Positions 1-64,000 of a stretch of 64,000 bases of DNA are shown here, in pieces (position 1 is the stretch's first letter; each line of letters begins with the position of its first letter). The position numbers and the translations under genes were made by a program. The DNA lies in the NCBI RefSeq assembly GCF_030433685.1, contig NZ_JAROCF010000001.1, forward strand, positions 3,410,001 to 3,474,000, written 5' to 3'. The stretch comes from Leifsonia williamsii (GTDB lineage Bacteria > Actinomycetota > Actinomycetes > Actinomycetales > Microbacteriaceae). The notes beneath the pieces are model-generated. The model made no database searches and was not told the DNA's origin. It was given only the letters and a program-made list of their open reading frames with translations.

Positions 1-305
1 GCCTCGACGGCAACCACGCGCGGATCGCGCTGCTGCAGACGCCGGGAGGCGACGGGCGGCTGGAGCTGTTCGAGTACCTCCACCCCGACGCGATCGAGAC
101 GGAGCCGGCGCGGCCGAACGACATCGGCATGCACCGCGTCGCCTTCCAGGTCGACGACCTCGACGCGGCCCTCGCGATCGCCGCCCGGCACGGCTGCCAC
201 CCGCTGCGCGGTGTCGCGAACTACCAGGATGTCTACCGGCTCACCTACCTGCGCGGTCCGAGCGGCATCCTCGTGATGCTCGCGGAGGACCTCAGAGCGG
301 GCTGA
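1..305 (+). CDS. VOC-family protein, C-terminal fragment
   Basis: The reading frame is open from the left edge of the window and ends at TGA 303-305; about 100 residues are visible. The fragment reads as the second half of a vicinal-oxygen-chelate (glyoxalase/bleomycin resistance/dioxygenase) fold: a conserved MHRVAFQVDDL strand-helix segment, then a helix (LDAALAIAARHGC) and a closing strand ending GPSGILVMLAED. GPxGxxxxL.E at the end is typical for the family, the Glu being a usual metal ligand. The substrate cannot be deduced. Its stop overlaps the stop of the convergent phosphotransferase by 14 bases. The N-terminus lies outside the window. Confidence 0.8.
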   Translation, partial: LDGNHARIALLQTPGGDGRLELFEYLHPDAIETEPARPNDIGMHRVAFQVDDLDAALAIAARHGCHPLRGVANYQDVYRLTYLRGPSGILVMLAEDLRAG

Positions 306-1188
306 CCGGCCCGGTCGCGGCGAGGCGCGCGAGGGTGTGCAGCGCCTCCGCGTGGTCAGGGCGGTCGCGGACGGTGATCGCCGCCTTCCACAGCGCCCAG
401 CCCGCGGCGCGTGCCCAGGTCGCGTCTTCCAGGCCCACCGCGTCGCGGAAGACGTCGGCGGCGGGAGGGTCGAGGAAGGTCCAGAACGGCACCAGGTCGC
501 ACGCGGGGTCGCCGACCCCGGAGGTGCCGAAGTCGATGACGGCGGAGAGCCTCCCGTCGCGCATCAGCAGGTTGCCCACCGCGACATCGCCGTGGAACCA
601 CACGGGAGGCGCACTCCAGGTCGTCGCCGTCGCGTCCGCCCAGATGGCGTGAGCCCTGCTGCGCGTGAGGGAGGCGCCGGGCACCCGGTCGAGCAGGTCG
701 AAGGCGGCGAGCGCCTCCTCCTCGTAGACCGCGGGCGGGGCACCGCGGAAGAAGTTGTGCGTGCCCGGCGCCGGCCCGCCCTCCGCGGGTGCCGCCCGCA
801 ACGCGTGGAGGAAGCCGGCGACGTCCTCGGCGAGGGCCACGGCGTCGACGCCCTGCTCGAGCACCAGCGGGCGGCCGGGCAGCCAGCGATACACCGACCA
901 CGGCCACGGGTAGCCCTCCCCGGGCACGCCGACCGCGACCGGCGACGGGATCGGCAGCGGGAGGTGCGGGGCGAGCCGCGGCAGCCACTCCTGCTCCTTG
1001 GCGACCTGTTCGCGGTACCCGGCGGCGCTGGGGAGGCGGACGCTCAGCTCGTCGCCGAGCCGGAAGGTGCGGTTGTCCCAGCCGTCATGCTCGACCGGGC
1101 GCAGCGGGAGCGACCGCCATTGCGGGAACTGGGCGTCGACCAGCCTCCGGGCGAGGCGGGCATCGATCACCGGCTCAGGAGCGGACAT
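292..1188 (-). CDS. APH-family phosphotransferase
   Basis: This 298-aa protein has the aminoglycoside/choline kinase fold. The catalytic loop WFHGDVAVGNLL contains HGD at residues 199-201 and Asn 206, and the metal-binding IDFGTSG motif (DFG-like) is at 218-224 followed by GDPACDL. The phosphoacceptor is unknown; in actinobacteria such stand-alone APH proteins are often annotated from the fold alone and rarely confer resistance. It begins inside the end of the RibD_C reductase gene (14-base overlap), so it is probably the last gene of the minus-strand operon that starts near 4083. The 3' end overlaps the convergent VOC gene. Confidence 0.82.
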   Translation of the reverse strand: MSAPEPVIDARLARRLVDAQFPQWRSLPLRPVEHDGWDNRTFRLGDELSVRLPSAAGYREQVAKEQEWLPRLAPHLPLPIPSPVAVGVPGEGYPWPWSVYRWLPGRPLVLEQGVDAVALAEDVAGFLHALRAAPAEGGPAPGTHNFFRGAPPAVYEEEALAAFDLLDRVPGASLTRSRAHAIWADATATTWSAPPVWFHGDVAVGNLLMRDGRLSAVIDFGTSGVGDPACDLVPFWTFLDPPAADVFRDAVGLEDATWARAAGWALWKAAITVRDRPDHAEALHTLARLAATGPVSPL

Positions 1189-1945
1189 ACCTCAGCAGCA
1201 GCGTGTCGCCGCCCTGCAGCACGTGGGCGAGCCGCATCCGCTCGGGCACGATCGGGGCCGCCCCGGTGGCGATGCGGGATGCTCCCCCTGCTGCGAGCAT
1301 CGGGCTGACCGTCAGGCACAGCTCGTCGACGGCGCGGGCCGCGACGAGGTCGGCGAAGAGGCGCGGGCCTCCCTCGCACTGGATGCGGGTGAGCCCACGA
1401 CCCGCCAGCTCGCCCACCAGCCGGGCGGCGTCGACGTGCTCACGGCCGCACACGACGACATCGGCGACCTCGGAGAGCGCCTCCCGCGCCTCCGGCCGCG
1501 CCAGCTCGGTCGTGACCACGATCGCGCGCTCGGGCGCCTCGCGGAAGATCGGGCTCGCCGGGTCGAGGTCGAGGCTCGCGGAGACGATGGCGAAGACGGG
1601 ATGCTCCGTCATGCCCGACTCGCGGCGTGCCCGCTGCGACTCCTGGTCGACGCGCATCGGTCCGTAGCCCTCGGCGCGGACGGTCCCCGCGCCCACGACC
1701 ACGACGTCGCAGAGCCGGCGCAGCAGGTCGAAGACCCGTCGGTCGGCCGCGTCGGAGAGGCCGCCGGAGAGCCCGCTGACCGTGGCCGCGCCGTCGACGC
1801 TGCTCACGAAGTTGACGCGCACCCACGGGTCGTCGGAGCCGGCTGCGCCGGCGGTGCCCGCGCTGTACAGCGCCGCGATGTCGTCGTCGGTCAGCGCGTC
1901 CTCCGACGGCACCGGGTGGAGGCGGGCGATGGCGGGCTCAGTCAT
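1175..1945 (-). CDS. RibD C-terminal-domain reductase (pyrimidine/dihydrofolate reductase family)
   Basis: The 256-aa protein is a single RibD_C domain (Rossmann-like DHFR superfamily). Visible signatures are VNFVSSVDGAATVSG near residue 45, DRRVFDLLRRLCDVVVVGAGT near 75, and a Gly-rich NADPH loop IQCEGGPRLFADL near 195. It lacks the N-terminal deaminase domain of riboflavin-pathway RibD. Size and architecture match the actinobacterial group that includes M. tuberculosis Rv2671, a reductase reported to reduce dihydrofolate. Its start overlaps the end of the FolP-like gene by 8 bases and its end overlaps the APH gene, so translation is probably coupled. Assignment to folate rather than riboflavin metabolism is an inference from the neighbour. 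Confidence 0.82.
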   Translation of the reverse strand: MTEPAIARLHPVPSEDALTDDDIAALYSAGTAGAAGSDDPWVRVNFVSSVDGAATVSGLSGGLSDAADRRVFDLLRRLCDVVVVGAGTVRAEGYGPMRVDQESQRARRESGMTEHPVFAIVSASLDLDPASPIFREAPERAIVVTTELARPEAREALSEVADVVVCGREHVDAARLVGELAGRGLTRIQCEGGPRLFADLVAARAVDELCLTVSPMLAAGGASRIATGAAPIVPERMRLAHVLQGGDTLLLRYVRS

Positions 1946-2864
1946 TCACGTCTCCCATGTTGTGCTTGAGGTAGGCGGGCTCGCGGAGGCCGAGGATCGC
2001 CTCCGTCATGCGGGCGGCGGCGACCGACGCGCGCACGTCGTGCATCCGGATGATGCGGGCGCCGTTGACGATGGACACCACGGCCGCGGCCAGCGACCCC
2101 TCCAGCCGCTCCGAGCGCGGGGCGTCGAGGGTCTCGCCGATGAAGTCCTTGTTCGACACCGCGGCGACGGTGGGGAGGCCCAGGTCGGCGATCTCGCGCA
2201 GGCGGCGCGTCAGCTCCAGCGACTGCAGCGTGTTCTTGTTGAGGTCGTGGCCGGGATCGACGATCAGGCGCTCCTCGGGGATGCCCGCGGCGGTCGCGCG
2301 GTCGACCCGGTCGCGCAGGAACGCGGCGACCTCCGCGGCGACATCGTCGTAGTGCGGCCGCGGGTACGGGGTGCGCGGGCGGGCGAGGCTGTGCGTGATG
2401 ACGAGGGTGGCGGCGCTGACGGCCACGACCTCCACGAGTCGCGGGTCGCTGAGCCCGGTGGTGTCGTTGATCACGGTCGCGCCCGCCTCGATGGCGTGGC
2501 GCGCGACCTCCGCGTCGAAGGTGTCGACCGAGATGACGACGTCGGAGCCGGCCCGCAGCGCGGCGACCACCGGGACCACCCGCTCCACCTCCTCCTCGAC
2601 CGGGATGGGCTCGCCCGGCGCGAATGGCGCCCCGCCGATGTCGACCCAGTCGGCGCCGAGCGCGACGGCCTCGAAGCAAGCATCGACCGCGCGGTCGAAG
2701 GCGTAGGTGCGGCCCTGGTCGTAGAAGGAGTCCGGCGTGCGGTTGACGACCGCCATGATCGCGACGCGGCGGGAGAAGTCGATGGTGCGGTCGCCGATCG
2801 TGCGGACCGGGATGCGCAGCGGCGGGAGGTAGGGCTCGGACGGCGACGACTCAGACGGCGGCAA
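1938..2864 (-). CDS. FolP2-like dihydropteroate synthase homologue
   Basis: This 308-aa TIM-barrel protein belongs to the dihydropteroate synthase (pterin-binding) family. Motifs: VNRTPDSFYD at residues 40-49 (canonical NVTPDSFSD), DIGGAPFAPG at 75-84 (canonical DxGGESTRPGA), SVDTF at 112, INDTTG at 132, DPGHDLNKN around 203, SNKDFIG at 237 (canonical SRKxFIG) and MHDV near 274. The Ser-Thr-Arg of the second loop and the Arg of SRK, both used for pABA/pterin-pyrophosphate chemistry, are replaced. That pattern recalls FolP2-type paralogues thought not to make dihydropteroate. The assigned start is a TTG inside the end of the upstream oxidoreductase gene; no better in-frame start exists before the first motif. 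Confidence 0.8.
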   Translation of the reverse strand: MPPSESSPSEPYLPPLRIPVRTIGDRTIDFSRRVAIMAVVNRTPDSFYDQGRTYAFDRAVDACFEAVALGADWVDIGGAPFAPGEPIPVEEEVERVVPVVAALRAGSDVVISVDTFDAEVARHAIEAGATVINDTTGLSDPRLVEVVAVSAATLVITHSLARPRTPYPRPHYDDVAAEVAAFLRDRVDRATAAGIPEERLIVDPGHDLNKNTLQSLELTRRLREIADLGLPTVAAVSNKDFIGETLDAPRSERLEGSLAAAVVSIVNGARIIRMHDVRASVAAARMTEAILGLREPAYLKHNMGDVND

Positions 2865-4083
2865 GGTCCACGCTCTCGTCGGTCAGCCGCTGCTCGTCGA
2901 TGCGGTCGCCGTCGCGGATGAGGCGCTGGATGTCGTCCTGCACGTCCCACACGTTCACGTTCATGCCGCCGACAACGCGGTCGCCCCGCAGCCAGAAGGC
3001 GATGAAGGCCCGCGCCTCCACGTCGCCGCGATACACCACCCGCGCGTCCGCCATGAGCGGCGCGTACCCGGAGAACTCCATGCCCAGATCGTATTGGTCC
3101 GAGTAGAAGTACGGGATGTCGTCGTACGACGCCCGCTCGCCGAGGATCGCCCGCGCCGCGACCGTGCCGCCGGCGATGGCGTTCGCCCAGTGCTCGTTGC
3201 GGAGGTGCCGGCCGATGGCGGGGAGGAACGGGTTCGCGACGTCGCCGACGGCGTACACGTCCTCGGCGGAGGTGCGCATCGCCTTGTCGGTGAGGAGGCC
3301 GTTCTGCACGCTCAGTCCCGACCGCTCGCCGATCCGCGTGTTCGGGGCGGCGCCGACCCCGGCGACCACGAGGTCGGCATGGAGGCGCTCCCCCGACGCG
3401 AGGACGACCTCCGCCGCGTGCTGCTCGCGCGTCGCGCCCTCGACCGCGACGACGTGGTCGCCGTTGCGGAAGGCGACGCCGTGATCGGTGTGGAGGCGCT
3501 CGAAGACCGCGCCCGGGCCGCGCCCGATCGCCGCACTGAGCGGCACGGCAGAGCGGCCGACCACGGTGACCTCGTTGCCGAACCCGCGTGCGGCTGCCGC
3601 CACCTCCATCCCGATCCAGCCGGAGCCGACCACGACGATGCGGCGGCCGCCGACCTCCAGGGCCGCGTAGAGCCGCTGGCTGTCCTCGATGGTGCGCAGC
3701 TGCAGGACGGCGCCGTGGCCGCTGCCCGGGACGGACAGCGGCCGGGCGCTCGCTCCTGTCGCGAGCACCAGGCTGTCGTAGGTGAGCCGGCCGCCGCCGG
3801 CGACGAACAGCTCGTGCGCGCCGGGGTCGAATGAGCCGGCCTCCGTGCCGGGCAGGAACTCCACGTCGTGCTCGGAGTACCACTCGCCGGGCTTGACGTA
3901 GGCGGCGTCGATGTCGGCCTCGCCCTTCAGGTACTCCTTCGACAGCGGGGGCCGGATGTAGGGGTGGTGCTCCTCGGCGCCGAGCAGCAGGATGCGGCCT
4001 TCGAAGCCGCGCTCGCGCAGCTCGACGGCGGTGGTGGCTCCGGCGAGACCGGCGCCCGCGATCACGACGGTACGTCTGGACAT
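2851..4083 (-). CDS. NAD(P)/FAD-dependent oxidoreductase (rubredoxin/ferredoxin reductase-like)
   Basis: The 410-aa flavoprotein has two Rossmann motifs: VVIAGAGLAGATTAVE at residues 5-20 for FAD and IVVVGSGWIGMEVAAAA around 145-161 for NAD(P)H. A conserved YAVGDVANP follows near 265, and the C-terminal reductase_C-type domain ends the protein. PPLSKEYLKG near residue 40 is typical of the ferredoxin reductase group that serves Rieske or P450 systems; no partner ferredoxin is visible nearby. ATG 4083 is chosen over upstream in-frame starts because GGGAGGAGGAC lies just before it. It is the first gene of the minus-strand run through the DHPS-like, RibD_C and APH genes. The partner and substrate are unknown. 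Confidence 0.87.
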   Translation of the reverse strand: MSRRTVVIAGAGLAGATTAVELRERGFEGRILLLGAEEHHPYIRPPLSKEYLKGEADIDAAYVKPGEWYSEHDVEFLPGTEAGSFDPGAHELFVAGGGRLTYDSLVLATGASARPLSVPGSGHGAVLQLRTIEDSQRLYAALEVGGRRIVVVGSGWIGMEVAAAARGFGNEVTVVGRSAVPLSAAIGRGPGAVFERLHTDHGVAFRNGDHVVAVEGATREQHAAEVVLASGERLHADLVVAGVGAAPNTRIGERSGLSVQNGLLTDKAMRTSAEDVYAVGDVANPFLPAIGRHLRNEHWANAIAGGTVAARAILGERASYDDIPYFYSDQYDLGMEFSGYAPLMADARVVYRGDVEARAFIAFWLRGDRVVGGMNVNVWDVQDDIQRLIRDGDRIDEQRLTDESVDLAAV

Positions 4084-4221
4084 GGCGTCCTCCTCCCTCA
4101 CAGCATCCACGCTGCCCTCGGCGAGCGCCAGCCCTGCACACGACCCGCGCACGTGCCGTCCACGCACTCCGCACCGATCGCGCACCGACGGCTCACAGGG
4201 AAGCCCCAGCCGATGCGCAGA

Positions 4222-4227
4222 TAATAT
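4222..4227 (+). promoter_or_regulatory. -10 hexamer of the response regulator gene (leaderless)
   Basis: TAATAT ends five bases before the ATG at 4233, so the transcript should begin at or within a base or two of the start codon. No ribosome-binding site precedes the ATG. This supports leaderless translation; the -35 region is not clear. Confidence 0.6.
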
Positions 4228-4232
4228 TTCCC

Positions 4233-4925
4233 ATGAACGCAGGACCCCGCATTCTCATCGTCGACGACGAGCCGAACATCCGCGATCTGCTCACCACCAG
4301 CCTCCGCTTCGCCGGCTTCGCCGTGCGCGCGGTGGGCAACGGCGCACAGGCGATCTCCGCGGTCCTCGAAGAGGAGCCAGACCTCATCATCCTCGACGTC
4401 ATGCTGCCGGACATGAACGGCTTCGGCGTCACCAAGCGGCTGCGCGGGGCCGGCTACACGGCTCCCATCCTGTTCCTCACCGCGAAGGACGACACCGAGG
4501 ACAAGATCACCGGCCTCACCGTCGGCGGCGACGACTACGTGACCAAGCCGTTCAGTCTCGACGAGATCGTGGCGCGCATCAAGGCCATCCTGCGCCGGAC
4601 CATGCAGGCCGACGAAGACGCGGTGATCCGCGCCGGCGAGCTCACCATGGATCAGGACACGCACGAGGTCTTCGTCGGCGACACCGCGATCGAGCTCAGC
4701 CCGACCGAGTTCAAGCTGCTGCGCTACCTGATGCTCAACCCCAACCGCGTGCTGTCGAAGGCGCAGATCCTCGACCACGTCTGGGAGTACGACTTCAACG
4801 GCGACGCGGGCATCGTGGAGTCGTACATCTCGTACCTGCGCCGCAAGGTCGACGCGCACTCCAGCGAGCCGCTGATCCAGACCAAGCGCGGCTTCGGCTA
4901 CATGCTCAAGGCCGCGAAGGCGTGA
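4233..4925 (+). CDS. OmpR/PhoB-family response regulator
   Basis: The 230-aa protein has a receiver domain (residues 5-120) with the acidic pocket DDE at 11-13, phospho-acceptor Asp55 in LIILDVMLPD and Lys105 in DYVTKPFS. A C-terminal winged-helix DNA-binding domain covers about 135-228 (LSPTEFKLLRYLMLNPNRVLSKAQILDHVW, then VESYISYLRRKVD and TKRGFGYML). It is followed after 62 bases by its presumed partner kinase at 4988. The stimulus is unknown. The -10 box directly before the ATG suggests a leaderless message. The layout resembles mycobacterial PrrA/TcrX-type regulators, but no specific orthologue is claimed. Confidence 0.93.
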   Translation: MNAGPRILIVDDEPNIRDLLTTSLRFAGFAVRAVGNGAQAISAVLEEEPDLIILDVMLPDMNGFGVTKRLRGAGYTAPILFLTAKDDTEDKITGLTVGGDDYVTKPFSLDEIVARIKAILRRTMQADEDAVIRAGELTMDQDTHEVFVGDTAIELSPTEFKLLRYLMLNPNRVLSKAQILDHVWEYDFNGDAGIVESYISYLRRKVDAHSSEPLIQTKRGFGYMLKAAKA

Positions 4926-4972
4926 GGGCCGGGGCACTGCTCCCGCACATCCCCGGCTCAGCTTCTGCTGCG

Positions 4973-4978
4973 TAGACT
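4973..4978 (+). promoter_or_regulatory. -10 hexamer of the sensor kinase gene
   Basis: TAGACT stands nine bases before the ATG at 4988, predicting a leader of only a few bases. It suggests the kinase has its own promoter in addition to read-through from the regulator gene. Confidence 0.5.
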
Positions 4979-4987
4979 GGCGCCCTG

Positions 4988-6718
4988 ATGCACGCACGCT
5001 TGCTCGATCGGTGGAACGCGATCTCCCTGCGCACCAAGATCACCGGGGTGACCGTGCTGATGCTGACCCTCGGGCTGCTCGTGACGGGCATCGGGACGAT
5101 GTCGATGCTGAAGCCCGTCCTGCTCGACCAGCTCGACGCCCAGCTCTCCGCCGCCTCCGGGGCGAACTACCTCAACACGTACCTGTACGGCACGTCGTCG
5201 GACAGCCAGAAGATCGCCACCGACGCGAGCCCGTCGGACTACTTCGCGGCGCTGTACGACTCCAACGGCGACCTGGTGAAGACGAACTGGTCGAACATCC
5301 CGTTCTCGCACCGCCCGGCCATCCCCGAGTCGCTGACCGTCGCCGAGGGCAAGCAGCTGCCGGCCGGAGGCTACCCGCTGCTATCGAACGACGGCCGCAC
5401 CACGTACCGGGCGCTGGCTCAGACGGTCACCCTGACGAACCCGCCGGGCGCGCTCGGCACGGCGATCGTGGCGACGACCACGACGCAGATCGACACGGTG
5501 ATGGCGAGCTTCCTCGCGATCTTCCTCGGCTTCGGCGTCATCGTCATCATCGTCGGCGCCGGCCTGACGCGCATGCTCGTGACGACGACGTTCTCGCCGC
5601 TGCGCGAGGTGGAGCAGACCGCGGCCGCCATCGCGGACGGCGACTTCAGCCAGCGGCTCGGCGGCGCGACGCCCAACACCGAGGTCGGGCGGCTGAACCG
5701 CTCCCTCAACACCATGCTCAACCGGATCGACCGCGCCTTCACCGACCGCGCGCGCACCATCGACCAGATGCGCCGGTTCGTCGGCGACGCCTCCCACGAG
5801 CTGCGCACGCCGCTGGTGTCCGTGCGCGGCTACGCCGAGCTGTACCGGATGGGCGCGCTGCAGACCCCCGAGGACGTCGCGCAGGCGATGGACCGGATCG
5901 AGAAGGAGGCCATCCGCATGGGCCTCCTCGTCGAGGACCTGCTGGAACTGGCGCGCCTCGACGAGACCAAGCCGCTGGACCTCCACCCCGTCGACCTCGT
6001 GCAGATCGCGCGCGACGCCGCGATGGACGCGATGGCCGGTGCGCCTGACCGCGTCGTCACCGTGCTGACGCCGCCCTCCATCGCCGAGCCGGAGCCGGTC
6101 GACGACGAGGAGCTGTCCTCCCTCGACACGATGCCGATGCCCCTCGCCGAGCAGCCGTCGCGGCCGGTGCCGTCGCGGTCGGCCAACTCCACCGGCCCGA
6201 TCGCGTTCGCGGGGGCGACGATCGCCCGCCTGCGCCGCGGTCGCGGACGCCGGGGCGGCACGGACACCCTCCCGATCAGCACCACGGAGCAGCTGACGCT
6301 CGCCGAGCCCGATCCGGCGCCCGCAGAGCCCGCGATCGTGCTCGCGGAGGAGAACAAGCTCCGCCAAGTCGTCACCAACCTCATCGGCAACGCGCTGCGC
6401 TACACCCCGGAGGGCTCCCCCATCGAGATCGGCGTGCAGGTCGACCACCGCACGCAGCGCGCGACCATCGAGGTGCGCGATCACGGCGAGGGCATCCCGC
6501 CGCAGATCCGCGAGAAGATCTTCCAGCGGTTCTGGCGCGCGGACACGTCGCGTACCCGCGAGACCGGCGGCAGCGGCCTCGGGCTCGCGATTGTCGCCTC
6601 CATCGTCGCCGCCCACCAGGGCACCGTGGAGGTCGTGGAGACCGACGGCGGCGGCGCCACCTTCCGCGTCACCCTGCCCCTCGCGGACTCGGCCGCGGCC
6701 CCCAAGGCCGGCGCGTAG
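4988..6718 (+). CDS. HAMP-containing sensor histidine kinase with an unusual linker
   Basis: The 576-aa membrane kinase has TM1 near residues 16-41, an extracytoplasmic sensor region to about 170, TM2 near 173-198, HAMP about 198-250, and HisKA with the phospho-acceptor His270 in GDASHELRTPL. The ATPase domain shows the N box NLIGNALRYTPEG near 465, DHGEGIP near 498, FQRFWRAD and GGSGLGLAIV. Between the first ATPase strand and the N box lies an insertion of about 85 residues (roughly 364-450), rich in Pro, Ser, Glu and Asp with a basic RLRRGRGRRGG patch. It pairs with the response regulator at 4233-4925. The ligand is unknown. Confidence 0.92.
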   Translation: MHARLLDRWNAISLRTKITGVTVLMLTLGLLVTGIGTMSMLKPVLLDQLDAQLSAASGANYLNTYLYGTSSDSQKIATDASPSDYFAALYDSNGDLVKTNWSNIPFSHRPAIPESLTVAEGKQLPAGGYPLLSNDGRTTYRALAQTVTLTNPPGALGTAIVATTTTQIDTVMASFLAIFLGFGVIVIIVGAGLTRMLVTTTFSPLREVEQTAAAIADGDFSQRLGGATPNTEVGRLNRSLNTMLNRIDRAFTDRARTIDQMRRFVGDASHELRTPLVSVRGYAELYRMGALQTPEDVAQAMDRIEKEAIRMGLLVEDLLELARLDETKPLDLHPVDLVQIARDAAMDAMAGAPDRVVTVLTPPSIAEPEPVDDEELSSLDTMPMPLAEQPSRPVPSRSANSTGPIAFAGATIARLRRGRGRRGGTDTLPISTTEQLTLAEPDPAPAEPAIVLAEENKLRQVVTNLIGNALRYTPEGSPIEIGVQVDHRTQRATIEVRDHGEGIPPQIREKIFQRFWRADTSRTRETGGSGLGLAIVASIVAAHQGTVEVVETDGGGATFRVTLPLADSAAAPKAGA

Positions 6719-6749
6719 CCTCCCCTTTCCCCCTCGGCGGCGGGGAAAC

Positions 6750-6794
6750 GGCGCGAGAGGAGACCGCCCGAGAGGAGACGGCGCGAGAGGAGAC
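6750..6794. repeat. Three tandem 15-bp repeats
   Basis: Three adjacent copies of a 15-base unit (GGCGCGAGAGGAGAC, with the middle copy changed at its first bases) lie between the stop of the sensor kinase and the groEL terminator. They are non-coding and repeat the Shine-Dalgarno-like GAGAGGAGA three times without any start codon nearby. Confidence 0.8.
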
Positions 6795-6806
6795 GGCGCA
6801 GACGCG

Positions 6807-6840
6807 GAGAGGGCGCCTCCCGTGCGGGAGACGCCCTCTC
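6807..6840 (-). terminator. Hairpin terminator downstream of groEL
   Basis: GAGAGGGCG and CTCCC pair with GGGAG and CGCCCTCTC around a GTGC loop, with one C-A mismatch: about 14 bp of stem. It lies 20 bases after the groEL stop on the minus strand. No U-run follows, as is common in actinobacteria. It could also stop transcripts of the convergent kinase gene. Confidence 0.7.
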
Positions 6841-6860
6841 GTGCTAGTGCGGTGCTGGAC

Positions 6861-8550
<1,690 letters not shown>

Positions 8551-8555
8551 AAGCG

Positions 8556-8584
8556 ATTCTGGCACTCAGGACCGGCGAGTGCAA
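8556..8584 (-). promoter_or_regulatory. Predicted groEL promoter overlapping a second CIRCE-like site
   Basis: On the minus strand TTGCAC (8584-8579) and CAGAAT (8561-8556) are separated by 17 bases. A second inverted repeat, GCACTC-N9-GAGTGC (8562-8582), fills exactly the interval between them. It has the CIRCE core and spacer length but lacks the outer TTA/TAA bases. Its centre is 35 bp from the centre of the perfect copy. Confidence 0.65.
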
Positions 8585-8612
8585 GCGAGCGGGGAGGGGA
8601 CGCAAAGAAGAG

Positions 8613-8638
8613 GAGCGCCACCCCGAGGGGCGACGCTC
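8613..8638 (-). terminator. Hairpin terminator downstream of cspA
   Basis: GAGCG and CCCC pair with GGGG and CGCTC with two internal mismatches. On the minus strand the hairpin is followed by CTCTTCTTTG, a modest pyrimidine run. It begins about 23 bases after the cspA stop. Confidence 0.6.
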
Positions 8639-8661
8639 CGTGGTCTTCCGATCGCTGCGTA

Positions 8662-8865
8662 CTACAGCGGACGCACCGACTCGGCCTGCGGGCCCTTGTT
8701 GCCCGTACCGACCTCGAACTGGACCTGCTGGCCCTCCTCGAGCACCTTGTAGCCGTTCATGTCGATCGCGGAGTAGTGGACGAAGACGTCCTGTCCCCCA
8801 CCATCGACGGTGATGAATCCGTAGCCCTTCTCAGCGTTGAACCACTTCACGGTCCCGTTCGCCAT
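8662..8865 (-). CDS. cspA: Cold shock protein, CspA family
   Basis: This 67-aa protein is a single cold-shock domain. RNP1 is KGYGFITV (residues 13-20) and RNP2 is VFVHYSAI (27-34); the start [18 protein letters not shown] is canonical. It binds single-stranded nucleic acid as an RNA chaperone. The roughly 170-base intergenic region upstream is AT-richer than its surroundings and probably carries the promoter and a structured leader, but no cold-box was recognised. A hairpin terminator follows on the minus strand. It is monocistronic and separated from groEL by its own signals. Confidence 0.96.
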
Positions 8866-9035
8866 GCATTACTCCCATTGCTGTGTCGCCGGCGCGGTCC
8901 AGCGCCGCGCGTTGACTCCCGATCCTAATGCGTGCAATGCCAGTATTCGCCAGTGTTTTCGGGAAGAAATCGCGAATCCTGCGGAAGTTAAACACGCGCG
9001 AAACAAAAACGGGCGTGCGCTGCCCCGATGCGGGC

Positions 9036-9602
9036 TCAGCCGGCGTTGTCGGCGCCGACGACGACCGTGATGTCGGCGCCCGAATCGGCGAAGTCCTGCG
9101 TCTGCTGCACGGCGGCCCCGGGAAGGGACTGGGCGACGCCGAGCGCGGCGGCCTGGTTCGCCGGATCGGCGTAGTAGACGACGGTCTGGGCGATGTCGGT
9201 GCGGTCGGCGTTCGCGAGCGCGCCGATGGTCCAGCCGGCGGCCTTCAGCTTGTCGCCGATCGTGCCGGCGAGCCCCTCCGTGCTAGTGCCGTTGAGCACG
9301 TTGACGCTGAGGCTCGGGTCGACGGTCGGCACGATCGTCGGGGTCGGCGTCGCGCTGGGCGTCGGGGCGGCGGCGCTGGAGGAGGCGGCACTGGCCGAGT
9401 TCGTCGGGCCGCTGAACGAGATGGCGCCGTTGATGAGCGAGAGGCCGAAGATGCCGGCGCCGACGAGCACGATCGTCGCGAGCGCCGCCCAGCCGACGGC
9501 GATCCATCCGCGACCACGCGGTCGCGGTGCGCGGTGGGCGCCCACGCGCTCCAGCCCGTCCGGGATCTCGTCGAAACGGTCCGTGGGGAACTTCTCTGCC
9601 AT
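9036..9602 (-). CDS. LytR_C domain membrane protein
   Basis: The 188-aa protein has a short cytoplasmic N-terminus, one TM helix near residues 37-60 (WIAVGWAALATIVLVGAGIF), a Ser/Ala/Pro/Thr-rich linker and a C-terminal LytR_C domain from about 100 (SVNVLNGTSTEGLAGTIGDK, then VVYYADPANQAAALG). Such proteins are anchored outside the membrane in actinobacteria, and their link to cell-wall ligation by LCP enzymes rests on domain association only. It follows the DUF3263 gene on the same strand by 16 bases, so the two are probably cotranscribed. ATG 9602 has an AAGGA site. Confidence 0.85.
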   Translation of the reverse strand: MAEKFPTDRFDEIPDGLERVGAHRAPRPRGRGWIAVGWAALATIVLVGAGIFGLSLINGAISFSGPTNSASAASSSAAAPTPSATPTPTIVPTVDPSLSVNVLNGTSTEGLAGTIGDKLKAAGWTIGALANADRTDIAQTVVYYADPANQAAALGVAQSLPGAAVQQTQDFADSGADITVVVGADNAG

Positions 9603-9618
9603 CGTCTGGTTTCCTTGG

Positions 9619-9927
9619 TCAGTCGCCGGGCAGGAGGGTCCTGCTGCGGCGGGCGGCCGTCCTCGTCTCGCGGAGGCGGAGCAGTCGCTTGACGAGCATC
9701 GGGTCGTGCTGCAGGGCGTCCGGCCGGTCGATCAGGGCCCCGAGGAGCTGATAGTACCGGGCGGCCGAGAGTCCGAACTCCTCGCGGATGGCCTGCTCCT
9801 TGGCTCCGGCATGCCGCCACCAGCGGCGCTCGAAGTCGAGGATGGCGGCCTCCCGGTCGGTCAGACCTGCAGCCTCGGCCACGCGCTCCCGCCTTCTGTT
9901 CGCCGTACCGGTGTCGTCTCGCGCCAC
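9619..9927 (-). CDS. DUF3263 domain protein
   Basis: The 102-aa protein matches the small actinobacterial DUF3263 family: LTDREAAILDFERRWWRHAG near residue 22, then IREEFGLSAARYYQLLGALI, a helix-turn-helix-like segment, and a basic tail. A DNA-binding role similar to a sigma region 4-like HTH has been suggested for the fold, but function is unknown. Start is GTG 9927. The gene sits immediately upstream of the LytR_C gene, a pairing common in this family. Nothing recognisable as a specific operator lies in the 145-base gap to the divergent msrB. Confidence 0.85.
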   Translation of the reverse strand: MARDDTGTANRRRERVAEAAGLTDREAAILDFERRWWRHAGAKEQAIREEFGLSAARYYQLLGALIDRPDALQHDPMLVKRLLRLRETRTAARRSRTLLPGD

Positions 9928-10072
9928 GCTCGCCGATCATCCTAGGGGCCGGGTCCTGTGTGTTGCCCGTTTGCACGCGGCAGGTCGGAACCCGGCGTCG
10001 GAACCTGGCGAAACAGGGAACAGCCCGCGCACCGGGCCCGTTTAGGGTGGTGACTGACCGAAAGGAACACGC

Positions 10073-10477
10073 ATGGACTACAAGGTCTCGAAGACCGACG
10101 AGCAGTGGCGCGAGGAGCTCGACGCCGACAAGTACGCCGTGCTGCGCGAGGCCGCCACGGAGCGCCCGTGGACGGGCGAGCTGCTCGACGAGAGCCGTGC
10201 CGGCCTCTACACCTGTGCGGCGTGCGGTGCCGAGCTGTTCAAGTCGGGCACCAAGTTCGACAGCGGCTGCGGCTGGCCCAGCTTCTACGAGTCGGTGCGC
10301 CCGGAGGCCGTCCAGCTGATCGAGGACACCAGCCTGGGCATGGTCCGCACCGAGGTGCGGTGCGCGAGCTGCGGCTCCCACCTGGGCCACGTCTTCCCCG
10401 ACGGCTTCGGCACCCCGACCGGCGACCGGTACTGCATGAACTCGATCGCGCTCGAGTTCACGCCCGAGGGCCAGTGA
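10073..10477 (+). CDS. msrB: Peptide-methionine (R)-S-oxide reductase MsrB
   Basis: The 134-aa enzyme reduces methionine-R-sulfoxide in proteins. Zinc ligands are two CxxC pairs: Cys48/Cys51 (TCAAC) and Cys97/Cys100 (RCASC). The catalytic cysteine is Cys121 in RYCMNSIAL, and the substrate-binding GCGWPSF (65-71) and HVFPDG (106-111) motifs are intact. Start ATG 10073 follows GAAAGGAACACGC. Its TGA overlaps the GTG start of the nitroreductase, so the two redox genes are translationally coupled. Confidence 0.97.
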   Translation: MDYKVSKTDEQWREELDADKYAVLREAATERPWTGELLDESRAGLYTCAACGAELFKSGTKFDSGCGWPSFYESVRPEAVQLIEDTSLGMVRTEVRCASCGSHLGHVFPDGFGTPTGDRYCMNSIALEFTPEGQ

Positions 10478-11052
10478 CCGATTCTCGCCCGGTGACCGAT
10501 CACTCCGCGCTGGCGGAGCGCGTCGCGGCGCGGCGGTCGTACTCGCGGGTGACGCCGGACGCTCCCACGCACGAGGAGCTGCTGCCGCTGATCGCGGCGG
10601 CCGGCCGCGTCGCCGACCACAGCGCGCTGCACCCCTGGCGGATCATCGAGCTGCGCGGCGATGCCCGCGTGCGCCTCGGCGAGGCGTTCGTCAAGGATGC
10701 GAAGGCGAGCGGCCATGACGCCGAGAAGCTCGCCGCGAAGCCGCTGCGCTCCTCTCTGCTGCTCGCCATCGTCGCCGTGCGCACGAAGAGCGAGAAGGTG
10801 CCCGGCTGGGAGCAGGACGCGGTCGCCTCGGGCGTCGCGCACCTCCTGAGCCTGCTGCTGCACGACGCCGGGTGGGGCGTGATCTGGCGCACCGGCCACC
10901 ACACCCGGTCGAAGGCGGTGCACCGGATGCACGGCCTGGCGAAGAACGAGCGCCTGCTCGGCTGGCTGTACGTGGGCGGCATCCCGGAGGAGAGCCGGGA
11001 GGGGCACCGCAAGACGATCGACCCGGAGCGCTTCCTCAGCGTGCTCGACTGA
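10474..11052 (+). CDS. Nitroreductase family protein
   Basis: The 192-aa protein resembles FMN-dependent nitroreductases: an N-terminal RVAARRSYSRVTPDAPT stretch (family pattern RRSxRxF), HSALHPWRIIEL near residue 48 contacting the flavin, and GWGVIWRTG near 128. The GTG at 10474 overlaps the msrB stop (GTGA) and has GAGG upstream; a second in-frame GTG at 10492 is possible. It ends FLSVLD just as a 15-bp tandem repeat begins, and the stop codon itself is inside the first repeat unit. The substrate is unknown. Confidence 0.85.
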   Translation: MTDSRPVTDHSALAERVAARRSYSRVTPDAPTHEELLPLIAAAGRVADHSALHPWRIIELRGDARVRLGEAFVKDAKASGHDAEKLAAKPLRSSLLLAIVAVRTKSEKVPGWEQDAVASGVAHLLSLLLHDAGWGVIWRTGHHTRSKAVHRMHGLAKNERLLGWLYVGGIPEESREGHRKTIDPERFLSVLD

Positions 11053-11145
11053 GTCGTGCTCGACTGAGTCGTGCTCGACTGAGTCGTGCTCGACTGAGTC
11101 GTGCTCGACTGAGTCGTGCTCGACTGAGTCGTGCTCGACTGAGGC
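11041..11145. repeat. Seven tandem copies of a 15-bp repeat spanning a stop codon
   Basis: The unit GTGCTCGACTGAGTC is repeated seven times without spacers; only the last copy differs (GAGGC end). The first copy encodes the last codons and stop of the nitroreductase (Val-Leu-Asp-stop). The period is a multiple of three, so each copy repeats the in-frame stop. Unit junctions form AGTCG-TGCT-CGACT stem-loops, giving a row of small hairpins between convergent genes that may act as a terminator. Confidence 0.95.
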
Positions 11146-11148
11146 CCG

Positions 11149-12129
11149 CTACAGCTCGCCGGCGGTCCTGCGGCGGCGGCCCCAGCGGATGCTGGCCACG
11201 CCGACGGCGACCACGGCGAGCAGCGTCCCGCCGATGGTCGAGAACGGGACGCCCGCCTGCGAGCTGGGCAGCAGGAGGTCGAGCAGGAGCGCCGTGATCA
11301 GCTGTCCGGCGACCGTGGCGAGGCCGAGCAGCAGGACGCCCGTGATGCGCACGAGCAGGGCGTTCGCCGCGATGAACACGCAGCCGATCGCGCCGCCCAG
11401 ATACAGCCAGAGCTCCGAGGGCAGCGGACGCGGCAGGCCGGCGAAGGCGAAGTGCACGAGCATCAGCACGACCAGAACGACGGTTCCGACGAGGAAGTTG
11501 ATGAAGGTCGCGGTCAACGCGCTCTCGGCCAGCACGCGGACCTGGCCGTTGACGGCCTGCTGCCAGCCCATCCCGAGGCCCGCCAGCAGCGGGAGCACCA
11601 TGGCCCAGACGGAGATGCTGCCGCCGAGCTGCGCGGAGACGGCCCAGAGCACCGCGACGAGCGCGATCCCCGCTCCGACCACGCGTGAGGGGGTGAGCGG
11701 GCGCCTGCCGCCCGGGCCGAGGCCGATGCGATCGAGCACCAGTCCGCTCACGGTCTGCCCGGCGACCACCGACACGGTGAACAGGGCGACGCCGAGCACC
11801 GCGGCGACGAGACCCTGCGACAGCACCAGAAAGGCGCCGGCGGCGCCTCCGCAGACGTACCACCAGCGCAACTCGCCGCCGCGCAGCGCGTCGCGCACGC
11901 GGCGCAGGCCGCGGCGGCCGGCGGGGGCGACGGCCAGCGCGATCAGCAGGATCACGAGGCCCGAGCCGAACGAGATGGCGGCGGCGGCGAAGCCGTCGCC
12001 GAGGCGCTTGCCCAGCTCGCCGTTGATGCGGGACTGCAGGGCGACGCCGGCGCCGCAGACGAGCGCGAGGAGCAGGGCGAGCCAGAGCGGGAAGGTGCGG
12101 GAGGGCGTGCGGGCGGTCACTCCTCCCAC
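11149..12129 (-). CDS. DMT-superfamily transporter, YdcZ (DUF606) type
   Basis: The 326-aa integral membrane protein is built from two similar halves of about five TM helices each, with the DUF606 pattern GAGVALQSRINGELGKRLG in the first half and GLGMGWQQAVNGQVRV in the second. A polar loop near residues 65-88 and another near 145 separate the helices. Such duplicated YdcZ proteins are drug/metabolite-type exporters of unknown substrate. The gene converges on the nitroreductase; the tandem repeat begins just past its stop. No regulator is adjacent. Confidence 0.85.
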   Translation of the reverse strand: MGGVTARTPSRTFPLWLALLLALVCGAGVALQSRINGELGKRLGDGFAAAAISFGSGLVILLIALAVAPAGRRGLRRVRDALRGGELRWWYVCGGAAGAFLVLSQGLVAAVLGVALFTVSVVAGQTVSGLVLDRIGLGPGGRRPLTPSRVVGAGIALVAVLWAVSAQLGGSISVWAMVLPLLAGLGMGWQQAVNGQVRVLAESALTATFINFLVGTVVLVVLMLVHFAFAGLPRPLPSELWLYLGGAIGCVFIAANALLVRITGVLLLGLATVAGQLITALLLDLLLPSSQAGVPFSTIGGTLLAVVAVGVASIRWGRRRRTAGEL

Positions 12130-12164
12130 CCTAAGCCCGCCTGCGCGGGGGCCGTGACGGCGGG

Positions 12165-12287
12165 TTACGGGGCGGGAGCGTCGCCGTCGGTGGGCTCGGG
12201 GTGCGGGAGCCAGTCGATGTTCTCCTCGGGCGCGACCTCCTTCTCCACGCTGAGGTCGCGGTCGTCGTCGTTCTTCTTGTCGCTCAT
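12165..12287 (-). CDS. Small acidic protein of 40 residues
   Basis: The ORF starts MSDKKNDDDRDLSVEKEVAP and ends in a Pro/Glu/Asp-rich tail; it is highly charged and probably disordered. ATG 12287 is preceded by GGTGAAGGC, a plausible ribosome-binding site, and its start lies 10 bases beyond the stop of the E2 gene, whose operon is on the same strand. Codon usage is GC-ending like its neighbours. No family is recognised; it could be a short conserved actinobacterial peptide or a chance ORF. Confidence 0.55.
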   Translation of the reverse strand: MSDKKNDDDRDLSVEKEVAPEENIDWLPHPEPTDGDAPAP

Positions 12288-12296
12288 GCCTTCACC

Positions 12297-13664
12297 CTAC
12301 GCCGCGGGTGCGGAGGGGGAACCGGCTCCGGCGGCGGAGGCGGGCGGCGCGTCGGCCAGCACGGCGAGCGGCGACTCGATCGCGTCGGCGACCTCGCGCA
12401 GGAACCCTGCCGCCACTCCCCCGTCGGTGACGCGGTGGTCGAAGACGAGCGAGAGCTGCACGATCCGGCGTGGCACGACGGCGCCGTCGACCACCCAGGG
12501 GCGCTCCAGCACGCGGCCGACGCCGAGGATGGCGACCTCGGGGTGGTTGATGATCGCCGCGCTGCCGTCGACGCCGAGGCTGCCGTAGTTGTTGATGGTG
12601 AAGGTGGAGCCGGCGAGGTCGGCTGGCGGGAGTTCGCCCGCGCGAGCGGCGTCGCCCAGCCGGACGATCTCGGCGTCGAGCTGCCGGACGGTCATCCGGT
12701 CCGCGCGGCGCACGACCGGGACGACCAGTCCACGCGGCGTGTCCACGGCGACGCCCAGGTTGACGCCGTCGAAGGTCTCCAGGCCGAGGCCGTCGGGCGT
12801 GACGCGTCCCGCCAGCTCCGGGCGCCGGGCGAGCGCGGCCAGGGCGAAGCGCGACACGAAGGAGAGGAACGACGGGGTCCGGTCGTCGAGGACGAGGTGC
12901 CGGCGCGCGGCCCAGAGCTCGGTCGCGTCGGCGTCCACCCAGACGGTCGCCTCCGGGATCTCGGCGCGGCTGCGCGTCATGGCCTCGGCGACCGTGCGCC
13001 GGAACCGGGAGAACGGGGTGGTCGCGGCGACGGCGAGCCCGGTGCGGGGGTCGGCGGCGGGCGACGACGCGGTGGTGGTGGAGGGAGAGGAGGGGGTCGT
13101 CGCGGAGCCGAACGCCGCCTCCACATCGTGTCGGGTGACGATGCCGTCCGGGCCGGTCGGGCGCAGGGTGGTCAGGTCGATGCCGTGGTCGCGGGCGAGG
13201 GCGCGCACCACCGGGGAGACGACAGGGACGATGCGGGGCGCAGCCGGGGCGGGTGCGGGTGCGGGTGCGACGACGCGACCACCGATCATCGTCGCGACCC
13301 GCGGGCGGCGTCGGCCGGTGTGGGAGGTCGTGCCGTAGCCGACGAGCACCTGCCCGGATGCGGAGGCGGGAGCGGGGGCTGCGGATTCGGGTTCTGCAGC
13401 CTCTTTCTCACGCTCCTGCGCCTCCACCTCGTCGACCTCGATCAGCGGCGCGCCGACCATGATCGTCTCGCCCTCCGCGCCGTGCAGGGTCGCGACGACG
13501 CCCGCGAACGGCGACGGCACCTCCACCACCGACTTGGCGGTCTCGACCTCGGCGATCGGCTGGTCGACGGCGACCTGCTGGCCGGGCTCGACCAGCCAGC
13601 GCACCAGCTCGGCGTCGGTGAGGCCCTCGCCGAGGTCGGGGAGGGTGAAGACGCGGAGGCTCAT
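12297..13664 (-). CDS. bkdC: 2-oxoacid dehydrogenase E2 (dihydrolipoamide acyltransferase)
   Basis: The 455-aa E2 core has one N-terminal lipoyl domain (residues 1-75) with the lipoylated lysine in ETAKSVVEVPS, a Pro/Ala linker, a peripheral-subunit-binding domain near 145-180 and the C-terminal catalytic domain with FDHRVTDGG near 430. It transfers the branched-chain acyl group to CoA. ATG 13664 is chosen because GGGAGGAC precedes it and it overlaps the E1b stop (ATGA); the longer GTG start at 13676 has no such site. No E3 (lipoamide dehydrogenase) gene is in the window. Assignment to branched-chain rather than pyruvate substrates is an inference from architecture and the Lrp-type neighbour. 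Confidence 0.9.
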   Translation of the reverse strand: MSLRVFTLPDLGEGLTDAELVRWLVEPGQQVAVDQPIAEVETAKSVVEVPSPFAGVVATLHGAEGETIMVGAPLIEVDEVEAQEREKEAAEPESAAPAPASASGQVLVGYGTTSHTGRRRPRVATMIGGRVVAPAPAPAPAAPRIVPVVSPVVRALARDHGIDLTTLRPTGPDGIVTRHDVEAAFGSATTPSSPSTTTASSPAADPRTGLAVAATTPFSRFRRTVAEAMTRSRAEIPEATVWVDADATELWAARRHLVLDDRTPSFLSFVSRFALAALARRPELAGRVTPDGLGLETFDGVNLGVAVDTPRGLVVPVVRRADRMTVRQLDAEIVRLGDAARAGELPPADLAGSTFTINNYGSLGVDGSAAIINHPEVAILGVGRVLERPWVVDGAVVPRRIVQLSLVFDHRVTDGGVAAGFLREVADAIESPLAVLADAPPASAAGAGSPSAPAA

Positions 13665-14701
13665 GCGTCCTCCCACTGCAGCGTCTCGACGGCGTCGAGC
13701 ACGCGGTCGACGCTCGGCAGATAGTAGGACTCGAGCTTCGGCGGGGCGAACGGGGTGTCGAAGCCGGTCACCCGGCGCACCGGGGCGAGGAGGTGGTGGA
13801 AGCAGCGCTCCGACACCCGCGCCGCGATCTCGCCGGCCACGCTCGCGAAGCCGGGCGCCTCCGCGATCACGACGGCGCGACCGGTCGCGCGCACGGCCTC
13901 GCAGACGGTGTCGTCGTCGAAGGGGACGAGGCTGCGTACGTCGACGACGGCGAGGCTCCGCCCCTCCTCCTCCGCGGCTTCGGCGGCGGCGAGCGCGACC
14001 GGGACCGACGGCCCGTAGGCGATGAGCGTCGCGTCGGTGCCCTGGCGGGCGACGCGGGCGCGGCCGAGCTCGGGCAGGGGCGCCGCGGTGTCGACCTCGC
14101 CGCTCGACCAGTACAGCTTCTTGGGCTCGAGGAACACGACGGGGTCGGGGAGGGCGATCGCAGCGCGCAGCATGCCGTACGCGTCCTGCGGGGTGGCGGG
14201 GCTGACCACCGTCAGACCCGGGGTGTGCGCGTAGTACACCTCGGACGAGTCGGAGTGGTGCTCCACTCCCCCGATGCCGCCCGCGTAGGGGATGCGGATG
14301 ACCATCGGGAGGCGGACGCGGCCGCGGGTGCGGTTGCCCATCTTGGCGACATGGTCGACGATCTGCTCGAAGGCCGGGTAGGCGAAGGCGTCGAACTGCA
14401 GCTCGACGACCGGCCGCATCCCGTTCATCGCCATGCCGACGGCGGTGCCGACGATGCCGGACTCGGCCAGCGGGGTGTCGAAGCAGCGGTTCTCGCCGAA
14501 GCGCGCGGTGAGGCCGTCGGTGATGCGGAAGACGCCGCCGAGCGGCCCGACGTCCTCGCCGAAGACGAGCACCGACGGGTCGGCGGCCATCGCGTCGGCG
14601 AGGGCGCGGTTGAGCGCCTGGGCCATGGTCATGGTGGCGGTGGAGGCTGCCGCGGGTGCTGCGGCGCCGGCGCGCGGTCCGGGGTCGGCGGTCAGGGTCA
14701 T
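13661..14701 (-). CDS. bkdB: 2-oxoacid dehydrogenase E1 beta subunit
   Basis: The 346-aa protein has the transketolase pyrimidine-binding domain (ADPSVLVFGEDVGPLGGVFR near residue 45, FDTPLAESGIVGTAVGMA near 75) and a C-terminal transketolase-C domain (VVDVRSLVPFDDDTV near 235). E1b combines with E1a to bind ThDP and decarboxylate 2-oxoacids. ATG 14701 overlaps the E1a stop (ATGA) and its own TGA overlaps the E2 start, so all three subunits are translationally coupled. The N-terminal 30 residues are Ala/Pro-rich and outside the conserved fold. Confidence 0.92.
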   Translation of the reverse strand: MTLTADPGPRAGAAAPAAASTATMTMAQALNRALADAMAADPSVLVFGEDVGPLGGVFRITDGLTARFGENRCFDTPLAESGIVGTAVGMAMNGMRPVVELQFDAFAYPAFEQIVDHVAKMGNRTRGRVRLPMVIRIPYAGGIGGVEHHSDSSEVYYAHTPGLTVVSPATPQDAYGMLRAAIALPDPVVFLEPKKLYWSSGEVDTAAPLPELGRARVARQGTDATLIAYGPSVPVALAAAEAAEEEGRSLAVVDVRSLVPFDDDTVCEAVRATGRAVVIAEAPGFASVAGEIAARVSERCFHHLLAPVRRVTGFDTPFAPPKLESYYLPSVDRVLDAVETLQWEDA

Positions 14702-15786
14702 CGCACGGCCTCCTCGGCCTCGAGCTCGGCGGCCAGCAGCCGGGACTGCTCGCGCAGCTGCGGCGTGGGGGTGGCGTAGACGTGGGCGAACAGGTCCTGC
14801 GGGTGGGGCTCGGCGTCGGCGGTGAGCTGGGCGCGGACGCGGGCGGCGACGCTCTCGGCGTGCGCGTGGGCCTCGGCGTCGTCGCCGTCGCTCAGCGCGC
14901 CCTGCGCGGCCAGCCAGGTGCGGAGTCTCAGCAGCGGGTCGCGCGCGAGCCACGGCTCGACCTCCTCCTGGCTGCGGTACCGGGTGGCGTCATCGGCGTT
15001 GGTGTGCGGCTTCACCCGGTAGGTCACGGCCTCGACCAGCGTCGGGCCGCCGCCGTCGCGCGCCTCCTGCACCGCCTCGCCCAGCAGCGCGAGCAGTGCG
15101 GCGAGGTCGTTGCCGTCGACCAGGCGGCCGCGCATCCCGTAGCCGACGCCCTTGTGCGCCAGGCTCGGTGCGGCGGTCTGCCGGCTCAGCGGCACGGAGA
15201 TCGCATACCCGTTGTTCTGCACGAGGAACACGACGGGGAGGTGGAAGACGGCGGCGAAGTTGAGCGCCTCGTGGAAGTCGCCCTCGCTGGTCGCGCCGTC
15301 GCCGCACATCGCGAGGACGACCGTGTCCTCGCCGCGCAGCCGCGCCGCGTGGGCCACGCCGACCGCGTGCAGCAGCTGGGTGGCGAGCGGGGTCGACTGG
15401 GGTGCGATCCGGTGCTCCTTCGGGTCGTAGCCCGAGTGCCAGTCGCCGCGCAGCAGCAGGAACGCCTCGAACGGGTCGACGCCGCGCGAGATGACGGCGA
15501 CGCTGTCGCGGTAGGTCGGGAACAGCCAGTCCTCGTCGCCGAGCACCATGGCCGCGGCGACCTCGGCGGCCTCCTGGCCCTGCGACGACGGGTAGACGGC
15601 GAGCCTCCCCTGCCGCACCAGCGCGTCGGCCTGCTCGTTGAGGCGGCGGCCCAGCACGAGCCTCCGGTAGCCGTCGAGCAGCACGGGGGTGGACGGGAAC
15701 GGGAGGCGCGCGTGCGGGTGGCCCGTGCCCTCCTGATCGATGAGCCGGAGCGGGGTGTCGCCCGGCAGCAGATCGTCGGCGTGCAT
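14698..15786 (-). CDS. bkdA: 2-oxoacid dehydrogenase E1 alpha subunit
   Basis: The 362-aa E1a subunit carries the ThDP motif GDGATSEGDFHEALNFAA near residue 165, ending in the Asn of VQNNGYAIS. The phosphorylation-loop equivalents YRVKPHTNADDATRYR near 278 are also typical. It decarboxylates branched-chain 2-oxoacids with E1b. ATG 15786 is preceded by GAAGGAGAACAG. It is the first gene of the E1a-E1b-E2 operon and is divergently arranged with an Lrp/AsnC-type gene at 15914, which probably regulates it in response to a branched-chain amino acid. Confidence 0.92.
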   Translation of the reverse strand: MHADDLLPGDTPLRLIDQEGTGHPHARLPFPSTPVLLDGYRRLVLGRRLNEQADALVRQGRLAVYPSSQGQEAAEVAAAMVLGDEDWLFPTYRDSVAVISRGVDPFEAFLLLRGDWHSGYDPKEHRIAPQSTPLATQLLHAVGVAHAARLRGEDTVVLAMCGDGATSEGDFHEALNFAAVFHLPVVFLVQNNGYAISVPLSRQTAAPSLAHKGVGYGMRGRLVDGNDLAALLALLGEAVQEARDGGGPTLVEAVTYRVKPHTNADDATRYRSQEEVEPWLARDPLLRLRTWLAAQGALSDGDDAEAHAHAESVAARVRAQLTADAEPHPQDLFAHVYATPTPQLREQSRLLAAELEAEEAVR

Positions 15787-15809
15787 CTGTTCTCCTTCGA
15801 AAGACGTCG

Positions 15810-15820
15810 CTGATCATCAG
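15810..15820. promoter_or_regulatory. Short palindrome in the bkd/Lrp intergenic region
   Basis: CTGATCATCAG is a perfect 5+1+5 inverted repeat located 24 bases upstream of the bkdA start and 94 bases upstream of the Lrp-type gene. It is a candidate site for the Lrp-type regulator, which typically binds degenerate palindromes of this size. Confidence 0.4.
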
Positions 15821-15913
15821 GATGACTTCGCTGGACCGTGTTCGCCACGGGTCCACGTGTTTCGAGACGAATGGGTGCGCTCTGGCGGTTCGCATGTCAG
15901 ACTGTCTGCCGTC

Positions 15914-16342
15914 ATGGACGACATCGACGCCCGCATCCTGGACGCCCTGCGCGCCGACGGCCGCGCCTCCATCACGGCGGTGGCCGAGCAGGCGCACGTC
16001 TCGCGCGCCAACGCCTACGCCCGGGTGTCGCGGCTGGTGGCGGAGGGCGTGATCACCGGCTTCACGGCGAAGGTCGACCCGCGCCTGTCGGGCCGGGGGT
16101 CGTCGGCGTACGTCACCATGCGCGTGGAGCAGGCGGCCTGGCACGACCTGCGCGACCGGCTGCGCGCCATCCCCGAGGTCGAGCACTTCGCGCTGGTCGG
16201 CGGCGACTTCGACGTGATCCTGCTGGTGCGGGCGCGCGACAACGAGGACCTGCGGCGCGTGGTGCTGGAGGAGCTGACGGCGATCCCGAGCGTGCGCGAC
16301 ACGAAGACGTCGCTCGTCTTCGAGGACCACGACGCCCGCTGA
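15914..16342 (+). CDS. Lrp/AsnC-family transcriptional regulator
   Basis: The 142-aa protein has an N-terminal winged HTH (DDIDARILDALRADGRASIT, then VSRANAYARVSRLVAEGVI) and a C-terminal RAM/AsnC ligand domain (VEHFALVGGDFDVILLVRA near residue 95). It is divergent from the branched-chain 2-oxoacid dehydrogenase operon, an arrangement like BkdR, so control of bkdABC is likely. The ORF is open further upstream but ATG 15914 begins exactly at the HTH domain. No strong ribosome-binding site precedes it. Confidence 0.9.
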   Translation: MDDIDARILDALRADGRASITAVAEQAHVSRANAYARVSRLVAEGVITGFTAKVDPRLSGRGSSAYVTMRVEQAAWHDLRDRLRAIPEVEHFALVGGDFDVILLVRARDNEDLRRVVLEELTAIPSVRDTKTSLVFEDHDAR

Positions 16343-16398
16343 GCCGTGCGTGGCGGCGCTGCGGTTGTGCCGGGGCGGGTGGGATGCGATGATCAGTC

Positions 16399-16420
16399 GA
16401 ACTGAACGATCGTTCGGTAA
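16399..16420. promoter_or_regulatory. TetR-type operator before the paaJ operon
   Basis: This 22-base imperfect palindrome centred on GATC (16408-16411) has the right half GTTCGGTAA. It shares the layout and many bases with the site at 21999-22020 in front of paaA. The likely binder is the TetR regulator encoded at 21368-21958. Confidence 0.65.
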
Positions 16421-16456
16421 TTCAGTCGATCAGCGGTGATCGAGGGGAGAGCACGG

Positions 16457-17640
<1,184 letters not shown>

Positions 17641-17644
<4 letters not shown>

Positions 17645-18390
17645 CGGACGGCACGCCCGCCACTCTCCGCGTCGAGGAGTCCGCCGACCGTGTCGTCGTC
17701 ACCCTCGACCGGCCCGAACGCCGCAACGCCATCGACCAGCGGATGGTGGACGAGCTGCACGAGGTGTGCGCCGCGCTGGAGCGCGACCCGCGCCTCCTCA
17801 TCCTCACCGGCGCAGGAGGCGTCTTCGCCTCGGGCGCCGACATCGCCGAGCTGCGCGAGCGCACGGCCGCCGACGCGCGCCGCGGCATCAACGCGACGGT
17901 CTTCACCCGCATCGCCGAGCTGCCGCTGCCGGTGATCGCCGCGATCGACGGCCCGGCGCTCGGCGGGGGCGCGGAGCTCGCGTACGCGGCCGACTTCCGG
18001 ATCGGGACCCCGCGGCTGCGCATCGGCAACCCCGAGACCGGGCTCGGGATCATCGCGGCGGCCGGCGCGCTGTGGCGCCTCCCCCGGCTGATCGGCGAGC
18101 CGCTCGCCAAGGAGCTGACGCTGGCCGGGCGCATCCTCACGGGCGAGGAGGCGCTGGCCGTGCACCTGGTGACCGCGCTGTACGAGCCGGAGGAGCTGCT
18201 CGCCGGGGCGCATGCCCTCGCGGACCGCATCGCGACGAACGACCCGCTCGCCACCCAGCTGACCAAGTCCGTGCTGCACGCCGCGCCGCACGAGCATCCC
18301 CACGCCGAGCAGGAGGCGCAGGCCGTGCTGTTCGAGTCGCCGGAGAAGAAGCGGCGCATGACGGAGTTCCTCGAGCGGAGGCGGCGGTGA
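17641..18390 (+). CDS. paaF: Enoyl-CoA hydratase/isomerase
   Basis: The 249-aa crotonase-fold protein has the CoA-binding RPERRNAID segment near residue 24, the first oxyanion-hole stretch GVFASGADIAEL near 60, the second GPALGGGAELAYAADFRIG near 103, and GNPETGLGIIAAAG near 127, where Glu is positioned as a catalytic residue. It likely hydrates 2,3-dehydroadipyl-CoA. Start ATG overlaps the thiolase stop (ATGA), and its TGA overlaps the next GTG. The PaaF label rests on operon position rather than diagnostic residues. Confidence 0.85.
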
Positions 18391-19262
18391 CGGACATCCC
18401 TGACGGCCGCGGCCTCCCCTCCCTCGTCGGTGTGATCGGCGGCGGCCGGATGGGCGCGGGGATCGCGCACGCGTTCACGATGGCCGGCGCCTCCGTCGTC
18501 GTGATCGAACGCGACCGCGCGGCGGCGTCGGCGGCCCGCGACCGGGTGGTGGCCGCCATCGAGCGGAGCGTCGAGCGCGGCGCCGAGCCTCCCGAAGCCG
18601 ACCGGCTCGCTGTGACGCTCGACTGGGACGCGCTCGGCGGCGCCGGGCTCGCCATCGAGGCGGTGCCCGAGGTCGCCGCGCTGAAGGCGGAGGCGCTGGG
18701 CCGTGCCGAACGACTGCTCGACCCGTCCGGGGTGCTCGCGAGCAACACCTCCTCGCTCTCCATCGACGGGCTCGCCACTGGGCTGGAGCGGCCGGGCGCG
18801 TTCCTCGGGCTGCACTTCTTCAACCCGGTCCCTGCCTCGGCGCTCGTGGAAGTGGTGACGGGGTCGGCGACGGCGCCCACGGCCGTGGCCGACGCGACCG
18901 GCTGGGTGGAGGCGCTCGGCAAGACGGCTGTGATCGTGCGCGACTCCCCCGGCTTCGCCTCCTCGCGCCTGGGCGTGCTGCTCGGCCTGGAAGCGATCCG
19001 GATGGTGGAGGAGGGCGTCGCCACCCCCGAGGACATCGACCGCGCCATGACGCTCGGCTACCGGCACCCGGTCGGCCCGCTGCGGCTGACCGACATCGTG
19101 GGCCTGGACGTGCGGCTCGACATCGCGGAGCACCTGTTCCGCGAGCTGGGCCCGCGCTTCGAACCTCCCGGGCTGCTGCGGCGCATGGTCGCAGACGGCC
19201 GGCTCGGGCGCAAGACCGGACGCGGGTTCTACCCGTGGCCCGACGAAGGAGGAGACCGATGA
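18387..19262 (+). CDS. paaH: 3-hydroxyacyl-CoA dehydrogenase
   Basis: The 291-aa protein has the NAD-binding VIGGGRMGAGIAHAF at residues 16-30, the conserved SNTSSLSI near 122, GLHFFNPVP near 143 with the catalytic His, and the C-terminal dimerisation domain with YRHPVGPLRLTDIVGLD near 230. It oxidises 3-hydroxyadipyl-CoA to 3-oxoadipyl-CoA. The GTG start at 18387 overlaps the hydratase TGA (GTGA). It overlaps the paaZ start at its own end, maintaining translational coupling. Confidence 0.9.
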   Translation: MTDIPDGRGLPSLVGVIGGGRMGAGIAHAFTMAGASVVVIERDRAAASAARDRVVAAIERSVERGAEPPEADRLAVTLDWDALGGAGLAIEAVPEVAALKAEALGRAERLLDPSGVLASNTSSLSIDGLATGLERPGAFLGLHFFNPVPASALVEVVTGSATAPTAVADATGWVEALGKTAVIVRDSPGFASSRLGVLLGLEAIRMVEEGVATPEDIDRAMTLGYRHPVGPLRLTDIVGLDVRLDIAEHLFRELGPRFEPPGLLRRMVADGRLGRKTGRGFYPWPDEGGDR

Positions 19263-21346
19263 CGACGATCCTGCCCAGCTACCTGCAGGGCGCCTGGTGG
19301 ACGCCCGGTGGCGGCGCCCCCGGCCTGGCGGGCGACGACGGGGGCGCGGCGAGCGGCACGGAGGTGCGCGACGCCTCCACCGGCACGCCGATCACCCGGG
19401 TGAGCGCCCAGGGCGCCGACCTCGCCGGCGCGCTGGAGTACGCCCGCACGGTCGGCCAGGCGTCGCTCGGCGAGCTGACCTTCCACCAGCGCGCGCTGCT
19501 ACTCAAGCGGATGGCGCAGGAGCTGACCGCGCGCAAGCAGGAGCTGTACGACCTCTCCGCCGCCTCCGGAGCGACGAGGGCCGACGCGTGGATCGACGTG
19601 GACGGCGGCATCGGCGCCCTGTTCACCTACGGGTCGAAGGGGCGCCGCGAGCTGCCGAACGCGCAGGTCGTGCTCGACGGCCCGGTGGAGAACCTGTCGA
19701 AGGACGGCAGCTTCCTCGGCCGGCACGTCTATACCCGCCTGCCGGGCGTCGCCGTGCAGATCAACGCCTTCAACTTCCCGGTCTGGGGGATGCTCGAGAA
19801 GCTGGCGCCGGCGTTCCTCGCCGGCATGCCGACGCTGGCGAAGCCGGCCACGCCGACCGCGTACGTCGCCGAGGCGGCGGTGCGGATCCTGGTGGAGTCC
19901 GGCCTCCTGCCCGAGGGGTCGCTGCAGCTGGTGTGCGGCTCGGTGCCCGGGCTGTTCGACGCGCTGCGGCTGGGCGACCTCGTGGCGTTCACCGGGTCGG
20001 CCTCCACCGCGGAGTCGCTGCGGGCGCACCCCGCGGTGCAGACCGGCGGGGTGCGCTTCACGGCCGAGACGGACTCCATCAACGCGTCGGTGCTCGGTCC
20101 CGACGCCGTGACGGGAACGCCCGAGTTCGACGCCTACGTGAAGCAGCTCGTCACCGAGCTGACGGCCAAGTCGGGCCAGAAGTGCACGGCGATCCGCCGG
20201 GCGCTCGTGCCTGCCGCGCTCGCGGACGACGTGATCGGCGCGGTCGAGAAGCGCATCGCCGAGCGGGTCGTGCTCGGCGACCCGCGGGCGGAGGGCGTGA
20301 CGATGGGGCCGCTGGCGTCGCAGGAGCAGCGGGCCGAGGTGCTGCGGCAGGTCGGCCGGCTGGTGTCCGCGGGCGGCGAGCTCGTGCTCGGCGGCCTCGA
20401 CCAGCCGACCGTCGTGCACGCCGACGGCAGCCGGGGCGCCGCGGTCGAGGGCGCGTTCGTCGCGCCGGTGCTGCTGCGGTTCGACGACCCGCGGGTGGAG
20501 GCCGCGCACACCGTCGAGGCGTTCGGCCCGGTGGCCGCCGTCCTGTCCTACACCTCAGCGGCGGAGGCGGCGCAGCTCGTCGCCCTCGGCGGCGGCTCGC
20601 TGGTGACCAGCGTCGCGACCCACGACCCGGCCTTCGCGCGGGAGCTCGTGCTGTCGACGGCCGGGTACAACGGCCGCATCCTCCTGCTCGACCGCGACGA
20701 CGCCCGCACCTCCACCGGCCACGGCTCGCCGATGCCGCACCTCGTGCACGGCGGCCCGGGGCGCGCGGGAGGCGGGGAGGAGCTGGGCGGCATCCGCGCG
20801 GTGCTGCACCACATGCAGCGCACCGCCCTGCAGGGCACGCCCGACCTGCTCACGGCGGTCACCGGGGTGTGGCACGAGGGCGCCGCGGCGAACGCGGACG
20901 GGCCGCATCCCTTCCGCAAGCCGCTCGCCGAGCTGCGGATCGGCGACCAGGTGCGCACACCGTCCCGGACGATCTCGCTCGACGACATCGAGGAGTTCGC
21001 GACCTTCACCGGCGACACCTTCTACGCGCACATGGACGAGGATGCGGCGGCGGCCAACCCGTTCTTCCCCGGTCGGGTGGCGCACGGGTACCTGCTGGTG
21101 TCGTGGGCGGCCGGCCTGTTCGTCGACCCCGCGCCGGGTCCGGTGCTCGCGAACTACGGGCTGGAGGACCTGCGCTTCCTCACCCCGGTGGTGCCGGGCG
21201 ACAGCATCCGCGTCGCGCTGACGGCCAAGCAGATCACGCCGCGCGAGACCGACGACTACGGGGAGGTGCGCTGGGATGCGCGCATCCTCAACCAGCGGGA
21301 CGAGCTGGTCGCGTCCTACGACGTTCTCACCCTGGTGGCGAAGTAG
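19259..21346 (+). CDS. paaZ: PaaZ: oxepin-CoA hydrolase / semialdehyde dehydrogenase fusion
   Basis: The 695-aa fusion has an aldehyde dehydrogenase part (1 to about 535) with catalytic Glu270 in FTAETDS and Cys309 in SGQKCTAI, and a C-terminal MaoC-like hydratase domain (about 555-695) with GDTFYAHMDEDAA and FPGRVAHGYLL. It opens the oxepin-CoA ring and oxidises the resulting aldehyde to 3-oxo-5,6-dehydrosuberyl-CoA. ATG 19259 overlaps the preceding TGA and follows GAAGGAGGAGACCG. It is the last gene of the first paa operon. Confidence 0.95.
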   Translation: MTTILPSYLQGAWWTPGGGAPGLAGDDGGAASGTEVRDASTGTPITRVSAQGADLAGALEYARTVGQASLGELTFHQRALLLKRMAQELTARKQELYDLSAASGATRADAWIDVDGGIGALFTYGSKGRRELPNAQVVLDGPVENLSKDGSFLGRHVYTRLPGVAVQINAFNFPVWGMLEKLAPAFLAGMPTLAKPATPTAYVAEAAVRILVESGLLPEGSLQLVCGSVPGLFDALRLGDLVAFTGSASTAESLRAHPAVQTGGVRFTAETDSINASVLGPDAVTGTPEFDAYVKQLVTELTAKSGQKCTAIRRALVPAALADDVIGAVEKRIAERVVLGDPRAEGVTMGPLASQEQRAEVLRQVGRLVSAGGELVLGGLDQPTVVHADGSRGAAVEGAFVAPVLLRFDDPRVEAAHTVEAFGPVAAVLSYTSAAEAAQLVALGGGSLVTSVATHDPAFARELVLSTAGYNGRILLLDRDDARTSTGHGSPMPHLVHGGPGRAGGGEELGGIRAVLHHMQRTALQGTPDLLTAVTGVWHEGAAANADGPHPFRKPLAELRIGDQVRTPSRTISLDDIEEFATFTGDTFYAHMDEDAAAANPFFPGRVAHGYLLVSWAAGLFVDPAPGPVLANYGLEDLRFLTPVVPGDSIRVALTAKQITPRETDDYGEVRWDARILNQRDELVASYDVLTLVAK

Positions 21347-21367
21347 GCCCGGCGCCGAGGGACGCAG

Positions 21368-21958
21368 CTAGCGGGTGAGGGCCAGGGCGACGATGGTGTC
21401 GGCCAGGTGCTCGGGGGTCGTGGGGCCCGAGGGCGCGTACCACTCGGTGAGCGAGTTGATCATGCCGAACAGGAGGCGCGCGACGACCGCCGCCTCGGCG
21501 TCGGCCCGGACCGCGCCCTCCGCCTGCGCCTCGGCGACGAGCCGCGCGACCGCCCGGTCGAAGGCGCGCCGTCGCTGCAGCGCGGCCCGCTCGACGTCCG
21601 TGTTGCCGCGCACACGCAGCAGCAGCGTCACGTAGGGGAGCCGCTCGGCCAGCACGAGCACGGCGCCGCGGAGCACCGCCTCCAGCCGGTCCGCCGCGCT
21701 GCCGGTGGTCGCCTCCGGCGAGCGCAGCACCCCTTCCAGCCCGTCGAGTGCCTCGTCGAGGGCGAGCGCGAGCAGCTCCTCCTTGGAGGCGACGTGGTGG
21801 TAGATCGCCGACTTCGACAGGCCCAGCCGCGCCGCGAGCATGCCGATGGAGGTGGCGTCGTAGCCGTGCTCGTTGAACGCGGCGACCGCGACCTCCAGGA
21901 TGCCGCGCTGGTCGTAGCCGGGACGGCCGCGGCGCAGGGTGTCGGTGCTGTCGGTCAT
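21368..21958 (-). CDS. paaR: TetR-family regulator (PaaR-like)
   Basis: The 196-aa protein has an N-terminal TetR HTH ([20 protein letters not shown], then [19 protein letters not shown]) and a C-terminal helical ligand domain with [11 protein letters not shown] near residue 170. It lies between the two paa operons and is divergent from paaA. Both operons are preceded by a similar GATC-centred palindrome, so it is the obvious repressor, with a phenylacetate-pathway CoA ester as probable inducer. ATG 21958 is preferred to the upstream GTG 21982; neither has a strong ribosome-binding site. Confidence 0.88.
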
Positions 21959-21993
21959 GGGCTTCAGTGTGGCACGGCGCACGCCGGGCGGGA

Positions 21994-21999
21994 TATACT
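21994..21999 (+). promoter_or_regulatory. -10 hexamer of the paaABCDEG operon
   Basis: TATACT overlaps the first base of the TetR-type operator, so repressor binding would block open-complex formation. The -35 region is unclear; TGGCAC at 21970-21975 has 18-base spacing. The leader is about 55 bases. Confidence 0.6.
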
Positions 22000-22020
22000 T
22001 ACCGAACGATCAGTCAGTAA
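21999..22020. promoter_or_regulatory. TetR-type operator before paaA
   Basis: A 22-base palindrome with the symmetric positions TTAC-n-GA-nn-GATC-nn-TC-n-GTAA. It immediately follows the -10 box of paaA and lies 41 bases upstream of the paaR ATG, so both divergent genes could be controlled. Confidence 0.75.
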
Positions 22021-22057
22021 TGCCGACACGACCGGCAGAACGGGACGGGGAGGGTCG

Positions 22058-23010
<953 letters not shown>

Positions 23011-23014
<4 letters not shown>

Positions 23015-23319
23015 GCGCCGGGACCGAGGCCGCATCATCCGAGGTCTGGCCGCTGTGGGAGGTGTTCGTCCGGGCCTCCCGCGGCCTCAGCCACGTGCAC
23101 GTCGGGTCGCTGCACGCACCCGACGAGGAGCTCGCCGTGCGCAACGCCCGCGACCTCTACACCCGCCGCGGTGAGGGCGTCTCGATCTGGGTGGTGCGCT
23201 CGGACGCGATCACGGCGAGCGACCCCGACGCCAAAGACGCCTTCTTCGAGTCCGCGGCGGGCAAGAACTTCCGGCACGCGACCTACTACACGGCGTCGGA
23301 GGGGGTGAAGCACCTGTGA
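23011..23319 (+). CDS. paaB: Phenylacetyl-CoA epoxidase subunit PaaB
   Basis: The 102-aa protein matches PaaB, the small bridging subunit of the PaaABCE complex: [20 protein letters not shown] near residue 16, [17 protein letters not shown] near 46 and a FRHATYYT ending. It has no catalytic residues itself but holds the PaaAC pairs in a higher-order assembly. Its ATG overlaps the paaA stop (ATGA) and its TGA overlaps the paaC GTG start. Confidence 0.95.
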
Positions 23320-24143
23320 CAGACCCCGATGCCCACGGCCATGTCGAGCTGAGCACGGTGACCCTCTCGGCGGAGTTCGTCGCCGTCGAGTCCGGCACCC
23401 CGGCCTCCCCCGACATCGCCGAGTACGCGCTCTGGCTCGGCGACGACTCCCTGGTGCTGGCCCAGCGGCTCGGCGCCTGGATCTCGCGCGCGCCCGAGCT
23501 GGAGGAGGACGTCGCCCTCGCCAACATCGCGCTCGACCTGCTCGGCCACGCCCGCTCGCTGCTGCGCTACGCCGGGACGGCCGACGGGCGCAGCGAGGAC
23601 GACCTCGCCTACTGGCGCGACGAGCCGGAGTTCCGCTCGGCCTGGCTGTTCGAGCTGCCGAACGGCGACTTCGCGCAGACGATCGTGCGGCAGCTGGCCG
23701 CCTCCCACTACCTGTCCGAGCTGTACGAGCGGCTGCGGGCCTCCGCCGACCCGGTGCTGGCCGGCGTCGCCGCGAAGGCGGTGAAGGAGGTCGCGTACCA
23801 CCGCGAGCACGCCGACCTGTGGCTGCTGCGCCTGGCGCTGGGCACCGACGAGTCGCGGCGGCGCACGCTCGCCGCGTTCGAGACGGTGTGGCCGCTGGTG
23901 GACGAGCTGTTCCGGGACGAGCCGGTGATCGACCGGTTGGAGGGGGTCGCGCCACCCCCCTCCACGCTGCGTCCGGCCTTCGACGACGGGCTGGCACCGG
24001 TGCTGGCGGAGGCGCGGATCGAGCCGCCCACGACCTTCCACTCGGCGGGCGGCGGGAGGCGCGGCCGGCACTCCGAGCACCTCGGGCCGCTGCTGGCCGA
24101 GCTGCAGGTGCTGACGCGACGGCACCCGGGGGCGTCATGGTGA
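23316..24143 (+). CDS. paaC: Phenylacetyl-CoA epoxidase subunit PaaC
   Basis: The 275-aa ferritin-like structural partner of PaaA contains YALWLGDDSLVLAQRL near residue 38, IALDLLGHARSLLRYAG near 70 and KEVAYHREHADLWLLRL near 147. The family has lost most iron ligands and stabilises PaaA. The GTG start 23316 overlaps the paaB TGA. There is a Pro-rich, less conserved stretch around residues 207-245 and the C-terminus runs 7 bases into paaD. Confidence 0.94.
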   Translation: MTDPDAHGHVELSTVTLSAEFVAVESGTPASPDIAEYALWLGDDSLVLAQRLGAWISRAPELEEDVALANIALDLLGHARSLLRYAGTADGRSEDDLAYWRDEPEFRSAWLFELPNGDFAQTIVRQLAASHYLSELYERLRASADPVLAGVAAKAVKEVAYHREHADLWLLRLALGTDESRRRTLAAFETVWPLVDELFRDEPVIDRLEGVAPPPSTLRPAFDDGLAPVLAEARIEPPTTFHSAGGGRRGRHSEHLGPLLAELQVLTRRHPGASW

Positions 24144-24646
24144 ATCACTTCGCGGAGGCCGACCTCGCCTGGGCCGCGGCGGCGGCCGTGCCCGACCCCG
24201 AGCTGCGCGTGCTCACGATCGACGACCTCGGCATCCTGCGCGAGCTGAGCGTCACCGACGACGGCGTGGAGGTCGTGCTCACGCCCACCTACTCCGGCTG
24301 CCCGGCGATGGAGACGATCCGGGAGGACGTCGTGCGCGCCCTCGCCGGCGCCGGTTTCGAGCGGGTGCGGGTGCGCCTCGCCCTCTCCCCCGCCTGGACG
24401 ACCGACTGGATCAGCCCCGCCGGGAGGCAGGCGCTGCGCGACAACGGGATCGCGCCTCCCGACGGCACCGCTCCCGCGCGCGCGGACCGCCCGGCCGGGC
24501 CGGTCGGCCTGCGGCTCGCGGTGAAGTGCCCGCTGTGCGGCTCGCTCGACACCCGCGAGGTCTCGCACTTCGGCTCGACGGCGTGCAAGGCGCTCTACGT
24601 GTGCGACGGCTGCGGCGAGCCCTTCGACCACGTGAAGGCGCTATGA
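24137..24646 (+). CDS. paaD: PaaD, Fe-S maturation factor for the epoxidase
   Basis: The 169-aa protein has an N-terminal MIP18/DUF59 domain (VPDPELRVLTIDDLGILREL near residue 17; TPTYSGCPAMETI with the conserved Cys near 55) and a C-terminal zinc ribbon made of CPLCGS and CDGCGEPFD. PaaD is required for function of the Paa epoxidase, probably by maturing the PaaE iron-sulfur centre. ATG 24137 overlaps the end of paaC; GTG at 24140, giving a 4-base overlap, is an equally good start. Confidence 0.93.
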   Translation: MVNHFAEADLAWAAAAAVPDPELRVLTIDDLGILRELSVTDDGVEVVLTPTYSGCPAMETIREDVVRALAGAGFERVRVRLALSPAWTTDWISPAGRQALRDNGIAPPDGTAPARADRPAGPVGLRLAVKCPLCGSLDTREVSHFGSTACKALYVCDGCGEPFDHVKAL

Positions 24647-25758
24647 GTGGCGGGGTGTCGGGCACCCGGACCCGCCGCGCCCGCTTCCACGAGCTGACCG
24701 TCGCCGAGGTGCGCCCGCTGACCGCGGCGAGCGTCGAGGTGACCTTCGCGGTGCCGGACGAGCTCGCGGGCGAGTACGACTACCTGCCCGGGCAGCACGT
24801 CGCCCTGCGTGCCCACGTCGACGGCACGGAGCTGCGCCGCAGCTACTCGCTGTGCCGTCCGCCGGCGCAGGGCCGCATCAGCGTCGCGATCAAGCGCGAC
24901 CTGGGCGGAGCCTTCTCGACCTGGGCGACGACCGCGCTGCGGCCCGGCGACCGCATCGACGTGATGAGTCCGCAGGGCACCTTCACCGTCGATCTCGGCG
25001 CTCTCGACGGGCGGCACATCGCGGGCATCGCGGCCGGCTCCGGGATCACACCGCTGATGGCCCTCGCGTCGAGCGTGCTCGCGGCGAGCGCGACCTCCAG
25101 CTTCACCCTCGTGTACACGAACCGGACCGCGGTCGACGTGATGTTCCTGGAGGAGCTGGCCGACCTCAAGGACCGCTACCCCGCCCGGCTCGCCCTGCAC
25201 CACGTGCTGTCGCGCGAGCAGCGCACCGCTCCCCTCCTCTCCGGACGCATCGACGAGGAGCGGCTGCGGCGGATGCTCGACACGCTGCTGCCGCCGGAGA
25301 CGGTCGACGAGTGGTTCCTCTGCGGCCCGTTCGAGCTGGTCCAGCTGTGCCGCGACGTGCTGGCGACGTACGGCGTGCCCGCGGAGCGCCTCCACTTCGA
25401 GCTCTTCACGACCGGAGAGCCCGGGGAGGCGCGCGGCGACGCCGGCCGGCCCGTGGTCGTGCGCGAGGGCGAGCGGACGAACACGATCGAGTTCACGCTC
25501 GACGGCCTCACCTCCACCGTCGAGACGCCGGTCGACGCGAACGAGTCGGTGCTCAACGCGGCGCTGCGGGTGCGGCCCGACGTGCCGTTCTCGTGCGCGG
25601 GAGGCGTCTGCGGCACCTGCCGCGCCCGCCTGCTCGCGGGCGACGTGCGGATGACCGAGAACTACGCGCTCGAGCCGGAGGAGCTGGAGCGCGGGTACGT
25701 GCTGACCTGCCAGTCCCACCCCCTGACCGACCGCGTCGTCGTCGACTACGACGTGTGA
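24643..25758 (+). CDS. paaE: PaaE, epoxidase reductase
   Basis: The 371-aa reductase has an FNR-type FAD domain (LPGQHVALRAH near residue 47, RRSYSLCRPP near 64), an NAD(P)H domain (GIAAGSGITPLMAL near 127, FLCGPFELV near 226) and a C-terminal plant-type 2Fe-2S ferredoxin domain with CAGGVCGTCRARLL near 318 and a final LTCQSHP. It passes electrons from NADPH to the PaaAC oxygenase. The ATG overlaps the paaD stop (ATGA). Confidence 0.96.
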   Translation: MSGGVSGTRTRRARFHELTVAEVRPLTAASVEVTFAVPDELAGEYDYLPGQHVALRAHVDGTELRRSYSLCRPPAQGRISVAIKRDLGGAFSTWATTALRPGDRIDVMSPQGTFTVDLGALDGRHIAGIAAGSGITPLMALASSVLAASATSSFTLVYTNRTAVDVMFLEELADLKDRYPARLALHHVLSREQRTAPLLSGRIDEERLRRMLDTLLPPETVDEWFLCGPFELVQLCRDVLATYGVPAERLHFELFTTGEPGEARGDAGRPVVVREGERTNTIEFTLDGLTSTVETPVDANESVLNAALRVRPDVPFSCAGGVCGTCRARLLAGDVRMTENYALEPEELERGYVLTCQSHPLTDRVVVDYDV

Positions 25759-25768
25759 AGGAGTCCGC

Positions 25769-26536
25769 ATGATCGAGTACGCGACCGCCGACGGCATCGC
25801 CCGCATCACGCTCAACGCGCCGGAGCGCCTCAACGCGCTCGGGCCGGACGACCTCCGGTCGCTGTCCGAGGCGTACGAGCGGGCGGAGGCCGACGGCGCG
25901 CGGGCGCTGGTGCTGCGCGGCGAGGGCCGTGCGTTCTGCGCGGGCCGCGACATCGCGGGCGTCGACCCGGCGACCGACGACGTGCCCGGTTACCTCGGCG
26001 CCGTGGAGGCGCTGCTGCGGCGGATCGCCGCCTTCCCTGCCCCGACCTTCGCGGCGGCACAGGGCGCCTGCCTCGGCGTCGGGCTGGGCCTGCTGATCGC
26101 GACGGACGTCGTCTACATCGCCGAGGATGCGAAGGTCGGCTCCCCGTTCGCCGCTCTCGGCGCCGCCCTCGACTCCGGCGGACACTGGCTGCTCGTCTCG
26201 CGCCTCGGCCCGCACCGCGCGCTCGACCTCATCTACTCCGGGCGGCTGCTGTCGGGGGTGGAGGCGGTGGCCGGCGGCCTGTTCTCCCGCGCCATCCCCG
26301 CCTCGGCACTCGTGGACGAGGCGGAGGCGGCGGCCGCGCGGGCGGCAACGGGCGCGACCCAGGCCTTCGTCGCCTCCAAGCACATCGTGGCCGCGCTGCG
26401 CGACGGCGAGCTGGACTTCTGGGGCTCGGTCGCCGCCGAAACGGAGGCCCAGGAGCGCCTGCGCGCGACGGCGGACTACCGCGAGGGCTTCGCCGCGTTC
26501 CAGCAGAAGCGCCCGCCGCGGTTCACGGGTCGCTAG
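25769..26536 (+). CDS. paaG: Enoyl-CoA hydratase/isomerase, PaaG-like
   Basis: The 255-aa crotonase-fold protein has APERLNALG near residue 15, the oxyanion-hole GRAFCAGRDIAG near 53, and GACLGVGLGLLIATDVVYIAED near 98. The position after paaE and the AFCAGRDI signature suit the ring-1,2-epoxyphenylacetyl-CoA isomerase that makes oxepin-CoA. ATG 25769 has GTGTGAAGGAG upstream, 10 bases after the paaE stop. Its stop codon overlaps the stop of the convergent SecB-like gene, the point where base composition drops sharply. It is the last gene of the paa operon. Confidence 0.88.
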   Translation: MIEYATADGIARITLNAPERLNALGPDDLRSLSEAYERAEADGARALVLRGEGRAFCAGRDIAGVDPATDDVPGYLGAVEALLRRIAAFPAPTFAAAQGACLGVGLGLLIATDVVYIAEDAKVGSPFAALGAALDSGGHWLLVSRLGPHRALDLIYSGRLLSGVEAVAGGLFSRAIPASALVDEAEAAAARAATGATQAFVASKHIVAALRDGELDFWGSVAAETEAQERLRATADYREGFAAFQQKRPPRFTGR

Positions 26537-26994
26537 TCGTCGCTATCATCGCCTTCGGTCGCCATTGCGGCTACTCCTTCGAAGTCAAAGGGCAACGAGA
26601 AGGGAGGTAACCCCATCTCGCGCGTCATCGTTTCGATTAGCATTCGATGATATGGATGGCTGGTTTCGTGCGCGAGCCCGGTCGTCTGGTTGAGGGCACC
26701 CTGTTCCACGTCGAGCTCGGTGATTTCCCTGCTGGCTCGCATCACGACCGCAAAACGGCTAGTTACCTTTCCAAGCGGGGCGGAATCCTCGATCGAGGCA
26801 TCGAAAGCCGTGAAGATATACTGCGTTTCCACCGCGACTTCGCCGCGCTTCCGGGAATACGACGCTTTGGGGACTGAATAGTCCAACTCCACAGCCAGTG
26901 AATCCCACGTCTTACCCTTGCGCGTCAGACGCTCCCAGGATCGCTCGAGATGGACAAGCTCAGTTACCTCGAAGGAAAGATTCTCAATCGTCAT
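26533..26994 (-). CDS. SecB-like chaperone of a TAC module
   Basis: The 153-aa protein has the length of SecB and its most conserved C-terminal block: HPYHRMLIETMTREMGLPP leading into FSLPFDF (residues 113-138), corresponding to the SecB pattern of a Pro-x-x-Arg helix followed by GFPPLxLPPxxF. The upstream part alternates beta strands (EVAVETQYIFTAFDASIED) as in the SecB core; the tail is acidic. It is the third gene of a toxin-antitoxin-chaperone operon, overlapping the antitoxin by 11 bases, with AAGGGGG before ATG 26994. By analogy with M. tuberculosis Rv1957 it should protect the antitoxin from aggregation and proteolysis. No SecA/Sec role is implied. Base composition is much lower in GC than the paa genes. 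Confidence 0.78.
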   Translation of the reverse strand: MTIENLSFEVTELVHLERSWERLTRKGKTWDSLAVELDYSVPKASYSRKRGEVAVETQYIFTAFDASIEDSAPLGKVTSRFAVVMRASREITELDVEQGALNQTTGLAHETSHPYHRMLIETMTREMGLPPFSLPFDFEGVAAMATEGDDSDD

Positions 26995-27550
26995 CTGTGT
27001 CCCCTTGCGTCAAGGGCGTCCATTTCAGTCGCGCGTGCGGTATCCGCTTCGCGGTGATGGAAGCGGCATGGAATTGTCCTTCTGGGGCGTTCGGAGCGAA
27101 GCCCTCTGGCACAAAGGTGAAAGAAGGGACGCGCTCTTCACCTCTGACCGCTACACCGATGTATACGTCGGAGTTGATGAACTCACTTTGGTTTCGCGAG
27201 GCCGTCCCGACCTCGGGGGCCTCTTGCTCTTTGGACACAAGCTCCGCGTCCCAGTCATAACCAAGGGCGCGCAAGTACCGACCCAGCGTGCTCACTCGAA
27301 GGTCGTCATCGCCTCCCAATATCTGTGACACTCGACCCTCGCTCACTCGCAGCTTTTCAGCCAGATCTCGCTGGCTCAAATCAGCACGCGCGGCGAAAGC
27401 CTTTGCGAGAAGCACATGGGCCTTGAGCTGCGAATCGGCGGCGGCAAGCTCAATCGAGAGAACTGGGTCCTGCTCAACCATCTCCACTAGCGACCGTCGG
27501 TGAGTTCGAGAGACGGGCCGAGACGGCTTCCGTCTAATTTCGCGTGTCAT
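26984..27550 (-). CDS. HigA-like antitoxin with C-terminal extension
   Basis: The 188-aa protein has a basic N-terminal stretch (RRKPSRPVSRTHRR), an Xre-type HTH at about residues 58-78 (LSQRDLAEKLRVSEGRVSQI) with following helix VSTLGRYLRALGYDW, then about 80 residues beyond the HTH that are Phe/Tyr/Pro-rich (VYIGVAVRG, VPSFTFVPEGFAP). Chaperone-dependent HigA antitoxins carry a C-terminal chaperone-addiction segment here; this extension is the candidate. It overlaps the toxin gene by 17 bases and the SecB-like gene by 11. GAGGA precedes ATG 27550. It would neutralise the toxin and repress the operon. Confidence 0.78.
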   Translation of the reverse strand: MTREIRRKPSRPVSRTHRRSLVEMVEQDPVLSIELAAADSQLKAHVLLAKAFAARADLSQRDLAEKLRVSEGRVSQILGGDDDLRVSTLGRYLRALGYDWDAELVSKEQEAPEVGTASRNQSEFINSDVYIGVAVRGEERVPSFTFVPEGFAPNAPEGQFHAASITAKRIPHARLKWTPLTQGDTDDD

Positions 27551-28070
27551 GCGCTATATCCTCACTACGAATGCGGTGCGCCTCATCGATCTCTTTGCGA
27601 GGCGTGCGCTGACTGGACTTGGGGAAGCAGTGCGTGAGCCGCACGTTCCAGTCGAACTCCGGGAACTCCCAATATTCTGCGCCCGGCACCGCTTCATCTA
27701 TGCTCCCGATCCGCAGCTTTGGGGAAAACAACCCAGCGCCGTCGGTGTCAAACATCGGGAATCGTTTACTAGAAACCTTGAACTCCCAAATGCCGTCTTC
27801 AAGGTCGTTGAAACTGTGCTTGTACGGCGGCTCGCCATTTCTGGCGAAGTACCTGAGTAGCGACAGCAGCTTCACAACGTCACCGGGCTGATCCTCGTCA
27901 GGCCACGGCCCCTCGTCGGGATGGTCCGTGTCCGGATACCAAAGCCCCTCTCGCAGTTCGCCCAAGGCGACAGCGACCGGGGACCACCCACTAGCGTCAA
28001 CGGCGCACTCGACCACATGGAAGTCATCGTCTCCGCCTCCTGCCAGTAAGTCTCGCACTACTTTAGCCAT
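27534..28070 (-). CDS. HigB/Gp49-family toxin, extended form
   Basis: The 178-aa protein carries the HigB/Gp49 (RelE-superfamily) landmarks: a helix pair VVKLLSLLRYFARNGEPPY near residue 65, LEDGIWEFKVSSKR at 90-103 (family pattern LxDGlWELRvxxxgR) and RLTHCFPKSSQRTPRKEI at 144-161 (family pattern LLHGFVKKTQKTPkrEI) followed by basic HRIRSED. Canonical members have about 100-125 residues. The excess is an N-terminal region of about 60 residues with an acidic, Pro-rich loop (DTDHPDEGPWPDEDQP) and an insertion of about 30 residues between the two motifs. The expected activity is ribosome-dependent mRNA cleavage. ATG 28070 has GGGGAGG upstream. It is the first gene of the operon. Confidence 0.75.
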   Translation of the reverse strand: MAKVVRDLLAGGGDDDFHVVECAVDASGWSPVAVALGELREGLWYPDTDHPDEGPWPDEDQPGDVVKLLSLLRYFARNGEPPYKHSFNDLEDGIWEFKVSSKRFPMFDTDGAGLFSPKLRIGSIDEAVPGAEYWEFPEFDWNVRLTHCFPKSSQRTPRKEIDEAHRIRSEDIAHDTRN

Positions 28071-28116
28071 TGGTAAAGCCTCCCCTTAGCCGAGGATAGC
28101 GTAGCTGCGCGCGGGC

Positions 28117-28230
28117 TTAGATGGTGCCACCATGGGCGCGGGCACCTGCCCACGCGGACTCGCGCTGCTGGTTCCAGGTGGCGATACTCGGCTGAGAGAT
28201 CCATAGCTCGATCAGCGGCCGAACAAACAT
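28117..28230 (-). other. Possible 37-residue ORF or gene remnant upstream of the toxin
   Basis: ATG 28230 opens a 37-codon frame (MFVRPLIELWISQPS, ending ARAHGGTI) that looks protein-like in composition but has no ribosome-binding site and no recognisable family. It lies in the 220-base gap between the TAC operon and the flavin monooxygenase. It could be the truncated 3' end of a gene disrupted by the insertion, or chance. Confidence 0.2.
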
Positions 28231-28290
28231 AAATTACGCGACGTGACGGAGCGCGTGCGCCAGGGACCTCCATCCCGCATCCTGGAGCGC

Positions 28291-29676
28291 ATGACCCGGC
28301 AGATCCGTTTCAACGCCTTCGACATGAACTGCGTCGCCCACCAGTCCTCCGGCATGTGGCGGCACCCCGAGGACCAGGCCTGGCGCTACAAGGACCTCAC
28401 CTACTGGACAGAGCTCGCGAAGCTGCTCGAGCGCGGGAGGTTCGACGGCATCTTCATCGCCGACGTGCTCGGCACCTACGACGTCTACGGCGGCAGCAAC
28501 GAGGCGGCCATCCGGCACGGCGCGCAGGTGCCGGTGAACGACCCGATCCTCCTCGTCTCCGCGATGGCGCTGGTGACGGAGAACCTCGGCTTCGGCATCA
28601 CCGCCGGCACCGCGTACGAGCACCCGTACCCGTTCGCCCGCCGCATGTCGACACTCGACCACCTGACGAACGGGCGCGTCGGCTGGAACGTCGTCACCGG
28701 CTACCTGCCGTCCGCCGCCCGCAACATGGGTCACGACGACCAGTTGCAGCACGACGACCGCTACGACCACGCCGACGAGTACCTGGAGGTGCTCTACAAG
28801 CTGTGGGAGGGGTCGTGGGAGGACGACGCGGTGATCCGCGACCGCGAGTCCGGCGTCTTCACCGACCCGGCGAAGGTGCACGAGATCGGGCACCGGGGGA
28901 AGCACTTCACGGTCCCCGGGATCCACCTCTCCGAGCCGAGCCCGCAGCGCACGCCCGTGATCTACCAGGCCGGCGCCTCGAAGCGCGGCATCTCGTTCGC
29001 GGCCGAGAACGCCGAGGCCATCTTCGTCGCCGCATCCACCAAGGAGGGCCTGAAGCAGACCGTCGCCAAGCTGCGCGACGCGCTGGAGGCGGCCGGGCGC
29101 GACCGGTACGCCGCCCGCATCTACACCCTCCTCACGATCATCACCGACGAGACGAGCGAGAAGGCGCAGGCGAAGTTCGAGGACTTCCTGCAGTACACGA
29201 GCGACGAGGGCGCTCTGGTGTTCATGTCGGGCTGGATGGGCGTGGACCTGTCGCAGTACGACCTGGACGAGCCGATCGGCAACGTGGAGAGCAACGCCAT
29301 CCAGTCGGCGGTCGCCAACTTCCAGCGGCCCAACGAGGACGGCGGCGAGTGGACCGTGCGCGACATCGGCCGCAACGGCGCCATCGGCGGCCTGGGTCCC
29401 TTCATCGTCGGGTCGGCTTCCGAGGTCGCCGACCACCTGCAGGAGTGGGTGGAGGACACCGACGTCGACGGCTTCAACCTCGCCTACGCGATCACCCCGG
29501 GCACGTTCGAGGACGTCGTGGAGTTCGTCATCCCCGAGCTGCAGCGGCGCGGCGTCTACCCGACCGAGTACGAGCCGGGCACGCTGCGGAACAAGCTGCA
29601 CGGAGCGGGCGACCGGCTCCCGGAGGACCACCGCGGGGCGCGGTACAAGATCGGGGCTGCGCAGCAGGTGGTGTGA
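28291..29676 (+). CDS. LLM-class flavin monooxygenase (NtaA/SnaA/DszA type)
   Basis: The 461-aa protein is in the luciferase-like FMNH2-dependent monooxygenase group acting on nitrilotriacetate, dibenzothiophene sulfone or similar substrates. Landmarks: FNAFDMNCVAHQSSGMWRHP near residue 5, a LLERGRFDGIFIADVLG stretch near 45, TNGRVGWNVVTG near 125 and YQAGASKRGISFAAENAEA near 230. The length fits the NtaA family. ATG 28291 is chosen over GTG 28243 because the fold begins directly after it. The GntR and MFS genes follow on the same strand, suggesting uptake and oxidation of one compound. The flavin reductase is not in the window. Confidence 0.88.
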   Translation: MTRQIRFNAFDMNCVAHQSSGMWRHPEDQAWRYKDLTYWTELAKLLERGRFDGIFIADVLGTYDVYGGSNEAAIRHGAQVPVNDPILLVSAMALVTENLGFGITAGTAYEHPYPFARRMSTLDHLTNGRVGWNVVTGYLPSAARNMGHDDQLQHDDRYDHADEYLEVLYKLWEGSWEDDAVIRDRESGVFTDPAKVHEIGHRGKHFTVPGIHLSEPSPQRTPVIYQAGASKRGISFAAENAEAIFVAASTKEGLKQTVAKLRDALEAAGRDRYAARIYTLLTIITDETSEKAQAKFEDFLQYTSDEGALVFMSGWMGVDLSQYDLDEPIGNVESNAIQSAVANFQRPNEDGGEWTVRDIGRNGAIGGLGPFIVGSASEVADHLQEWVEDTDVDGFNLAYAITPGTFEDVVEFVIPELQRRGVYPTEYEPGTLRNKLHGAGDRLPEDHRGARYKIGAAQQVV

Positions 29677-29690
29677 CTCTGATCAGGCCA

Positions 29691-29720
29691 CGCCTTGCAC
29701 GCAAGCTTGCATGCAAGGCG
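29691..29720. promoter_or_regulatory. Near-perfect 30-bp palindrome, GntR operator
   Basis: Half-sites CGCCTTGCA and TGCAAGGCG flank a central GCAAGCTTGC; the whole 30-mer is self-complementary except one pair (29700/29711). The inner and outer parts repeat TTGCA/TGCAA, so two nested operators may exist. It ends one base before the -10 box of the GntR gene. Confidence 0.85.
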
Positions 29721-29726
29721 TAGACT
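29721..29726 (+). promoter_or_regulatory. -10 hexamer of the GntR/MFS operon (leaderless)
   Basis: TAGACT directly abuts the 30-bp palindrome and ends six bases before ATG 29733, so transcription should start at the initiation codon. No ribosome-binding site is present. Autoregulation by the GntR protein is likely. Confidence 0.65.
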
Positions 29727-29732
29727 GGCCGC

Positions 29733-30350
29733 ATGATCCCCGCCGCCGAGCACGCGTACGCCCACACCAAGCACCTCATCCTCTCGGGGGAGGCGCCGGG
29801 CGGCACGCTGCTCAGCGAGGCGCAGCTCGGGGCGGAGATCGGCGTGAGCCGCACCCCGGTGCACGAGGCGTTCCTCCGGCTCGCGGCGGAGGGGCTGCTC
29901 ACGCTCGAGCCGCGGCGCGGAGCGGTCGTCGTGCCGATGTCACCGCGCGAGGCGCAGAACGTGCTCGACCTGCGCGAGGCGATCGAGGCGACCGCGGCGC
30001 GACGGGTGCTGGACGGTGGAGGCGACGACACCCTCCTCGCCGCCCTGGAGGAGGCGCTCGCCGAGCAGCGGACCGCCCTCGCGGCCGGCGACGTCGAGCG
30101 GTTCGTCGAGGCCGACCAGTGGTTCCACGCGGCCGTGGTCGACGGGTCCGGCAATGACCTGGCCGGGCACTTCTACGGGCTGCTCCGCGATCGGCAGCAG
30201 CGCATCCGCCACCAGCTCTTCCGGGTGCAGCCGGGCACGCTGGCCGACTCGCTCGCCGATCACGAGGCCATGCTCGGCGCCCTGCGCTCCGGCGGCGACT
30301 ACGCCGGCCTGCTGCGCACGCACATCGCCCGCAACCAGGGCGCACTGTGA
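29733..30350 (+). CDS. GntR-family regulator, FCD (FadR) subgroup
   Basis: The 205-aa protein has an N-terminal winged HTH (LSEAQLGAEIGVSRTPVHEA near residue 27, LLTLEPRRGAVVVP near 52) and a C-terminal all-helical FCD domain with metal/ligand-type residues (DLREAIEATAARRV near 78, ADQWFHAAVVD near 127, DHEAMLGAL near 176). The 30-bp palindrome directly upstream is its likely operator. It is coupled to the MFS gene by a GTGA overlap. The effector is probably the substrate of the neighbouring monooxygenase or transporter. Confidence 0.92.
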   Translation: MIPAAEHAYAHTKHLILSGEAPGGTLLSEAQLGAEIGVSRTPVHEAFLRLAAEGLLTLEPRRGAVVVPMSPREAQNVLDLREAIEATAARRVLDGGGDDTLLAALEEALAEQRTALAAGDVERFVEADQWFHAAVVDGSGNDLAGHFYGLLRDRQQRIRHQLFRVQPGTLADSLADHEAMLGALRSGGDYAGLLRTHIARNQGAL

Positions 30351-31564
30351 GCCGCGCCGCGCAGAGGGCGCCGTGGCGCCCCGTGTTCGTCGTGATGTTC
30401 CTGTGCTCGTGGTGCGGCAACCAGTTCAGCCCGCTGCTGCTCATGTACAAGGACGTGCAGCACTACTCCGAGCTCACGGTCAACATGTTCCTCGGCGTCT
30501 ACGTGCTCGGGCTGGCCCCCGCGCTGCTCGTCGCCGGCGCGCTGTCCGATCGGCACGGCCGCCGGCCACTGATGCTCGCCGGCGTGATCACCGCATTGCT
30601 CGCCAGCGGGAGCCTCGCCTTCGGCGCCCTCGGCCCCGCGCCCATCTACGCCGGCCGGCTGCTCTCCGGGATCACGGTCGGCATCGCCATGGCGGTCGGG
30701 ACCAGCTGGATGAAGGAGCTGTCGTCGCCCGGCCACGAGCCCGGCGTCGACACGGCGGCCGGGGCGCGGCGCGCCTCCCTCGCCTTCACCCTCGGCTCGG
30801 CGACCGGGGCCCTGGTGGCCGGAGGGATCGCGCAGTTCACCGCGTTCGGCGAGGAGCTGCCGTTCGTCGTCCACATCGTGCTGACGCTGCCCGCGCTCTG
30901 GCTGGTGCTGCGGGTTCCGGAGACCTCGACCAGCGGCGGCGAGCGCGGTCCGCTGATCACCCAGCTGCGCGTGCCGGCGGCCGGGCACAGGCGGTTCACG
31001 CGGGTGGTGCTGATCGCCGCGCCGTGGATCTTCGCCGCCGCCGCGCTCGCCTACGGGTACCTGCCGGTGCTGCTCGGCGACCGCACGGGGTCGTGGGGGC
31101 TCGGCTACGCGACCCTGCTGACCGTCATCGCGCTCGGGATGGCGTCCCTGGTGCAGCCGATCGCCAAGCGTCTCCACACCGTCTCCAGCGCGCGCGGCCT
31201 GGTCTCGGCGCTGGCGATCATGGCGGTCGGGCTCGCGGTGCTGACCGGTGCGGTCGCCGCCCGGTCGCTGCTGCTCGGGCTCGCCGCCGCGGTCGTGCTG
31301 GGAGCGGGGATGGGCGTCGCGCTCGTCTCCGGTCTGCTGGAGGTGCAGCGCATCGCCTCGCCGCGGGATCTCGCGGGGCTCACCGGCGTCTTCTACGCGG
31401 TCGCGTACGCCGGGTTCCTGCTGCCGACGCTGATGGCCGCGCTGACACCGCCGCTGCCGACGCTCGTGCTGCTCGCGGCTGTGGTCGTGCTCGCGGTGCT
31501 GTCAGCGCTCGCGCTGCTCCCCGCCTCCACCCGCCACCTCCCGCACACGCCCCTCGCCGAGTAG
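30347..31564 (+). CDS. MFS transporter
   Basis: The 405-aa major facilitator has 12 predicted helices and the loop 2-3 signature GALSDRHGRRPLML near residue 63 (family GxLaDrxGrkxxl). FVVMFLCSWCGNQFSPLLLM forms the first helix. A cytoplasmic loop near 195-210 separates the halves. Start GTG 30347 overlaps the GntR stop, so the regulator and carrier are co-translated. Its stop is the first base of a long inverted repeat. The substrate is unknown but probably the compound sensed by the adjacent GntR protein. Confidence 0.87.
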   Translation: MSRAAQRAPWRPVFVVMFLCSWCGNQFSPLLLMYKDVQHYSELTVNMFLGVYVLGLAPALLVAGALSDRHGRRPLMLAGVITALLASGSLAFGALGPAPIYAGRLLSGITVGIAMAVGTSWMKELSSPGHEPGVDTAAGARRASLAFTLGSATGALVAGGIAQFTAFGEELPFVVHIVLTLPALWLVLRVPETSTSGGERGPLITQLRVPAAGHRRFTRVVLIAAPWIFAAAALAYGYLPVLLGDRTGSWGLGYATLLTVIALGMASLVQPIAKRLHTVSSARGLVSALAIMAVGLAVLTGAVAARSLLLGLAAAVVLGAGMGVALVSGLLEVQRIASPRDLAGLTGVFYAVAYAGFLLPTLMAALTPPLPTLVLLAAVVVLAVLSALALLPASTRHLPHTPLAE

Positions 31565-31631
31565 CCGCCGAGTACGCGGAAAATGCTCCCTGAGATCGAT
31601 CCCGGGGAGCATTTTCCGCGTACTCGGCGGC
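31564..31631. terminator. Perfect 27-bp inverted repeat between convergent genes
   Basis: Arms 31564-31590 and 31605-31631 are exactly complementary (27 of 27 bases, starting GCCGCCGAGTACGCGG), with a 14-base loop. The repeat begins at the last base of the MFS stop and ends 20 bases before the stop of the convergent maltokinase. It would serve as a bidirectional terminator, although its length and perfection exceed ordinary terminators and no U-run follows. Confidence 0.85.
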
Positions 31632-31650
31632 TGGGGTCTCGGCGGCCGCC

Positions 31651-33000
31651 TCAGCCGACCTGCTGCGCCGAGAGGAGGCGCTGCACGGCCGTGAACGGGA
31701 TCGGGATCCACGCCGGGCGATGCCTGGCCTCGTAGAGGATCTCGTACACCGCCTTGTCGAGCTCGAACGCGTCGAGCAGCCGCTGGTGGTCGTGCAGCTC
31801 CGTGCCGACGACCGACGCGTACCCGTCGAGGTACGCCTGCCGCGCCCGCGCCGCCCACGCCGAGGCGTCGACGGGAGGCTGCCGCTGGGCCAGCGAGCCC
31901 GCGACGTAGTCGAACGAGCGCAGCATCCCCGCGACGTCGCGCATGGTCGCGTCGGGCAGCGAGCGCTCGGCGAGCGGCCGCAGCGGCTCGCCCTCGAAGT
32001 CGATGAACTGCCAGCCGCGCTCCCCCGAGTGCAGCACCTGGCCGAGGTGGAGGTCGCCGTGGATGCGCTGCAGCGTCGGCAGCGGCCCCGCGGCGGCCGA
32101 CTCGTAGACCGCGGCGATGCCCGCCCGCAGCTCGCCGACCTCCGGCACCTCCGTGGTGGTCAGCGTGAGCCGCCGGAACATGCCGTCGAGGGCCTGGGCG
32201 ATGTCCTCCTGCTCGGCCTCCCTGGTCGGCAGGGCGCTCGCCATGAGGCGGTGCAGCTCGGCCGTGCCGCGGCCGAGGTCGTAGGCGCGGTCGGCGAAGT
32301 CCTCGCCGCGCTCGGCGGCGTCGACCGCGAGCTCCCAGCCGTCCTCGGCGCCGGGGACGAAGTCCTGCACCAGCGCCAGCTCCCCGTGCGCGGCGCCCTG
32401 GCCGGAGGGCGCCGGCCAGCTGCCGCTCAGCCAGCCGAGCAGTGCAGGGGTGCGGCGCGAGCCGCCCTGCGTCAGGGCGGCCAGGGTGGAGATGTCGGGG
32501 TTCTCGCCGTCCTGCACCACGCGGAACACCTTGATCAGCGTGAGCCGGCCGTCGTCGAGCTCGGCGACGATGGAGGTGTTGGACTGCTCCCCGGTCAGCC
32601 GGCGCGAGGAGCGCACCGCGATCGTGCCGCCCAGCGTGTGGCCCTGCGCGTGCGCGTCCCGCCCCTCGGTGCGGGCGGCGCCGCCCATCAGCGCGGCGAG
32701 CGCCGACACGTACGCCTCCTCGGCGGGGCCGTCGTAGAGGTGGCGGCCTCCCGCCTCGCCGATGAAGGCGGCGGGGTCGCCGTCGCGGTCGTCGCGCGCG
32801 ACGACGGGCACCTGGTAGACGCGCGGGGTGCGCGGCGCGTCGTCGGCGAAGAAGTGGGTCACGATGCGGACGCCGGCGTCCGCGGGCTCGGGCTCGGTCT
32901 CGAAGGAGGCGAGGAGGCGCAGCTTCGGTTCGACGCTCTTCGTCGAGTACCACCGCTGGCGGCGCATCCACGTGCCGACGAGCTCCGTCAGTTCGGTCAT
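31651..33000 (-). CDS. Maltokinase-like phosphotransferase
   Basis: The 449-aa protein has an N-terminal cap (MTELTELVGTWMRRQRWYST, typical for actinobacterial maltokinase) and a C-terminal APH-like kinase core with RIHGDLHLGQVLH near residue 318 and FIDFEGEP near 338, followed by RPLAERSLPDATMRDVAGML. It should phosphorylate maltose to maltose-1-phosphate for the GlgE alpha-glucan pathway. No treS, glgE or glgB is in the window, so the assignment rests on domain order. ATG 33000 begins exactly at the cap motif. The gene is apparently monocistronic. Confidence 0.85.
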   Translation of the reverse strand: MTELTELVGTWMRRQRWYSTKSVEPKLRLLASFETEPEPADAGVRIVTHFFADDAPRTPRVYQVPVVARDDRDGDPAAFIGEAGGRHLYDGPAEEAYVSALAALMGGAARTEGRDAHAQGHTLGGTIAVRSSRRLTGEQSNTSIVAELDDGRLTLIKVFRVVQDGENPDISTLAALTQGGSRRTPALLGWLSGSWPAPSGQGAAHGELALVQDFVPGAEDGWELAVDAAERGEDFADRAYDLGRGTAELHRLMASALPTREAEQEDIAQALDGMFRRLTLTTTEVPEVGELRAGIAAVYESAAAGPLPTLQRIHGDLHLGQVLHSGERGWQFIDFEGEPLRPLAERSLPDATMRDVAGMLRSFDYVAGSLAQRQPPVDASAWAARARQAYLDGYASVVGTELHDHQRLLDAFELDKAVYEILYEARHRPAWIPIPFTAVQRLLSAQQVG

Positions 33001-33105
33001 GCCTGAACCGTACGCCCGCCTCCCCCGATCTGAGGAGGCCCTTGCGGAACCCACAGGATCACGGCACGCGGGTCCCAGCGCAGGCGGCGGCGCGCGCCCG
33101 GCGCT

Positions 33106-34644
33106 TCAGCGGGTGCCGAGCGCCACCCCGCGGGCCGCGAGGAACGGCAGCGGGTCGATCTGCACCCCGTTCACCCGCACCTCGAAGTGGAGGTGGCAGC
33201 CGGTGGAGGCGCCGGTGGTCCCGACCTGCGCGATGGGCTGCCCGGCGGCGACCTGCTGGCCGACGGTCACGCCGATGCCGCCGTCGCGGATGTGCCCGTA
33301 GGCCGTCTGCACCCCGCCGCCCTGGTCGATCAGCACGAAGTTGCCGTAGGAGCCGTTCGGGCCGGCCGCGACGACCGTGCCGGCCGCGGCCGCCGAGATG
33401 GTGGTGCCGCAGGCCGCGCCGACGTCGTCGCCCGGGTGGAAGAGCGCGGTCCCGGCGGGCCGCGACGGCCGCGGCCCGAAGCCGTCGGTGAGCGAGCCGT
33501 GCACCGGGAGCGCCCAGCCCGATCCGGCGGGTGCGGCGCCGGGGTCGACGGTCAGCGCCTGCCAGCCGCCCGCCGCCGAGAGCACGGTCGGCAGGGAGGC
33601 AAGGGCCGTCGCGGCCAGGTCGACCTGCGTCTGCGCGGCGGCGACCGCCTGCTCGCTGGAGGCGGTATCGATCGCGCCGACGGCCTCCGTCGCCTGGGAG
33701 GCCTTCTGCGCCAGGTCGTCGGCCCGCTCGGCGTCGGCGGACGCGGCGCGGAGGGCGGCGTCACGGTCCGCGGAGAGCGTGCGCAACCGGTCGACGGCGC
33801 CCAGCTTGATGAGGAGGTCGCCGCCGGGCGCGCTCAGCGCCGCGGCCAGCGGGTCGGGGCCGGGGAGCCCCGGCTTGCCCGCGCTGCGCAAGAGCGCGGT
33901 GGCGAACGCCGCCGACGCCGTCGCCGTCTCGCGCGCATCGGCGGCCTGCGCGGCGAGCTGGTCGGCGGCGGCCTGGGCGCGCTCCCGCTCGCGCTCGGCG
34001 CCGCGCGACTGCTCGGTGGCGTCGGCGAGCGCCTGCTGGGCCTGCGCGAGGTCGCTGGCCAGCTCGGACGCGCGCTGCACCTCCACGGGGTCGATCGTGT
34101 TCCCGGCCGGGAGGTCGGGGGCGACGAGCGGGACCTCATCGGTCGGCGGCGGGGCGGCGGGGGCGGGGGTGCTCGGGGCGGGCGTCGGCGTGGGCGTCGG
34201 AGTCGGCTTGGGGGTGGTCGACGGGGTCGGGGTGGGTGTCGGAGTCGGAGTGGGTGTCGGAGTCGGAGTGGGTGTCGGAGTCGGCGTCGGCGTGGGAGTC
34301 GGGGTCGGAGTGGGCGTGGGCGTGGGAGTCGGCGTGGGTGTCGGCGTCCCGTCGCCGCCCTGGTCGCCGTCCCCGTCCCCGTCGTCGCCGTCACCCTTCG
34401 GAGTCGGAGTCGGAGTCGGAGTCGACTGCTCCCCCGTCTCCGCGCACCCCGGCTGCTCGCACGTCGTCGCGGTGGCGGCCTGCGGAGCTGCGAGCACCCC
34501 GACCGCGAGCACGACGGCGGCGAGCGACGACAGGAGCCGTCCGGCACCAGGCGGGCGCCCGAGTGGCGTGAGCCGTGCGGGATCGACGCGGCGCGGTCGT
34601 CCGCGTCGTGCATCCTTCCCGAAGCCTGGGAGTGCGTTCCGCAT
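33106..34644 (-). CDS. Secreted M23-family metallopeptidase with Pro-Thr linker
   Basis: The roughly 512-aa protein has a basic N-terminus and a signal/anchor helix ([18 protein letters not shown] near residue 38), two closely spaced cysteines, an acidic Gly/Asp stretch, then a Pro-Thr repeat of about 50 residues. A coiled-coil rich in Ala, Glu and Gln follows (about 185-330), and the C-terminal M23 domain has HPGDD, YGH and HLHFEVRVN zinc-ligand motifs. It is an exported cell-wall endopeptidase or an activator of one, by the usual coiled-coil plus M23 layout. GTG 34650 two codons upstream is an alternative start. The DNA of the linker is a near-perfect hexamer repeat. Confidence 0.87.
34150..34430. 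repeat. Short tandem repeat encoding the Pro-Thr linker
   Basis: GTCGGA/GTGGGT-type hexamers (complement of Pro-Thr codons) repeat tens of times inside the M23 gene. Copy number may vary between strains by slippage; all units preserve frame. Confidence 0.85.
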
Positions 34645-34758
34645 GGTCACGCGGGAGCCGGCGGTCGCCGGACGACCCGTGTGAAGATGCTCTCACCCTG
34701 TACGCGGTACGACAAGGAGCGGGGTGCCGATCGGATGCGTCTTTCAGCCTCCACACGC

Positions 34759-34764
34759 TAGCGT
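34759..34764 (+). promoter_or_regulatory. -10 hexamer of lepB
   Basis: TAGCGT ends eight bases before GTG 34773, predicting a leader of a few bases or none. No ribosome-binding site is visible. Confidence 0.5.
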
Positions 34765-34772
34765 GATCAGTT

Positions 34773-35501
34773 GTGACCGACACGACCGCGACCGCACGCC
34801 CTCGCCGCTCCTCTCGTCGTTCGGGCTGGAAGTCGCTGCTGCGCGATGTGGTCGTCATCGTCGTCGTCGCCGTCCTGGTCTCGTTCCTGATCAAGACGTT
34901 CGTGGCGCGCTCCTTCTACATCCCCTCCGGGTCGATGGAGAACACGCTGCAGATCAACGACCGCATCATCGTGAACGAGCTGCAGCCGAAGGTGTTCCCG
35001 CTGGAGCGGGGCGATGTCGTCGTGTTCAAGGATCCGGGCGGCTGGCTGCCCCCGGCGCCCCCGGCGACCGGCAACGCGTTCCAGCAGGGCGTCGGCGCGG
35101 TGCTCGACTTCGTCGGCCTCGGCGCCTCGGACAGCGACCAGCACCTGGTGAAGCGCCTCATCGGGCTCCCGGGTGACACGATCAGCTGCTGCAACGCGCT
35201 CGGTCAGATGAGCGTCAACGGCGTCCCGCTGAAGGAGCCGTACGTGCTCCTCCCCGCCGGAACGCAGGCGGTCTCGGGCAAGCCCTTCACGGTCACGGTC
35301 CCCGACGACAGCGTCTGGGTCATGGGCGACAACCGCTACAACTCCGCCGACTCCCGCTACCACATGGACGACCCGGGCAAGGGCTTCGTGCCGCTCAGCG
35401 ACGTCGTCGGCAAGGCCTTCGTCATCAGCTGGCCCGCGAGCCACTGGATCTGGCTCGACGACTACCCGGACGTGTTCCGCGGAGTCGAGCGCGAGGACTA
35501 G
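34773..35501 (+). CDS. lepB: Signal peptidase I
   Basis: The 242-aa type I signal peptidase has one N-terminal TM helix (residues 25-43), box B YIPSGSMENTL with catalytic Ser54, box D HLVKRLIGLPGD with catalytic Lys127, and box E VWVMGDNRYNSADSRY near 191. The active site faces outward and cleaves Sec/Tat signal peptides. A pair of adjacent cysteines (SCC) lies at 138-140, which is unusual for an exported loop. Start is GTG 34773 with a -10 box just upstream. Its stop lies 6 bases from the stop of the convergent siderophore protein. Confidence 0.96.
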   Translation: MTDTTATARPRRSSRRSGWKSLLRDVVVIVVVAVLVSFLIKTFVARSFYIPSGSMENTLQINDRIIVNELQPKVFPLERGDVVVFKDPGGWLPPAPPATGNAFQQGVGAVLDFVGLGASDSDQHLVKRLIGLPGDTISCCNALGQMSVNGVPLKEPYVLLPAGTQAVSGKPFTVTVPDDSVWVMGDNRYNSADSRYHMDDPGKGFVPLSDVVGKAFVISWPASHWIWLDDYPDVFRGVERED

Positions 35502-35506
35502 GCGAG

Positions 35507-36448
35507 CTAGTTCTCCGCCCGCCCCAGCCGCCAATACCCCATGAACGCGACGCGGTGGCGGTCGATGCCGTGGCCGCGCACGAGCAGGCGGCGGATCGCC
35601 TTGACCGCGGCCGACTCCCCCGCGACCCAGGCGTAGAAGCCGCCGGGCGCGTGCTCGGGGCTCTCCCAGAGGATCTCGCGGTCGATGTCCACGTCGGCGA
35701 GCCGCTGGCGGCGCGGGGCGGCGGCCGAGGCGACGACCTCGGGGTTGGCGGCCAGCCACTGCTCGACCGCGGGCAGCAGCGCGGTGCCGGTCGGCGCCTC
35801 GCCGCGGGCGAGCCAGGTGATCGTCACGCCGGCGGGCGCGCGCAGCGGCTGGGCGTCCTCCGCAGAGGGCACCTCGATGAAGACGCGTGCGTGGCAGTCG
35901 GCCGGGCGCGACTCCAGGATCGCGGCGATGGCGGGCGTGGCCGTCTCGTCACCCGCCAGCAGCAGCTCGGTGCAGTCGCCGGGGCGCCAGTCGATGCCGG
36001 AGCCGCGGACCGGGCTGCGGGAGTCGGGGCCGACGATCACGAGCTCGTCGCCGGGGGCTGCGCCGAGCAGCCAGCGCGCGGCCGGGCCGCCGTCGCCGTG
36101 CGCGACGAAGTCGATGTCGACCCGGCGGTCGTCCGGGTCGGCCGTGCGCACCGTGTAGGTGCGGAACGGGTTGCGGCGGTCCTCCGGCAGCGCGCGCCAG
36201 CGGTCGTACCAGTCGCCCGCCGCGATCGACTCCTCGTCGTCGAAGCCGAGATCCGAGAACGTGCCGTCGGCCAGCGGGAAGAACAGCTTGATGCGCTGGT
36301 CCAGCCCCTCGGTGCCGAAGTGCTCGAACGCGTCGCAGCGGAAGCTCACCCGGGTGAAGTGCGGCGACAGGCTCCGGACGGCCACGACCTCGGCGCGATA
36401 GGGGCGGTAGGCGGGACGCTCGAGGCGGGGCGGGGCGATGATGGTCAC
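35507..36448 (-). CDS. Siderophore-interacting protein (ferric-siderophore reductase)
   Basis: The 313-aa protein has the SIP/ViuB architecture: FAD-binding N-terminal barrel with RTYTVRTADPD near residue 96 and FVAHGDGGPAARWL near 115, then a SIP C-terminal domain with LLAGDETATPAIAAIL near 162 and YAWVAGESAAVKAIRR near 270. It reduces iron-loaded siderophores in the cytoplasm. The TAAGGTAAGCCTATACTTA box upstream matches the DtxR/IdeR consensus, so iron repression is expected. No siderophore ABC genes are adjacent. Confidence 0.92.
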   Translation of the reverse strand: MTIIAPPRLERPAYRPYRAEVVAVRSLSPHFTRVSFRCDAFEHFGTEGLDQRIKLFFPLADGTFSDLGFDDEESIAAGDWYDRWRALPEDRRNPFRTYTVRTADPDDRRVDIDFVAHGDGGPAARWLLGAAPGDELVIVGPDSRSPVRGSGIDWRPGDCTELLLAGDETATPAIAAILESRPADCHARVFIEVPSAEDAQPLRAPAGVTITWLARGEAPTGTALLPAVEQWLAANPEVVASAAAPRRQRLADVDIDREILWESPEHAPGGFYAWVAGESAAVKAIRRLLVRGHGIDRHRVAFMGYWRLGRAEN

Positions 36449-36509
36449 GCGGGCCGGATCCTCTCGGGTGCGCCGCGCACGGCGGAGCCGGGGCGGGTCG
36501 GATGGGAAC

Positions 36510-36528
36510 TAAGGTAAGCCTATACTTA
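36510..36528 (-). promoter_or_regulatory. DtxR/IdeR-type iron box
   Basis: TAAGGTAAGCCTATACTTA agrees with the 19-bp DtxR consensus at 14 positions, including the core GGT-A-G-CTA. The perfect hexamer arms GGTAAG and CTTACC (36513-36530) make it palindromic. It lies 62 bases before the siderophore-reductase ATG and may also affect the divergent carboxylesterase. Confidence 0.75.
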
Positions 36529-36623
36529 CCTGCCCCGGCCGTACCTCCGAGCTTCCTCCGAGCCGGGCGCAGGCGTGAAGCAGTCCCCATGACGCACCGG
36601 CCGCGAAGGGCCATGATCGTCGT

Positions 36624-38171
36624 GTGAGCAGCGGTAGCGAGCACCCGGTCGTCGAGACGCGCAGCGGCGCCGTGCGCGGGACCGACGACGGCCGCACGGC
36701 CGTGTGGCGCGGCCTCCGGTATGCGGAGCCTCCCGTCGGCCCGCTGCGCTGGCGCGCGCCAGTGCCCGCCGCACCCTGGAGCGGGGTCGCCGACGCCACG
36801 GCGTTCGGCGGGACGGCGCCGCAGATCCCCAACCCCGCGGTGCCGCAGGGCCCCGCACGGCAGGACGAGGACTGCCTCTTCCTCAACGTGTGGCGGCCGT
36901 CGCTGCGGGAGGCGCTGCCGGGCGCCCCGCGGCCCGTGATGGTGTGGATCCACGGCGGCGCCTACACCCTCGGCTCCGCGAGCCAGCCGATTTACGACGG
37001 GTCGCGGCTGGTCGAGGTGGGCGACGTCGTCCTGGTCACACTCAACTACCGCCTGGGCGCGCTCGGCTTCCTCGACCTGAGCAACGTCGTATCGGGAGGC
37101 CGGAGCGGGGAGTTCGACACCAACCCCGCCCTCCGCGACGTGCTCCTCGCCCTCGCCTGGGTGCGCGACAACATCGCGGCGTTCGGCGGCGACCCCGACC
37201 GCGTCACGGTGTTCGGGCAGTCGGCGGGAGGCGGCATCATCGCCGCCCTGCTCGCCTCCCCCGCCGCCGCTGGGCTGTTCCACCGCGCGATCGTGCAGAG
37301 CGCGCCCGCGACGTCGATGTACGGCCCCGAGCGCGCGACCGCGGTGGCCCGGCGGTTCCTGGAGGCGGCGGACGCCACGGGCGCCACTCCGGACGACCTG
37401 CGGGCGCTCCCTGTCGACACCGTCCTGCGCGCCGCCGCGAGCGCCTACACCGACGTCCCGAGGGAGCACCCCGGTACGCTCGCCTTCGCACCCTCCGTCG
37501 ACGGCGACCTGCTGCCGGAAGCCCCCATCGCCGTCCTCAGCGCCGGCCGCGGCCACCCGGTGCCGCTCGTCATCGGCAGCAACCGGGACGAGGCGACCCT
37601 GTTCCGGGTCATGCGCTCGTCGCTCCTCCCGCTCACCCGCCGTGGCCTCGACGCGATGTTCGCGCGGATGCTGGAGGAGAACCCCGGCGTGGAGGCGCCG
37701 AAGTGCGACCAGGTGCTCGCCGCGTACGCCGGTCTGCCGCGCCGCGCGGTCGGCGTCGGCATGGCGACCGACATCGCCTTCCGCATGCCGGCGGTCTGGA
37801 TCGCGGAGGGGCACAGCGCGGTCGCGCCGACGCACCTGTACCGCTTCGACCACGCGACGCCGCTGCTGCGCCTGGCGGGAGTGGGCGCCGCGCACGCGAG
37901 CGACCTCTACTACGTGTGGGGCAACCTGGAGGCGACGCCGCGCGACCCGTCGTTCCGGCTCGGCGGCAAGGCAGAGGCGCGCCGCGTGACCCGGCGGGTG
38001 CAGGAGCGCTGGACCGCCTTCGCCCACGGCCGCCCGCCCGGGACCGACTGGCCCGCCTACCGCGTACCCGAGCGCGAGACGCTCGTGATCGGAAGCGAGG
38101 ACCGCGTCGTGCGCGACCTCGACGCCGCCCGGCTGGCGGGCTGGGGCGCCACGGCGCTCACGTTCCGCTGA
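36624..38171 (+). CDS. Type-B carboxylesterase/lipase
   Basis: The 515-aa alpha/beta hydrolase has the oxyanion-hole motif WIHGGAY near residue 108, the nucleophile Ser200 in VFGQSAGGG, and probable catalytic Glu in SNRDEATLF near 317 and His in VGAAHASDLYYVWG near 423. The early RYAEPPVGPLRW segment is typical of the family. There is no signal peptide, so it is cytoplasmic. Start is GTG 36624. It is followed by the convergent beta-galactosidase with abutting stop codons. The natural ester is unknown. Confidence 0.92.
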   Translation: MSSGSEHPVVETRSGAVRGTDDGRTAVWRGLRYAEPPVGPLRWRAPVPAAPWSGVADATAFGGTAPQIPNPAVPQGPARQDEDCLFLNVWRPSLREALPGAPRPVMVWIHGGAYTLGSASQPIYDGSRLVEVGDVVLVTLNYRLGALGFLDLSNVVSGGRSGEFDTNPALRDVLLALAWVRDNIAAFGGDPDRVTVFGQSAGGGIIAALLASPAAAGLFHRAIVQSAPATSMYGPERATAVARRFLEAADATGATPDDLRALPVDTVLRAAASAYTDVPREHPGTLAFAPSVDGDLLPEAPIAVLSAGRGHPVPLVIGSNRDEATLFRVMRSSLLPLTRRGLDAMFARMLEENPGVEAPKCDQVLAAYAGLPRRAVGVGMATDIAFRMPAVWIAEGHSAVAPTHLYRFDHATPLLRLAGVGAAHASDLYYVWGNLEATPRDPSFRLGGKAEARRVTRRVQERWTAFAHGRPPGTDWPAYRVPERETLVIGSEDRVVRDLDAARLAGWGATALTFR

Positions 38172-39941
38172 TCAGAACTCGGTGTGCCCCAGCCGCGGCT
38201 CCGGCACGAAGACGGCCTCGGCCTCCGCCGCCGCCTCCAGCTCCAGCACGATCAGCTCGTTGCGCCCGGAGCGGGTCACCGGCGCCGGCACGTGGAGGGT
38301 CTCCTGCGGCCCGCGCGTCCAGTACCGCCCGAGGTTGAACCCGTTCAGCCACGCCACGCCCTTGCCCCAGCCGGTCGTGTCGAGGAACAGCGTCCCCGGC
38401 TCTGCCAGCTCGAACACCGCGCGCGCGAAGACCGGCCCGGCCAGCCGCTCCGGCGCCCCGTCCGCCACGGCGGAGGCGTCGAGCGCCTCCCGTACCGCGG
38501 TGAGGGCCGTGAGGTCCAGCGGCAGCGCGCTCCACCTGCTGAGCGCCTCGCCGTTCAGCCGCACCGGCGCGATCAGGCCCTTCGCCTCGCCGATCCGGGG
38601 ACCGTAGTCGACGCGGCCCTGATCCTCGACCAGCACCGTGAGCGTGCCGCGGGCGGGCGAGAGCGTGATCGCGCTGTCGTGGTGGTCGCGCGCGAGCACA
38701 CCCACACGCGTGGAGCCGACGAAGACGTACGCGCGGTCGCGCACCTCCCCGAACTCCAGCACGGCCGGCTCCGTCGTGTCGATCTCGGTGCGGTACAGCC
38801 CGAAGCCGCTGTAGTGCCCGAGCGTGTCGAAGCTCGGCAGGTCGTCGCGGTGGTCCCAGCGGCCCAGCCGGTCGGCGACCGCGAACAGCGGCACGGAGGC
38901 GTCGAACGGCACCGTCAGCGACGGCGCGGCGGCGGCGAGCACCGGCTCCTCCTCCGGCACCGGCGCGTGTTTCGCGATGACCTCGCGGAACGCCCAGAAC
39001 TTCTCGGTCGGCTCGCCCGCCTCGTCGAGCGGGGCGTCGTAGTCGTAGCTGGTGACGATCGGCTGGTACACGCCCTTGTCGTTGGCGCCGTTGGTGAAGC
39101 CGAAGTTGGTGCCGCCGTGGAACATGTAGATATTGACCGACGCGCCCGCGGCGAGCAGGTCGTCCAGATCGGCCGCCGACTGCTCCACCGGCGTGGTGTG
39201 GTGGTGGGCGCCCCAGTGGTCGAACCAGCCGTCCCAGAACTCCGAGCACATCAGCGGACCGGTCGGCTGGTGCTCGCGCAGGGTGGCCAGGCGCTCGCGC
39301 GAGCGGGAGCCGAAGGAGGCCGTCTTGAGCAGCCCCGGCAGCGACCCGTTCTCGAGCATGTGCGGTTCCGGCTGGTCGACCGTGGTCAGCGGCACGTCGA
39401 TGCCGGCCTGGAGGGTGACCTCGGTCAGGTGCCGCAGGTACTCCCTGTCGTCGCCGTACGCGCCGTACTCGTTCTCGACCTGCACGAGCAGCACCGGGCC
39501 TCCCGCCGTCACCTGCAGCGGGCGCACGATCGCGAGCACGCGCTCCAGATAGGCGGTCACCGCGGAGAGGAAGCGCGGCTCCGAGCGGCGGATGCCGACC
39601 TCCGGGTCGGTGAACAGCCACGCGGGCAGGCCCCCGTTGTCCCACTCGGCGCAGATGTACGGGCCGGGGCGCATGATCGCGTGCATCCCCTCCTCCTGCA
39701 CCGTCCGCAGGAAGCGGTCGAGGTCGAGGCCGCCCTCGGTGGTCCACTCCCCCCGGCGCGGCTCGTGCGCGTTCCACGGCACGTAGGTCTCGACGGTGTT
39801 GAGGCCCATCAGGCGCGCCTTGCGGATGCGGTCCGCCCAGTCGTCGGGGTGCACCCGGAAGTAGTGGATGGCACCCGACAGGATGCGGAACGGCTCGCCG
39901 TCGAGGACGAAGTCGTCGCCCGCGATCTCGAAGCTGGTCAT
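38172..39941 (-). CDS. Beta-galactosidase, glycoside hydrolase family 35
   Basis: The 589-aa GH35 enzyme has its TIM barrel in residues 1-330 with acid/base Glu158 in QVENEYGAYG and nucleophile Glu234 in CSEFWDGWFDHW. Segment SGAIHYFRVHPDDWADRI near 22 and WNAHEPRRGEW near 56 are diagnostic. Two jelly-roll beta domains follow, ending with LDTTGWGKGVAWLNGFNLGRY. No signal peptide is present, so the sugar is imported first. It is the last gene of the sugar ABC operon, and a strong hairpin lies between it and the binding-protein gene. Confidence 0.95.
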   Translation of the reverse strand: MTSFEIAGDDFVLDGEPFRILSGAIHYFRVHPDDWADRIRKARLMGLNTVETYVPWNAHEPRRGEWTTEGGLDLDRFLRTVQEEGMHAIMRPGPYICAEWDNGGLPAWLFTDPEVGIRRSEPRFLSAVTAYLERVLAIVRPLQVTAGGPVLLVQVENEYGAYGDDREYLRHLTEVTLQAGIDVPLTTVDQPEPHMLENGSLPGLLKTASFGSRSRERLATLREHQPTGPLMCSEFWDGWFDHWGAHHHTTPVEQSAADLDDLLAAGASVNIYMFHGGTNFGFTNGANDKGVYQPIVTSYDYDAPLDEAGEPTEKFWAFREVIAKHAPVPEEEPVLAAAAPSLTVPFDASVPLFAVADRLGRWDHRDDLPSFDTLGHYSGFGLYRTEIDTTEPAVLEFGEVRDRAYVFVGSTRVGVLARDHHDSAITLSPARGTLTVLVEDQGRVDYGPRIGEAKGLIAPVRLNGEALSRWSALPLDLTALTAVREALDASAVADGAPERLAGPVFARAVFELAEPGTLFLDTTGWGKGVAWLNGFNLGRYWTRGPQETLHVPAPVTRSGRNELIVLELEAAAEAEAVFVPEPRLGHTEF

Positions 39942-39985
39942 GACGTGCTTTCTCTAGCGGAGGGAGGCGGTGGTGCGGACAGCGC

Positions 39986-40017
39986 GCGCGGCCGGCCGCC
40001 GAGGCGACCGGCCGCGC
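39986..40017 (-). promoter_or_regulatory. Intra-operon GC-rich hairpin between binding protein and GH35 genes
   Basis: GCGCGGCCGG pairs with CCGGCCGCGC, with an extra CGCC/GGCG stem beyond one mismatch. It lies 8 bases after the binding-protein stop. Such hairpins protect the upstream mRNA and attenuate read-through, raising binding protein above enzyme levels. Confidence 0.6.
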
Positions 40018-40024
40018 AGCGGGC

Positions 40025-41389
40025 TCACTTGCCGGTGACGGTGAAGCCCTGCTGGTTGCCGTACTCGACCATCGCCTTCTGCCAGGCCTGGAGGCCGGGG
40101 TTGAGGCTGCTGTTCGAGGTGTACGACTGGCCGACGGTGTCGCCGTAGATGCTGTTCGCGTAGACCTGGAACGGCAGGTACTGCCAGCCGCTGGTCACGT
40201 CCTTTGCGCCCTGCACGAGCACCTCGTTGATCTTCTGGCCGCCGAAGTACTCGGGCGCCGTGGCGAGGAAGTCGGAGGACTCGAGGTCCTTCGTGGTCGA
40301 CGGGAAACCGCCGGACTCCAGGAAGACCTTGATGCTGTCCTCGTCGTTGTTGAGCCATTTGAGGAAGCCGGCCGCGAGCGCCTGGTTCTTGCTCTGCTTG
40401 AGCACGACCTGGCCGCCGCCGCCGTTCTCGGCGTTCGCCGCCTTCCCGTCGTAGGTCGGGATCGGCGCGACGCGCCACTGGCCAGAGGCGTCCTTCACCG
40501 AGGACTCGAGCACGCCGGGCATCCACGCACCGGTGATGAGGGTCGCGATCGAGCCGTTGCCGAGCGCCTTGTACCAGTCGTCGGTCCAACCGGTGACCGG
40601 CGAGAGCAGCTTGCCCTCGACCAGCTTGTCCCAGGTGCCGGTCCACTTCTTGGTGCCGTCGTCCTGCAGGTCGATGCTCACCTTGGTGCCGTCGACCTGG
40701 AACGGACGGCCGCCCGCCTGCCAGATCATCGACGTGGTGAAGCCGGAGTCGCCCGAGTCGCTGGTGATGTAGGCGTTCGGGTCGGCCGCGTGCAGCTTCT
40801 GGGCGGCGGCGACGTACTCGTCCCACGTCTTCGGCACCGCGATGCCGTGCTTGTCGAAGACGGTCTTGTTGTAGAACATCGCCATGGGGCCGGAGTCCTG
40901 CGGCAGGCCGACGAGCTTGCCGTCGACGTTCACCGAGCTCCACGGGCCCGGGGTGTAGTCCTTCTCCAGCTTGTCGAAGCCGTACTGCGTGAGGTCGACG
41001 AGCGCGTCGGAGAGCGCGAACTGCGGGATGGCGTAGTACTCGACCTGCGCGACGTCCGGCGCGCCGTTGCCCGCCTTGATCGCGTTCTGCAGCTTGGTGT
41101 ACTCGGTGGTGTTGGTGCCCGCGTTGACGAGCTTCACCTTCACCTTCGGGTACTCCTTCTCGAACGCCGCGACCTGCGCCTCGGCGGAGGGGGTCCACGA
41201 CCAGTACGTGATCGTGCCGCCCTTCTCGAGCGCGGACTCGATGTCGGAGGCGCTGCCGCCGCCGCTCCCGCTGCCGCCGGACGAGCAGGCGGCGAGGGAG
41301 GCGCCGAGGACGGCGGTGGTCGCGAGCGCCGCGGCGATGCGGCGCAGGCTGCGGGAGCGCGTCGCGCCCTTCAGGACCTGGTCTTTCAT
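40025..41389 (-). CDS. Sugar ABC transporter substrate-binding lipoprotein
   Basis: The 454-aa family-1 extracellular solute-binding protein has a lipobox (GASLAACSS, Cys35) after a basic n-region and a helix, a Ser/Gly linker, then the bilobed fold beginning GTITYWSWTPSAEAQVAAFE. Aromatic residues suited to sugar stacking are present (WTPS, WQAGG, GAWMPG). ATG 41389 is preferred over the GTG six codons upstream. It follows two permease genes and precedes a GH35 beta-galactosidase, so a beta-galactoside is the likely ligand. The operon has no ATPase. Confidence 0.93.
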   Translation of the reverse strand: MKDQVLKGATRSRSLRRIAAALATTAVLGASLAACSSGGSGSGGGSASDIESALEKGGTITYWSWTPSAEAQVAAFEKEYPKVKVKLVNAGTNTTEYTKLQNAIKAGNGAPDVAQVEYYAIPQFALSDALVDLTQYGFDKLEKDYTPGPWSSVNVDGKLVGLPQDSGPMAMFYNKTVFDKHGIAVPKTWDEYVAAAQKLHAADPNAYITSDSGDSGFTTSMIWQAGGRPFQVDGTKVSIDLQDDGTKKWTGTWDKLVEGKLLSPVTGWTDDWYKALGNGSIATLITGAWMPGVLESSVKDASGQWRVAPIPTYDGKAANAENGGGGQVVLKQSKNQALAAGFLKWLNNDEDSIKVFLESGGFPSTTKDLESSDFLATAPEYFGGQKINEVLVQGAKDVTSGWQYLPFQVYANSIYGDTVGQSYTSNSSLNPGLQAWQKAMVEYGNQQGFTVTGK

Positions 41390-41450
41390 GGTGGTGGGGC
41401 CTTTCACTTCGTCGGGAACGGGATGGTGCTGGTCACTGCGTCGGTGCTGG

Positions 41451-42392
41451 TCACTGCTTGACGCTCCCGGCAGCCAGTCCGGACTGCCAGTAGCGCTGGA
41501 GCACCAGGAACGCGATCACGATCGGGACGATGGTGATGAGCGATCCGGTGATCACGAGGTTGTAGATCGGCTGGGCGCCGACCCCGGTCGCCTGCGCGCT
41601 CCACTGGCTGAGACCGACCGTGAGGGGGTACCAGGTCGGGTCGCTCAGCATGATGAGCGGCAGGAAGTAGTTGTTCCAGGTGGCGACGATCGCGAACAGC
41701 GCGACCGTCACGATGCCGGGGGCGAGCAGCCGCAGCGAGATGGTGAAGAAGGTGCGGAACTCGCCCGCCCCGTCCATCCGCGCCGCCTCCAGCAGCTCGG
41801 TCGGGATGGCCTCGCTGGCGTACGTCCAGATCAGGTAGAACCCGAACGGGCTGATCAGGGAGGGCAGGATGACCGCCCAGGGGGTGTTGGTGAGCCCGGC
41901 CTGGCTGAACAGCAGGAAGGTCGGGACGGCGAGCGCCGTGCCCGGCACCGCGATCGCGCCGAGCACGACCGCGAAGACGGCGCGCTTGCCCGGGAAGTCG
42001 AACTTCGCCATGCCATAGCCGGCGACGGTCGCGAGGAGCGTCGCCCCTCCGGCGCCGACCACCACGTACAGCAGGGTGTTGCCCAGCCACTGCACGAAGA
42101 TGCCGCCGCGGTAGGTGAAGGTGTCTGCGATGTTCTGGAACAGGTTGAAGCCGTCGCCGAACCACAGGCCGAAGGTCGAGAACAGGTCGGGCTGGCTCTT
42201 GGTCGCGTTGACGATGAGCCAGATCAGCGGCACGAACGAGTAGATCGTGAACAGGACCATCACGATCGTCAGGACCAGCGACCGGCGGGGCCGGCGGCCT
42301 CCCTCCGTGTGACGGGAGGGCCGGGCGAGGGCACGGCGGGCGACCCGGGGCCCTGCGGCCGCGGCGTCCTGGACGGTGTCGAGCGTCGACAT
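41451..42392 (-). CDS. Sugar ABC permease, MalG/UgpE type
   Basis: The 313-aa inner-membrane protein has six TM helices after a basic N-terminal tail of about 35 residues. The EAA loop TELLEAARMDGAGEFRTFFTISLRLLAPG near residue 215 contacts the ATPase. Its ATG overlaps the stop of the first permease by one base (TGATG). It pairs with the MalF-type partner to form the channel. The 60-base gap to the binding-protein gene has no clear promoter. Confidence 0.94.
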   Translation of the reverse strand: MSTLDTVQDAAAAGPRVARRALARPSRHTEGGRRPRRSLVLTIVMVLFTIYSFVPLIWLIVNATKSQPDLFSTFGLWFGDGFNLFQNIADTFTYRGGIFVQWLGNTLLYVVVGAGGATLLATVAGYGMAKFDFPGKRAVFAVVLGAIAVPGTALAVPTFLLFSQAGLTNTPWAVILPSLISPFGFYLIWTYASEAIPTELLEAARMDGAGEFRTFFTISLRLLAPGIVTVALFAIVATWNNYFLPLIMLSDPTWYPLTVGLSQWSAQATGVGAQPIYNLVITGSLITIVPIVIAFLVLQRYWQSGLAAGSVKQ

Positions 42393-43330
42393 CAGCGCAT
42401 CTCCTTCCGGGAGCCCCGGAGCTGCACCACGTAGGCGATGACCGCGGTGACCACTCCCATGACGATCGCGACGGTGGCGGCGTAGTTGAACTGCTGCCCG
42501 GCGAAGCTGAGGTTGTAGGCGTACATGTTGGGCGTGAAGTAGCTGCTGATCGCGTTGGGGGCGAGCTGCTTCAGGAGGTTCGGCTCGTTGAAGAGCTGGA
42601 AGCTGCCGATGATCGAGAAGATCGTCGCGATCACGATCGCGCCGCGGACGGCGGGGATCTTGATGCTGAACACCTGGCGGAACGCGCCGGCGCCGTCGAT
42701 CTCGGCCGCCTCGTACAGCTCGCCGGGGATGACCCGCAGCGCCGCATAGAAGATGAGCATGTTGTAGCCCATGAACTCCCAGGTGACGATGTTGCCGATC
42801 GAGCCGAGGATCCACTGGCCGCTCAGCGGGGCGAAGTGCGTGCCGAACAGTCCGTTGATGCTCGCCGTGAGGCCGAACTGGTCGCCGTAGATGAAGCCCC
42901 AGATCAGCGCGGCGACGACGCCGGGCACCGCGTAGGGCAGGAACAGCGCGATGCGGAAGAAGCCGGCGCCGTGGAGGCGCGCGCTGTCGAGCGCGAGCGC
43001 CGCGGTCAGCGACAGCACCAGCATGATCGGCACCTGGATCAGGAGGAAGATCGACACCCGGCCGAGCGACTCCCAGAACTTGCCGTCCTGCAGCACCGCG
43101 AGGTAGTTGGCGAGGCCGACGAACGCGTTGCCGCCGATCAGCTGCTGCCGGAACAGGCTGAGGTAGATCGCGTAGACCACCGGGGCGATGATCATCGCCG
43201 CGAACACGATCATGAACGGGGCGACGAACGCCCAGCCCCGCCAGTCGCGGCGCGGACGGCGGCCGCCCGGCCGTGTGCGGGACGCAGTGCCGGCCTGGCG
43301 CGCCGGCGGCGTGATGGACGTCGTTGTCAT
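42392..43330 (-). CDS. Sugar ABC permease, MalF/UgpA type
   Basis: The 312-aa permease has six TM helices and the EAA loop GELYEAAEIDGAGAFRQVFS near residue 222. A basic RRPRRDWRGWAFVAPFM segment precedes the first helix. ATG 43330, with GAGGAAGG upstream, is chosen over in-frame starts further upstream. It is the first gene of the operon (permease, permease, binding protein, GH35). Two LacI-type palindromes lie between it and the divergent regulator. Confidence 0.94.
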   Translation of the reverse strand: MTTTSITPPARQAGTASRTRPGGRRPRRDWRGWAFVAPFMIVFAAMIIAPVVYAIYLSLFRQQLIGGNAFVGLANYLAVLQDGKFWESLGRVSIFLLIQVPIMLVLSLTAALALDSARLHGAGFFRIALFLPYAVPGVVAALIWGFIYGDQFGLTASINGLFGTHFAPLSGQWILGSIGNIVTWEFMGYNMLIFYAALRVIPGELYEAAEIDGAGAFRQVFSIKIPAVRGAIVIATIFSIIGSFQLFNEPNLLKQLAPNAISSYFTPNMYAYNLSFAGQQFNYAATVAIVMGVVTAVIAYVVQLRGSRKEMR

Positions 43331-43357
43331 GGCCTTCCTCGGTGTTCGGATCGGTAG

Positions 43358-43375
43358 GATGTTCACGTCAACATC
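43358..43375. promoter_or_regulatory. LacI-type operator 1
   Basis: GATGTTCACGTCAACATC is an 18-bp palindrome with a single mismatched pair, in the permease promoter region. Its centre is 35 bp from that of operator 2. Confidence 0.85.
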
Positions 43376-43392
43376 CACGGCGGCCACCCTAA

Positions 43393-43410
43393 CATGTTGA
43401 CGTCAACATC
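43393..43410. promoter_or_regulatory. LacI-type operator 2
   Basis: ATGTTGACGTCAACAT is a perfect 16-bp palindrome inside the 18-mer and includes TTGACG, a possible -35 element for either divergent promoter. The central ACGT of both operators is typical of LacI-family sites. Confidence 0.88.
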
Positions 43411-43453
43411 ACGCAAGCCCACGGGCGGCGAACATGCACCAGAATGGGGAGCC

Positions 43454-44506
43454 ATGACCGAGTCGACGACCGACAGGGCGCAGGGCCAGCGGGCCCGCGG
43501 CAGCAGAGGCCCCTCCCTCGGCGACGTCGCGGCGCACGCCGGCGTCTCCACCCAGACCGTGTCCCGGGTCGCCAACGGCCTCACCAACGTGGAGGCGACC
43601 ACGCGTGCACGGGTGCTCGCCAGCATGCAGGCGCTCGGCTACCGGCCCAACCGCGCGGCGCGCGCCCTCCGCTCCGGACGGTTCCGCAACCTCGGCGTCG
43701 TCATGTTCACGCTGTCCTCGTACGGCAACATGCGCACGCTCGACGCGATCGCGGGCAGCGCCGCGACGGCCGGCTACTCGATCACCGTGGTCCCGGTGGA
43801 GCGGCCGACGCAGCAGGACGTGAGCGTCGCCTTCACCCGGCTCCTGGAGCAGGCGGTCGACGGCATCATCATCGTCATCGAGGCGCACATCGTCGACCGC
43901 GCAGACGTCGAGCTCCCCGCCGGCCTGTCGGTGGTCGTCATCGACTCCACCGAGCGCCCCGACTACCCCCAGGTCGACACCGACCAGGCGCAGGGAGCGC
44001 GAATCGCGACCGAGCACCTGCTCGCGCTCGGCCACGAGACGGTGTGGCACATCTCCGGCCCCGACGACTCCTACTCGGCCGCCCGCCGCGAGCAGGCCTG
44101 GCGGGAGACGCTGGAGGCGGCGGGCGCGCCGGTGCCGGAGGTGCTGCACGGCGACTGGTCGACCTCCGCCGGCTACGAGCACGGCCGGCGCATCGCCTCC
44201 CGCCCCGAGATCACCGCGGTGTTCGCGGCCAACGACCAGATGGCGCTCGGCGTGCTGCGCGCCCTGCACGAGGCCGGCCGCCGGGTGCCGGAGGACGTGA
44301 GCGTGGTCGGCTTCGACGACATGGCCGAGTCCGACTCGTTCTGGCCGCCGCTCACGACCGTGCACCAGGAGTTCGAGGCGACCGGCCGCCGCGCGGTCGA
44401 GCTGCTCATCGCCGAGATCGAGGGCCGGCCGGAGCCGGTCACCTCGACGGTCCTGCCGACGCGCCTCGTGGTGCGTGGGAGCACCGCGGCGCCGCCGGCG
44501 CGCTGA
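43454..44506 (+). CDS. LacI-family transcriptional repressor
   Basis: The 350-aa regulator has an N-terminal HTH (SLGDVAAHAGVSTQTVSRVA near residue 20, ALGYRPNRAARALRS hinge helix near 62) and a periplasmic-binding-protein-like sugar domain with VTVDTDQ-like DTDQAQGARIATEHLLALGH near 176 and GFDDMAESDSFWPPLTTV near 292. It faces the beta-galactoside ABC/GH35 operon across two operators and should repress both that operon and itself. ATG 43454 has GGGGAG upstream. Confidence 0.93.
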   Translation: MTESTTDRAQGQRARGSRGPSLGDVAAHAGVSTQTVSRVANGLTNVEATTRARVLASMQALGYRPNRAARALRSGRFRNLGVVMFTLSSYGNMRTLDAIAGSAATAGYSITVVPVERPTQQDVSVAFTRLLEQAVDGIIIVIEAHIVDRADVELPAGLSVVVIDSTERPDYPQVDTDQAQGARIATEHLLALGHETVWHISGPDDSYSAARREQAWRETLEAAGAPVPEVLHGDWSTSAGYEHGRRIASRPEITAVFAANDQMALGVLRALHEAGRRVPEDVSVVGFDDMAESDSFWPPLTTVHQEFEATGRRAVELLIAEIEGRPEPVTSTVLPTRLVVRGSTAAPPAR

Positions 44507-44533
44507 CCCGCCCGATCACGCCGGGCCCCGCCA

Positions 44534-44568
44534 TATACTGAGATCGTCTGGGCGGAGCGACCGCCCAG
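44534..44568 (+). promoter_or_regulatory. Promoter and 5' hairpin of the ThDP-enzyme gene
   Basis: TATACT at 44534-44539 is followed by a perfect 8-bp stem (CTGGGCGG/CCGCCCAG, 44548-44568) that would sit at the very 5' end of a leader of about 115 bases. The hairpin might instead terminate the LacI message, but no U-run follows. Confidence 0.5.
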
Positions 44569-44662
44569 TGCTCGAAAAATGGGCACGAAGCCGCCCGCGG
44601 AGGCGCGGCGCGCGAGACACATACGGACCCCGTCACTCCGTCACGTCTCGAAAGGCACCGCC

Positions 44663-46315
44663 ATGCCCTCCGTCTCCGCCCACGTCGCCCACACCCTCGC
44701 CCGCCATGTCGACCACGTCTTCGGGGTCATGGGCAACGGCAACGCCTACTTCCTCGACGCGCTGGAGCGCACCGGCGCCGTCACGTACACCGCCATGCGC
44801 CACGAGGCCGGGGCTGTGGTCGCCGCCGACGCGTTCCACCGCGCCTCCGGCCGCCTCGCCGCGGCGACCACCACGTACGGCGCCGGCTTCACCAATACGC
44901 TGACCGCGCTGGCGGAGGCCGTGCAGGCGCACATCCCGCTGCTCCTGGTGGTCGGCGACGAGCCGACGTCCGGGCCCCGGCCGTGGGACGTCGACCAGAT
45001 CGCGCTCGCCTCGGCCGTCGGCGCCCGCACCTACACGGTCGGCCGCGCGGACGCGGCGGCCACGACCGTCATCGCCATCGAGCACGCGCTGGCCTACCGT
45101 GTGCCGACCGTGCTCGCGATCCCCTACGACGTGGCGACACGGGAGGCGGGGCCCGTCCCTCCCGCGCCGGAGCCGGTGCTCCCCGCCCCGCTCGCACCGG
45201 TCACCCCGTTCGCACTCGGCGCCGTGCGCGAGGCCGCCCGGGCGCTCGCAGAGGCCGAGCGCCCGTTCCTCCTCGCCGGCCGCGGCGCCTGGCTCGCCGG
45301 CGCGAGCGCCGCCCTCGGCGAGCTGGCCGACGCGACCGGCGCGGTCACCGCCTCCACCGCCCTCGGCCGCGGGGTCTTCCCCGACGACCGCTACGACCTC
45401 GGCGTCAGCGGCGGATTCGGGGCGGAGGGCGCGATGGAGCTGGTGCGGGAGGCCGACGTCGCCGTGGTGTTCGGCGCCTCCCTCAACCACTTCACCATGC
45501 GGTTCGGCGAGCTGTTCGCGCCCGGCACGCGGGTCATCCAGGTCGACGTCGCGCCCGCCGCCACGCACCCGTACGTGGGCTCGTACATCCGCGGAGACGC
45601 GCGGGAGGTCGCGACCGCGCTGGTCGGCGAGCTCGCCGCCCGCGGCGCCCGCCCCTCCGGCTGGCGGGAGAGCATCGACGCCGCTGCCCTGCGCAGGCAG
45701 CACCCCGGCGACGGCCTCGCCCCCGACGGCCGCCTGGACCCGCGCTCGGCCGCGGCACGGCTGGCGGAGCTGCTGCCGGAGGACCGGGTCGTCGTCTCCG
45801 ACGGCGGGCACTTCATCGGCTGGGCCAACATGTACTGGCCCGTCGCCTCCCCTGACCGCATGATCATGGTGGGCACCGCGTACCAGTCGATCGGTCTCGG
45901 GTTCCCGAGCGTCGCCGGGGCCGCGCTCGCGCATCCCGAGGCCACCGTGGTCCTGACCACGGGCGACGGCGGCGGCCTGATGGCCCTGGCCGATCTGGAG
46001 TCGGCCGTGCGGGTCGCGGGCGGCCGCGGTCTGGCCGTCGTGTGGAACGATGCCGCCTACGGCGCCGAGGTGAACCTGTACGGCCTGAAGGGCCTCGCGG
46101 AGGCGCCCATGCGCATCCCCGAGGTCGACTTCGCCGGCCTCGCGCGCGCCGTCGGCGCCGCAGCGGTCACGGTCCGCACCCTCGACGACCTGGAGGTCGT
46201 GACGGAGTGGCGCGCCACCCCCGCCGCCGAGCGCCCGTTCCTCCTGCTCGACCTCCGCGTCTCCGGCGCCGTCATCGCCCCCTACCAGCACGAGATCATC
46301 CGGGCGAACTCCTGA
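44663..46315 (+). CDS. ThDP-dependent enzyme of the acetolactate synthase/decarboxylase family
   Basis: The 550-aa protein has the three-domain layout of AHAS/benzoylformate decarboxylase: pyrimidine domain with catalytic Glu48 in MRHEAGAVVAADA, central domain (AERPFLLAGRGAWLAGA near 195), and PP domain with GDGGGLMALADLESAVRVAG ending in VVWNDAAYGAE. GTAYQSIGLGFPSVAGAAL near 412 matches the family. The substrate is not clear from sequence; it is not an obvious IlvB because no regulatory subunit is nearby. AAAGG precedes ATG 44663. A convergent MHS symporter and a GntR regulator lie beyond, suggesting catabolism of an imported 2-oxoacid or aromatic acid. Confidence 0.87.
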   Translation: MPSVSAHVAHTLARHVDHVFGVMGNGNAYFLDALERTGAVTYTAMRHEAGAVVAADAFHRASGRLAAATTTYGAGFTNTLTALAEAVQAHIPLLLVVGDEPTSGPRPWDVDQIALASAVGARTYTVGRADAAATTVIAIEHALAYRVPTVLAIPYDVATREAGPVPPAPEPVLPAPLAPVTPFALGAVREAARALAEAERPFLLAGRGAWLAGASAALGELADATGAVTASTALGRGVFPDDRYDLGVSGGFGAEGAMELVREADVAVVFGASLNHFTMRFGELFAPGTRVIQVDVAPAATHPYVGSYIRGDAREVATALVGELAARGARPSGWRESIDAAALRRQHPGDGLAPDGRLDPRSAAARLAELLPEDRVVVSDGGHFIGWANMYWPVASPDRMIMVGTAYQSIGLGFPSVAGAALAHPEATVVLTTGDGGGLMALADLESAVRVAGGRGLAVVWNDAAYGAEVNLYGLKGLAEAPMRIPEVDFAGLARAVGAAAVTVRTLDDLEVVTEWRATPAAERPFLLLDLRVSGAVIAPYQHEIIRANS

Positions 46316-46325
46316 CCTGACGCCC

Positions 46326-46413
46326 GCAACTCCGGAGATCCGCCCCGCCCGACCGCGATCCTCCGGTCGAAGCAGCATCCGTACGGCGCGTCGCCCCCGA
46401 CCTCCGGAGTTAC
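46326..46413. repeat. Palindromic intergenic element, copy 1
   Basis: About 88 bases bounded by GCAACTCCGGAG at the left and CTCCGGAGTTAC at the right, which are inverted copies. It lies after the stop of the ThDP enzyme. Confidence 0.7.
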
Positions 46414-46424
46414 GGTGCAGGCCG

Positions 46425-46512
46425 GCAATTCCGGAGGCGCACGCGCGAATCCCTCCCCCAGGGCCGTTCACACGGAGATGAGGGAGGGATTCGAGCGGGC
46501 CTCCGGAGTTAC
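46425..46512. repeat. Palindromic intergenic element, copy 2
   Basis: A second element of 88 bases bounded by GCAATTCCGGAGG and CCTCCGGAGTTAC. It contains a further perfect 12-bp inner stem (CGAATCCCTCCC at 46446-46457 with GGGAGGGATTCG at 46482-46493). It ends 15 bases before the stop of the convergent symporter. Confidence 0.75.
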
Positions 46513-46527
46513 GGCTTCCCGGCGGCG

Positions 46528-47928
46528 TCAGGCGCGGGAGGCGCCCACGATCGGGGAACGCTCCTGCTCGGCCTCGTGGTCGGGGCCCAGCGGGATGCCG
46601 GAGCGGTCGCGCAGCAGCAGCGTCGCGATCAGGCCGATCACGGTCATCCCCGCCAGGTACCACGTCACCGACCAGGTCGTCCCCGTCGCCTGCACGAGCG
46701 CGGTCGCGATGGTCGGGGCGAAGGCACCGCCGAGGATCGCGCCGATGGCGTACGAGATCGAGACGCCCGAGAAGCGGATGGAGGCCGGGAACAGCTCCGC
46801 GTAATAGGCCGCCTGCGGCCCGTAGGTGAAGCCGAGTCCGATCGTCAGCACCGCGACGCCCGCGAACAGCGACCACACCGTGCCCGCGTTGACCAGCGGG
46901 AACAGCAGGAAGACGCCGACCAGCTGCAGCACCCAGCCGATGATGTAGGTGGTGCGGCGGCCGATCCTGTCGCTCAGCCAGCCCGCGCACCAGGTCGACG
47001 CGAGCCAGGTCACGGCCGAGCCGGCGACCGCCCACAGCACCGGGCCGCGCTCGAGGCCGAGCGGCCCGTCGGGGTTCGTGGAGTAGTTCTGGATGTACCC
47101 GCCGGTGGTCATGTAGCCGACCGCGTTGTTGCCGGCGAAGATCAGCGCGGCGAGCACCACGAGCAGCGCGTGGCGGCGGAACAGCCGCACGATCGGCGTG
47201 CGGGTCTGCTCGCGGCGGGCCGCGATCTCGCGGAAGACCGGGCTCTCGTCGACCCGGCGGCGCACGTAGTAGCCGATCGCGATCAGCACGATCGAGAGGA
47301 GGAACGGCACCCGCCAGCCCCACGCGACGAAGGCGTCGCCCGGCGCGAGGATCGACATCAGCGCCATCATGCCCGAGGCGAGCAGCAGGCCGAGCGGCAC
47401 GCCGATCTGCGGCGAGACGCCGAACAGGCCGCGACGCTTCGTCGGCGCATGCTCGACCGCCATGAGCACCGCGCCTCCCCACTCGCCGCCGGCCGAGATG
47501 CCCTGCAGGATGCGCAGCAGGATCAGCAGGATCGGCGCGGCGATGCCGATGGCGTCGTACGTCGGCAGGAGCCCGACCAGCGCCGTGGCCGCGCCCATGA
47601 GCACAAGCGTGATCATCAGCACGAAGCGCCGGCCGTGCTTGTCGCCGAGGTGTCCGGCGATGAAGGCGCCCAGCGGCCGGAACAGGAAGCTGATGCCGAC
47701 CGTGAGGAACGAGAGGATGGTCGCGAACTGCGGCCCTGCCGGCTCGAAGAACAGCTGGCCGAAGACCAGCCCCGCCGCCGAGGCGTAGATGAAGAAGTCG
47801 TACCACTCGACGGTGGTGCCGACCACGGTGGCGAAGACCACGCGGCGCCGGTCGGTCGCCGCGGCGAAGCTCCCGGTCGGCGTGAAGTGCGCGCCGGCGG
47901 TGCCGGCACTGGTGTCGGGGGTGCTCAT
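46528..47928 (-). CDS. MHS-family metabolite:proton symporter (MFS)
   Basis: The 466-aa carrier has 12 TM helices and the MHS hallmarks: VVGTTVEWYDFFIYASAAGLV near residue 35, the loop 2-3 motif GHLGDKHGRRFVL near 93 and SAGGEWGGAVLMAVEHAP near 145. Relatives transport shikimate, citrate, proline-betaine or aromatic acids. ATG 47928 has a GGAGA site; the longer frame upstream is rejected. The divergent GntR regulator at 48060 and the palindromic promoter region suggest substrate-induced expression. Function together with the convergent ThDP enzyme is an inference. Confidence 0.9.
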   Translation of the reverse strand: MSTPDTSAGTAGAHFTPTGSFAAATDRRRVVFATVVGTTVEWYDFFIYASAAGLVFGQLFFEPAGPQFATILSFLTVGISFLFRPLGAFIAGHLGDKHGRRFVLMITLVLMGAATALVGLLPTYDAIGIAAPILLILLRILQGISAGGEWGGAVLMAVEHAPTKRRGLFGVSPQIGVPLGLLLASGMMALMSILAPGDAFVAWGWRVPFLLSIVLIAIGYYVRRRVDESPVFREIAARREQTRTPIVRLFRRHALLVVLAALIFAGNNAVGYMTTGGYIQNYSTNPDGPLGLERGPVLWAVAGSAVTWLASTWCAGWLSDRIGRRTTYIIGWVLQLVGVFLLFPLVNAGTVWSLFAGVAVLTIGLGFTYGPQAAYYAELFPASIRFSGVSISYAIGAILGGAFAPTIATALVQATGTTWSVTWYLAGMTVIGLIATLLLRDRSGIPLGPDHEAEQERSPIVGASRA

Positions 47929-47969
47929 GGCAGGATCTCCTTCGATCTGACGTCGTCGTCCGCCGGAAA

Positions 47970-47996
47970 GTATATGATACGATTTCGGATACGTCG
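47970..47996. promoter_or_regulatory. Palindromic control region of the symporter/GntR pair
   Basis: GTATATGATAC is an inverted repeat (GTAT-ATG-ATAC); it contains -10-like TATGAT (plus) and TATACT-like (minus) hexamers and is followed by a direct repeat GATACG-ATTTCG-GATACG. It is strikingly AT-rich for this genome and is the likely operator of the GntR regulator. Confidence 0.6.
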
Positions 47997-48059
47997 AGAG
48001 GCTCCTGTGCGTCGAGCGCACACGCTCCCCACCCTCCCCGGCCGATAGGATCACCACCG

Positions 48060-48725
48060 ATGGCGACCGACGAACCAACGCAGAGCAAGTCGCGCGCCGC
48101 CTACGACTGGATCAGGGCGCGCATCTCCCGCCGCGACTACACCCCCGGCTACCGGCTGGTGCTGGGCGCGATCGCGAACGACCTCGGGATGAGCGTCGTG
48201 CCCGTACGCGAGGCGCTGCGTCAGCTGGAGGCGGAGGGCCTGGTCACCTTCGAGCGCAACGTCGGCGCGCGCGTCGCGATGGTCGACGAGTCGCAGTACC
48301 GCTTCAGCATGCAGACGCTCGCCCTGCTCGAGGGCGCCGCGACCGCGCAGGCCGCACCCGCCCTCGGCGCCGACGACCTCCGCCGCGCCCGCGAGATCAA
48401 CGAGCAGATGACCGAGACGCTCGGCCATTTCGCGCCCGACGTCTTCACCGCCCTCAACCACGAGTTCCACGAGACGCTCTACGCCGCGTGCCCCAACCGG
48501 CGGCTGCTGGAGCTGGTGGAGGCGGAGTGGGCGCGCCTGGGCAACCTCCGCAGCTCCACCTTCGCCTTCGTGCCCGGCCGGGCGCAGGAGTCGGTGCACG
48601 AGCACGCCGAGATCCTGACACTGATCGAACGCGGCGCCCCCGCCGACGAGATCGAGTCCGCGGCCCGCCGGCACCGCACCGCGACCCTCGACGCCTACCT
48701 CGAGCACGAGCACGCCGCCTCCTGA
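48060..48725 (+). CDS. GntR-family regulator, FCD subgroup
   Basis: The 221-aa protein has a winged HTH (AIANDLGMSVVPVREALRQL near residue 39) and a helical FCD ligand domain with FTALNHEFHETLYAACPNRRL near 128 and HEHAEILTLIERG near 180, where His residues usually bind a metal. It is divergent from the MHS symporter and separated from it by a palindromic AT-rich promoter region, so it likely represses the symporter and itself. No convincing ribosome-binding site precedes ATG 48060. Confidence 0.92.
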   Translation: MATDEPTQSKSRAAYDWIRARISRRDYTPGYRLVLGAIANDLGMSVVPVREALRQLEAEGLVTFERNVGARVAMVDESQYRFSMQTLALLEGAATAQAAPALGADDLRRAREINEQMTETLGHFAPDVFTALNHEFHETLYAACPNRRLLELVEAEWARLGNLRSSTFAFVPGRAQESVHEHAEILTLIERGAPADEIESAARRHRTATLDAYLEHEHAAS

Positions 48726-48779
48726 GCCGGGCCCGCGGCGCTCCGGTTCCGCTCAGGCTGCGCCGGTACCGTGCCCGGC

Positions 48780-49454
48780 ATGACGACCGCGCTCGCCCTG
48801 TCCGCCGCCGCCACCCCGCCCGACGAGCTCGGCGGCATCGCGGGCCTCGCCTCCCGCGTCATGCTGCTGCTCGGCGAGGTGGGCGTCGGGGTCTGCTCGT
48901 TCGTGGAGGTGGTGTTCCCGCCGATCCCGAGCGAGGTGATCCTGCCGTTCGCCGGGTTCCTCGCCCGCCAGGGGTCGCTGAACGTGGTGCTCGTGCTGGT
49001 CGCCGCGACGCTCGGCAGCCTCCTCGGCGCCGTGCTGCTGTACTGGCTGGGCCGCACGCTCGGCGAGGAGCGGGCGATCCGGCTGCTGGCGAAGCTGCCG
49101 CTGGTCGACGAGGACGACTTCCGCACCGCCGCCGACTGGCTGCACCGGCACGGTCGCGGCGCCGTGTTCTTCGGCCGCCTGATCCCGCTGGTCCGGAGCC
49201 TGATCTCGCTGCCGGCCGGCGCGACCCGGATGCCGTTCTGGGTCTTCGCACTGTTCACCGCCGCCGGCACGCTGGCCTGGAACCTCGTGCTCGTCGGCGC
49301 CGGGTACCTGCTCGGCACGCAGTACGAGGTGGTCGACCGCTACTCCGGCGTGGTCGACATCGTGATCTACGTCGCGCTGGCCGTCGCGCTGGTGTGGCTG
49401 ATCGTGCGGCGGGTGCGTCGGGCGCGGGCGTCGCAGCGGGAGGCGCGGGAGTGA
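48780..49454 (+). CDS. DedA-family membrane protein
   Basis: The 224-aa protein has the DedA (SNARE-associated) core: FVEVVFPPIPSEVILPFAGFLARQG near residue 43, LGSLLGAVLLYWLGRTLGEE near 80, and the conserved FFGRLIPLVRSLISLPAGATRMP with the invariant FGRxxPxxR pattern near 138. It has about four TM or re-entrant helices and a basic C-terminal tail. DedA proteins are linked to lipid-carrier flipping (undecaprenyl phosphate) and membrane homeostasis. ATG 48780 has no ribosome-binding site but TACCGT lies a few bases upstream, suggesting a leaderless start; GTG 48771 is an alternative. Confidence 0.93.
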   Translation: MTTALALSAAATPPDELGGIAGLASRVMLLLGEVGVGVCSFVEVVFPPIPSEVILPFAGFLARQGSLNVVLVLVAATLGSLLGAVLLYWLGRTLGEERAIRLLAKLPLVDEDDFRTAADWLHRHGRGAVFFGRLIPLVRSLISLPAGATRMPFWVFALFTAAGTLAWNLVLVGAGYLLGTQYEVVDRYSGVVDIVIYVALAVALVWLIVRRVRRARASQREARE

Positions 49455-49813
49455 CGGAGGCTCCTGCCGAGCAGGCGACCGCCTCGGCCCGGAGTCCATG
49501 GCTGCTGCTCGGCTGGTTCGCGATCCCGGCGGTCGTGCTGGTGGTCCCGTACCTCTTGTTCGCGACCTGGGTGCAGTTCGAGCTGGACGCGGCCGGCGTG
49601 ATCGCGCAGTCGCCCGTGGCGGACGCCGGCGAGGAGGACGTCGGCCTGTTCCTCGGTCTCGCCCCTGCTCTGTTCGTCCTCGCCGCGACGCTGTTCGTGA
49701 CGCTCGTCACCTTCCCGCGCGGGGCCGGACGGGTGCTCTGGACGGGGATGCTGCTGATCGCCGTCGCGCTCCCCGCCGCCGCGATCGCCTGGCTGCTGAT
49801 CGCGGGCGCGTGA
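49451..49813 (+). CDS. Small three-helix membrane protein
   Basis: The 120-aa protein has three predicted TM helices (about residues 17-40, 68-88, 93-117) and a short acidic extracytoplasmic loop around 50-62. GTG 49451 overlaps the DedA stop (GTGA), so it is translationally coupled and perhaps works with DedA. No family was recognised. Codon usage matches the neighbours. It is followed by the tRNA-Thr gene on the other strand. Confidence 0.75.
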   Translation: MTEAPAEQATASARSPWLLLGWFAIPAVVLVVPYLLFATWVQFELDAAGVIAQSPVADAGEEDVGLFLGLAPALFVLAATLFVTLVTFPRGAGRVLWTGMLLIAVALPAAAIAWLLIAGA

Positions 49814-49830
49814 ACGGCGCACGGACGTGA

Positions 49831-49906
49831 TGGAGCCGGCTGCGGGACTCGAACCCGCGACCGCTCGCTTACAAGGCGAGTGCTCTACCAACTGAGCTAA
49901 GCCGGC
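49831..49906 (-). tRNA. tRNA-Thr (anticodon TGT)
   Basis: A 76-base cloverleaf including encoded CCA: acceptor GCCGGCT pairs with AGCCGGC, D-arm AGCTCAGTTGGTAGAGC, anticodon stem CTCGC/GCGAG with loop CTTGTAA, and T-arm with GGTTCGAGTCC. The anticodon TGT reads ACA-type Thr codons. No integrated element is attached to its 3' end. Confidence 0.97.
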
Positions 49907-49933
49907 GCACTGGACAGCGTAGCGGAGCCGGGG

Positions 49934-50839
49934 TCAGCCCGCCGACGGCGTGGGTGTGGGCGTGGGAGATGCCGTGGAGGTGTACTCGTCGCCCTGCGCC
50001 TGCAGCACGAACGCCTTGAAGTCGGCGGCGTTGGTGAGCGACCCGGTGTACGGCTTGCCGTTCACGAGCACGAGCAGCGCGTTCGTCATCTTCTGCACGT
50101 CGGAGTTCGGGATGGGCCCGCTCAGCGCGCGGTCGCTCGCATCGGTGACCCAGGTCTTGAACCGGCCGTCGTCGATGCACGCGTTGATCTCGCTCTTCGC
50201 GTCGGCGCCGGCCGCCGCGACCCGCTGCTTGAGCTGCTGGTCGGTGAGGCCGGGGCTGCCCTCCTTGGGCTGCTTGGCGAAGAGGGAGGCGTTGAACGTC
50301 CAGAACGCGCCGGGCGAGTAGTTCGCGACGCAGGCCGCGGCGTTGGCGGCGCGCAGCGAGTACTTCGTGCCCGCCGAATGGCTGGTGTAGATCGCCACGG
50401 GGTGCATCTCGACCGTGACGGCGCCCGCCTTCACGAGCGGCTCGAGCTGGTGCAGGTTCGTGCGCTGGAAGTCGCCGCACAGGTCGCAGAGGTAGTCGGC
50501 GTAGATGCGGATGTCGACGGTGCTGCCGCTCGGATCGGGCTTGCTCGCGACCGGCTTCGCGTCGGCGGCGAGGGCAGCGGTCGTCTTGACCTTGAGCTCG
50601 GAGCCGACCATGACGCCGTCGCTGGCCATGTTCCTCGGGCCGGGGACGGTCGGGCGGATGGCGCTCACGATGACGACGGCCACGATGGCCGCGACGGCGA
50701 GCACGCCGACGACGATGCCGCCGCCGAGCAGGGCGCGCCTCCTGCGGTCCTTGCGCTGCTGCGACGTGCGGAGCTGCCGGGCTTTCTCACGTGCCGCGGC
50801 GCGCACGTCGCCGGGACGGCCCTCGTCGGGATCGGTCAT
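49934..50839 (-). CDS. Membrane-anchored DsbA-like thioredoxin-fold protein
   Basis: The 301-aa protein has a basic cytoplasmic N-terminus (REKARQLRTSQQRKDRRRR), one TM helix at about 38-60, and an extracytoplasmic thioredoxin-like domain of the DsbA/DSBA-oxidoreductase type with the active-site pair Cys118-Asp-Leu-Cys121 in IYADYLCDLCGDFQ. Two further cysteines (AACVA, INACI) are spaced as in mycobacterial DsbA-like proteins. The C-terminus is a Thr-Pro repeat tail. It probably forms or repairs disulfides in exported proteins. ATG 50839 is preceded by GAGG at a long spacing. It lies just upstream of the tRNA-Thr on the same strand. Confidence 0.88.
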   Translation of the reverse strand: MTDPDEGRPGDVRAAAREKARQLRTSQQRKDRRRRALLGGGIVVGVLAVAAIVAVVIVSAIRPTVPGPRNMASDGVMVGSELKVKTTAALAADAKPVASKPDPSGSTVDIRIYADYLCDLCGDFQRTNLHQLEPLVKAGAVTVEMHPVAIYTSHSAGTKYSLRAANAAACVANYSPGAFWTFNASLFAKQPKEGSPGLTDQQLKQRVAAAGADAKSEINACIDDGRFKTWVTDASDRALSGPIPNSDVQKMTNALLVLVNGKPYTGSLTNAADFKAFVLQAQGDEYTSTASPTPTPTPSAG

Positions 50840-51009
50840 GCGTATCAACCTCGGGGTGCTTCGGGGACTGCGCGGGGGGACGCAGTGTCGGTGAGTGGCC
50901 CGCCGAGCGAGCACACGCAACCGGACGATCGTAGAACGCCTGTCTGGGAATCGACCAGACGCGGGCTGGACGCCGGAGGAGCAGCGGGGAGGCTGCCCCC
51001 CGAACGCGG

Positions 51010-51039
51010 TTCGGAGCACCCTCTCCGATGCCATACTAT
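51010..51039 (+). promoter_or_regulatory. Predicted promoter of the msiK-like gene
   Basis: TTCGGA (51010-51015) and TACTAT (51034-51039) are 18 bases apart, giving a leader of about 95 bases before ATG 51140. The 300-base gap from 50840 holds nothing else recognisable. Confidence 0.45.
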
Positions 51040-51139
51040 GGTCGCTGAGGCAGCGACGCCTTCGGACGTCGACGCTACATTCATCCATTCACAACGGATC
51101 GTCCGGCACGTACCTGCCGGTGAAGGAGAACGAAAGACA

Positions 51140-52234
<1,095 letters not shown>

Positions 52235-52251
52235 TCCCCAGGAACCATCCT

Positions 52252-52290
52252 CACTCTGCCGCAGTCCGCTCGCCGGACTGCGGCAGAGTG
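52252..52290 (+). terminator. Strong hairpin terminator after msiK
   Basis: Perfect 17-bp stem (CACTCTGCCGCAGTCCG with its complement) around a five-base loop, followed by CTTTC. It lies 17 bases after the msiK stop and separates it from the DUF4032 gene. Confidence 0.9.
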
Positions 52291-52322
52291 CTTTCGCCCG
52301 CGATCCACCCCGAGAGGCACCC

Positions 52323-53618
52323 ATGGCCGGATCTGTGAACATCACCGCCGCGACGGTCGAGCCCGCGCTGCTCGACCTCCCCTGGAACCTCCCGCTGGAG
52401 GACTGGTCGAGCGAGCACATCGCCCTGCTGCCGAAGGGCATCAGCCGGCACCTCGTGCGCTTCGCCAACCTCTCCGGCTACGTCATCGCCATCAAGGAGA
52501 CGACGGCCGAGATGGCGCAGCGCGAGTACGACATGCTGCGCACGCTGCAGCGGCTCGACGTGCCCTGCGTCGACCCGTTCGCCGTGATCAAGAACCGGCA
52601 GGACGACGACGGCAACGCGCTCAACGCCGCCCTGGTCACCCGGCACCTCAAGTTCTCGCTCCCCTACCGCGCGCTGTTCTCGCAGACCCTGCGGCCCGAC
52701 ACCGCCACGCGCCTGGTGGACGCGCTCGCGGTGCTGCTGGTGCGCCTCCACATCGTCGGCTTCTTCTGGGGTGACGTGTCGCTGTCGAACACGCTGTTCC
52801 GTCGCGACGCGGGCGCCTTCGCCGCCTACCTGGTCGACGCCGAGACCGGCCAGCTCTACGACGGCCTCTCGAACGGCCAGCGCGAGAACGACCTCGAGAT
52901 CGCGCGCGTCAACATCGCCGGCGAGCTGATGGACCTGGAGGCCGGCGGCCGCGTCGACGAGTCGCTCGACCCGATCAAGGTCTCCAACGGCATCGTCGCC
53001 GCCTACCGGTCGCTCTGGAAGGAGCTGACCGGCAGCGAGTCGTTCGCGTCGTCCGAGCGCTGGCGGATCAGCCAGCGCGTCGAGCGGCTCAACGAGCTCG
53101 GCTTCGACATCGAGGAGCTCGCGATCAAGACCTCCGACGAGGGCACGACCGTGCGCATCCAGCCGAAGGTCGTCGACGCGGGGCACCACCAGCGCCGCCT
53201 GCTGCGCCTCACCGGCCTCGACACGGGCGAGAACCAGGCCCGCCGCCTCCTGAACGACCTCGACTCCTACGCGGCCACCCTGGGCACCGAGGGACTCGAC
53301 GAGGAGGCGTCGGCGCACGAGTGGCTGATGCGCGTCTTCGAGCCCGTGGTGCGGGCGATCCCGGCCGACCTCAAGGGCAAGCTGGAGCCGGCGGAGGTGT
53401 TCCACCAGCTGCTCGAGCACCGCTGGTTCATGTCGCAGTCCGAGGGCCGCGACGTGCCGCTGGCGGAGGCCCTGACCTCCTACATCAACGACGTGCTGCG
53501 CCACCGCCGCGACGAGGCCACGGTCATCGGGCCGCCGACGGAGTCGTTCAGCGCGATCAGCTCCTCCTCGTCGTCCGCCGACGACGAGGACGCCGACGAC
53601 TGGCGGTCGAAGGTCTGA
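52323..53618 (+). CDS. DUF4032 kinase-like protein
   Basis: The 431-aa protein has a lipopolysaccharide-kinase-like N-terminal half: Lys58 in GYVIAIKET, catalytic-loop-like GFFWGDVSLSNTLFRR near residue 147 and metal-site-like YLVDAETG near 169. A DUF4032 domain fills the second half (DEEASAHEWLMRVFEPVVRA near 325, EVFHQLLEHRWFMSQSEGRD near 360). The tail is Ser/Asp-rich. The kinase reading is an inference from motif spacing; the substrate is unknown. ATG 52323 is preceded by CGAGAGGCACCC. Its stop abuts the stop of the convergent LacI gene with no gap. Confidence 0.83.
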   Translation: MAGSVNITAATVEPALLDLPWNLPLEDWSSEHIALLPKGISRHLVRFANLSGYVIAIKETTAEMAQREYDMLRTLQRLDVPCVDPFAVIKNRQDDDGNALNAALVTRHLKFSLPYRALFSQTLRPDTATRLVDALAVLLVRLHIVGFFWGDVSLSNTLFRRDAGAFAAYLVDAETGQLYDGLSNGQRENDLEIARVNIAGELMDLEAGGRVDESLDPIKVSNGIVAAYRSLWKELTGSESFASSERWRISQRVERLNELGFDIEELAIKTSDEGTTVRIQPKVVDAGHHQRRLLRLTGLDTGENQARRLLNDLDSYAATLGTEGLDEEASAHEWLMRVFEPVVRAIPADLKGKLEPAEVFHQLLEHRWFMSQSEGRDVPLAEALTSYINDVLRHRRDEATVIGPPTESFSAISSSSSSADDEDADDWRSKV

Positions 53619-54605
53619 TCAGCCGGACTCGCGCACGCGCAGCACGGCGTCGAGCGTGCGCCGGACGGTCTCGGCCGGGCGCGGCTCGTCCAGCAGCTCC
53701 AGCAGCAGCTCGCCGCAGGCCCGGCCGAACTCGCGCGGCTGGAGGTCGACGGCGGTGATCGGCGGGGTGTGGAACTCCATGATGAGGCTGTCCACACCCG
53801 AGACGATCGCGATGTCGGCGCCCGGACGGCGGCCGAGCGTGCGCAGCAGCCCTGCGAGGCGCACGGCGACGCCGTCGGCGCCGACGAACACCGCGTCGAC
53901 GCCGGACTCCGGGTCGGCCCAGTCGCGCAGGCGACCGGCCAGCACGTCGTTGGGGGTGTGGATGCTCTCGAGCAGCACACGCGGCTCCAACCGACGCTCC
54001 GCGCACCACTCGCGGTAGGCCGATTCGAGCTCCTGCGCCCAGGCCGACACGCGCTCCACCAGGAACAGGCCGGGACGCTGCGCCCCGCGCTCGGTGAACC
54101 GGTCGAGCACCTGGCGCGTCGTGCGCGTGTTGGGCGACTCCACGGTCCCCCACGGCGATGGGAAGCCCGCGGGCGGCGCGTCACCGGTGACCACGGGCAG
54201 CCCCTGGCCGAGGATGTGCGCGGCGCCGGCGTCGTCCGAGTGCGGCTCGATCAGGATGAAGCCGTCGACGGGCGGGTACGACTCGATCCTGGCGCTGGTC
54301 GGCGTGCTCGGCACGATCAGCAGGGAGAGGTCGGCCGCGTGGAGGCGCTCGGTGAGGCCGAGCGTGGCCTCCGTGTAGTACCCGAAGTGCACCGCCGACT
54401 CGGGCAGGTAGAGCCCGACGGCGCCGGCCCGCGACTGCCGCAACGCGCGGCCGAGGCGGTTGATCCGGTACCCCTGCTCGCGGGCGATCGCGAGCACCCG
54501 GGCGCGGGTCTCGTCGGAGACGCCTTTCTTGCCGTTGAGCGCGAGGGAGACGGCCGCGGCGGAGACGCCTGCGCGGTCGGCGATGTCGGCGAGCGTCGTC
54601 GGCAT
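53619..54605 (-). CDS. LacI-family transcriptional regulator
   Basis: The 328-aa regulator has an N-terminal LacI HTH (TTLADIADRAGVSAAAVSLA, then GYRINRLGRALRQSRAGAVG hinge) and a PBP-like effector domain (GLYLPESAVHFGYYTEATLG near residue 65, GADGVAVRLAGLLRTLGRRPG near 248, AVDLQPREFGRACGELLLELL near 285). It is divergent from the amidohydrolase/ABC operon with a perfect 24-bp palindrome between, so it should control that operon and itself. ATG 54605 is preceded by AGGCGG at a long spacing. Confidence 0.92.
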   Translation of the reverse strand: MPTTLADIADRAGVSAAAVSLALNGKKGVSDETRARVLAIAREQGYRINRLGRALRQSRAGAVGLYLPESAVHFGYYTEATLGLTERLHAADLSLLIVPSTPTSARIESYPPVDGFILIEPHSDDAGAAHILGQGLPVVTGDAPPAGFPSPWGTVESPNTRTTRQVLDRFTERGAQRPGLFLVERVSAWAQELESAYREWCAERRLEPRVLLESIHTPNDVLAGRLRDWADPESGVDAVFVGADGVAVRLAGLLRTLGRRPGADIAIVSGVDSLIMEFHTPPITAVDLQPREFGRACGELLLELLDEPRPAETVRRTLDAVLRVRESG

Positions 54606-54677
54606 CCGGCTGCACCGCCTTCCTCTTCGCGCCGGGCGTTTGTGTCCCGGCTCCCGAGCATTGTATAGTCCCGGATT

Positions 54678-54701
54678 AATCGATTGAGTGCTCAATCGAT
54701 T
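54678..54701. promoter_or_regulatory. Perfect 24-bp palindrome, LacI-type operator
   Basis: AATCGATTGAG and CTCAATCGATT are exact inverted copies around a TG centre. It lies between the LacI gene and the amidohydrolase, 22 bases before the GTG start of the latter. A -10-like TATACA near 54660 serves the minus-strand regulator gene. Confidence 0.9.
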
Positions 54702-54722
54702 CAGTCTCGAGATCGGACCTCC

Positions 54723-56387
54723 GTGACAGCAGTGCGGCTCCACCTGGCCTTCGTGAACGGCGACGTCTTCGACGGCGTCTCCGACGCCCCGGCGCGGATG
54801 GACGTCGGCGTCGCCGATGGGCGTGTCGTCGCGCTCGGCGCGGAGGTGGCCGACCGGATCGGGCCCGAGACGCGCGTGGTCGACCTCACCGGGCGGATGC
54901 TCCTCCCCGGCCTGATCGACGCGCATGTCCACCCGGTCGAGGCCGGCGTCGAGCGGCTCAACTGCGACCTCTCCGCGGGCTGGACCCGGGACGACTACCT
55001 GGCGACGATCCGCGCGTACGCCGACGCTCATCCGGAGCAGGAGTGGATCGTCGGCGGAGGCTGGCAGCAGGCCGCCTTCCCCGGTGGTGCACCGCTCGCC
55101 GCCGACCTCGACGCGGTCGTCCCCGACCGGCCGGTCGTCATGTCGAACCGCGACCACCACAGCGCCTGGGTCAACTCCGCCGCGCTGCGCGCCCTCGGCA
55201 TCGACGCGAGCACCCCCGACCCCGCCGACGGCCGGATCGAGCGCGACGCCGACGGCGCACCGACAGGCACCTTGCACGAGGGCGCCCGCACGATCGCCCT
55301 CCGCGCCGCACCCCAGCCGACCATCGACGACCAGTACGCGGGCCTCCTGGAGGCGCAGCGCCACCTCCACTCGTTCGGCATCACCGGCTGGCAGGACGCC
55401 CTGATCGGCGACTACGGCAATCACACCGCCGCGATCGTGGACGTCTACCGCCGCGCGATCGACGAGGACACCCTGCGCGCCCGGGTCAACGGCGCGATCT
55501 GGTGGGAGCGCGAGGTCGGCGAGGAGCAGATCGCCCGCATCGACGGGCTGCGCCGGCGGCACCAGGACGAGCGGTTCCGCGTGACGACCGTGAAGGTCAT
55601 GCAGGACGGCATCGTCGAGAACCAGACGGCCGCGATGATCCACCCCTACTGCTCCGGTCACGCGCCCGCCGGGGCGCACTCCGACGGCATCTCCTTCGTC
55701 GACCCCGAGCGGCTGCAGGCCTACGTGACCCGCCTGGACGAGCTGGGCCTCCAGGTGCACTTCCACGCGATCGGCGACCGGGGCGTCCGGGAGTCGCTGG
55801 ACGCCGTCGCCGCCGCGCGCGCAGCGAACGGCCCCGGCGGGCGCACGCACCACATCGCCCACCTCCAGGTGGTCCACCCCGACGACCACGCCCGGTTCGC
55901 CCAGCTCGACGTGGCCGCCAACATCCAGGCGCTGTGGGCCTGCTACGACCCGCAGATGGTCGAGCTCAACATCCCGCTGCTCGGCGCCGAGCGCACGCTC
56001 ACCCAGTACCCGTTCGGCTCCCTGCTCCGCGCGGGCGCCCGCCTGGCCGCCGGCTCCGACTGGCCGGTGACCACGCCCGACCCGTGGCTCGCGATGCACG
56101 TCGCCGTCAACCGCCGGCTGCCGGACGGGCACCCCGACTCCCACCCCGACGTCTTCCTCCCGGCCGAGCGCATCGGCCTGGCGGACGCGCTGCGCGCCTA
56201 CACCAGCGGCGCCGCGCACATCAACGGCCGCGCCGACCGAACCGGGTCGATCGCGGTCGGCTCCTGGGCCGACCTGGCCGTCGTCGATCGCAACCCCTTC
56301 GACGGCCCGGCGGACGACATCGCACGCACCCGCACCATCGAGACCCTCTTCGCCGGAGAGACGGTCTACTCGGCAGCCGACGCCTGA
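54723..56387 (+). CDS. Amidohydrolase family 3 (YtcJ-like)
   Basis: The 554-aa metal-dependent hydrolase has the composite barrel of the D-aminoacylase/YtcJ group: DAHVHPVEAG near residue 67 with two metal-binding His, VVMSNRDHHSAWVNSAALR near 138, HFHAIGDRGV near 346, HIAHLQVVHPDD near 378 and AAGSDWPVTTPDP near 442. YtcJ-type enzymes cleave N-formyl, N-acyl or formamide-like bonds. GTG 54723 is chosen because the family sequence begins just after it; the frame itself runs back through the operator, and the ribosome-binding site is weak. It is the first gene of an operon with an amino-acid-type ABC importer. Confidence 0.9.
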   Translation: MTAVRLHLAFVNGDVFDGVSDAPARMDVGVADGRVVALGAEVADRIGPETRVVDLTGRMLLPGLIDAHVHPVEAGVERLNCDLSAGWTRDDYLATIRAYADAHPEQEWIVGGGWQQAAFPGGAPLAADLDAVVPDRPVVMSNRDHHSAWVNSAALRALGIDASTPDPADGRIERDADGAPTGTLHEGARTIALRAAPQPTIDDQYAGLLEAQRHLHSFGITGWQDALIGDYGNHTAAIVDVYRRAIDEDTLRARVNGAIWWEREVGEEQIARIDGLRRRHQDERFRVTTVKVMQDGIVENQTAAMIHPYCSGHAPAGAHSDGISFVDPERLQAYVTRLDELGLQVHFHAIGDRGVRESLDAVAAARAANGPGGRTHHIAHLQVVHPDDHARFAQLDVAANIQALWACYDPQMVELNIPLLGAERTLTQYPFGSLLRAGARLAAGSDWPVTTPDPWLAMHVAVNRRLPDGHPDSHPDVFLPAERIGLADALRAYTSGAAHINGRADRTGSIAVGSWADLAVVDRNPFDGPADDIARTRTIETLFAGETVYSAADA

Positions 56388-56452
56388 CGCCACGCGTCCG
56401 GTGCGGCGGGACCGAGCGATCCGCAGCACACACCCCCAAGGAGACAGCACCC

Positions 56453-57382
56453 ATGAGACAGCACCACCTGACCACGGCCGGACTGGCCGTCCTCTCCGCC
56501 GCCGCGACCGTCGCGCTGCTCGCCGGCTGCTCCGCCGGCGCGTCCGGCGACGCCGGCGGGAAGAAGGCGGACGACCACCGGACCGCCATCGACGTCGCCG
56601 ACATCGCGAAGGACGACGCCGCCGCGAAGCTGCTGCCGGAGTCGGTGCAGAAGGCGGGCAAGCTCGTCGTCGGCGTCGACCCGACCTACGCGCCGAACGA
56701 GTTCAAGGACAAGGCGGGGCAGCCGATCGGCTGGGAGATCGACCTGATCGACGCCGTCGCCGCGAAGCTCGGCGTGAAGACCGACTACCGCACCGCCAAG
56801 TTCGACAACATCGTCCCGAGCATCCTGGGCGAGAAGTACGACCTGGGCCTCGGCGGGTACTACGACACCAAGAAGCGCCAGGAGACGCTCGACATGGTCG
56901 ACTTCTTCCAGGCCGGCAACCAGTTCGCATCGCCCAAGGACGCTCCGATCACCGACGAGCTCGATGTCTGCGGTCTGAAGGTCGCGGCCCAGAACGGCGG
57001 GTCGGCTCCCCTGGTGTACCTGCCGGAGCTCGACAAGAAGTGCACCGCCGCCGGCAAGAAGACCATCACGGTCCTCGGCTACGACACGCAGGACGACGCC
57101 ACCGCCGCGGTGAGCCTCGGCCGCGCCGACGCCATGGTCGCCGACTCCCCCGTGATCGGCTACGCCGCCAAGCTCAGCAAGGGCAAGCTCGTCACCTCGC
57201 CGATCTACGACTCCACGCTCTCCGGCACGCCGATCAAGAAGGACCGCGGGCAGTTCGCGGACGCCGTGCTGCAGGCGCTGCAGGGCCTGCAGAAGGACGG
57301 CACCTACACGGACATCCTCACCTACTGGGGCGTCGAGAACGGCGCCATCGACACCATGCAGATCAATGGCGGCACCGAGTAG
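56453..57382 (+). CDS. Amino-acid-type ABC substrate-binding lipoprotein
   Basis: The 309-aa family-3 solute-binding protein has a lipobox VALLAGCSA (Cys26), a polar linker to about 65, and the bilobed fold beginning KLVVGVDPTYAPNEFKDKAG, then WEIDLIDAVAAKLGVK, as in polar-amino-acid binding proteins. Two extra cysteines (DVCGLK, DKKCTA) may form a disulfide. AAGGAG precedes ATG 56453. It follows the amidohydrolase by 65 bases and overlaps the permease by 17, so the ligand is probably the amidohydrolase substrate, an N-substituted amine or amino acid. Confidence 0.93.
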   Translation: MRQHHLTTAGLAVLSAAATVALLAGCSAGASGDAGGKKADDHRTAIDVADIAKDDAAAKLLPESVQKAGKLVVGVDPTYAPNEFKDKAGQPIGWEIDLIDAVAAKLGVKTDYRTAKFDNIVPSILGEKYDLGLGGYYDTKKRQETLDMVDFFQAGNQFASPKDAPITDELDVCGLKVAAQNGGSAPLVYLPELDKKCTAAGKKTITVLGYDTQDDATAAVSLGRADAMVADSPVIGYAAKLSKGKLVTSPIYDSTLSGTPIKKDRGQFADAVLQALQGLQKDGTYTDILTYWGVENGAIDTMQINGGTE

Positions 57383-58364
57383 CCGCCCGGCGGCGCGCCC
57401 GGGGCTCCACCCGGTCACGGGCGCGCCCGCCATCCGCTCGACGCCGGTGCGCCACCCGTGGCGGATGGTCGCGGGCATCGTCGTCCTGCTCGCGCTCGCG
57501 CTGTTCCTGATCGACGCGAGCGGCCGGGAGGCGTACGACTGGCCCGCCTTCGCCGAGTACCTGTTCGACCCGCGGATCGTGCAGGCCGCCGGGATCACCC
57601 TCCTGCTCACGGTGCTCTCGATGGCGATCGCGGTCGCGCTCGGCGTGCTGCTCGCGATCATGCGGCAGAGCGCCAATCCGATCCTCCGCTGGGCGTCGGC
57701 CGTCTTCATCTGGATCTTCCGCGGCACCCCCGTCTACGTGCAGCTGGTCTTCTGGGGCCTGCTCTCGACCATCTACCGGACGATCGACGTCGGCATCCCG
57801 TTCCAGAAGCCCTGGCTCGTGCTCGAGAGCATCGACCTGCTGGACGTGTTCTGGATCGCCGTGATCGGCCTCGCGCTCAACGAGGCCGCCTACATGGCCG
57901 AGATCGTGCGCGCCGGCCTGCTCTCGGTCGAGACCGGGCAGAAGGAGGCGTCGACGGCCCTCGGCCTCACCCGCGCGCAGATGATGCGCAAGATCGTGCT
58001 GCCGCAGGCGATGCGTGTCATCATCCCGCCGACCGGCAACGAGGTCATCTCCATGCTGAAGACGACCTCGCTGGTCACCGCGGTTCCGTTCAGCCTGGAC
58101 TTGTACACGCGCTCGCGCGACATCTCGGCCGAGACGCTGAACCCGATCCCCCTGCTGCTCGTCGCCTCCGTCTGGTACCTGGCGTTCACGTCGCTCATGA
58201 TGATCGGCCAGCACTTCCTGGAGCGGCGCTACGCCCGCGGCTTCGACCACCGCGGCGGGGGAGCCCCCGATCAGGCGGCGGCCGCGACCGCCGCGCTCGC
58301 GACCGAGGACGGCGTGCCCGACGCAGCCGCACCCTCCACCCTCACCGAAGGAGCAGGCCGATGA
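57366..58364 (+). CDS. Amino-acid-type ABC permease
   Basis: The 332-aa permease has a HisM/GlnP-like core with about five TM helices: [20 protein letters not shown] near residue 80, [14 protein letters not shown] near 118, and the EAA loop [23 protein letters not shown] near 196. N- and C-terminal extensions of about 35 and 45 Ala/Pro-rich residues are unusual in length. The start overlaps the binding-protein gene by 17 bases, and its stop overlaps the ATPase start (ATGA). A single permease gene implies a homodimeric channel. Confidence 0.94.
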
Positions 58365-59128
58365 ACGGACGCCCGATGGTCCTCGCCGAGGACGTGCACA
58401 AGGCCTACGGACAGCACCACGTGCTCAAGGGCGTGTCTATGGAGGTGCGGGCCGGCGAGGTGGTCTGCGTCATCGGCCCGTCGGGCTCCGGCAAGTCGAC
58501 CTTCCTGCGCTGCATCAACCATCTGGAGGGCATCGACGGCGGCCGGATCCTCGTCGACGGCGACCTCATCGGGTACCGGCAGAACGGCGACCGCCTGCAC
58601 GACCTGAAGCCGAAGGAGGCGGCGGCCCAGCGGCGCGACATCGGCATGGTGTTCCAGCGCTTCAACCTCTTCCCCCACCTGTCGGCGCTCGAGAACATCA
58701 CCGTCGCGCCGACGATGGTGGGCGGCCTCAAGCCGGCCGCCGCGACGGCCCGCGCGCGGGAGCTGCTCGACCGGGTGGGTCTCTCCGCCAAGGCGGACGC
58801 CTATCCGGCGCAGCTCTCCGGCGGACAGCAGCAGCGCGTCGCGATCGCCCGCGCGCTGGCTATGGACCCGAAGCTGATGCTGTTCGACGAGCCGACCTCC
58901 GCCCTCGACCCCGAGCTCGTCGGCGAGGTGCTGGACGTCATGAAGGGGCTGGCGCGGTCCGGCATGACGATGATCGTCGTCACGCACGAGATCGGCTTCG
59001 CGCGGGAGGTGGGCGACACGCTCGCGTTCATGGACGGCGGCGTCGTCGTGGAGTCCGGCCGTCCGGCCGAGGTCATCGCGGCGCCGCAGCGGGAGCGCAC
59101 CCGGGCGTTCCTCTCGCACGTGCTCTGA
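58361..59128 (+). CDS. Amino-acid-type ABC ATPase
   Basis: The 255-aa ATPase of the GlnQ/HisP family has Walker [10 protein letters not shown] at residues 39-47, Q-loop [12 protein letters not shown] near 95, signature LSGGQQQR at 152-159, Walker [13 protein letters not shown] near 172 and H-loop [13 protein letters not shown] near 205. An insertion [10 protein letters not shown] before the Q-loop is common in this family. The ATG overlaps the permease stop and has AAGGAGCAGGCCG upstream. It completes the amidohydrolase-binding protein-permease-ATPase operon. Confidence 0.95.
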
Positions 59129-59270
59129 GGCTGCCGCCCGGTGCCACGGGAACCCGCGGGGCGGCGGCCTGCTGGGCGCGCGGTGAGCGTTCCCGGCGAG
59201 GCGTCGGGTATGGTCGTTCGGGGCGTCGAGTGAGAGGAGCCGGAAGCTGCATCCGAAGATCATCCCGTTC

Positions 59271-60086
59271 GTGGTCGCCGGCCTGATGGCCGTGACGACC
59301 GGCGGAAGCCTCCTCTCCCCCGTGGCGCCGGCCGCTCCTGCGCCCCAGTCCGCGCCGACGAACGTGCCGAGCCAGGCGGTCGCGCAGCCGTTCGCCGCCG
59401 CGCCGACGCCGCCGGCGACGCCATTCCCCGGCGCCGCGTCCGGCGCCCTCTCTGCTCCGAGCCCGCAGGCGGACCGCCGCGCCTGGCAGCAGCAGGTCTC
59501 CCCCGAGCCCAAGCAGCGCATCAAGCAGGTCGCCATGGCCGCCATCGGCGACTCCATCACCGCGTTCACCGATCGCAACGGCGCCCGCACCCCGTGGTCG
59601 TGGGTGCGCACCGCGGCGGTCGGCGGAGTGACGGATGCCGGAGGCTACCGCCACTGGGGCGACACGTCGGCCCAGATCCTCGCGCACACCGGCCGCGTCA
59701 AGGCCGACGTGGTCGTGGTGATGGCCGGGACGAACGACATCCGCGACGGCTCCCGCCCCGTGCCCACCGCGCAGACGCTCGCCAACGTGACCGCGATCTT
59801 CGACCGCGCCGGGGTGAAGGCCCGCGTGTTGTCCGCCCTCGCGCCCAAGAGCGACGGCGGAGCCGCCGCGACCCTCAAGCTCAATCAGGCGCTGCGCCAA
59901 CTCGCGGCCCAGAAGGGGTGGACCTTCGTCGACCCCTGGTCGAGCCTCCGCAAGGCCGACGGCCGCTGGGTCGCCGGCGCCACGGTCGACGGCACCCACC
60001 CCACCGCCCGCAGCGGCGCCATCGCCGGTGCGGCGCTGCGCGCAGCGGTCGTGGCGGTGTCGCCGGACCGCAGCATCCTGCGCTGA
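59271..60086 (+). CDS. Exported SGNH/GDSL hydrolase
   Basis: The protein (271 aa from GTG 59271) has a signal peptide-like start, a Pro/Ala-rich linker and an SGNH hydrolase domain with block I AAIGDSITAF (nucleophile Ser), block III MAGTNDIRDG and block V DGTHPTARSG with the catalytic Asp and His. It is a secreted or surface esterase/acetylhydrolase of unknown substrate. GTG 59271 leaves the signal peptide without its basic n-region; a frame extension to CTG 59247, with AGGAG seven bases upstream, would restore MHPKIIPF and is the better biological start. Confidence 0.87.
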   Translation: MVAGLMAVTTGGSLLSPVAPAAPAPQSAPTNVPSQAVAQPFAAAPTPPATPFPGAASGALSAPSPQADRRAWQQQVSPEPKQRIKQVAMAAIGDSITAFTDRNGARTPWSWVRTAAVGGVTDAGGYRHWGDTSAQILAHTGRVKADVVVVMAGTNDIRDGSRPVPTAQTLANVTAIFDRAGVKARVLSALAPKSDGGAAATLKLNQALRQLAAQKGWTFVDPWSSLRKADGRWVAGATVDGTHPTARSGAIAGAALRAAVVAVSPDRSILR

Positions 60087-60107
60087 TCCCGCGGGAGCGC
60101 CGGTCGG

Positions 60108-60835
60108 CTAGTGCCGCCCGAGCGCCGACGGCGCCTTCGAGGCCGGCGTCCGCCCGCTGAAGCGCCCCAGCGACCAGCGGGCGTGCGCCTCGGGCAGCGC
60201 CCGCCCCTCCACCAGGTCGGCGACGCGCTCCCCCACCAGCGCCGCGAACGTGAAGCCCTCGCCGGAGTCGCCGCACGCGATCGTGACGGCGCTCAGGAGG
60301 CGGTCGATGACGAAGTCGCCGTCCGGAGAGTCCGTCCACGAGCACACCTGCGCCGCGCCGGTCGTGGTGGGGAGCCCGGGCAGGGTGCGCGCCACGCGCT
60401 CGCGGATCATGGCGGTCGGCTCGCGGTCCGGCTCGCGGTCGGCGTCGCCGTCATCGAGCGCGCGCAGCGGCCGGTCGAGCCCGACCTTGTAGCCGAGGCC
60501 GGGCGCCGGCATACAGGAGATGCCCGCCTCCCATGCCCGCCTCGTCCACGAGCGCCCGGCGCCAGCACGACGTGGTCGGCACAGCCCTCGCCGCTCCTGC
60601 AGACGGGCGCCGACCAGCGCCTCCAGCCGTTCCATCGCCGCGACCGCCTGCGCGAGGGCACGCGCCCGCCAGGCCAGCGTGTCGATGCGCCGCCACAGCC
60701 GCGTCGTGCCGGAGGAGGACGAGAGCGTGTTGCCGACGCCGTAGCGGTCGACGAGCGTCACCTCGTGGCCGCGCTCGACCAGCTGCAGCGCGGCGGGCAG
60801 CCCCAGGCGCCTGCGCCGACGACGACGACCCTCAT
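60108..60835 (-). pseudogene. Decayed FAD-dependent oxidoreductase (sarcosine/amino-acid oxidase type)
   Basis: ATG 60835 opens MRVVVVGAGAWG, an FAD-binding start. The homologous continuation LPAALQLVERGHEVTLVDRY is in a different frame, so one base is missing near 60800. Downstream, GTTRLWRRIDTLAW and GLGYKVGLDRPLRALDDGD are family-like, but a central stretch of more than 100 residues expected in a roughly 370-aa enzyme is absent. The remaining bridge (about 60480-60610) mixes frames: ADHVVLAPGA is readable only in another frame. The C-terminal part (TDSPDGDFVIDRL, then CGDSGEGFTFAALVGERVADL) is intact. The gene is therefore non-functional unless the sequence contains errors. Confidence 0.8.
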
Positions 60836-60848
60836 CGGACGAGCGGGC

Positions 60849-61874
60849 TCAGGAGGCCTGGCCGCCCTTCTCGGCGCGCAACTTGGCGATCTCGTACAGC
60901 GTGACGCTCGCCGCGATACCCGCGTTGAGCGACTCCGTGCTCGCGCTGATCGGGATGGAGACGACCGCGTCGCAGGTCTCGGTCACCAGCCGCGAGAGGC
61001 CCTTGCCCTCGCTGCCGACGACGATCACGACCGGGCGGTCGGCGAACGACAGGCCGGGGAGGCTGGTGTCGCCTCCCCCGTCGAGCCCGAGCACGAACAC
61101 GCCCGCCTGCTTGAACGCCTTGAGCGTCTGCGTGAGATTCGCGGCCATGGCGACGGGCGTGCGCGCTGCCGCGCCCGCCGAGGTCTTCCACGCGGCGGCG
61201 GTCATGCCGACCGAGCGGCGCTGCGGCACGATGACGCCCTGACCGCCGAAGGCGGCGGTCGAGCGGATGATCGCGCCCAGGTTGCGCGGGTCGGTGATGC
61301 CGTCGAGCGCGACGAACAGCGGCGTCTCGCCCTTGCGGATCGTCAGGTCGAGCAGCTCCTGCGGGTGCGCGTACTCGTACGGCGGCACCTTCAGCGCGAC
61401 ACCCTGGTGCACGGCGTCGCGGCCGGCGAGCCGGTCGAGCTCGGGGCGCATGACCTCCAGCACCGGGATGGCGCGGCCGGTCGCGATCGAGAGGATCTCC
61501 TTCATCCGGTCGTCCATCTCGACCCGCGCCGCGACGTACAGCGTGGAGGCGGGGATGCGGGCCCGCAGCGCCTCCAGCACCGAGTTGCGACCGGTCACGA
61601 TCTCGCTCTCGTCGCCGGACTTGGCCCGGCGGGAGGCGCCGGACGCACCGCGCGGGGTCGTGTCGCGGCCGCCGCCGCGCTGGGCCGCCTTGGCCGCGGA
61701 GCGCTCGCGGAGCACCTTCGCCTTGTGGGCGACGTGCCACTCGCGGTCCTCGGCCTTCGGCGTCGGGCCCTTGCCCTCGAGCGCCTTGCGGCCGTTGCCG
61801 CCCGTGCCCTTCAGCGGGCCCTTCTTGCCCTTGCGCACGGCTCCTGCGCGGGGCTTTCCACCCGAGTTCTTCAT
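60849..61874 (-). CDS. rlmB: 23S rRNA (guanosine-2'-O)-methyltransferase RlmB
   Basis: The 341-aa SpoU/TrmH-family enzyme has a long basic Lys/Gly-rich N-terminal extension (about 85 residues), a substrate-binding domain ([16 protein letters not shown] near 93), and a knotted SPOUT catalytic domain with [22 protein letters not shown] near 190, [15 protein letters not shown] near 282 and [20 protein letters not shown] near 310. It methylates the 2'-O of G2251 in the ribosomal P loop. ATG 61874 overlaps the cysS stop (ATGA). The basic tail is typical of actinobacterial members and probably binds rRNA. Confidence 0.95.
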
Positions 61875-63304
61875 GGTTCGATGCTCCAATGCGACCCCGT
61901 CGGGGTGTCTTCGATGGTGATTCCCGCGGCGGTCAGCTCGTCGCGGATGCGGTCGGCGGCGGCGAAGTCACGCGCCTGCCGCGCCTCCTGCCGGTCGGCG
62001 AGCAGCCGCCCGACCAGCTGGCCGAGCGCCGCGTCGGCTGCGGACGAGCCCCCGGCGTTCCAGTGCGGCGACAGCGGGTTGATGCCGAGCACCTCCGTCA
62101 TCGCGAGGACGTGCCCGCGGGCGGCGGCGGCCGCCTCCAAGTCTTCCGCATCGAGCGCCGCGTTTCCTGAACGCACGGTGTCGTGCAGCACGGCGAGCGC
62201 CTGCGGCACCGCGAGGTCGTCGTCCATCGCCTCGGCGAACGCGCCCGGCACGGTCTCGACGCCGCTCCCCGCGAACCGGGTGCCCTGGAGGCGCCGGTCG
62301 ACGCGCTCGAAGAAGCCGGCGATGCGATCGAGGGCCGCCTCGGCCTCCTCCAGGCTGCCGTCGTGGAAGTCGATGGTGGAGCGGTAGTGCGCCGAGCCCA
62401 GGTAGTAGCGCACGACGATCGGGCGCGCCGCGCCCAGCAGGTCGGCCGCGTAGACCGAGTTGCCGAGCGACTTGCTCATCTTCTGGCCGTTCACGTGCAC
62501 GAGGCCGTTGTGCACCCAGTACTGCGCGAAGTCGTCGCCGGCGGCCGTCGACTGCGCCAGCTCGTTCTCGTGGTGCGGGAAGCGGAGGTCGAGCCCGCCG
62601 CCGTGGATGTCGAACGCCGGCCCGAGGTAGCGGCGCGACATGGCCGAGCACTCGATGTGCCAGCCGGGGCGGCCCTCGCCCCACGGGGACGGGAACGCGG
62701 CGGAGGCGGGCTCGTCGGTCTTGCGGCCCTTCCAGAGGGCGAAGTCGCGCGGGTCGCGCTTGGCGCGCGGGTCGGCGTCGGCCGCCGCCTCCATGTTGTC
62801 GATGCTCTGCCGGGTGAGCGAGCCGTAGGCCGGCCAGCTCTGCACGTCGAAGTAGACGTCTCCGGAGCCGTCGGGAGCGACGTAGGCGTGACCGCGGTCG
62901 ATGAGGCGCGCGATGATCTCCTGCATCTGCGGGATGCTGGCGGTCGCCCGCGGCTCGTAGGTCGGAGGCTGCACGCCGAGCGCCGTGTAGCCTGCCGTGA
63001 ACTCCAGCTCGAACCGGTAGGCCAGCGCCCACCACTGCTCGATGCTGCCCTGCTCCTGCGCGGCGGCCGCGTTGACCAGGATCTTGTCGTCGATGTCGGT
63101 GACGTTGCGCACCAGCGTCACGTCGAGCCCGCGGTATACGAACCAGCGGCGCAGCTGGTCGTAGACGAGGGCCGAGCGGAGGTGCCCGATGTGCGGCGAG
63201 GACTGGACGGTCGGACCGCACACGTACATCCCCACCTTGCCCGGTTCGAGCGGGACGAAGTCGCGCAGGGCGCCGGCCTTCGTGTCGAAGAGTCGCAGAG
63301 TCAC
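61871..63304 (-). CDS. cysS: Cysteinyl-tRNA synthetase
   Basis: The 477-aa class I synthetase has zinc ligands beginning at Cys29 (MYVCGPTVQ), HIGH at residues 38-41, WHIECSAM near 216, [17 protein letters not shown] near 232 and KMSKS at 275-279. The DALR-type and C-terminal anticodon domains follow. It attaches cysteine to tRNA-Cys. It lies between ispDF and rlmB on the minus strand, an actinobacterial order (ispD/ispF, cysS, rlmB). The stop overlaps the rlmB start. The 39-base gap to ispDF has no promoter that can be recognised. Confidence 0.98.
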
Positions 63305-63343
63305 GCGTTACAGCCTAGAGGGCTGGTCGCGCCTGCGCCCTCG

Positions 63344-64000
63344 TCACCGCCCCGGAACCACCAGCGCCGTCGCGAACGCGGCGAGCCCCTCCCCGCGGCC
63401 GGTGAAGCCCAGCCCGTCCGTCGTGGTCGCGCTCACCGTCACCGGGGCGCCGAGGACGCTCGCGAGGGTGTCCTCGGCCTCCCGCCTGCGGGTCGAGAAC
63501 CGCGGCCGGTTGCCGACCAGCTGCACGGAGACGTTGCCGATGCGGAACCCCGCCTCCTCGACCAGCCGCCGGGTCTCCTCCAGGAAGACGGAGCCGTGCG
63601 CACCCGCGAGCCGCGGATCGCCGGTGCCGAAGATCGTGCCGATGTCGCCCAGCCCCGCGGCCGACAGCAACGCGTCGACGATCGCGTGGGCGACCACGTC
63701 GCCGTCGCTGTGCCCGGCCAGCCCCGGCTCGCCCGGCCAGTACAGGCCGGCGACCCAGAGCTCCGCGGACGCGTCGAAGCCATGCGTGTCCGTGCCGAAG
63801 CCGACGCGCGGGAGGCTGGCGCCCGCCAGCAGCTCCTCCGCGCGGCGCAGATCCCACGGGGTGGTGATCTTGAACGCGTGCGCATCGCCCGGGATCACCG
63901 TCACCGCGTGGCCCGCCGCGGCGACGAGCCCGGCGTCGTCCGTCTCCTCGGTCTCCGCCGCGGCGTACGCGGCCAGGAGCTGCGCGGCCGGGAAGCCCTG
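63344..64000 (-). CDS. ispDF: Bifunctional IspD/IspF, 3' part
   Basis: The frame runs off the right edge of the window. The first 55 or so visible residues are the IspD end ([20 protein letters not shown], then [20 protein letters not shown]), which passes without a stop into a full IspF domain. IspF metal and substrate motifs are [31 protein letters not shown] with the Asp/His ligands, and the signature [15 protein letters not shown]. The fused protein makes CDP-methylerythritol and cyclises the phosphorylated product to MEcPP in the non-mevalonate isoprenoid pathway. The 5' part, with the CTP-binding IspD core, lies outside the window. Confidence 0.95.

Follow-up and report, generated by a model that had tools for sequence, protein, structure and literature searches.

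A probable SecB-like toxin-antitoxin-chaperone module inserted beside phenylacetate genes in Leifsonia williamsii

Introduction

Certain toxin-antitoxin pairs are bound to a third partner. In the HigB1-HigA1-Rv1957 system of Mycobacterium tuberculosis, the tail of the antitoxin makes it depend on a chaperone. Does a similar dependence underlie three overlapping genes that stand beside phenylacetate-type genes in a 64,000-nucleotide stretch of the Leifsonia williamsii genome (contig NZ_JAROCF010000001.1, positions 3,410,001 to 3,474,000; hereafter the window), and how constant is the third partner among the relatives of this operon? The analysis described here points to a SecB-like type II toxin-antitoxin-chaperone (TAC) module that reached this genome by horizontal transfer, and we consider it probable that its antitoxin is of the chaperone-dependent type.

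Architecture and composition of the locus

The three genes lie on the minus strand in the order toxin, antitoxin, third gene, with all frames intact in the open reading frame (ORF) reading of the window. The first-pass annotation had described an overlapping trio, and the ORFs were found exactly where it had placed them, with overlaps of 17 bases between toxin and antitoxin and 11 bases between antitoxin and third gene. The features of the locus are the following.

27534..28070, minus strand: gene 1, putative toxin, Gp49/HigB-like, 178 aa (Pfam PF05973; family profile against the PDB; alignment with 16 relatives)
26984..27550, minus strand: gene 2, putative antitoxin, HTH protein with a C-terminal extension, 188 aa (Pfam HTH_31 and HTH_3; family profile against the PDB)
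26987..27256, minus strand: tail of the antitoxin, 90 residues, proposed ChAD-like (chaperone-addiction) region (tail lengths; function suggested by comparison only)
26533..26994, minus strand: gene 3, putative SecB-like chaperone, 153 aa (predicted fold and family profile)
28079..28086, minus strand: Shine-Dalgarno-like AGGGGAGG upstream of the toxin ATG (read directly)
27657..27752, minus strand: about 33 extra residues of the toxin, absent from HigB 6af3, position approximate (two-segment profile alignment, mapped by eye)
26537..28233, no strand: stretch inserted relative to congeners (bounds: stop codon of the PaaG-like gene and conserved TTACG..GTGACG before the monooxygenase gene, by eye)

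Each of the three ATGs is preceded by a purine-rich stretch that resembles a ribosome site by eye. An inverted-repeat operator was sought upstream of the toxin and none was found, while a promoter and terminator scan at the trio was uninformative. The trio genes have a GC of 0.56-0.59 and a GC3 of 0.62-0.68, against a GC3 of 0.92-0.97 in four neighbouring genes, and the 1,538-bp stretch that they occupy has the lowest GC (0.583) among equal-length stretches sampled every 100 bases across the window; the foreign composition claimed at first reading is thus real. Might the trio be an island in decay, silent and no longer functional? The strong compositional mismatch with the host would fit such a view, as would the open toxin frames without the N-terminal part in two relatives (L016:3962-4408, Subtercola lobariae; L022:4079-4354, Mycolicibacterium sp. 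GF69), which may be inactive copies or may start elsewhere. However, with three intact frames in the window, ribosome-site-like stretches, overlapping starts and a toxin above the Gp49 cut-off, we hold this explanation to be highly improbable.

Insertion into the phenylacetate neighbourhood

A phenylacetate context had been proposed for the trio, and its upstream neighbours agree with it, matching PaaC (E 3e-60), a benzoate-dioxygenase-type reductase (E 1.6e-23; PaaE-like by position) and a PaaG-type 1,2-epoxyphenylacetyl-CoA isomerase (E 1.2e-34). The far-side neighbour is a dimethyl-sulfide-monooxygenase-like flavoprotein. The PaaG-like gene, which was found in 25 of the 28 genus members when the own genome is counted, is convergent with the trio, which overlaps its last 4 bases. 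Nineteen congener loci were compared, with five further congeners that have a PaaG-like match left out. About 1.5 kb was fetched per locus, and both flanks were seen in nine loci, separated by about 26, 27, 94, 124, 143, 155, 390, 952 and 1,071 bp, a few of these gaps being slightly overstated because the monooxygenase match begins some residues into the protein; in the remaining ten, the monooxygenase lies beyond the fetched sequence. Since the nine gaps are short or hold other DNA, the trio and its upstream region (~1.7 kb) sit as an insertion relative to these congeners. The direct repeats seen across the insertion are of the sort that chance would produce. When a sample of 398 same-family genomes was searched with the toxin profile, none of the nine other members of the genus that were listed proved to be a carrier.

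Two congeners (L052 and L057) carry other stretches of ~1 kb at the same spot between the PaaG-like gene and the monooxygenase, and the one in L052 holds a gene that looks by eye like a PAP2 phosphatase. That this gap is filled differently hints at a small insertion hot spot.

Toxin and antitoxin families

Gp49/HigB-like toxins are ribosome-dependent mRNA endonucleases. The assignment of gene 1 to this group, made initially from motifs, is upheld by its match to Pfam Gp49 PF05973 (E 8.7e-7, 29.4 bits against a curated cut-off of 23.9) and by that of a 17-member toxin profile to the solved HigB 6af3 (E 3.2e-4). The latter alignment falls into two segments, leaving profile positions 99-131 unmatched where 6af3 has 3 residues. 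In the alignment with 16 relatives, these ~33 inserted residues adjoin an invariant DTD motif; an extended N-terminus is a further family trait. Gene 1 is probably a Gp49/HigB-like toxin, and by analogy with its family it would be expected to cleave mRNA on the ribosome and to be toxic.

Gene 2 matches Pfam HTH_31 (E 9.1e-7) and HTH_3 (E 1.6e-6), both above cut-off, and a 90-residue tail follows the HTH, in keeping with the earlier description of an HTH protein with a C-terminal extension. The best PDB match of the antitoxin family profile is a LacI-type regulator (E 8.6e-6), followed by HigA2 7ewc (E 9.1e-5), with HigA3 6lty in fifth place (E 0.0058).

A divergent SecB-like third protein

In single-sequence searches, the 153-aa protein has no match in Pfam and none among PDB sequences at E<=10, and it reaches only E 0.14 (11.9 bits against a cut-off of 143) with the NCBIfam SecB model NF004392. 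Pfam SecB is matched by one of 14 members of the third-gene family at E<=1 (E 0.025), and one of the 14 proteins has a Pfam Bestrophin-like match (E 7.7e-5). The predicted model, on the other hand, has a SecB fold with four strands followed by a long and a short helix, and the sequence carries the motif PYHR...G.PPF.LP. The top Foldseek match of the model is 5mtw, the structure of Rv1957 with the ChAD peptide of HigA1, and the profile of the third-gene family matches Rv1957 by sequence. As the protein alone has no significant SecB match, its identification rests on family and fold. Together these support a SecB-like protein, as had been suspected, that falls below the curated SecB (PF02556) cut-offs.

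A single-sequence search found the 153-aa protein in its own genome alone among 198 order genomes and nowhere in plasmids, phages or viral contigs; the second match in its own genome is at chance level (E 0.142), and no canonical SecB match was found there.

Co-conservation of the trio

How often does the third gene accompany this toxin and antitoxin? Of 398 same-family genomes, the own one among them, 7 hold the toxin family; 366 Microbacterium genomes gave 4 matches and 396 phylum-wide genomes gave 3. A pattern search of contigs from 84,980 species gave 61 stretches with 15 relatives, and an IMG/VR search gave 253 stretches with one. The own genome and that of Microbacterium suaedae recur among these matches, and removal of duplicates left 19 distinct loci (the window, L010, L012-L026, L064 and L067; L005, at E 0.004, and L002 were left out). 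By single-sequence search, the toxin has matches in 3 of 198 order genomes and none in plasmids or viral contigs; the antitoxin has weak matches in 5 plasmid records, and its profile none in viral contigs.

A SecB-like gene directly follows the antitoxin in 15 of the 19 loci (the window, L012-L018, L020-L024, L026 and, weakly, L067). DUF6941 takes the third position in L019 (M. suaedae) and L064, and the sequence examined contains no third gene in L025 or in L010, where it reaches only ~1.1 kb past the antitoxin. The third genes were first chosen by eye and then subjected to a leave-one-out test, each locus being dropped from the profile in turn. The chosen gene ranked best among 41-90 ORFs in 14 of 14 cases, with E values from 2.7e-44 to 1.3e-5 and the strongest competitor at 0.0048; the test is easy for five near-alike mycobacterial fusion members, and the other nine gave E 1e-17 to 1.3e-5. 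The third gene of L067 scores E 0.004, with the next ORF at E 3. With the SecB-like profile, no significant match was obtained in L010, L025, L019 or L064 (best E 0.13). A DUF6941 profile built from five rows of other loci picks out the third gene in both L019 (5.9e-22) and L064 (1e-21), and has no match in L010, in L025 or within 10 kb surrounding the window trio. Because different genera have the third gene at the same position, the trio is more than chance, and the co-conservation anticipated for it is observed. The toxin tree is mostly unresolved (of its 15 inner branches one is starred, and two of its long branches join), so switches between SecB-like, DUF6941 and no third gene cannot be reliably counted from it.

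In five mycobacterial loci (L013, L014, L015, L017, L022), the third protein is ~330 aa long, with a SecB-like N-terminal half and a conserved C-terminal part, and the antitoxin tails share an RYVAR motif. Among 112 same-family genomes searched with the SecB-like profile alone, two have a match, that of the window and G274. In the latter, the SecB-like gene (L071:1477-2040, minus strand; profile E 8e-9) stands behind a pair unlike the toxin-antitoxin of the window, in which one protein matches the phage excisionase/regulator family PHROG 2620 (E 1.2e-11) and the small ORF is HicA-like by eye, with no Pfam match.

The antitoxin tail and the proposed role of the third protein

Compared within the toxin-family loci, the tails show little sequence conservation. 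Where the SecB-like gene is unfused (ten loci), they extend for 71-125 residues after the HTH; they measure 52 residues in the five mycobacterial fusion loci and 89-90 in the DUF6941 loci, where by eye they resemble SecB-type tails. The shortest tails occur where there is no third gene (35 residues in L010; 32 in L025, counted by eye), a contrast that rests on two loci, both of them long branches in the poorly resolved tree.

The pair could in principle work without gene 3, the SecB-like protein being an accessory such as a sensor or expression modulator and the antitoxin not addicted to a chaperone, as L010 and L025, without a third gene, and L019 and L064, with a different one, would suggest. 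Yet the loci that lack a third gene are also those with the shortest tails, the pattern to be expected of a tail and a third protein that go together, and 15 of the 19 loci (L067 weakly) have a SecB-like gene immediately behind the antitoxin. An accessory role therefore seems improbable to us.

The preferred reading remains a chaperone-dependent antitoxin. Gene 2 would repress the operon and neutralise the toxin, and its 90-residue tail may make it prone to misfolding or proteolysis. Gene 3, whose chaperone role we infer from Rv1957 and the tail comparison, would capture the tail with its predicted SecB fold and hold the antitoxin until it has folded on the toxin, allowing it to survive. Stress, or possibly phage proteins, might remove or titrate the chaperone, upon which the antitoxin would fall and the toxin would act. 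Counting against this reading are the lack of a significant SecB match for the 153-aa protein alone, the weak sequence conservation of the tails, the four loci that have DUF6941 or nothing in third position, and the failure to find an inverted-repeat operator ahead of the toxin.

In phage sensing of the CmdTAC type, a phage protein competes for the antitoxin tail held by the chaperone. Should the same hold here, with the SecB-like protein holding the tail until such a competitor frees the toxin, it would add a trigger to the TAC reading, with which it is compatible. The family member L067 on an IMG/VR viral contig and the rare, patchy occurrence (7 toxin-family carriers, own genome counted, among 398 of the same family) and foreign composition of the module speak for such a trigger, whereas no PADLOC model matches toxin or third protein at E<=1, and neither the toxin (E<=0.01) nor the third protein (E<=0.1) has a match in 50,697 phage records. 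On balance, a phage trigger is conceivable but rather unlikely.

A possibly exchangeable third slot

The two DUF6941 loci and the two loci without a third gene indicate that members of this toxin family do not always come with a SecB-like partner. The DUF6941 genes directly follow a same-family antitoxin in two Microbacterium species (L019:5025-5423, plus strand; L064:574-981, minus strand). The DUF6941 model is predicted to be an Ig-like beta sandwich and matches beta-sandwich domains; no SecB stands among the 50 rows listed in each of two comparisons, an absence that in itself excludes nothing. A distant kinship of DUF6941 with SecB is unsupported (hhalign probability 2.3%), and the idea that DUF6941 is specific to toxin-antitoxin loci was rejected, 10 of 14 same-family DUF6941 loci looking standalone by eye.

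It is tempting to propose that the third slot is exchangeable, the long tail creating a dependence that two unrelated folds, SecB-like and DUF6941, could both satisfy in operons that are otherwise homologous. On this view, DUF6941 would represent another class of dedicated toxin-antitoxin chaperone or sensor, distinct from SecB, and chaperone addiction would be a general means, reached by convergence, of wiring toxin-antitoxin modules. We put this forward tentatively, at somewhat less than even chances, as a sequence-based reading of two species. If true, a domain of unknown function would gain a testable role, and related operons with an unrelated third protein could reveal how such toxins acquire their dependence on another component. 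Homologous pairs with a SecB-like partner, a DUF6941 partner or none are natural experiments, in which it could be asked whether it is the tail that makes a third protein necessary and whether a protein of unrelated fold can serve.

DUF6941 is also found in other settings. In a recurrent cassette, grouped by eye (L033, L037, L039, L040, L068), it follows two uncharacterised genes, which have no significant Pfam match in L037 and L068 and reach at best E 0.018 against PADLOC in L033, L037 and L068. In L033, from Agreia, some 1.5 kb separate the TAC from the DUF6941 gene downstream. On a viral contig that ends upstream (L069:6-775), DUF6941 (PF22091, E 1.6e-18) follows a gene that is HicB-like by eye, with no Pfam match.

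Comparison with known systems

The likeness to HigB1-HigA1-Rv1957 drawn by the first-pass annotation stands, with toxin, antitoxin and a third gene of predicted SecB fold in one operon and 5mtw as the top structural match. There are differences: the 153-aa protein is ~14-16% identical to Rv1957 in structural alignments, the toxin (178 aa) exceeds HigB1 (125 aa) in length as the antitoxin (188 aa) exceeds HigA1 (149 aa), and the antitoxin tail comprises ~90 residues. HigB 6af3/6af4 and the toxin family share a WE(F/L)(K/R)...R core and an F.K.sqkt segment that align by profile (E 3.2e-4), but the N-terminal extension and the ~33 residues inserted by the DTD motif set the family apart. Unlike the SecB export chaperone (1qyn, 1ozb, 1fx3), the third protein scores below SecB cut-offs and sits in a toxin-antitoxin operon. 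CmdTAC, a toxin-antitoxin-chaperone system with an ADP-ribosyltransferase toxin, likewise adds a SecB-like third partner to a toxin-antitoxin pair, but its toxin belongs to a different family from that of the window. The locus is a divergent addition to the SecB-like TAC systems, and it points to a lineage of the SecB type in actinobacteria with a third protein that Pfam and PADLOC do not recognise.
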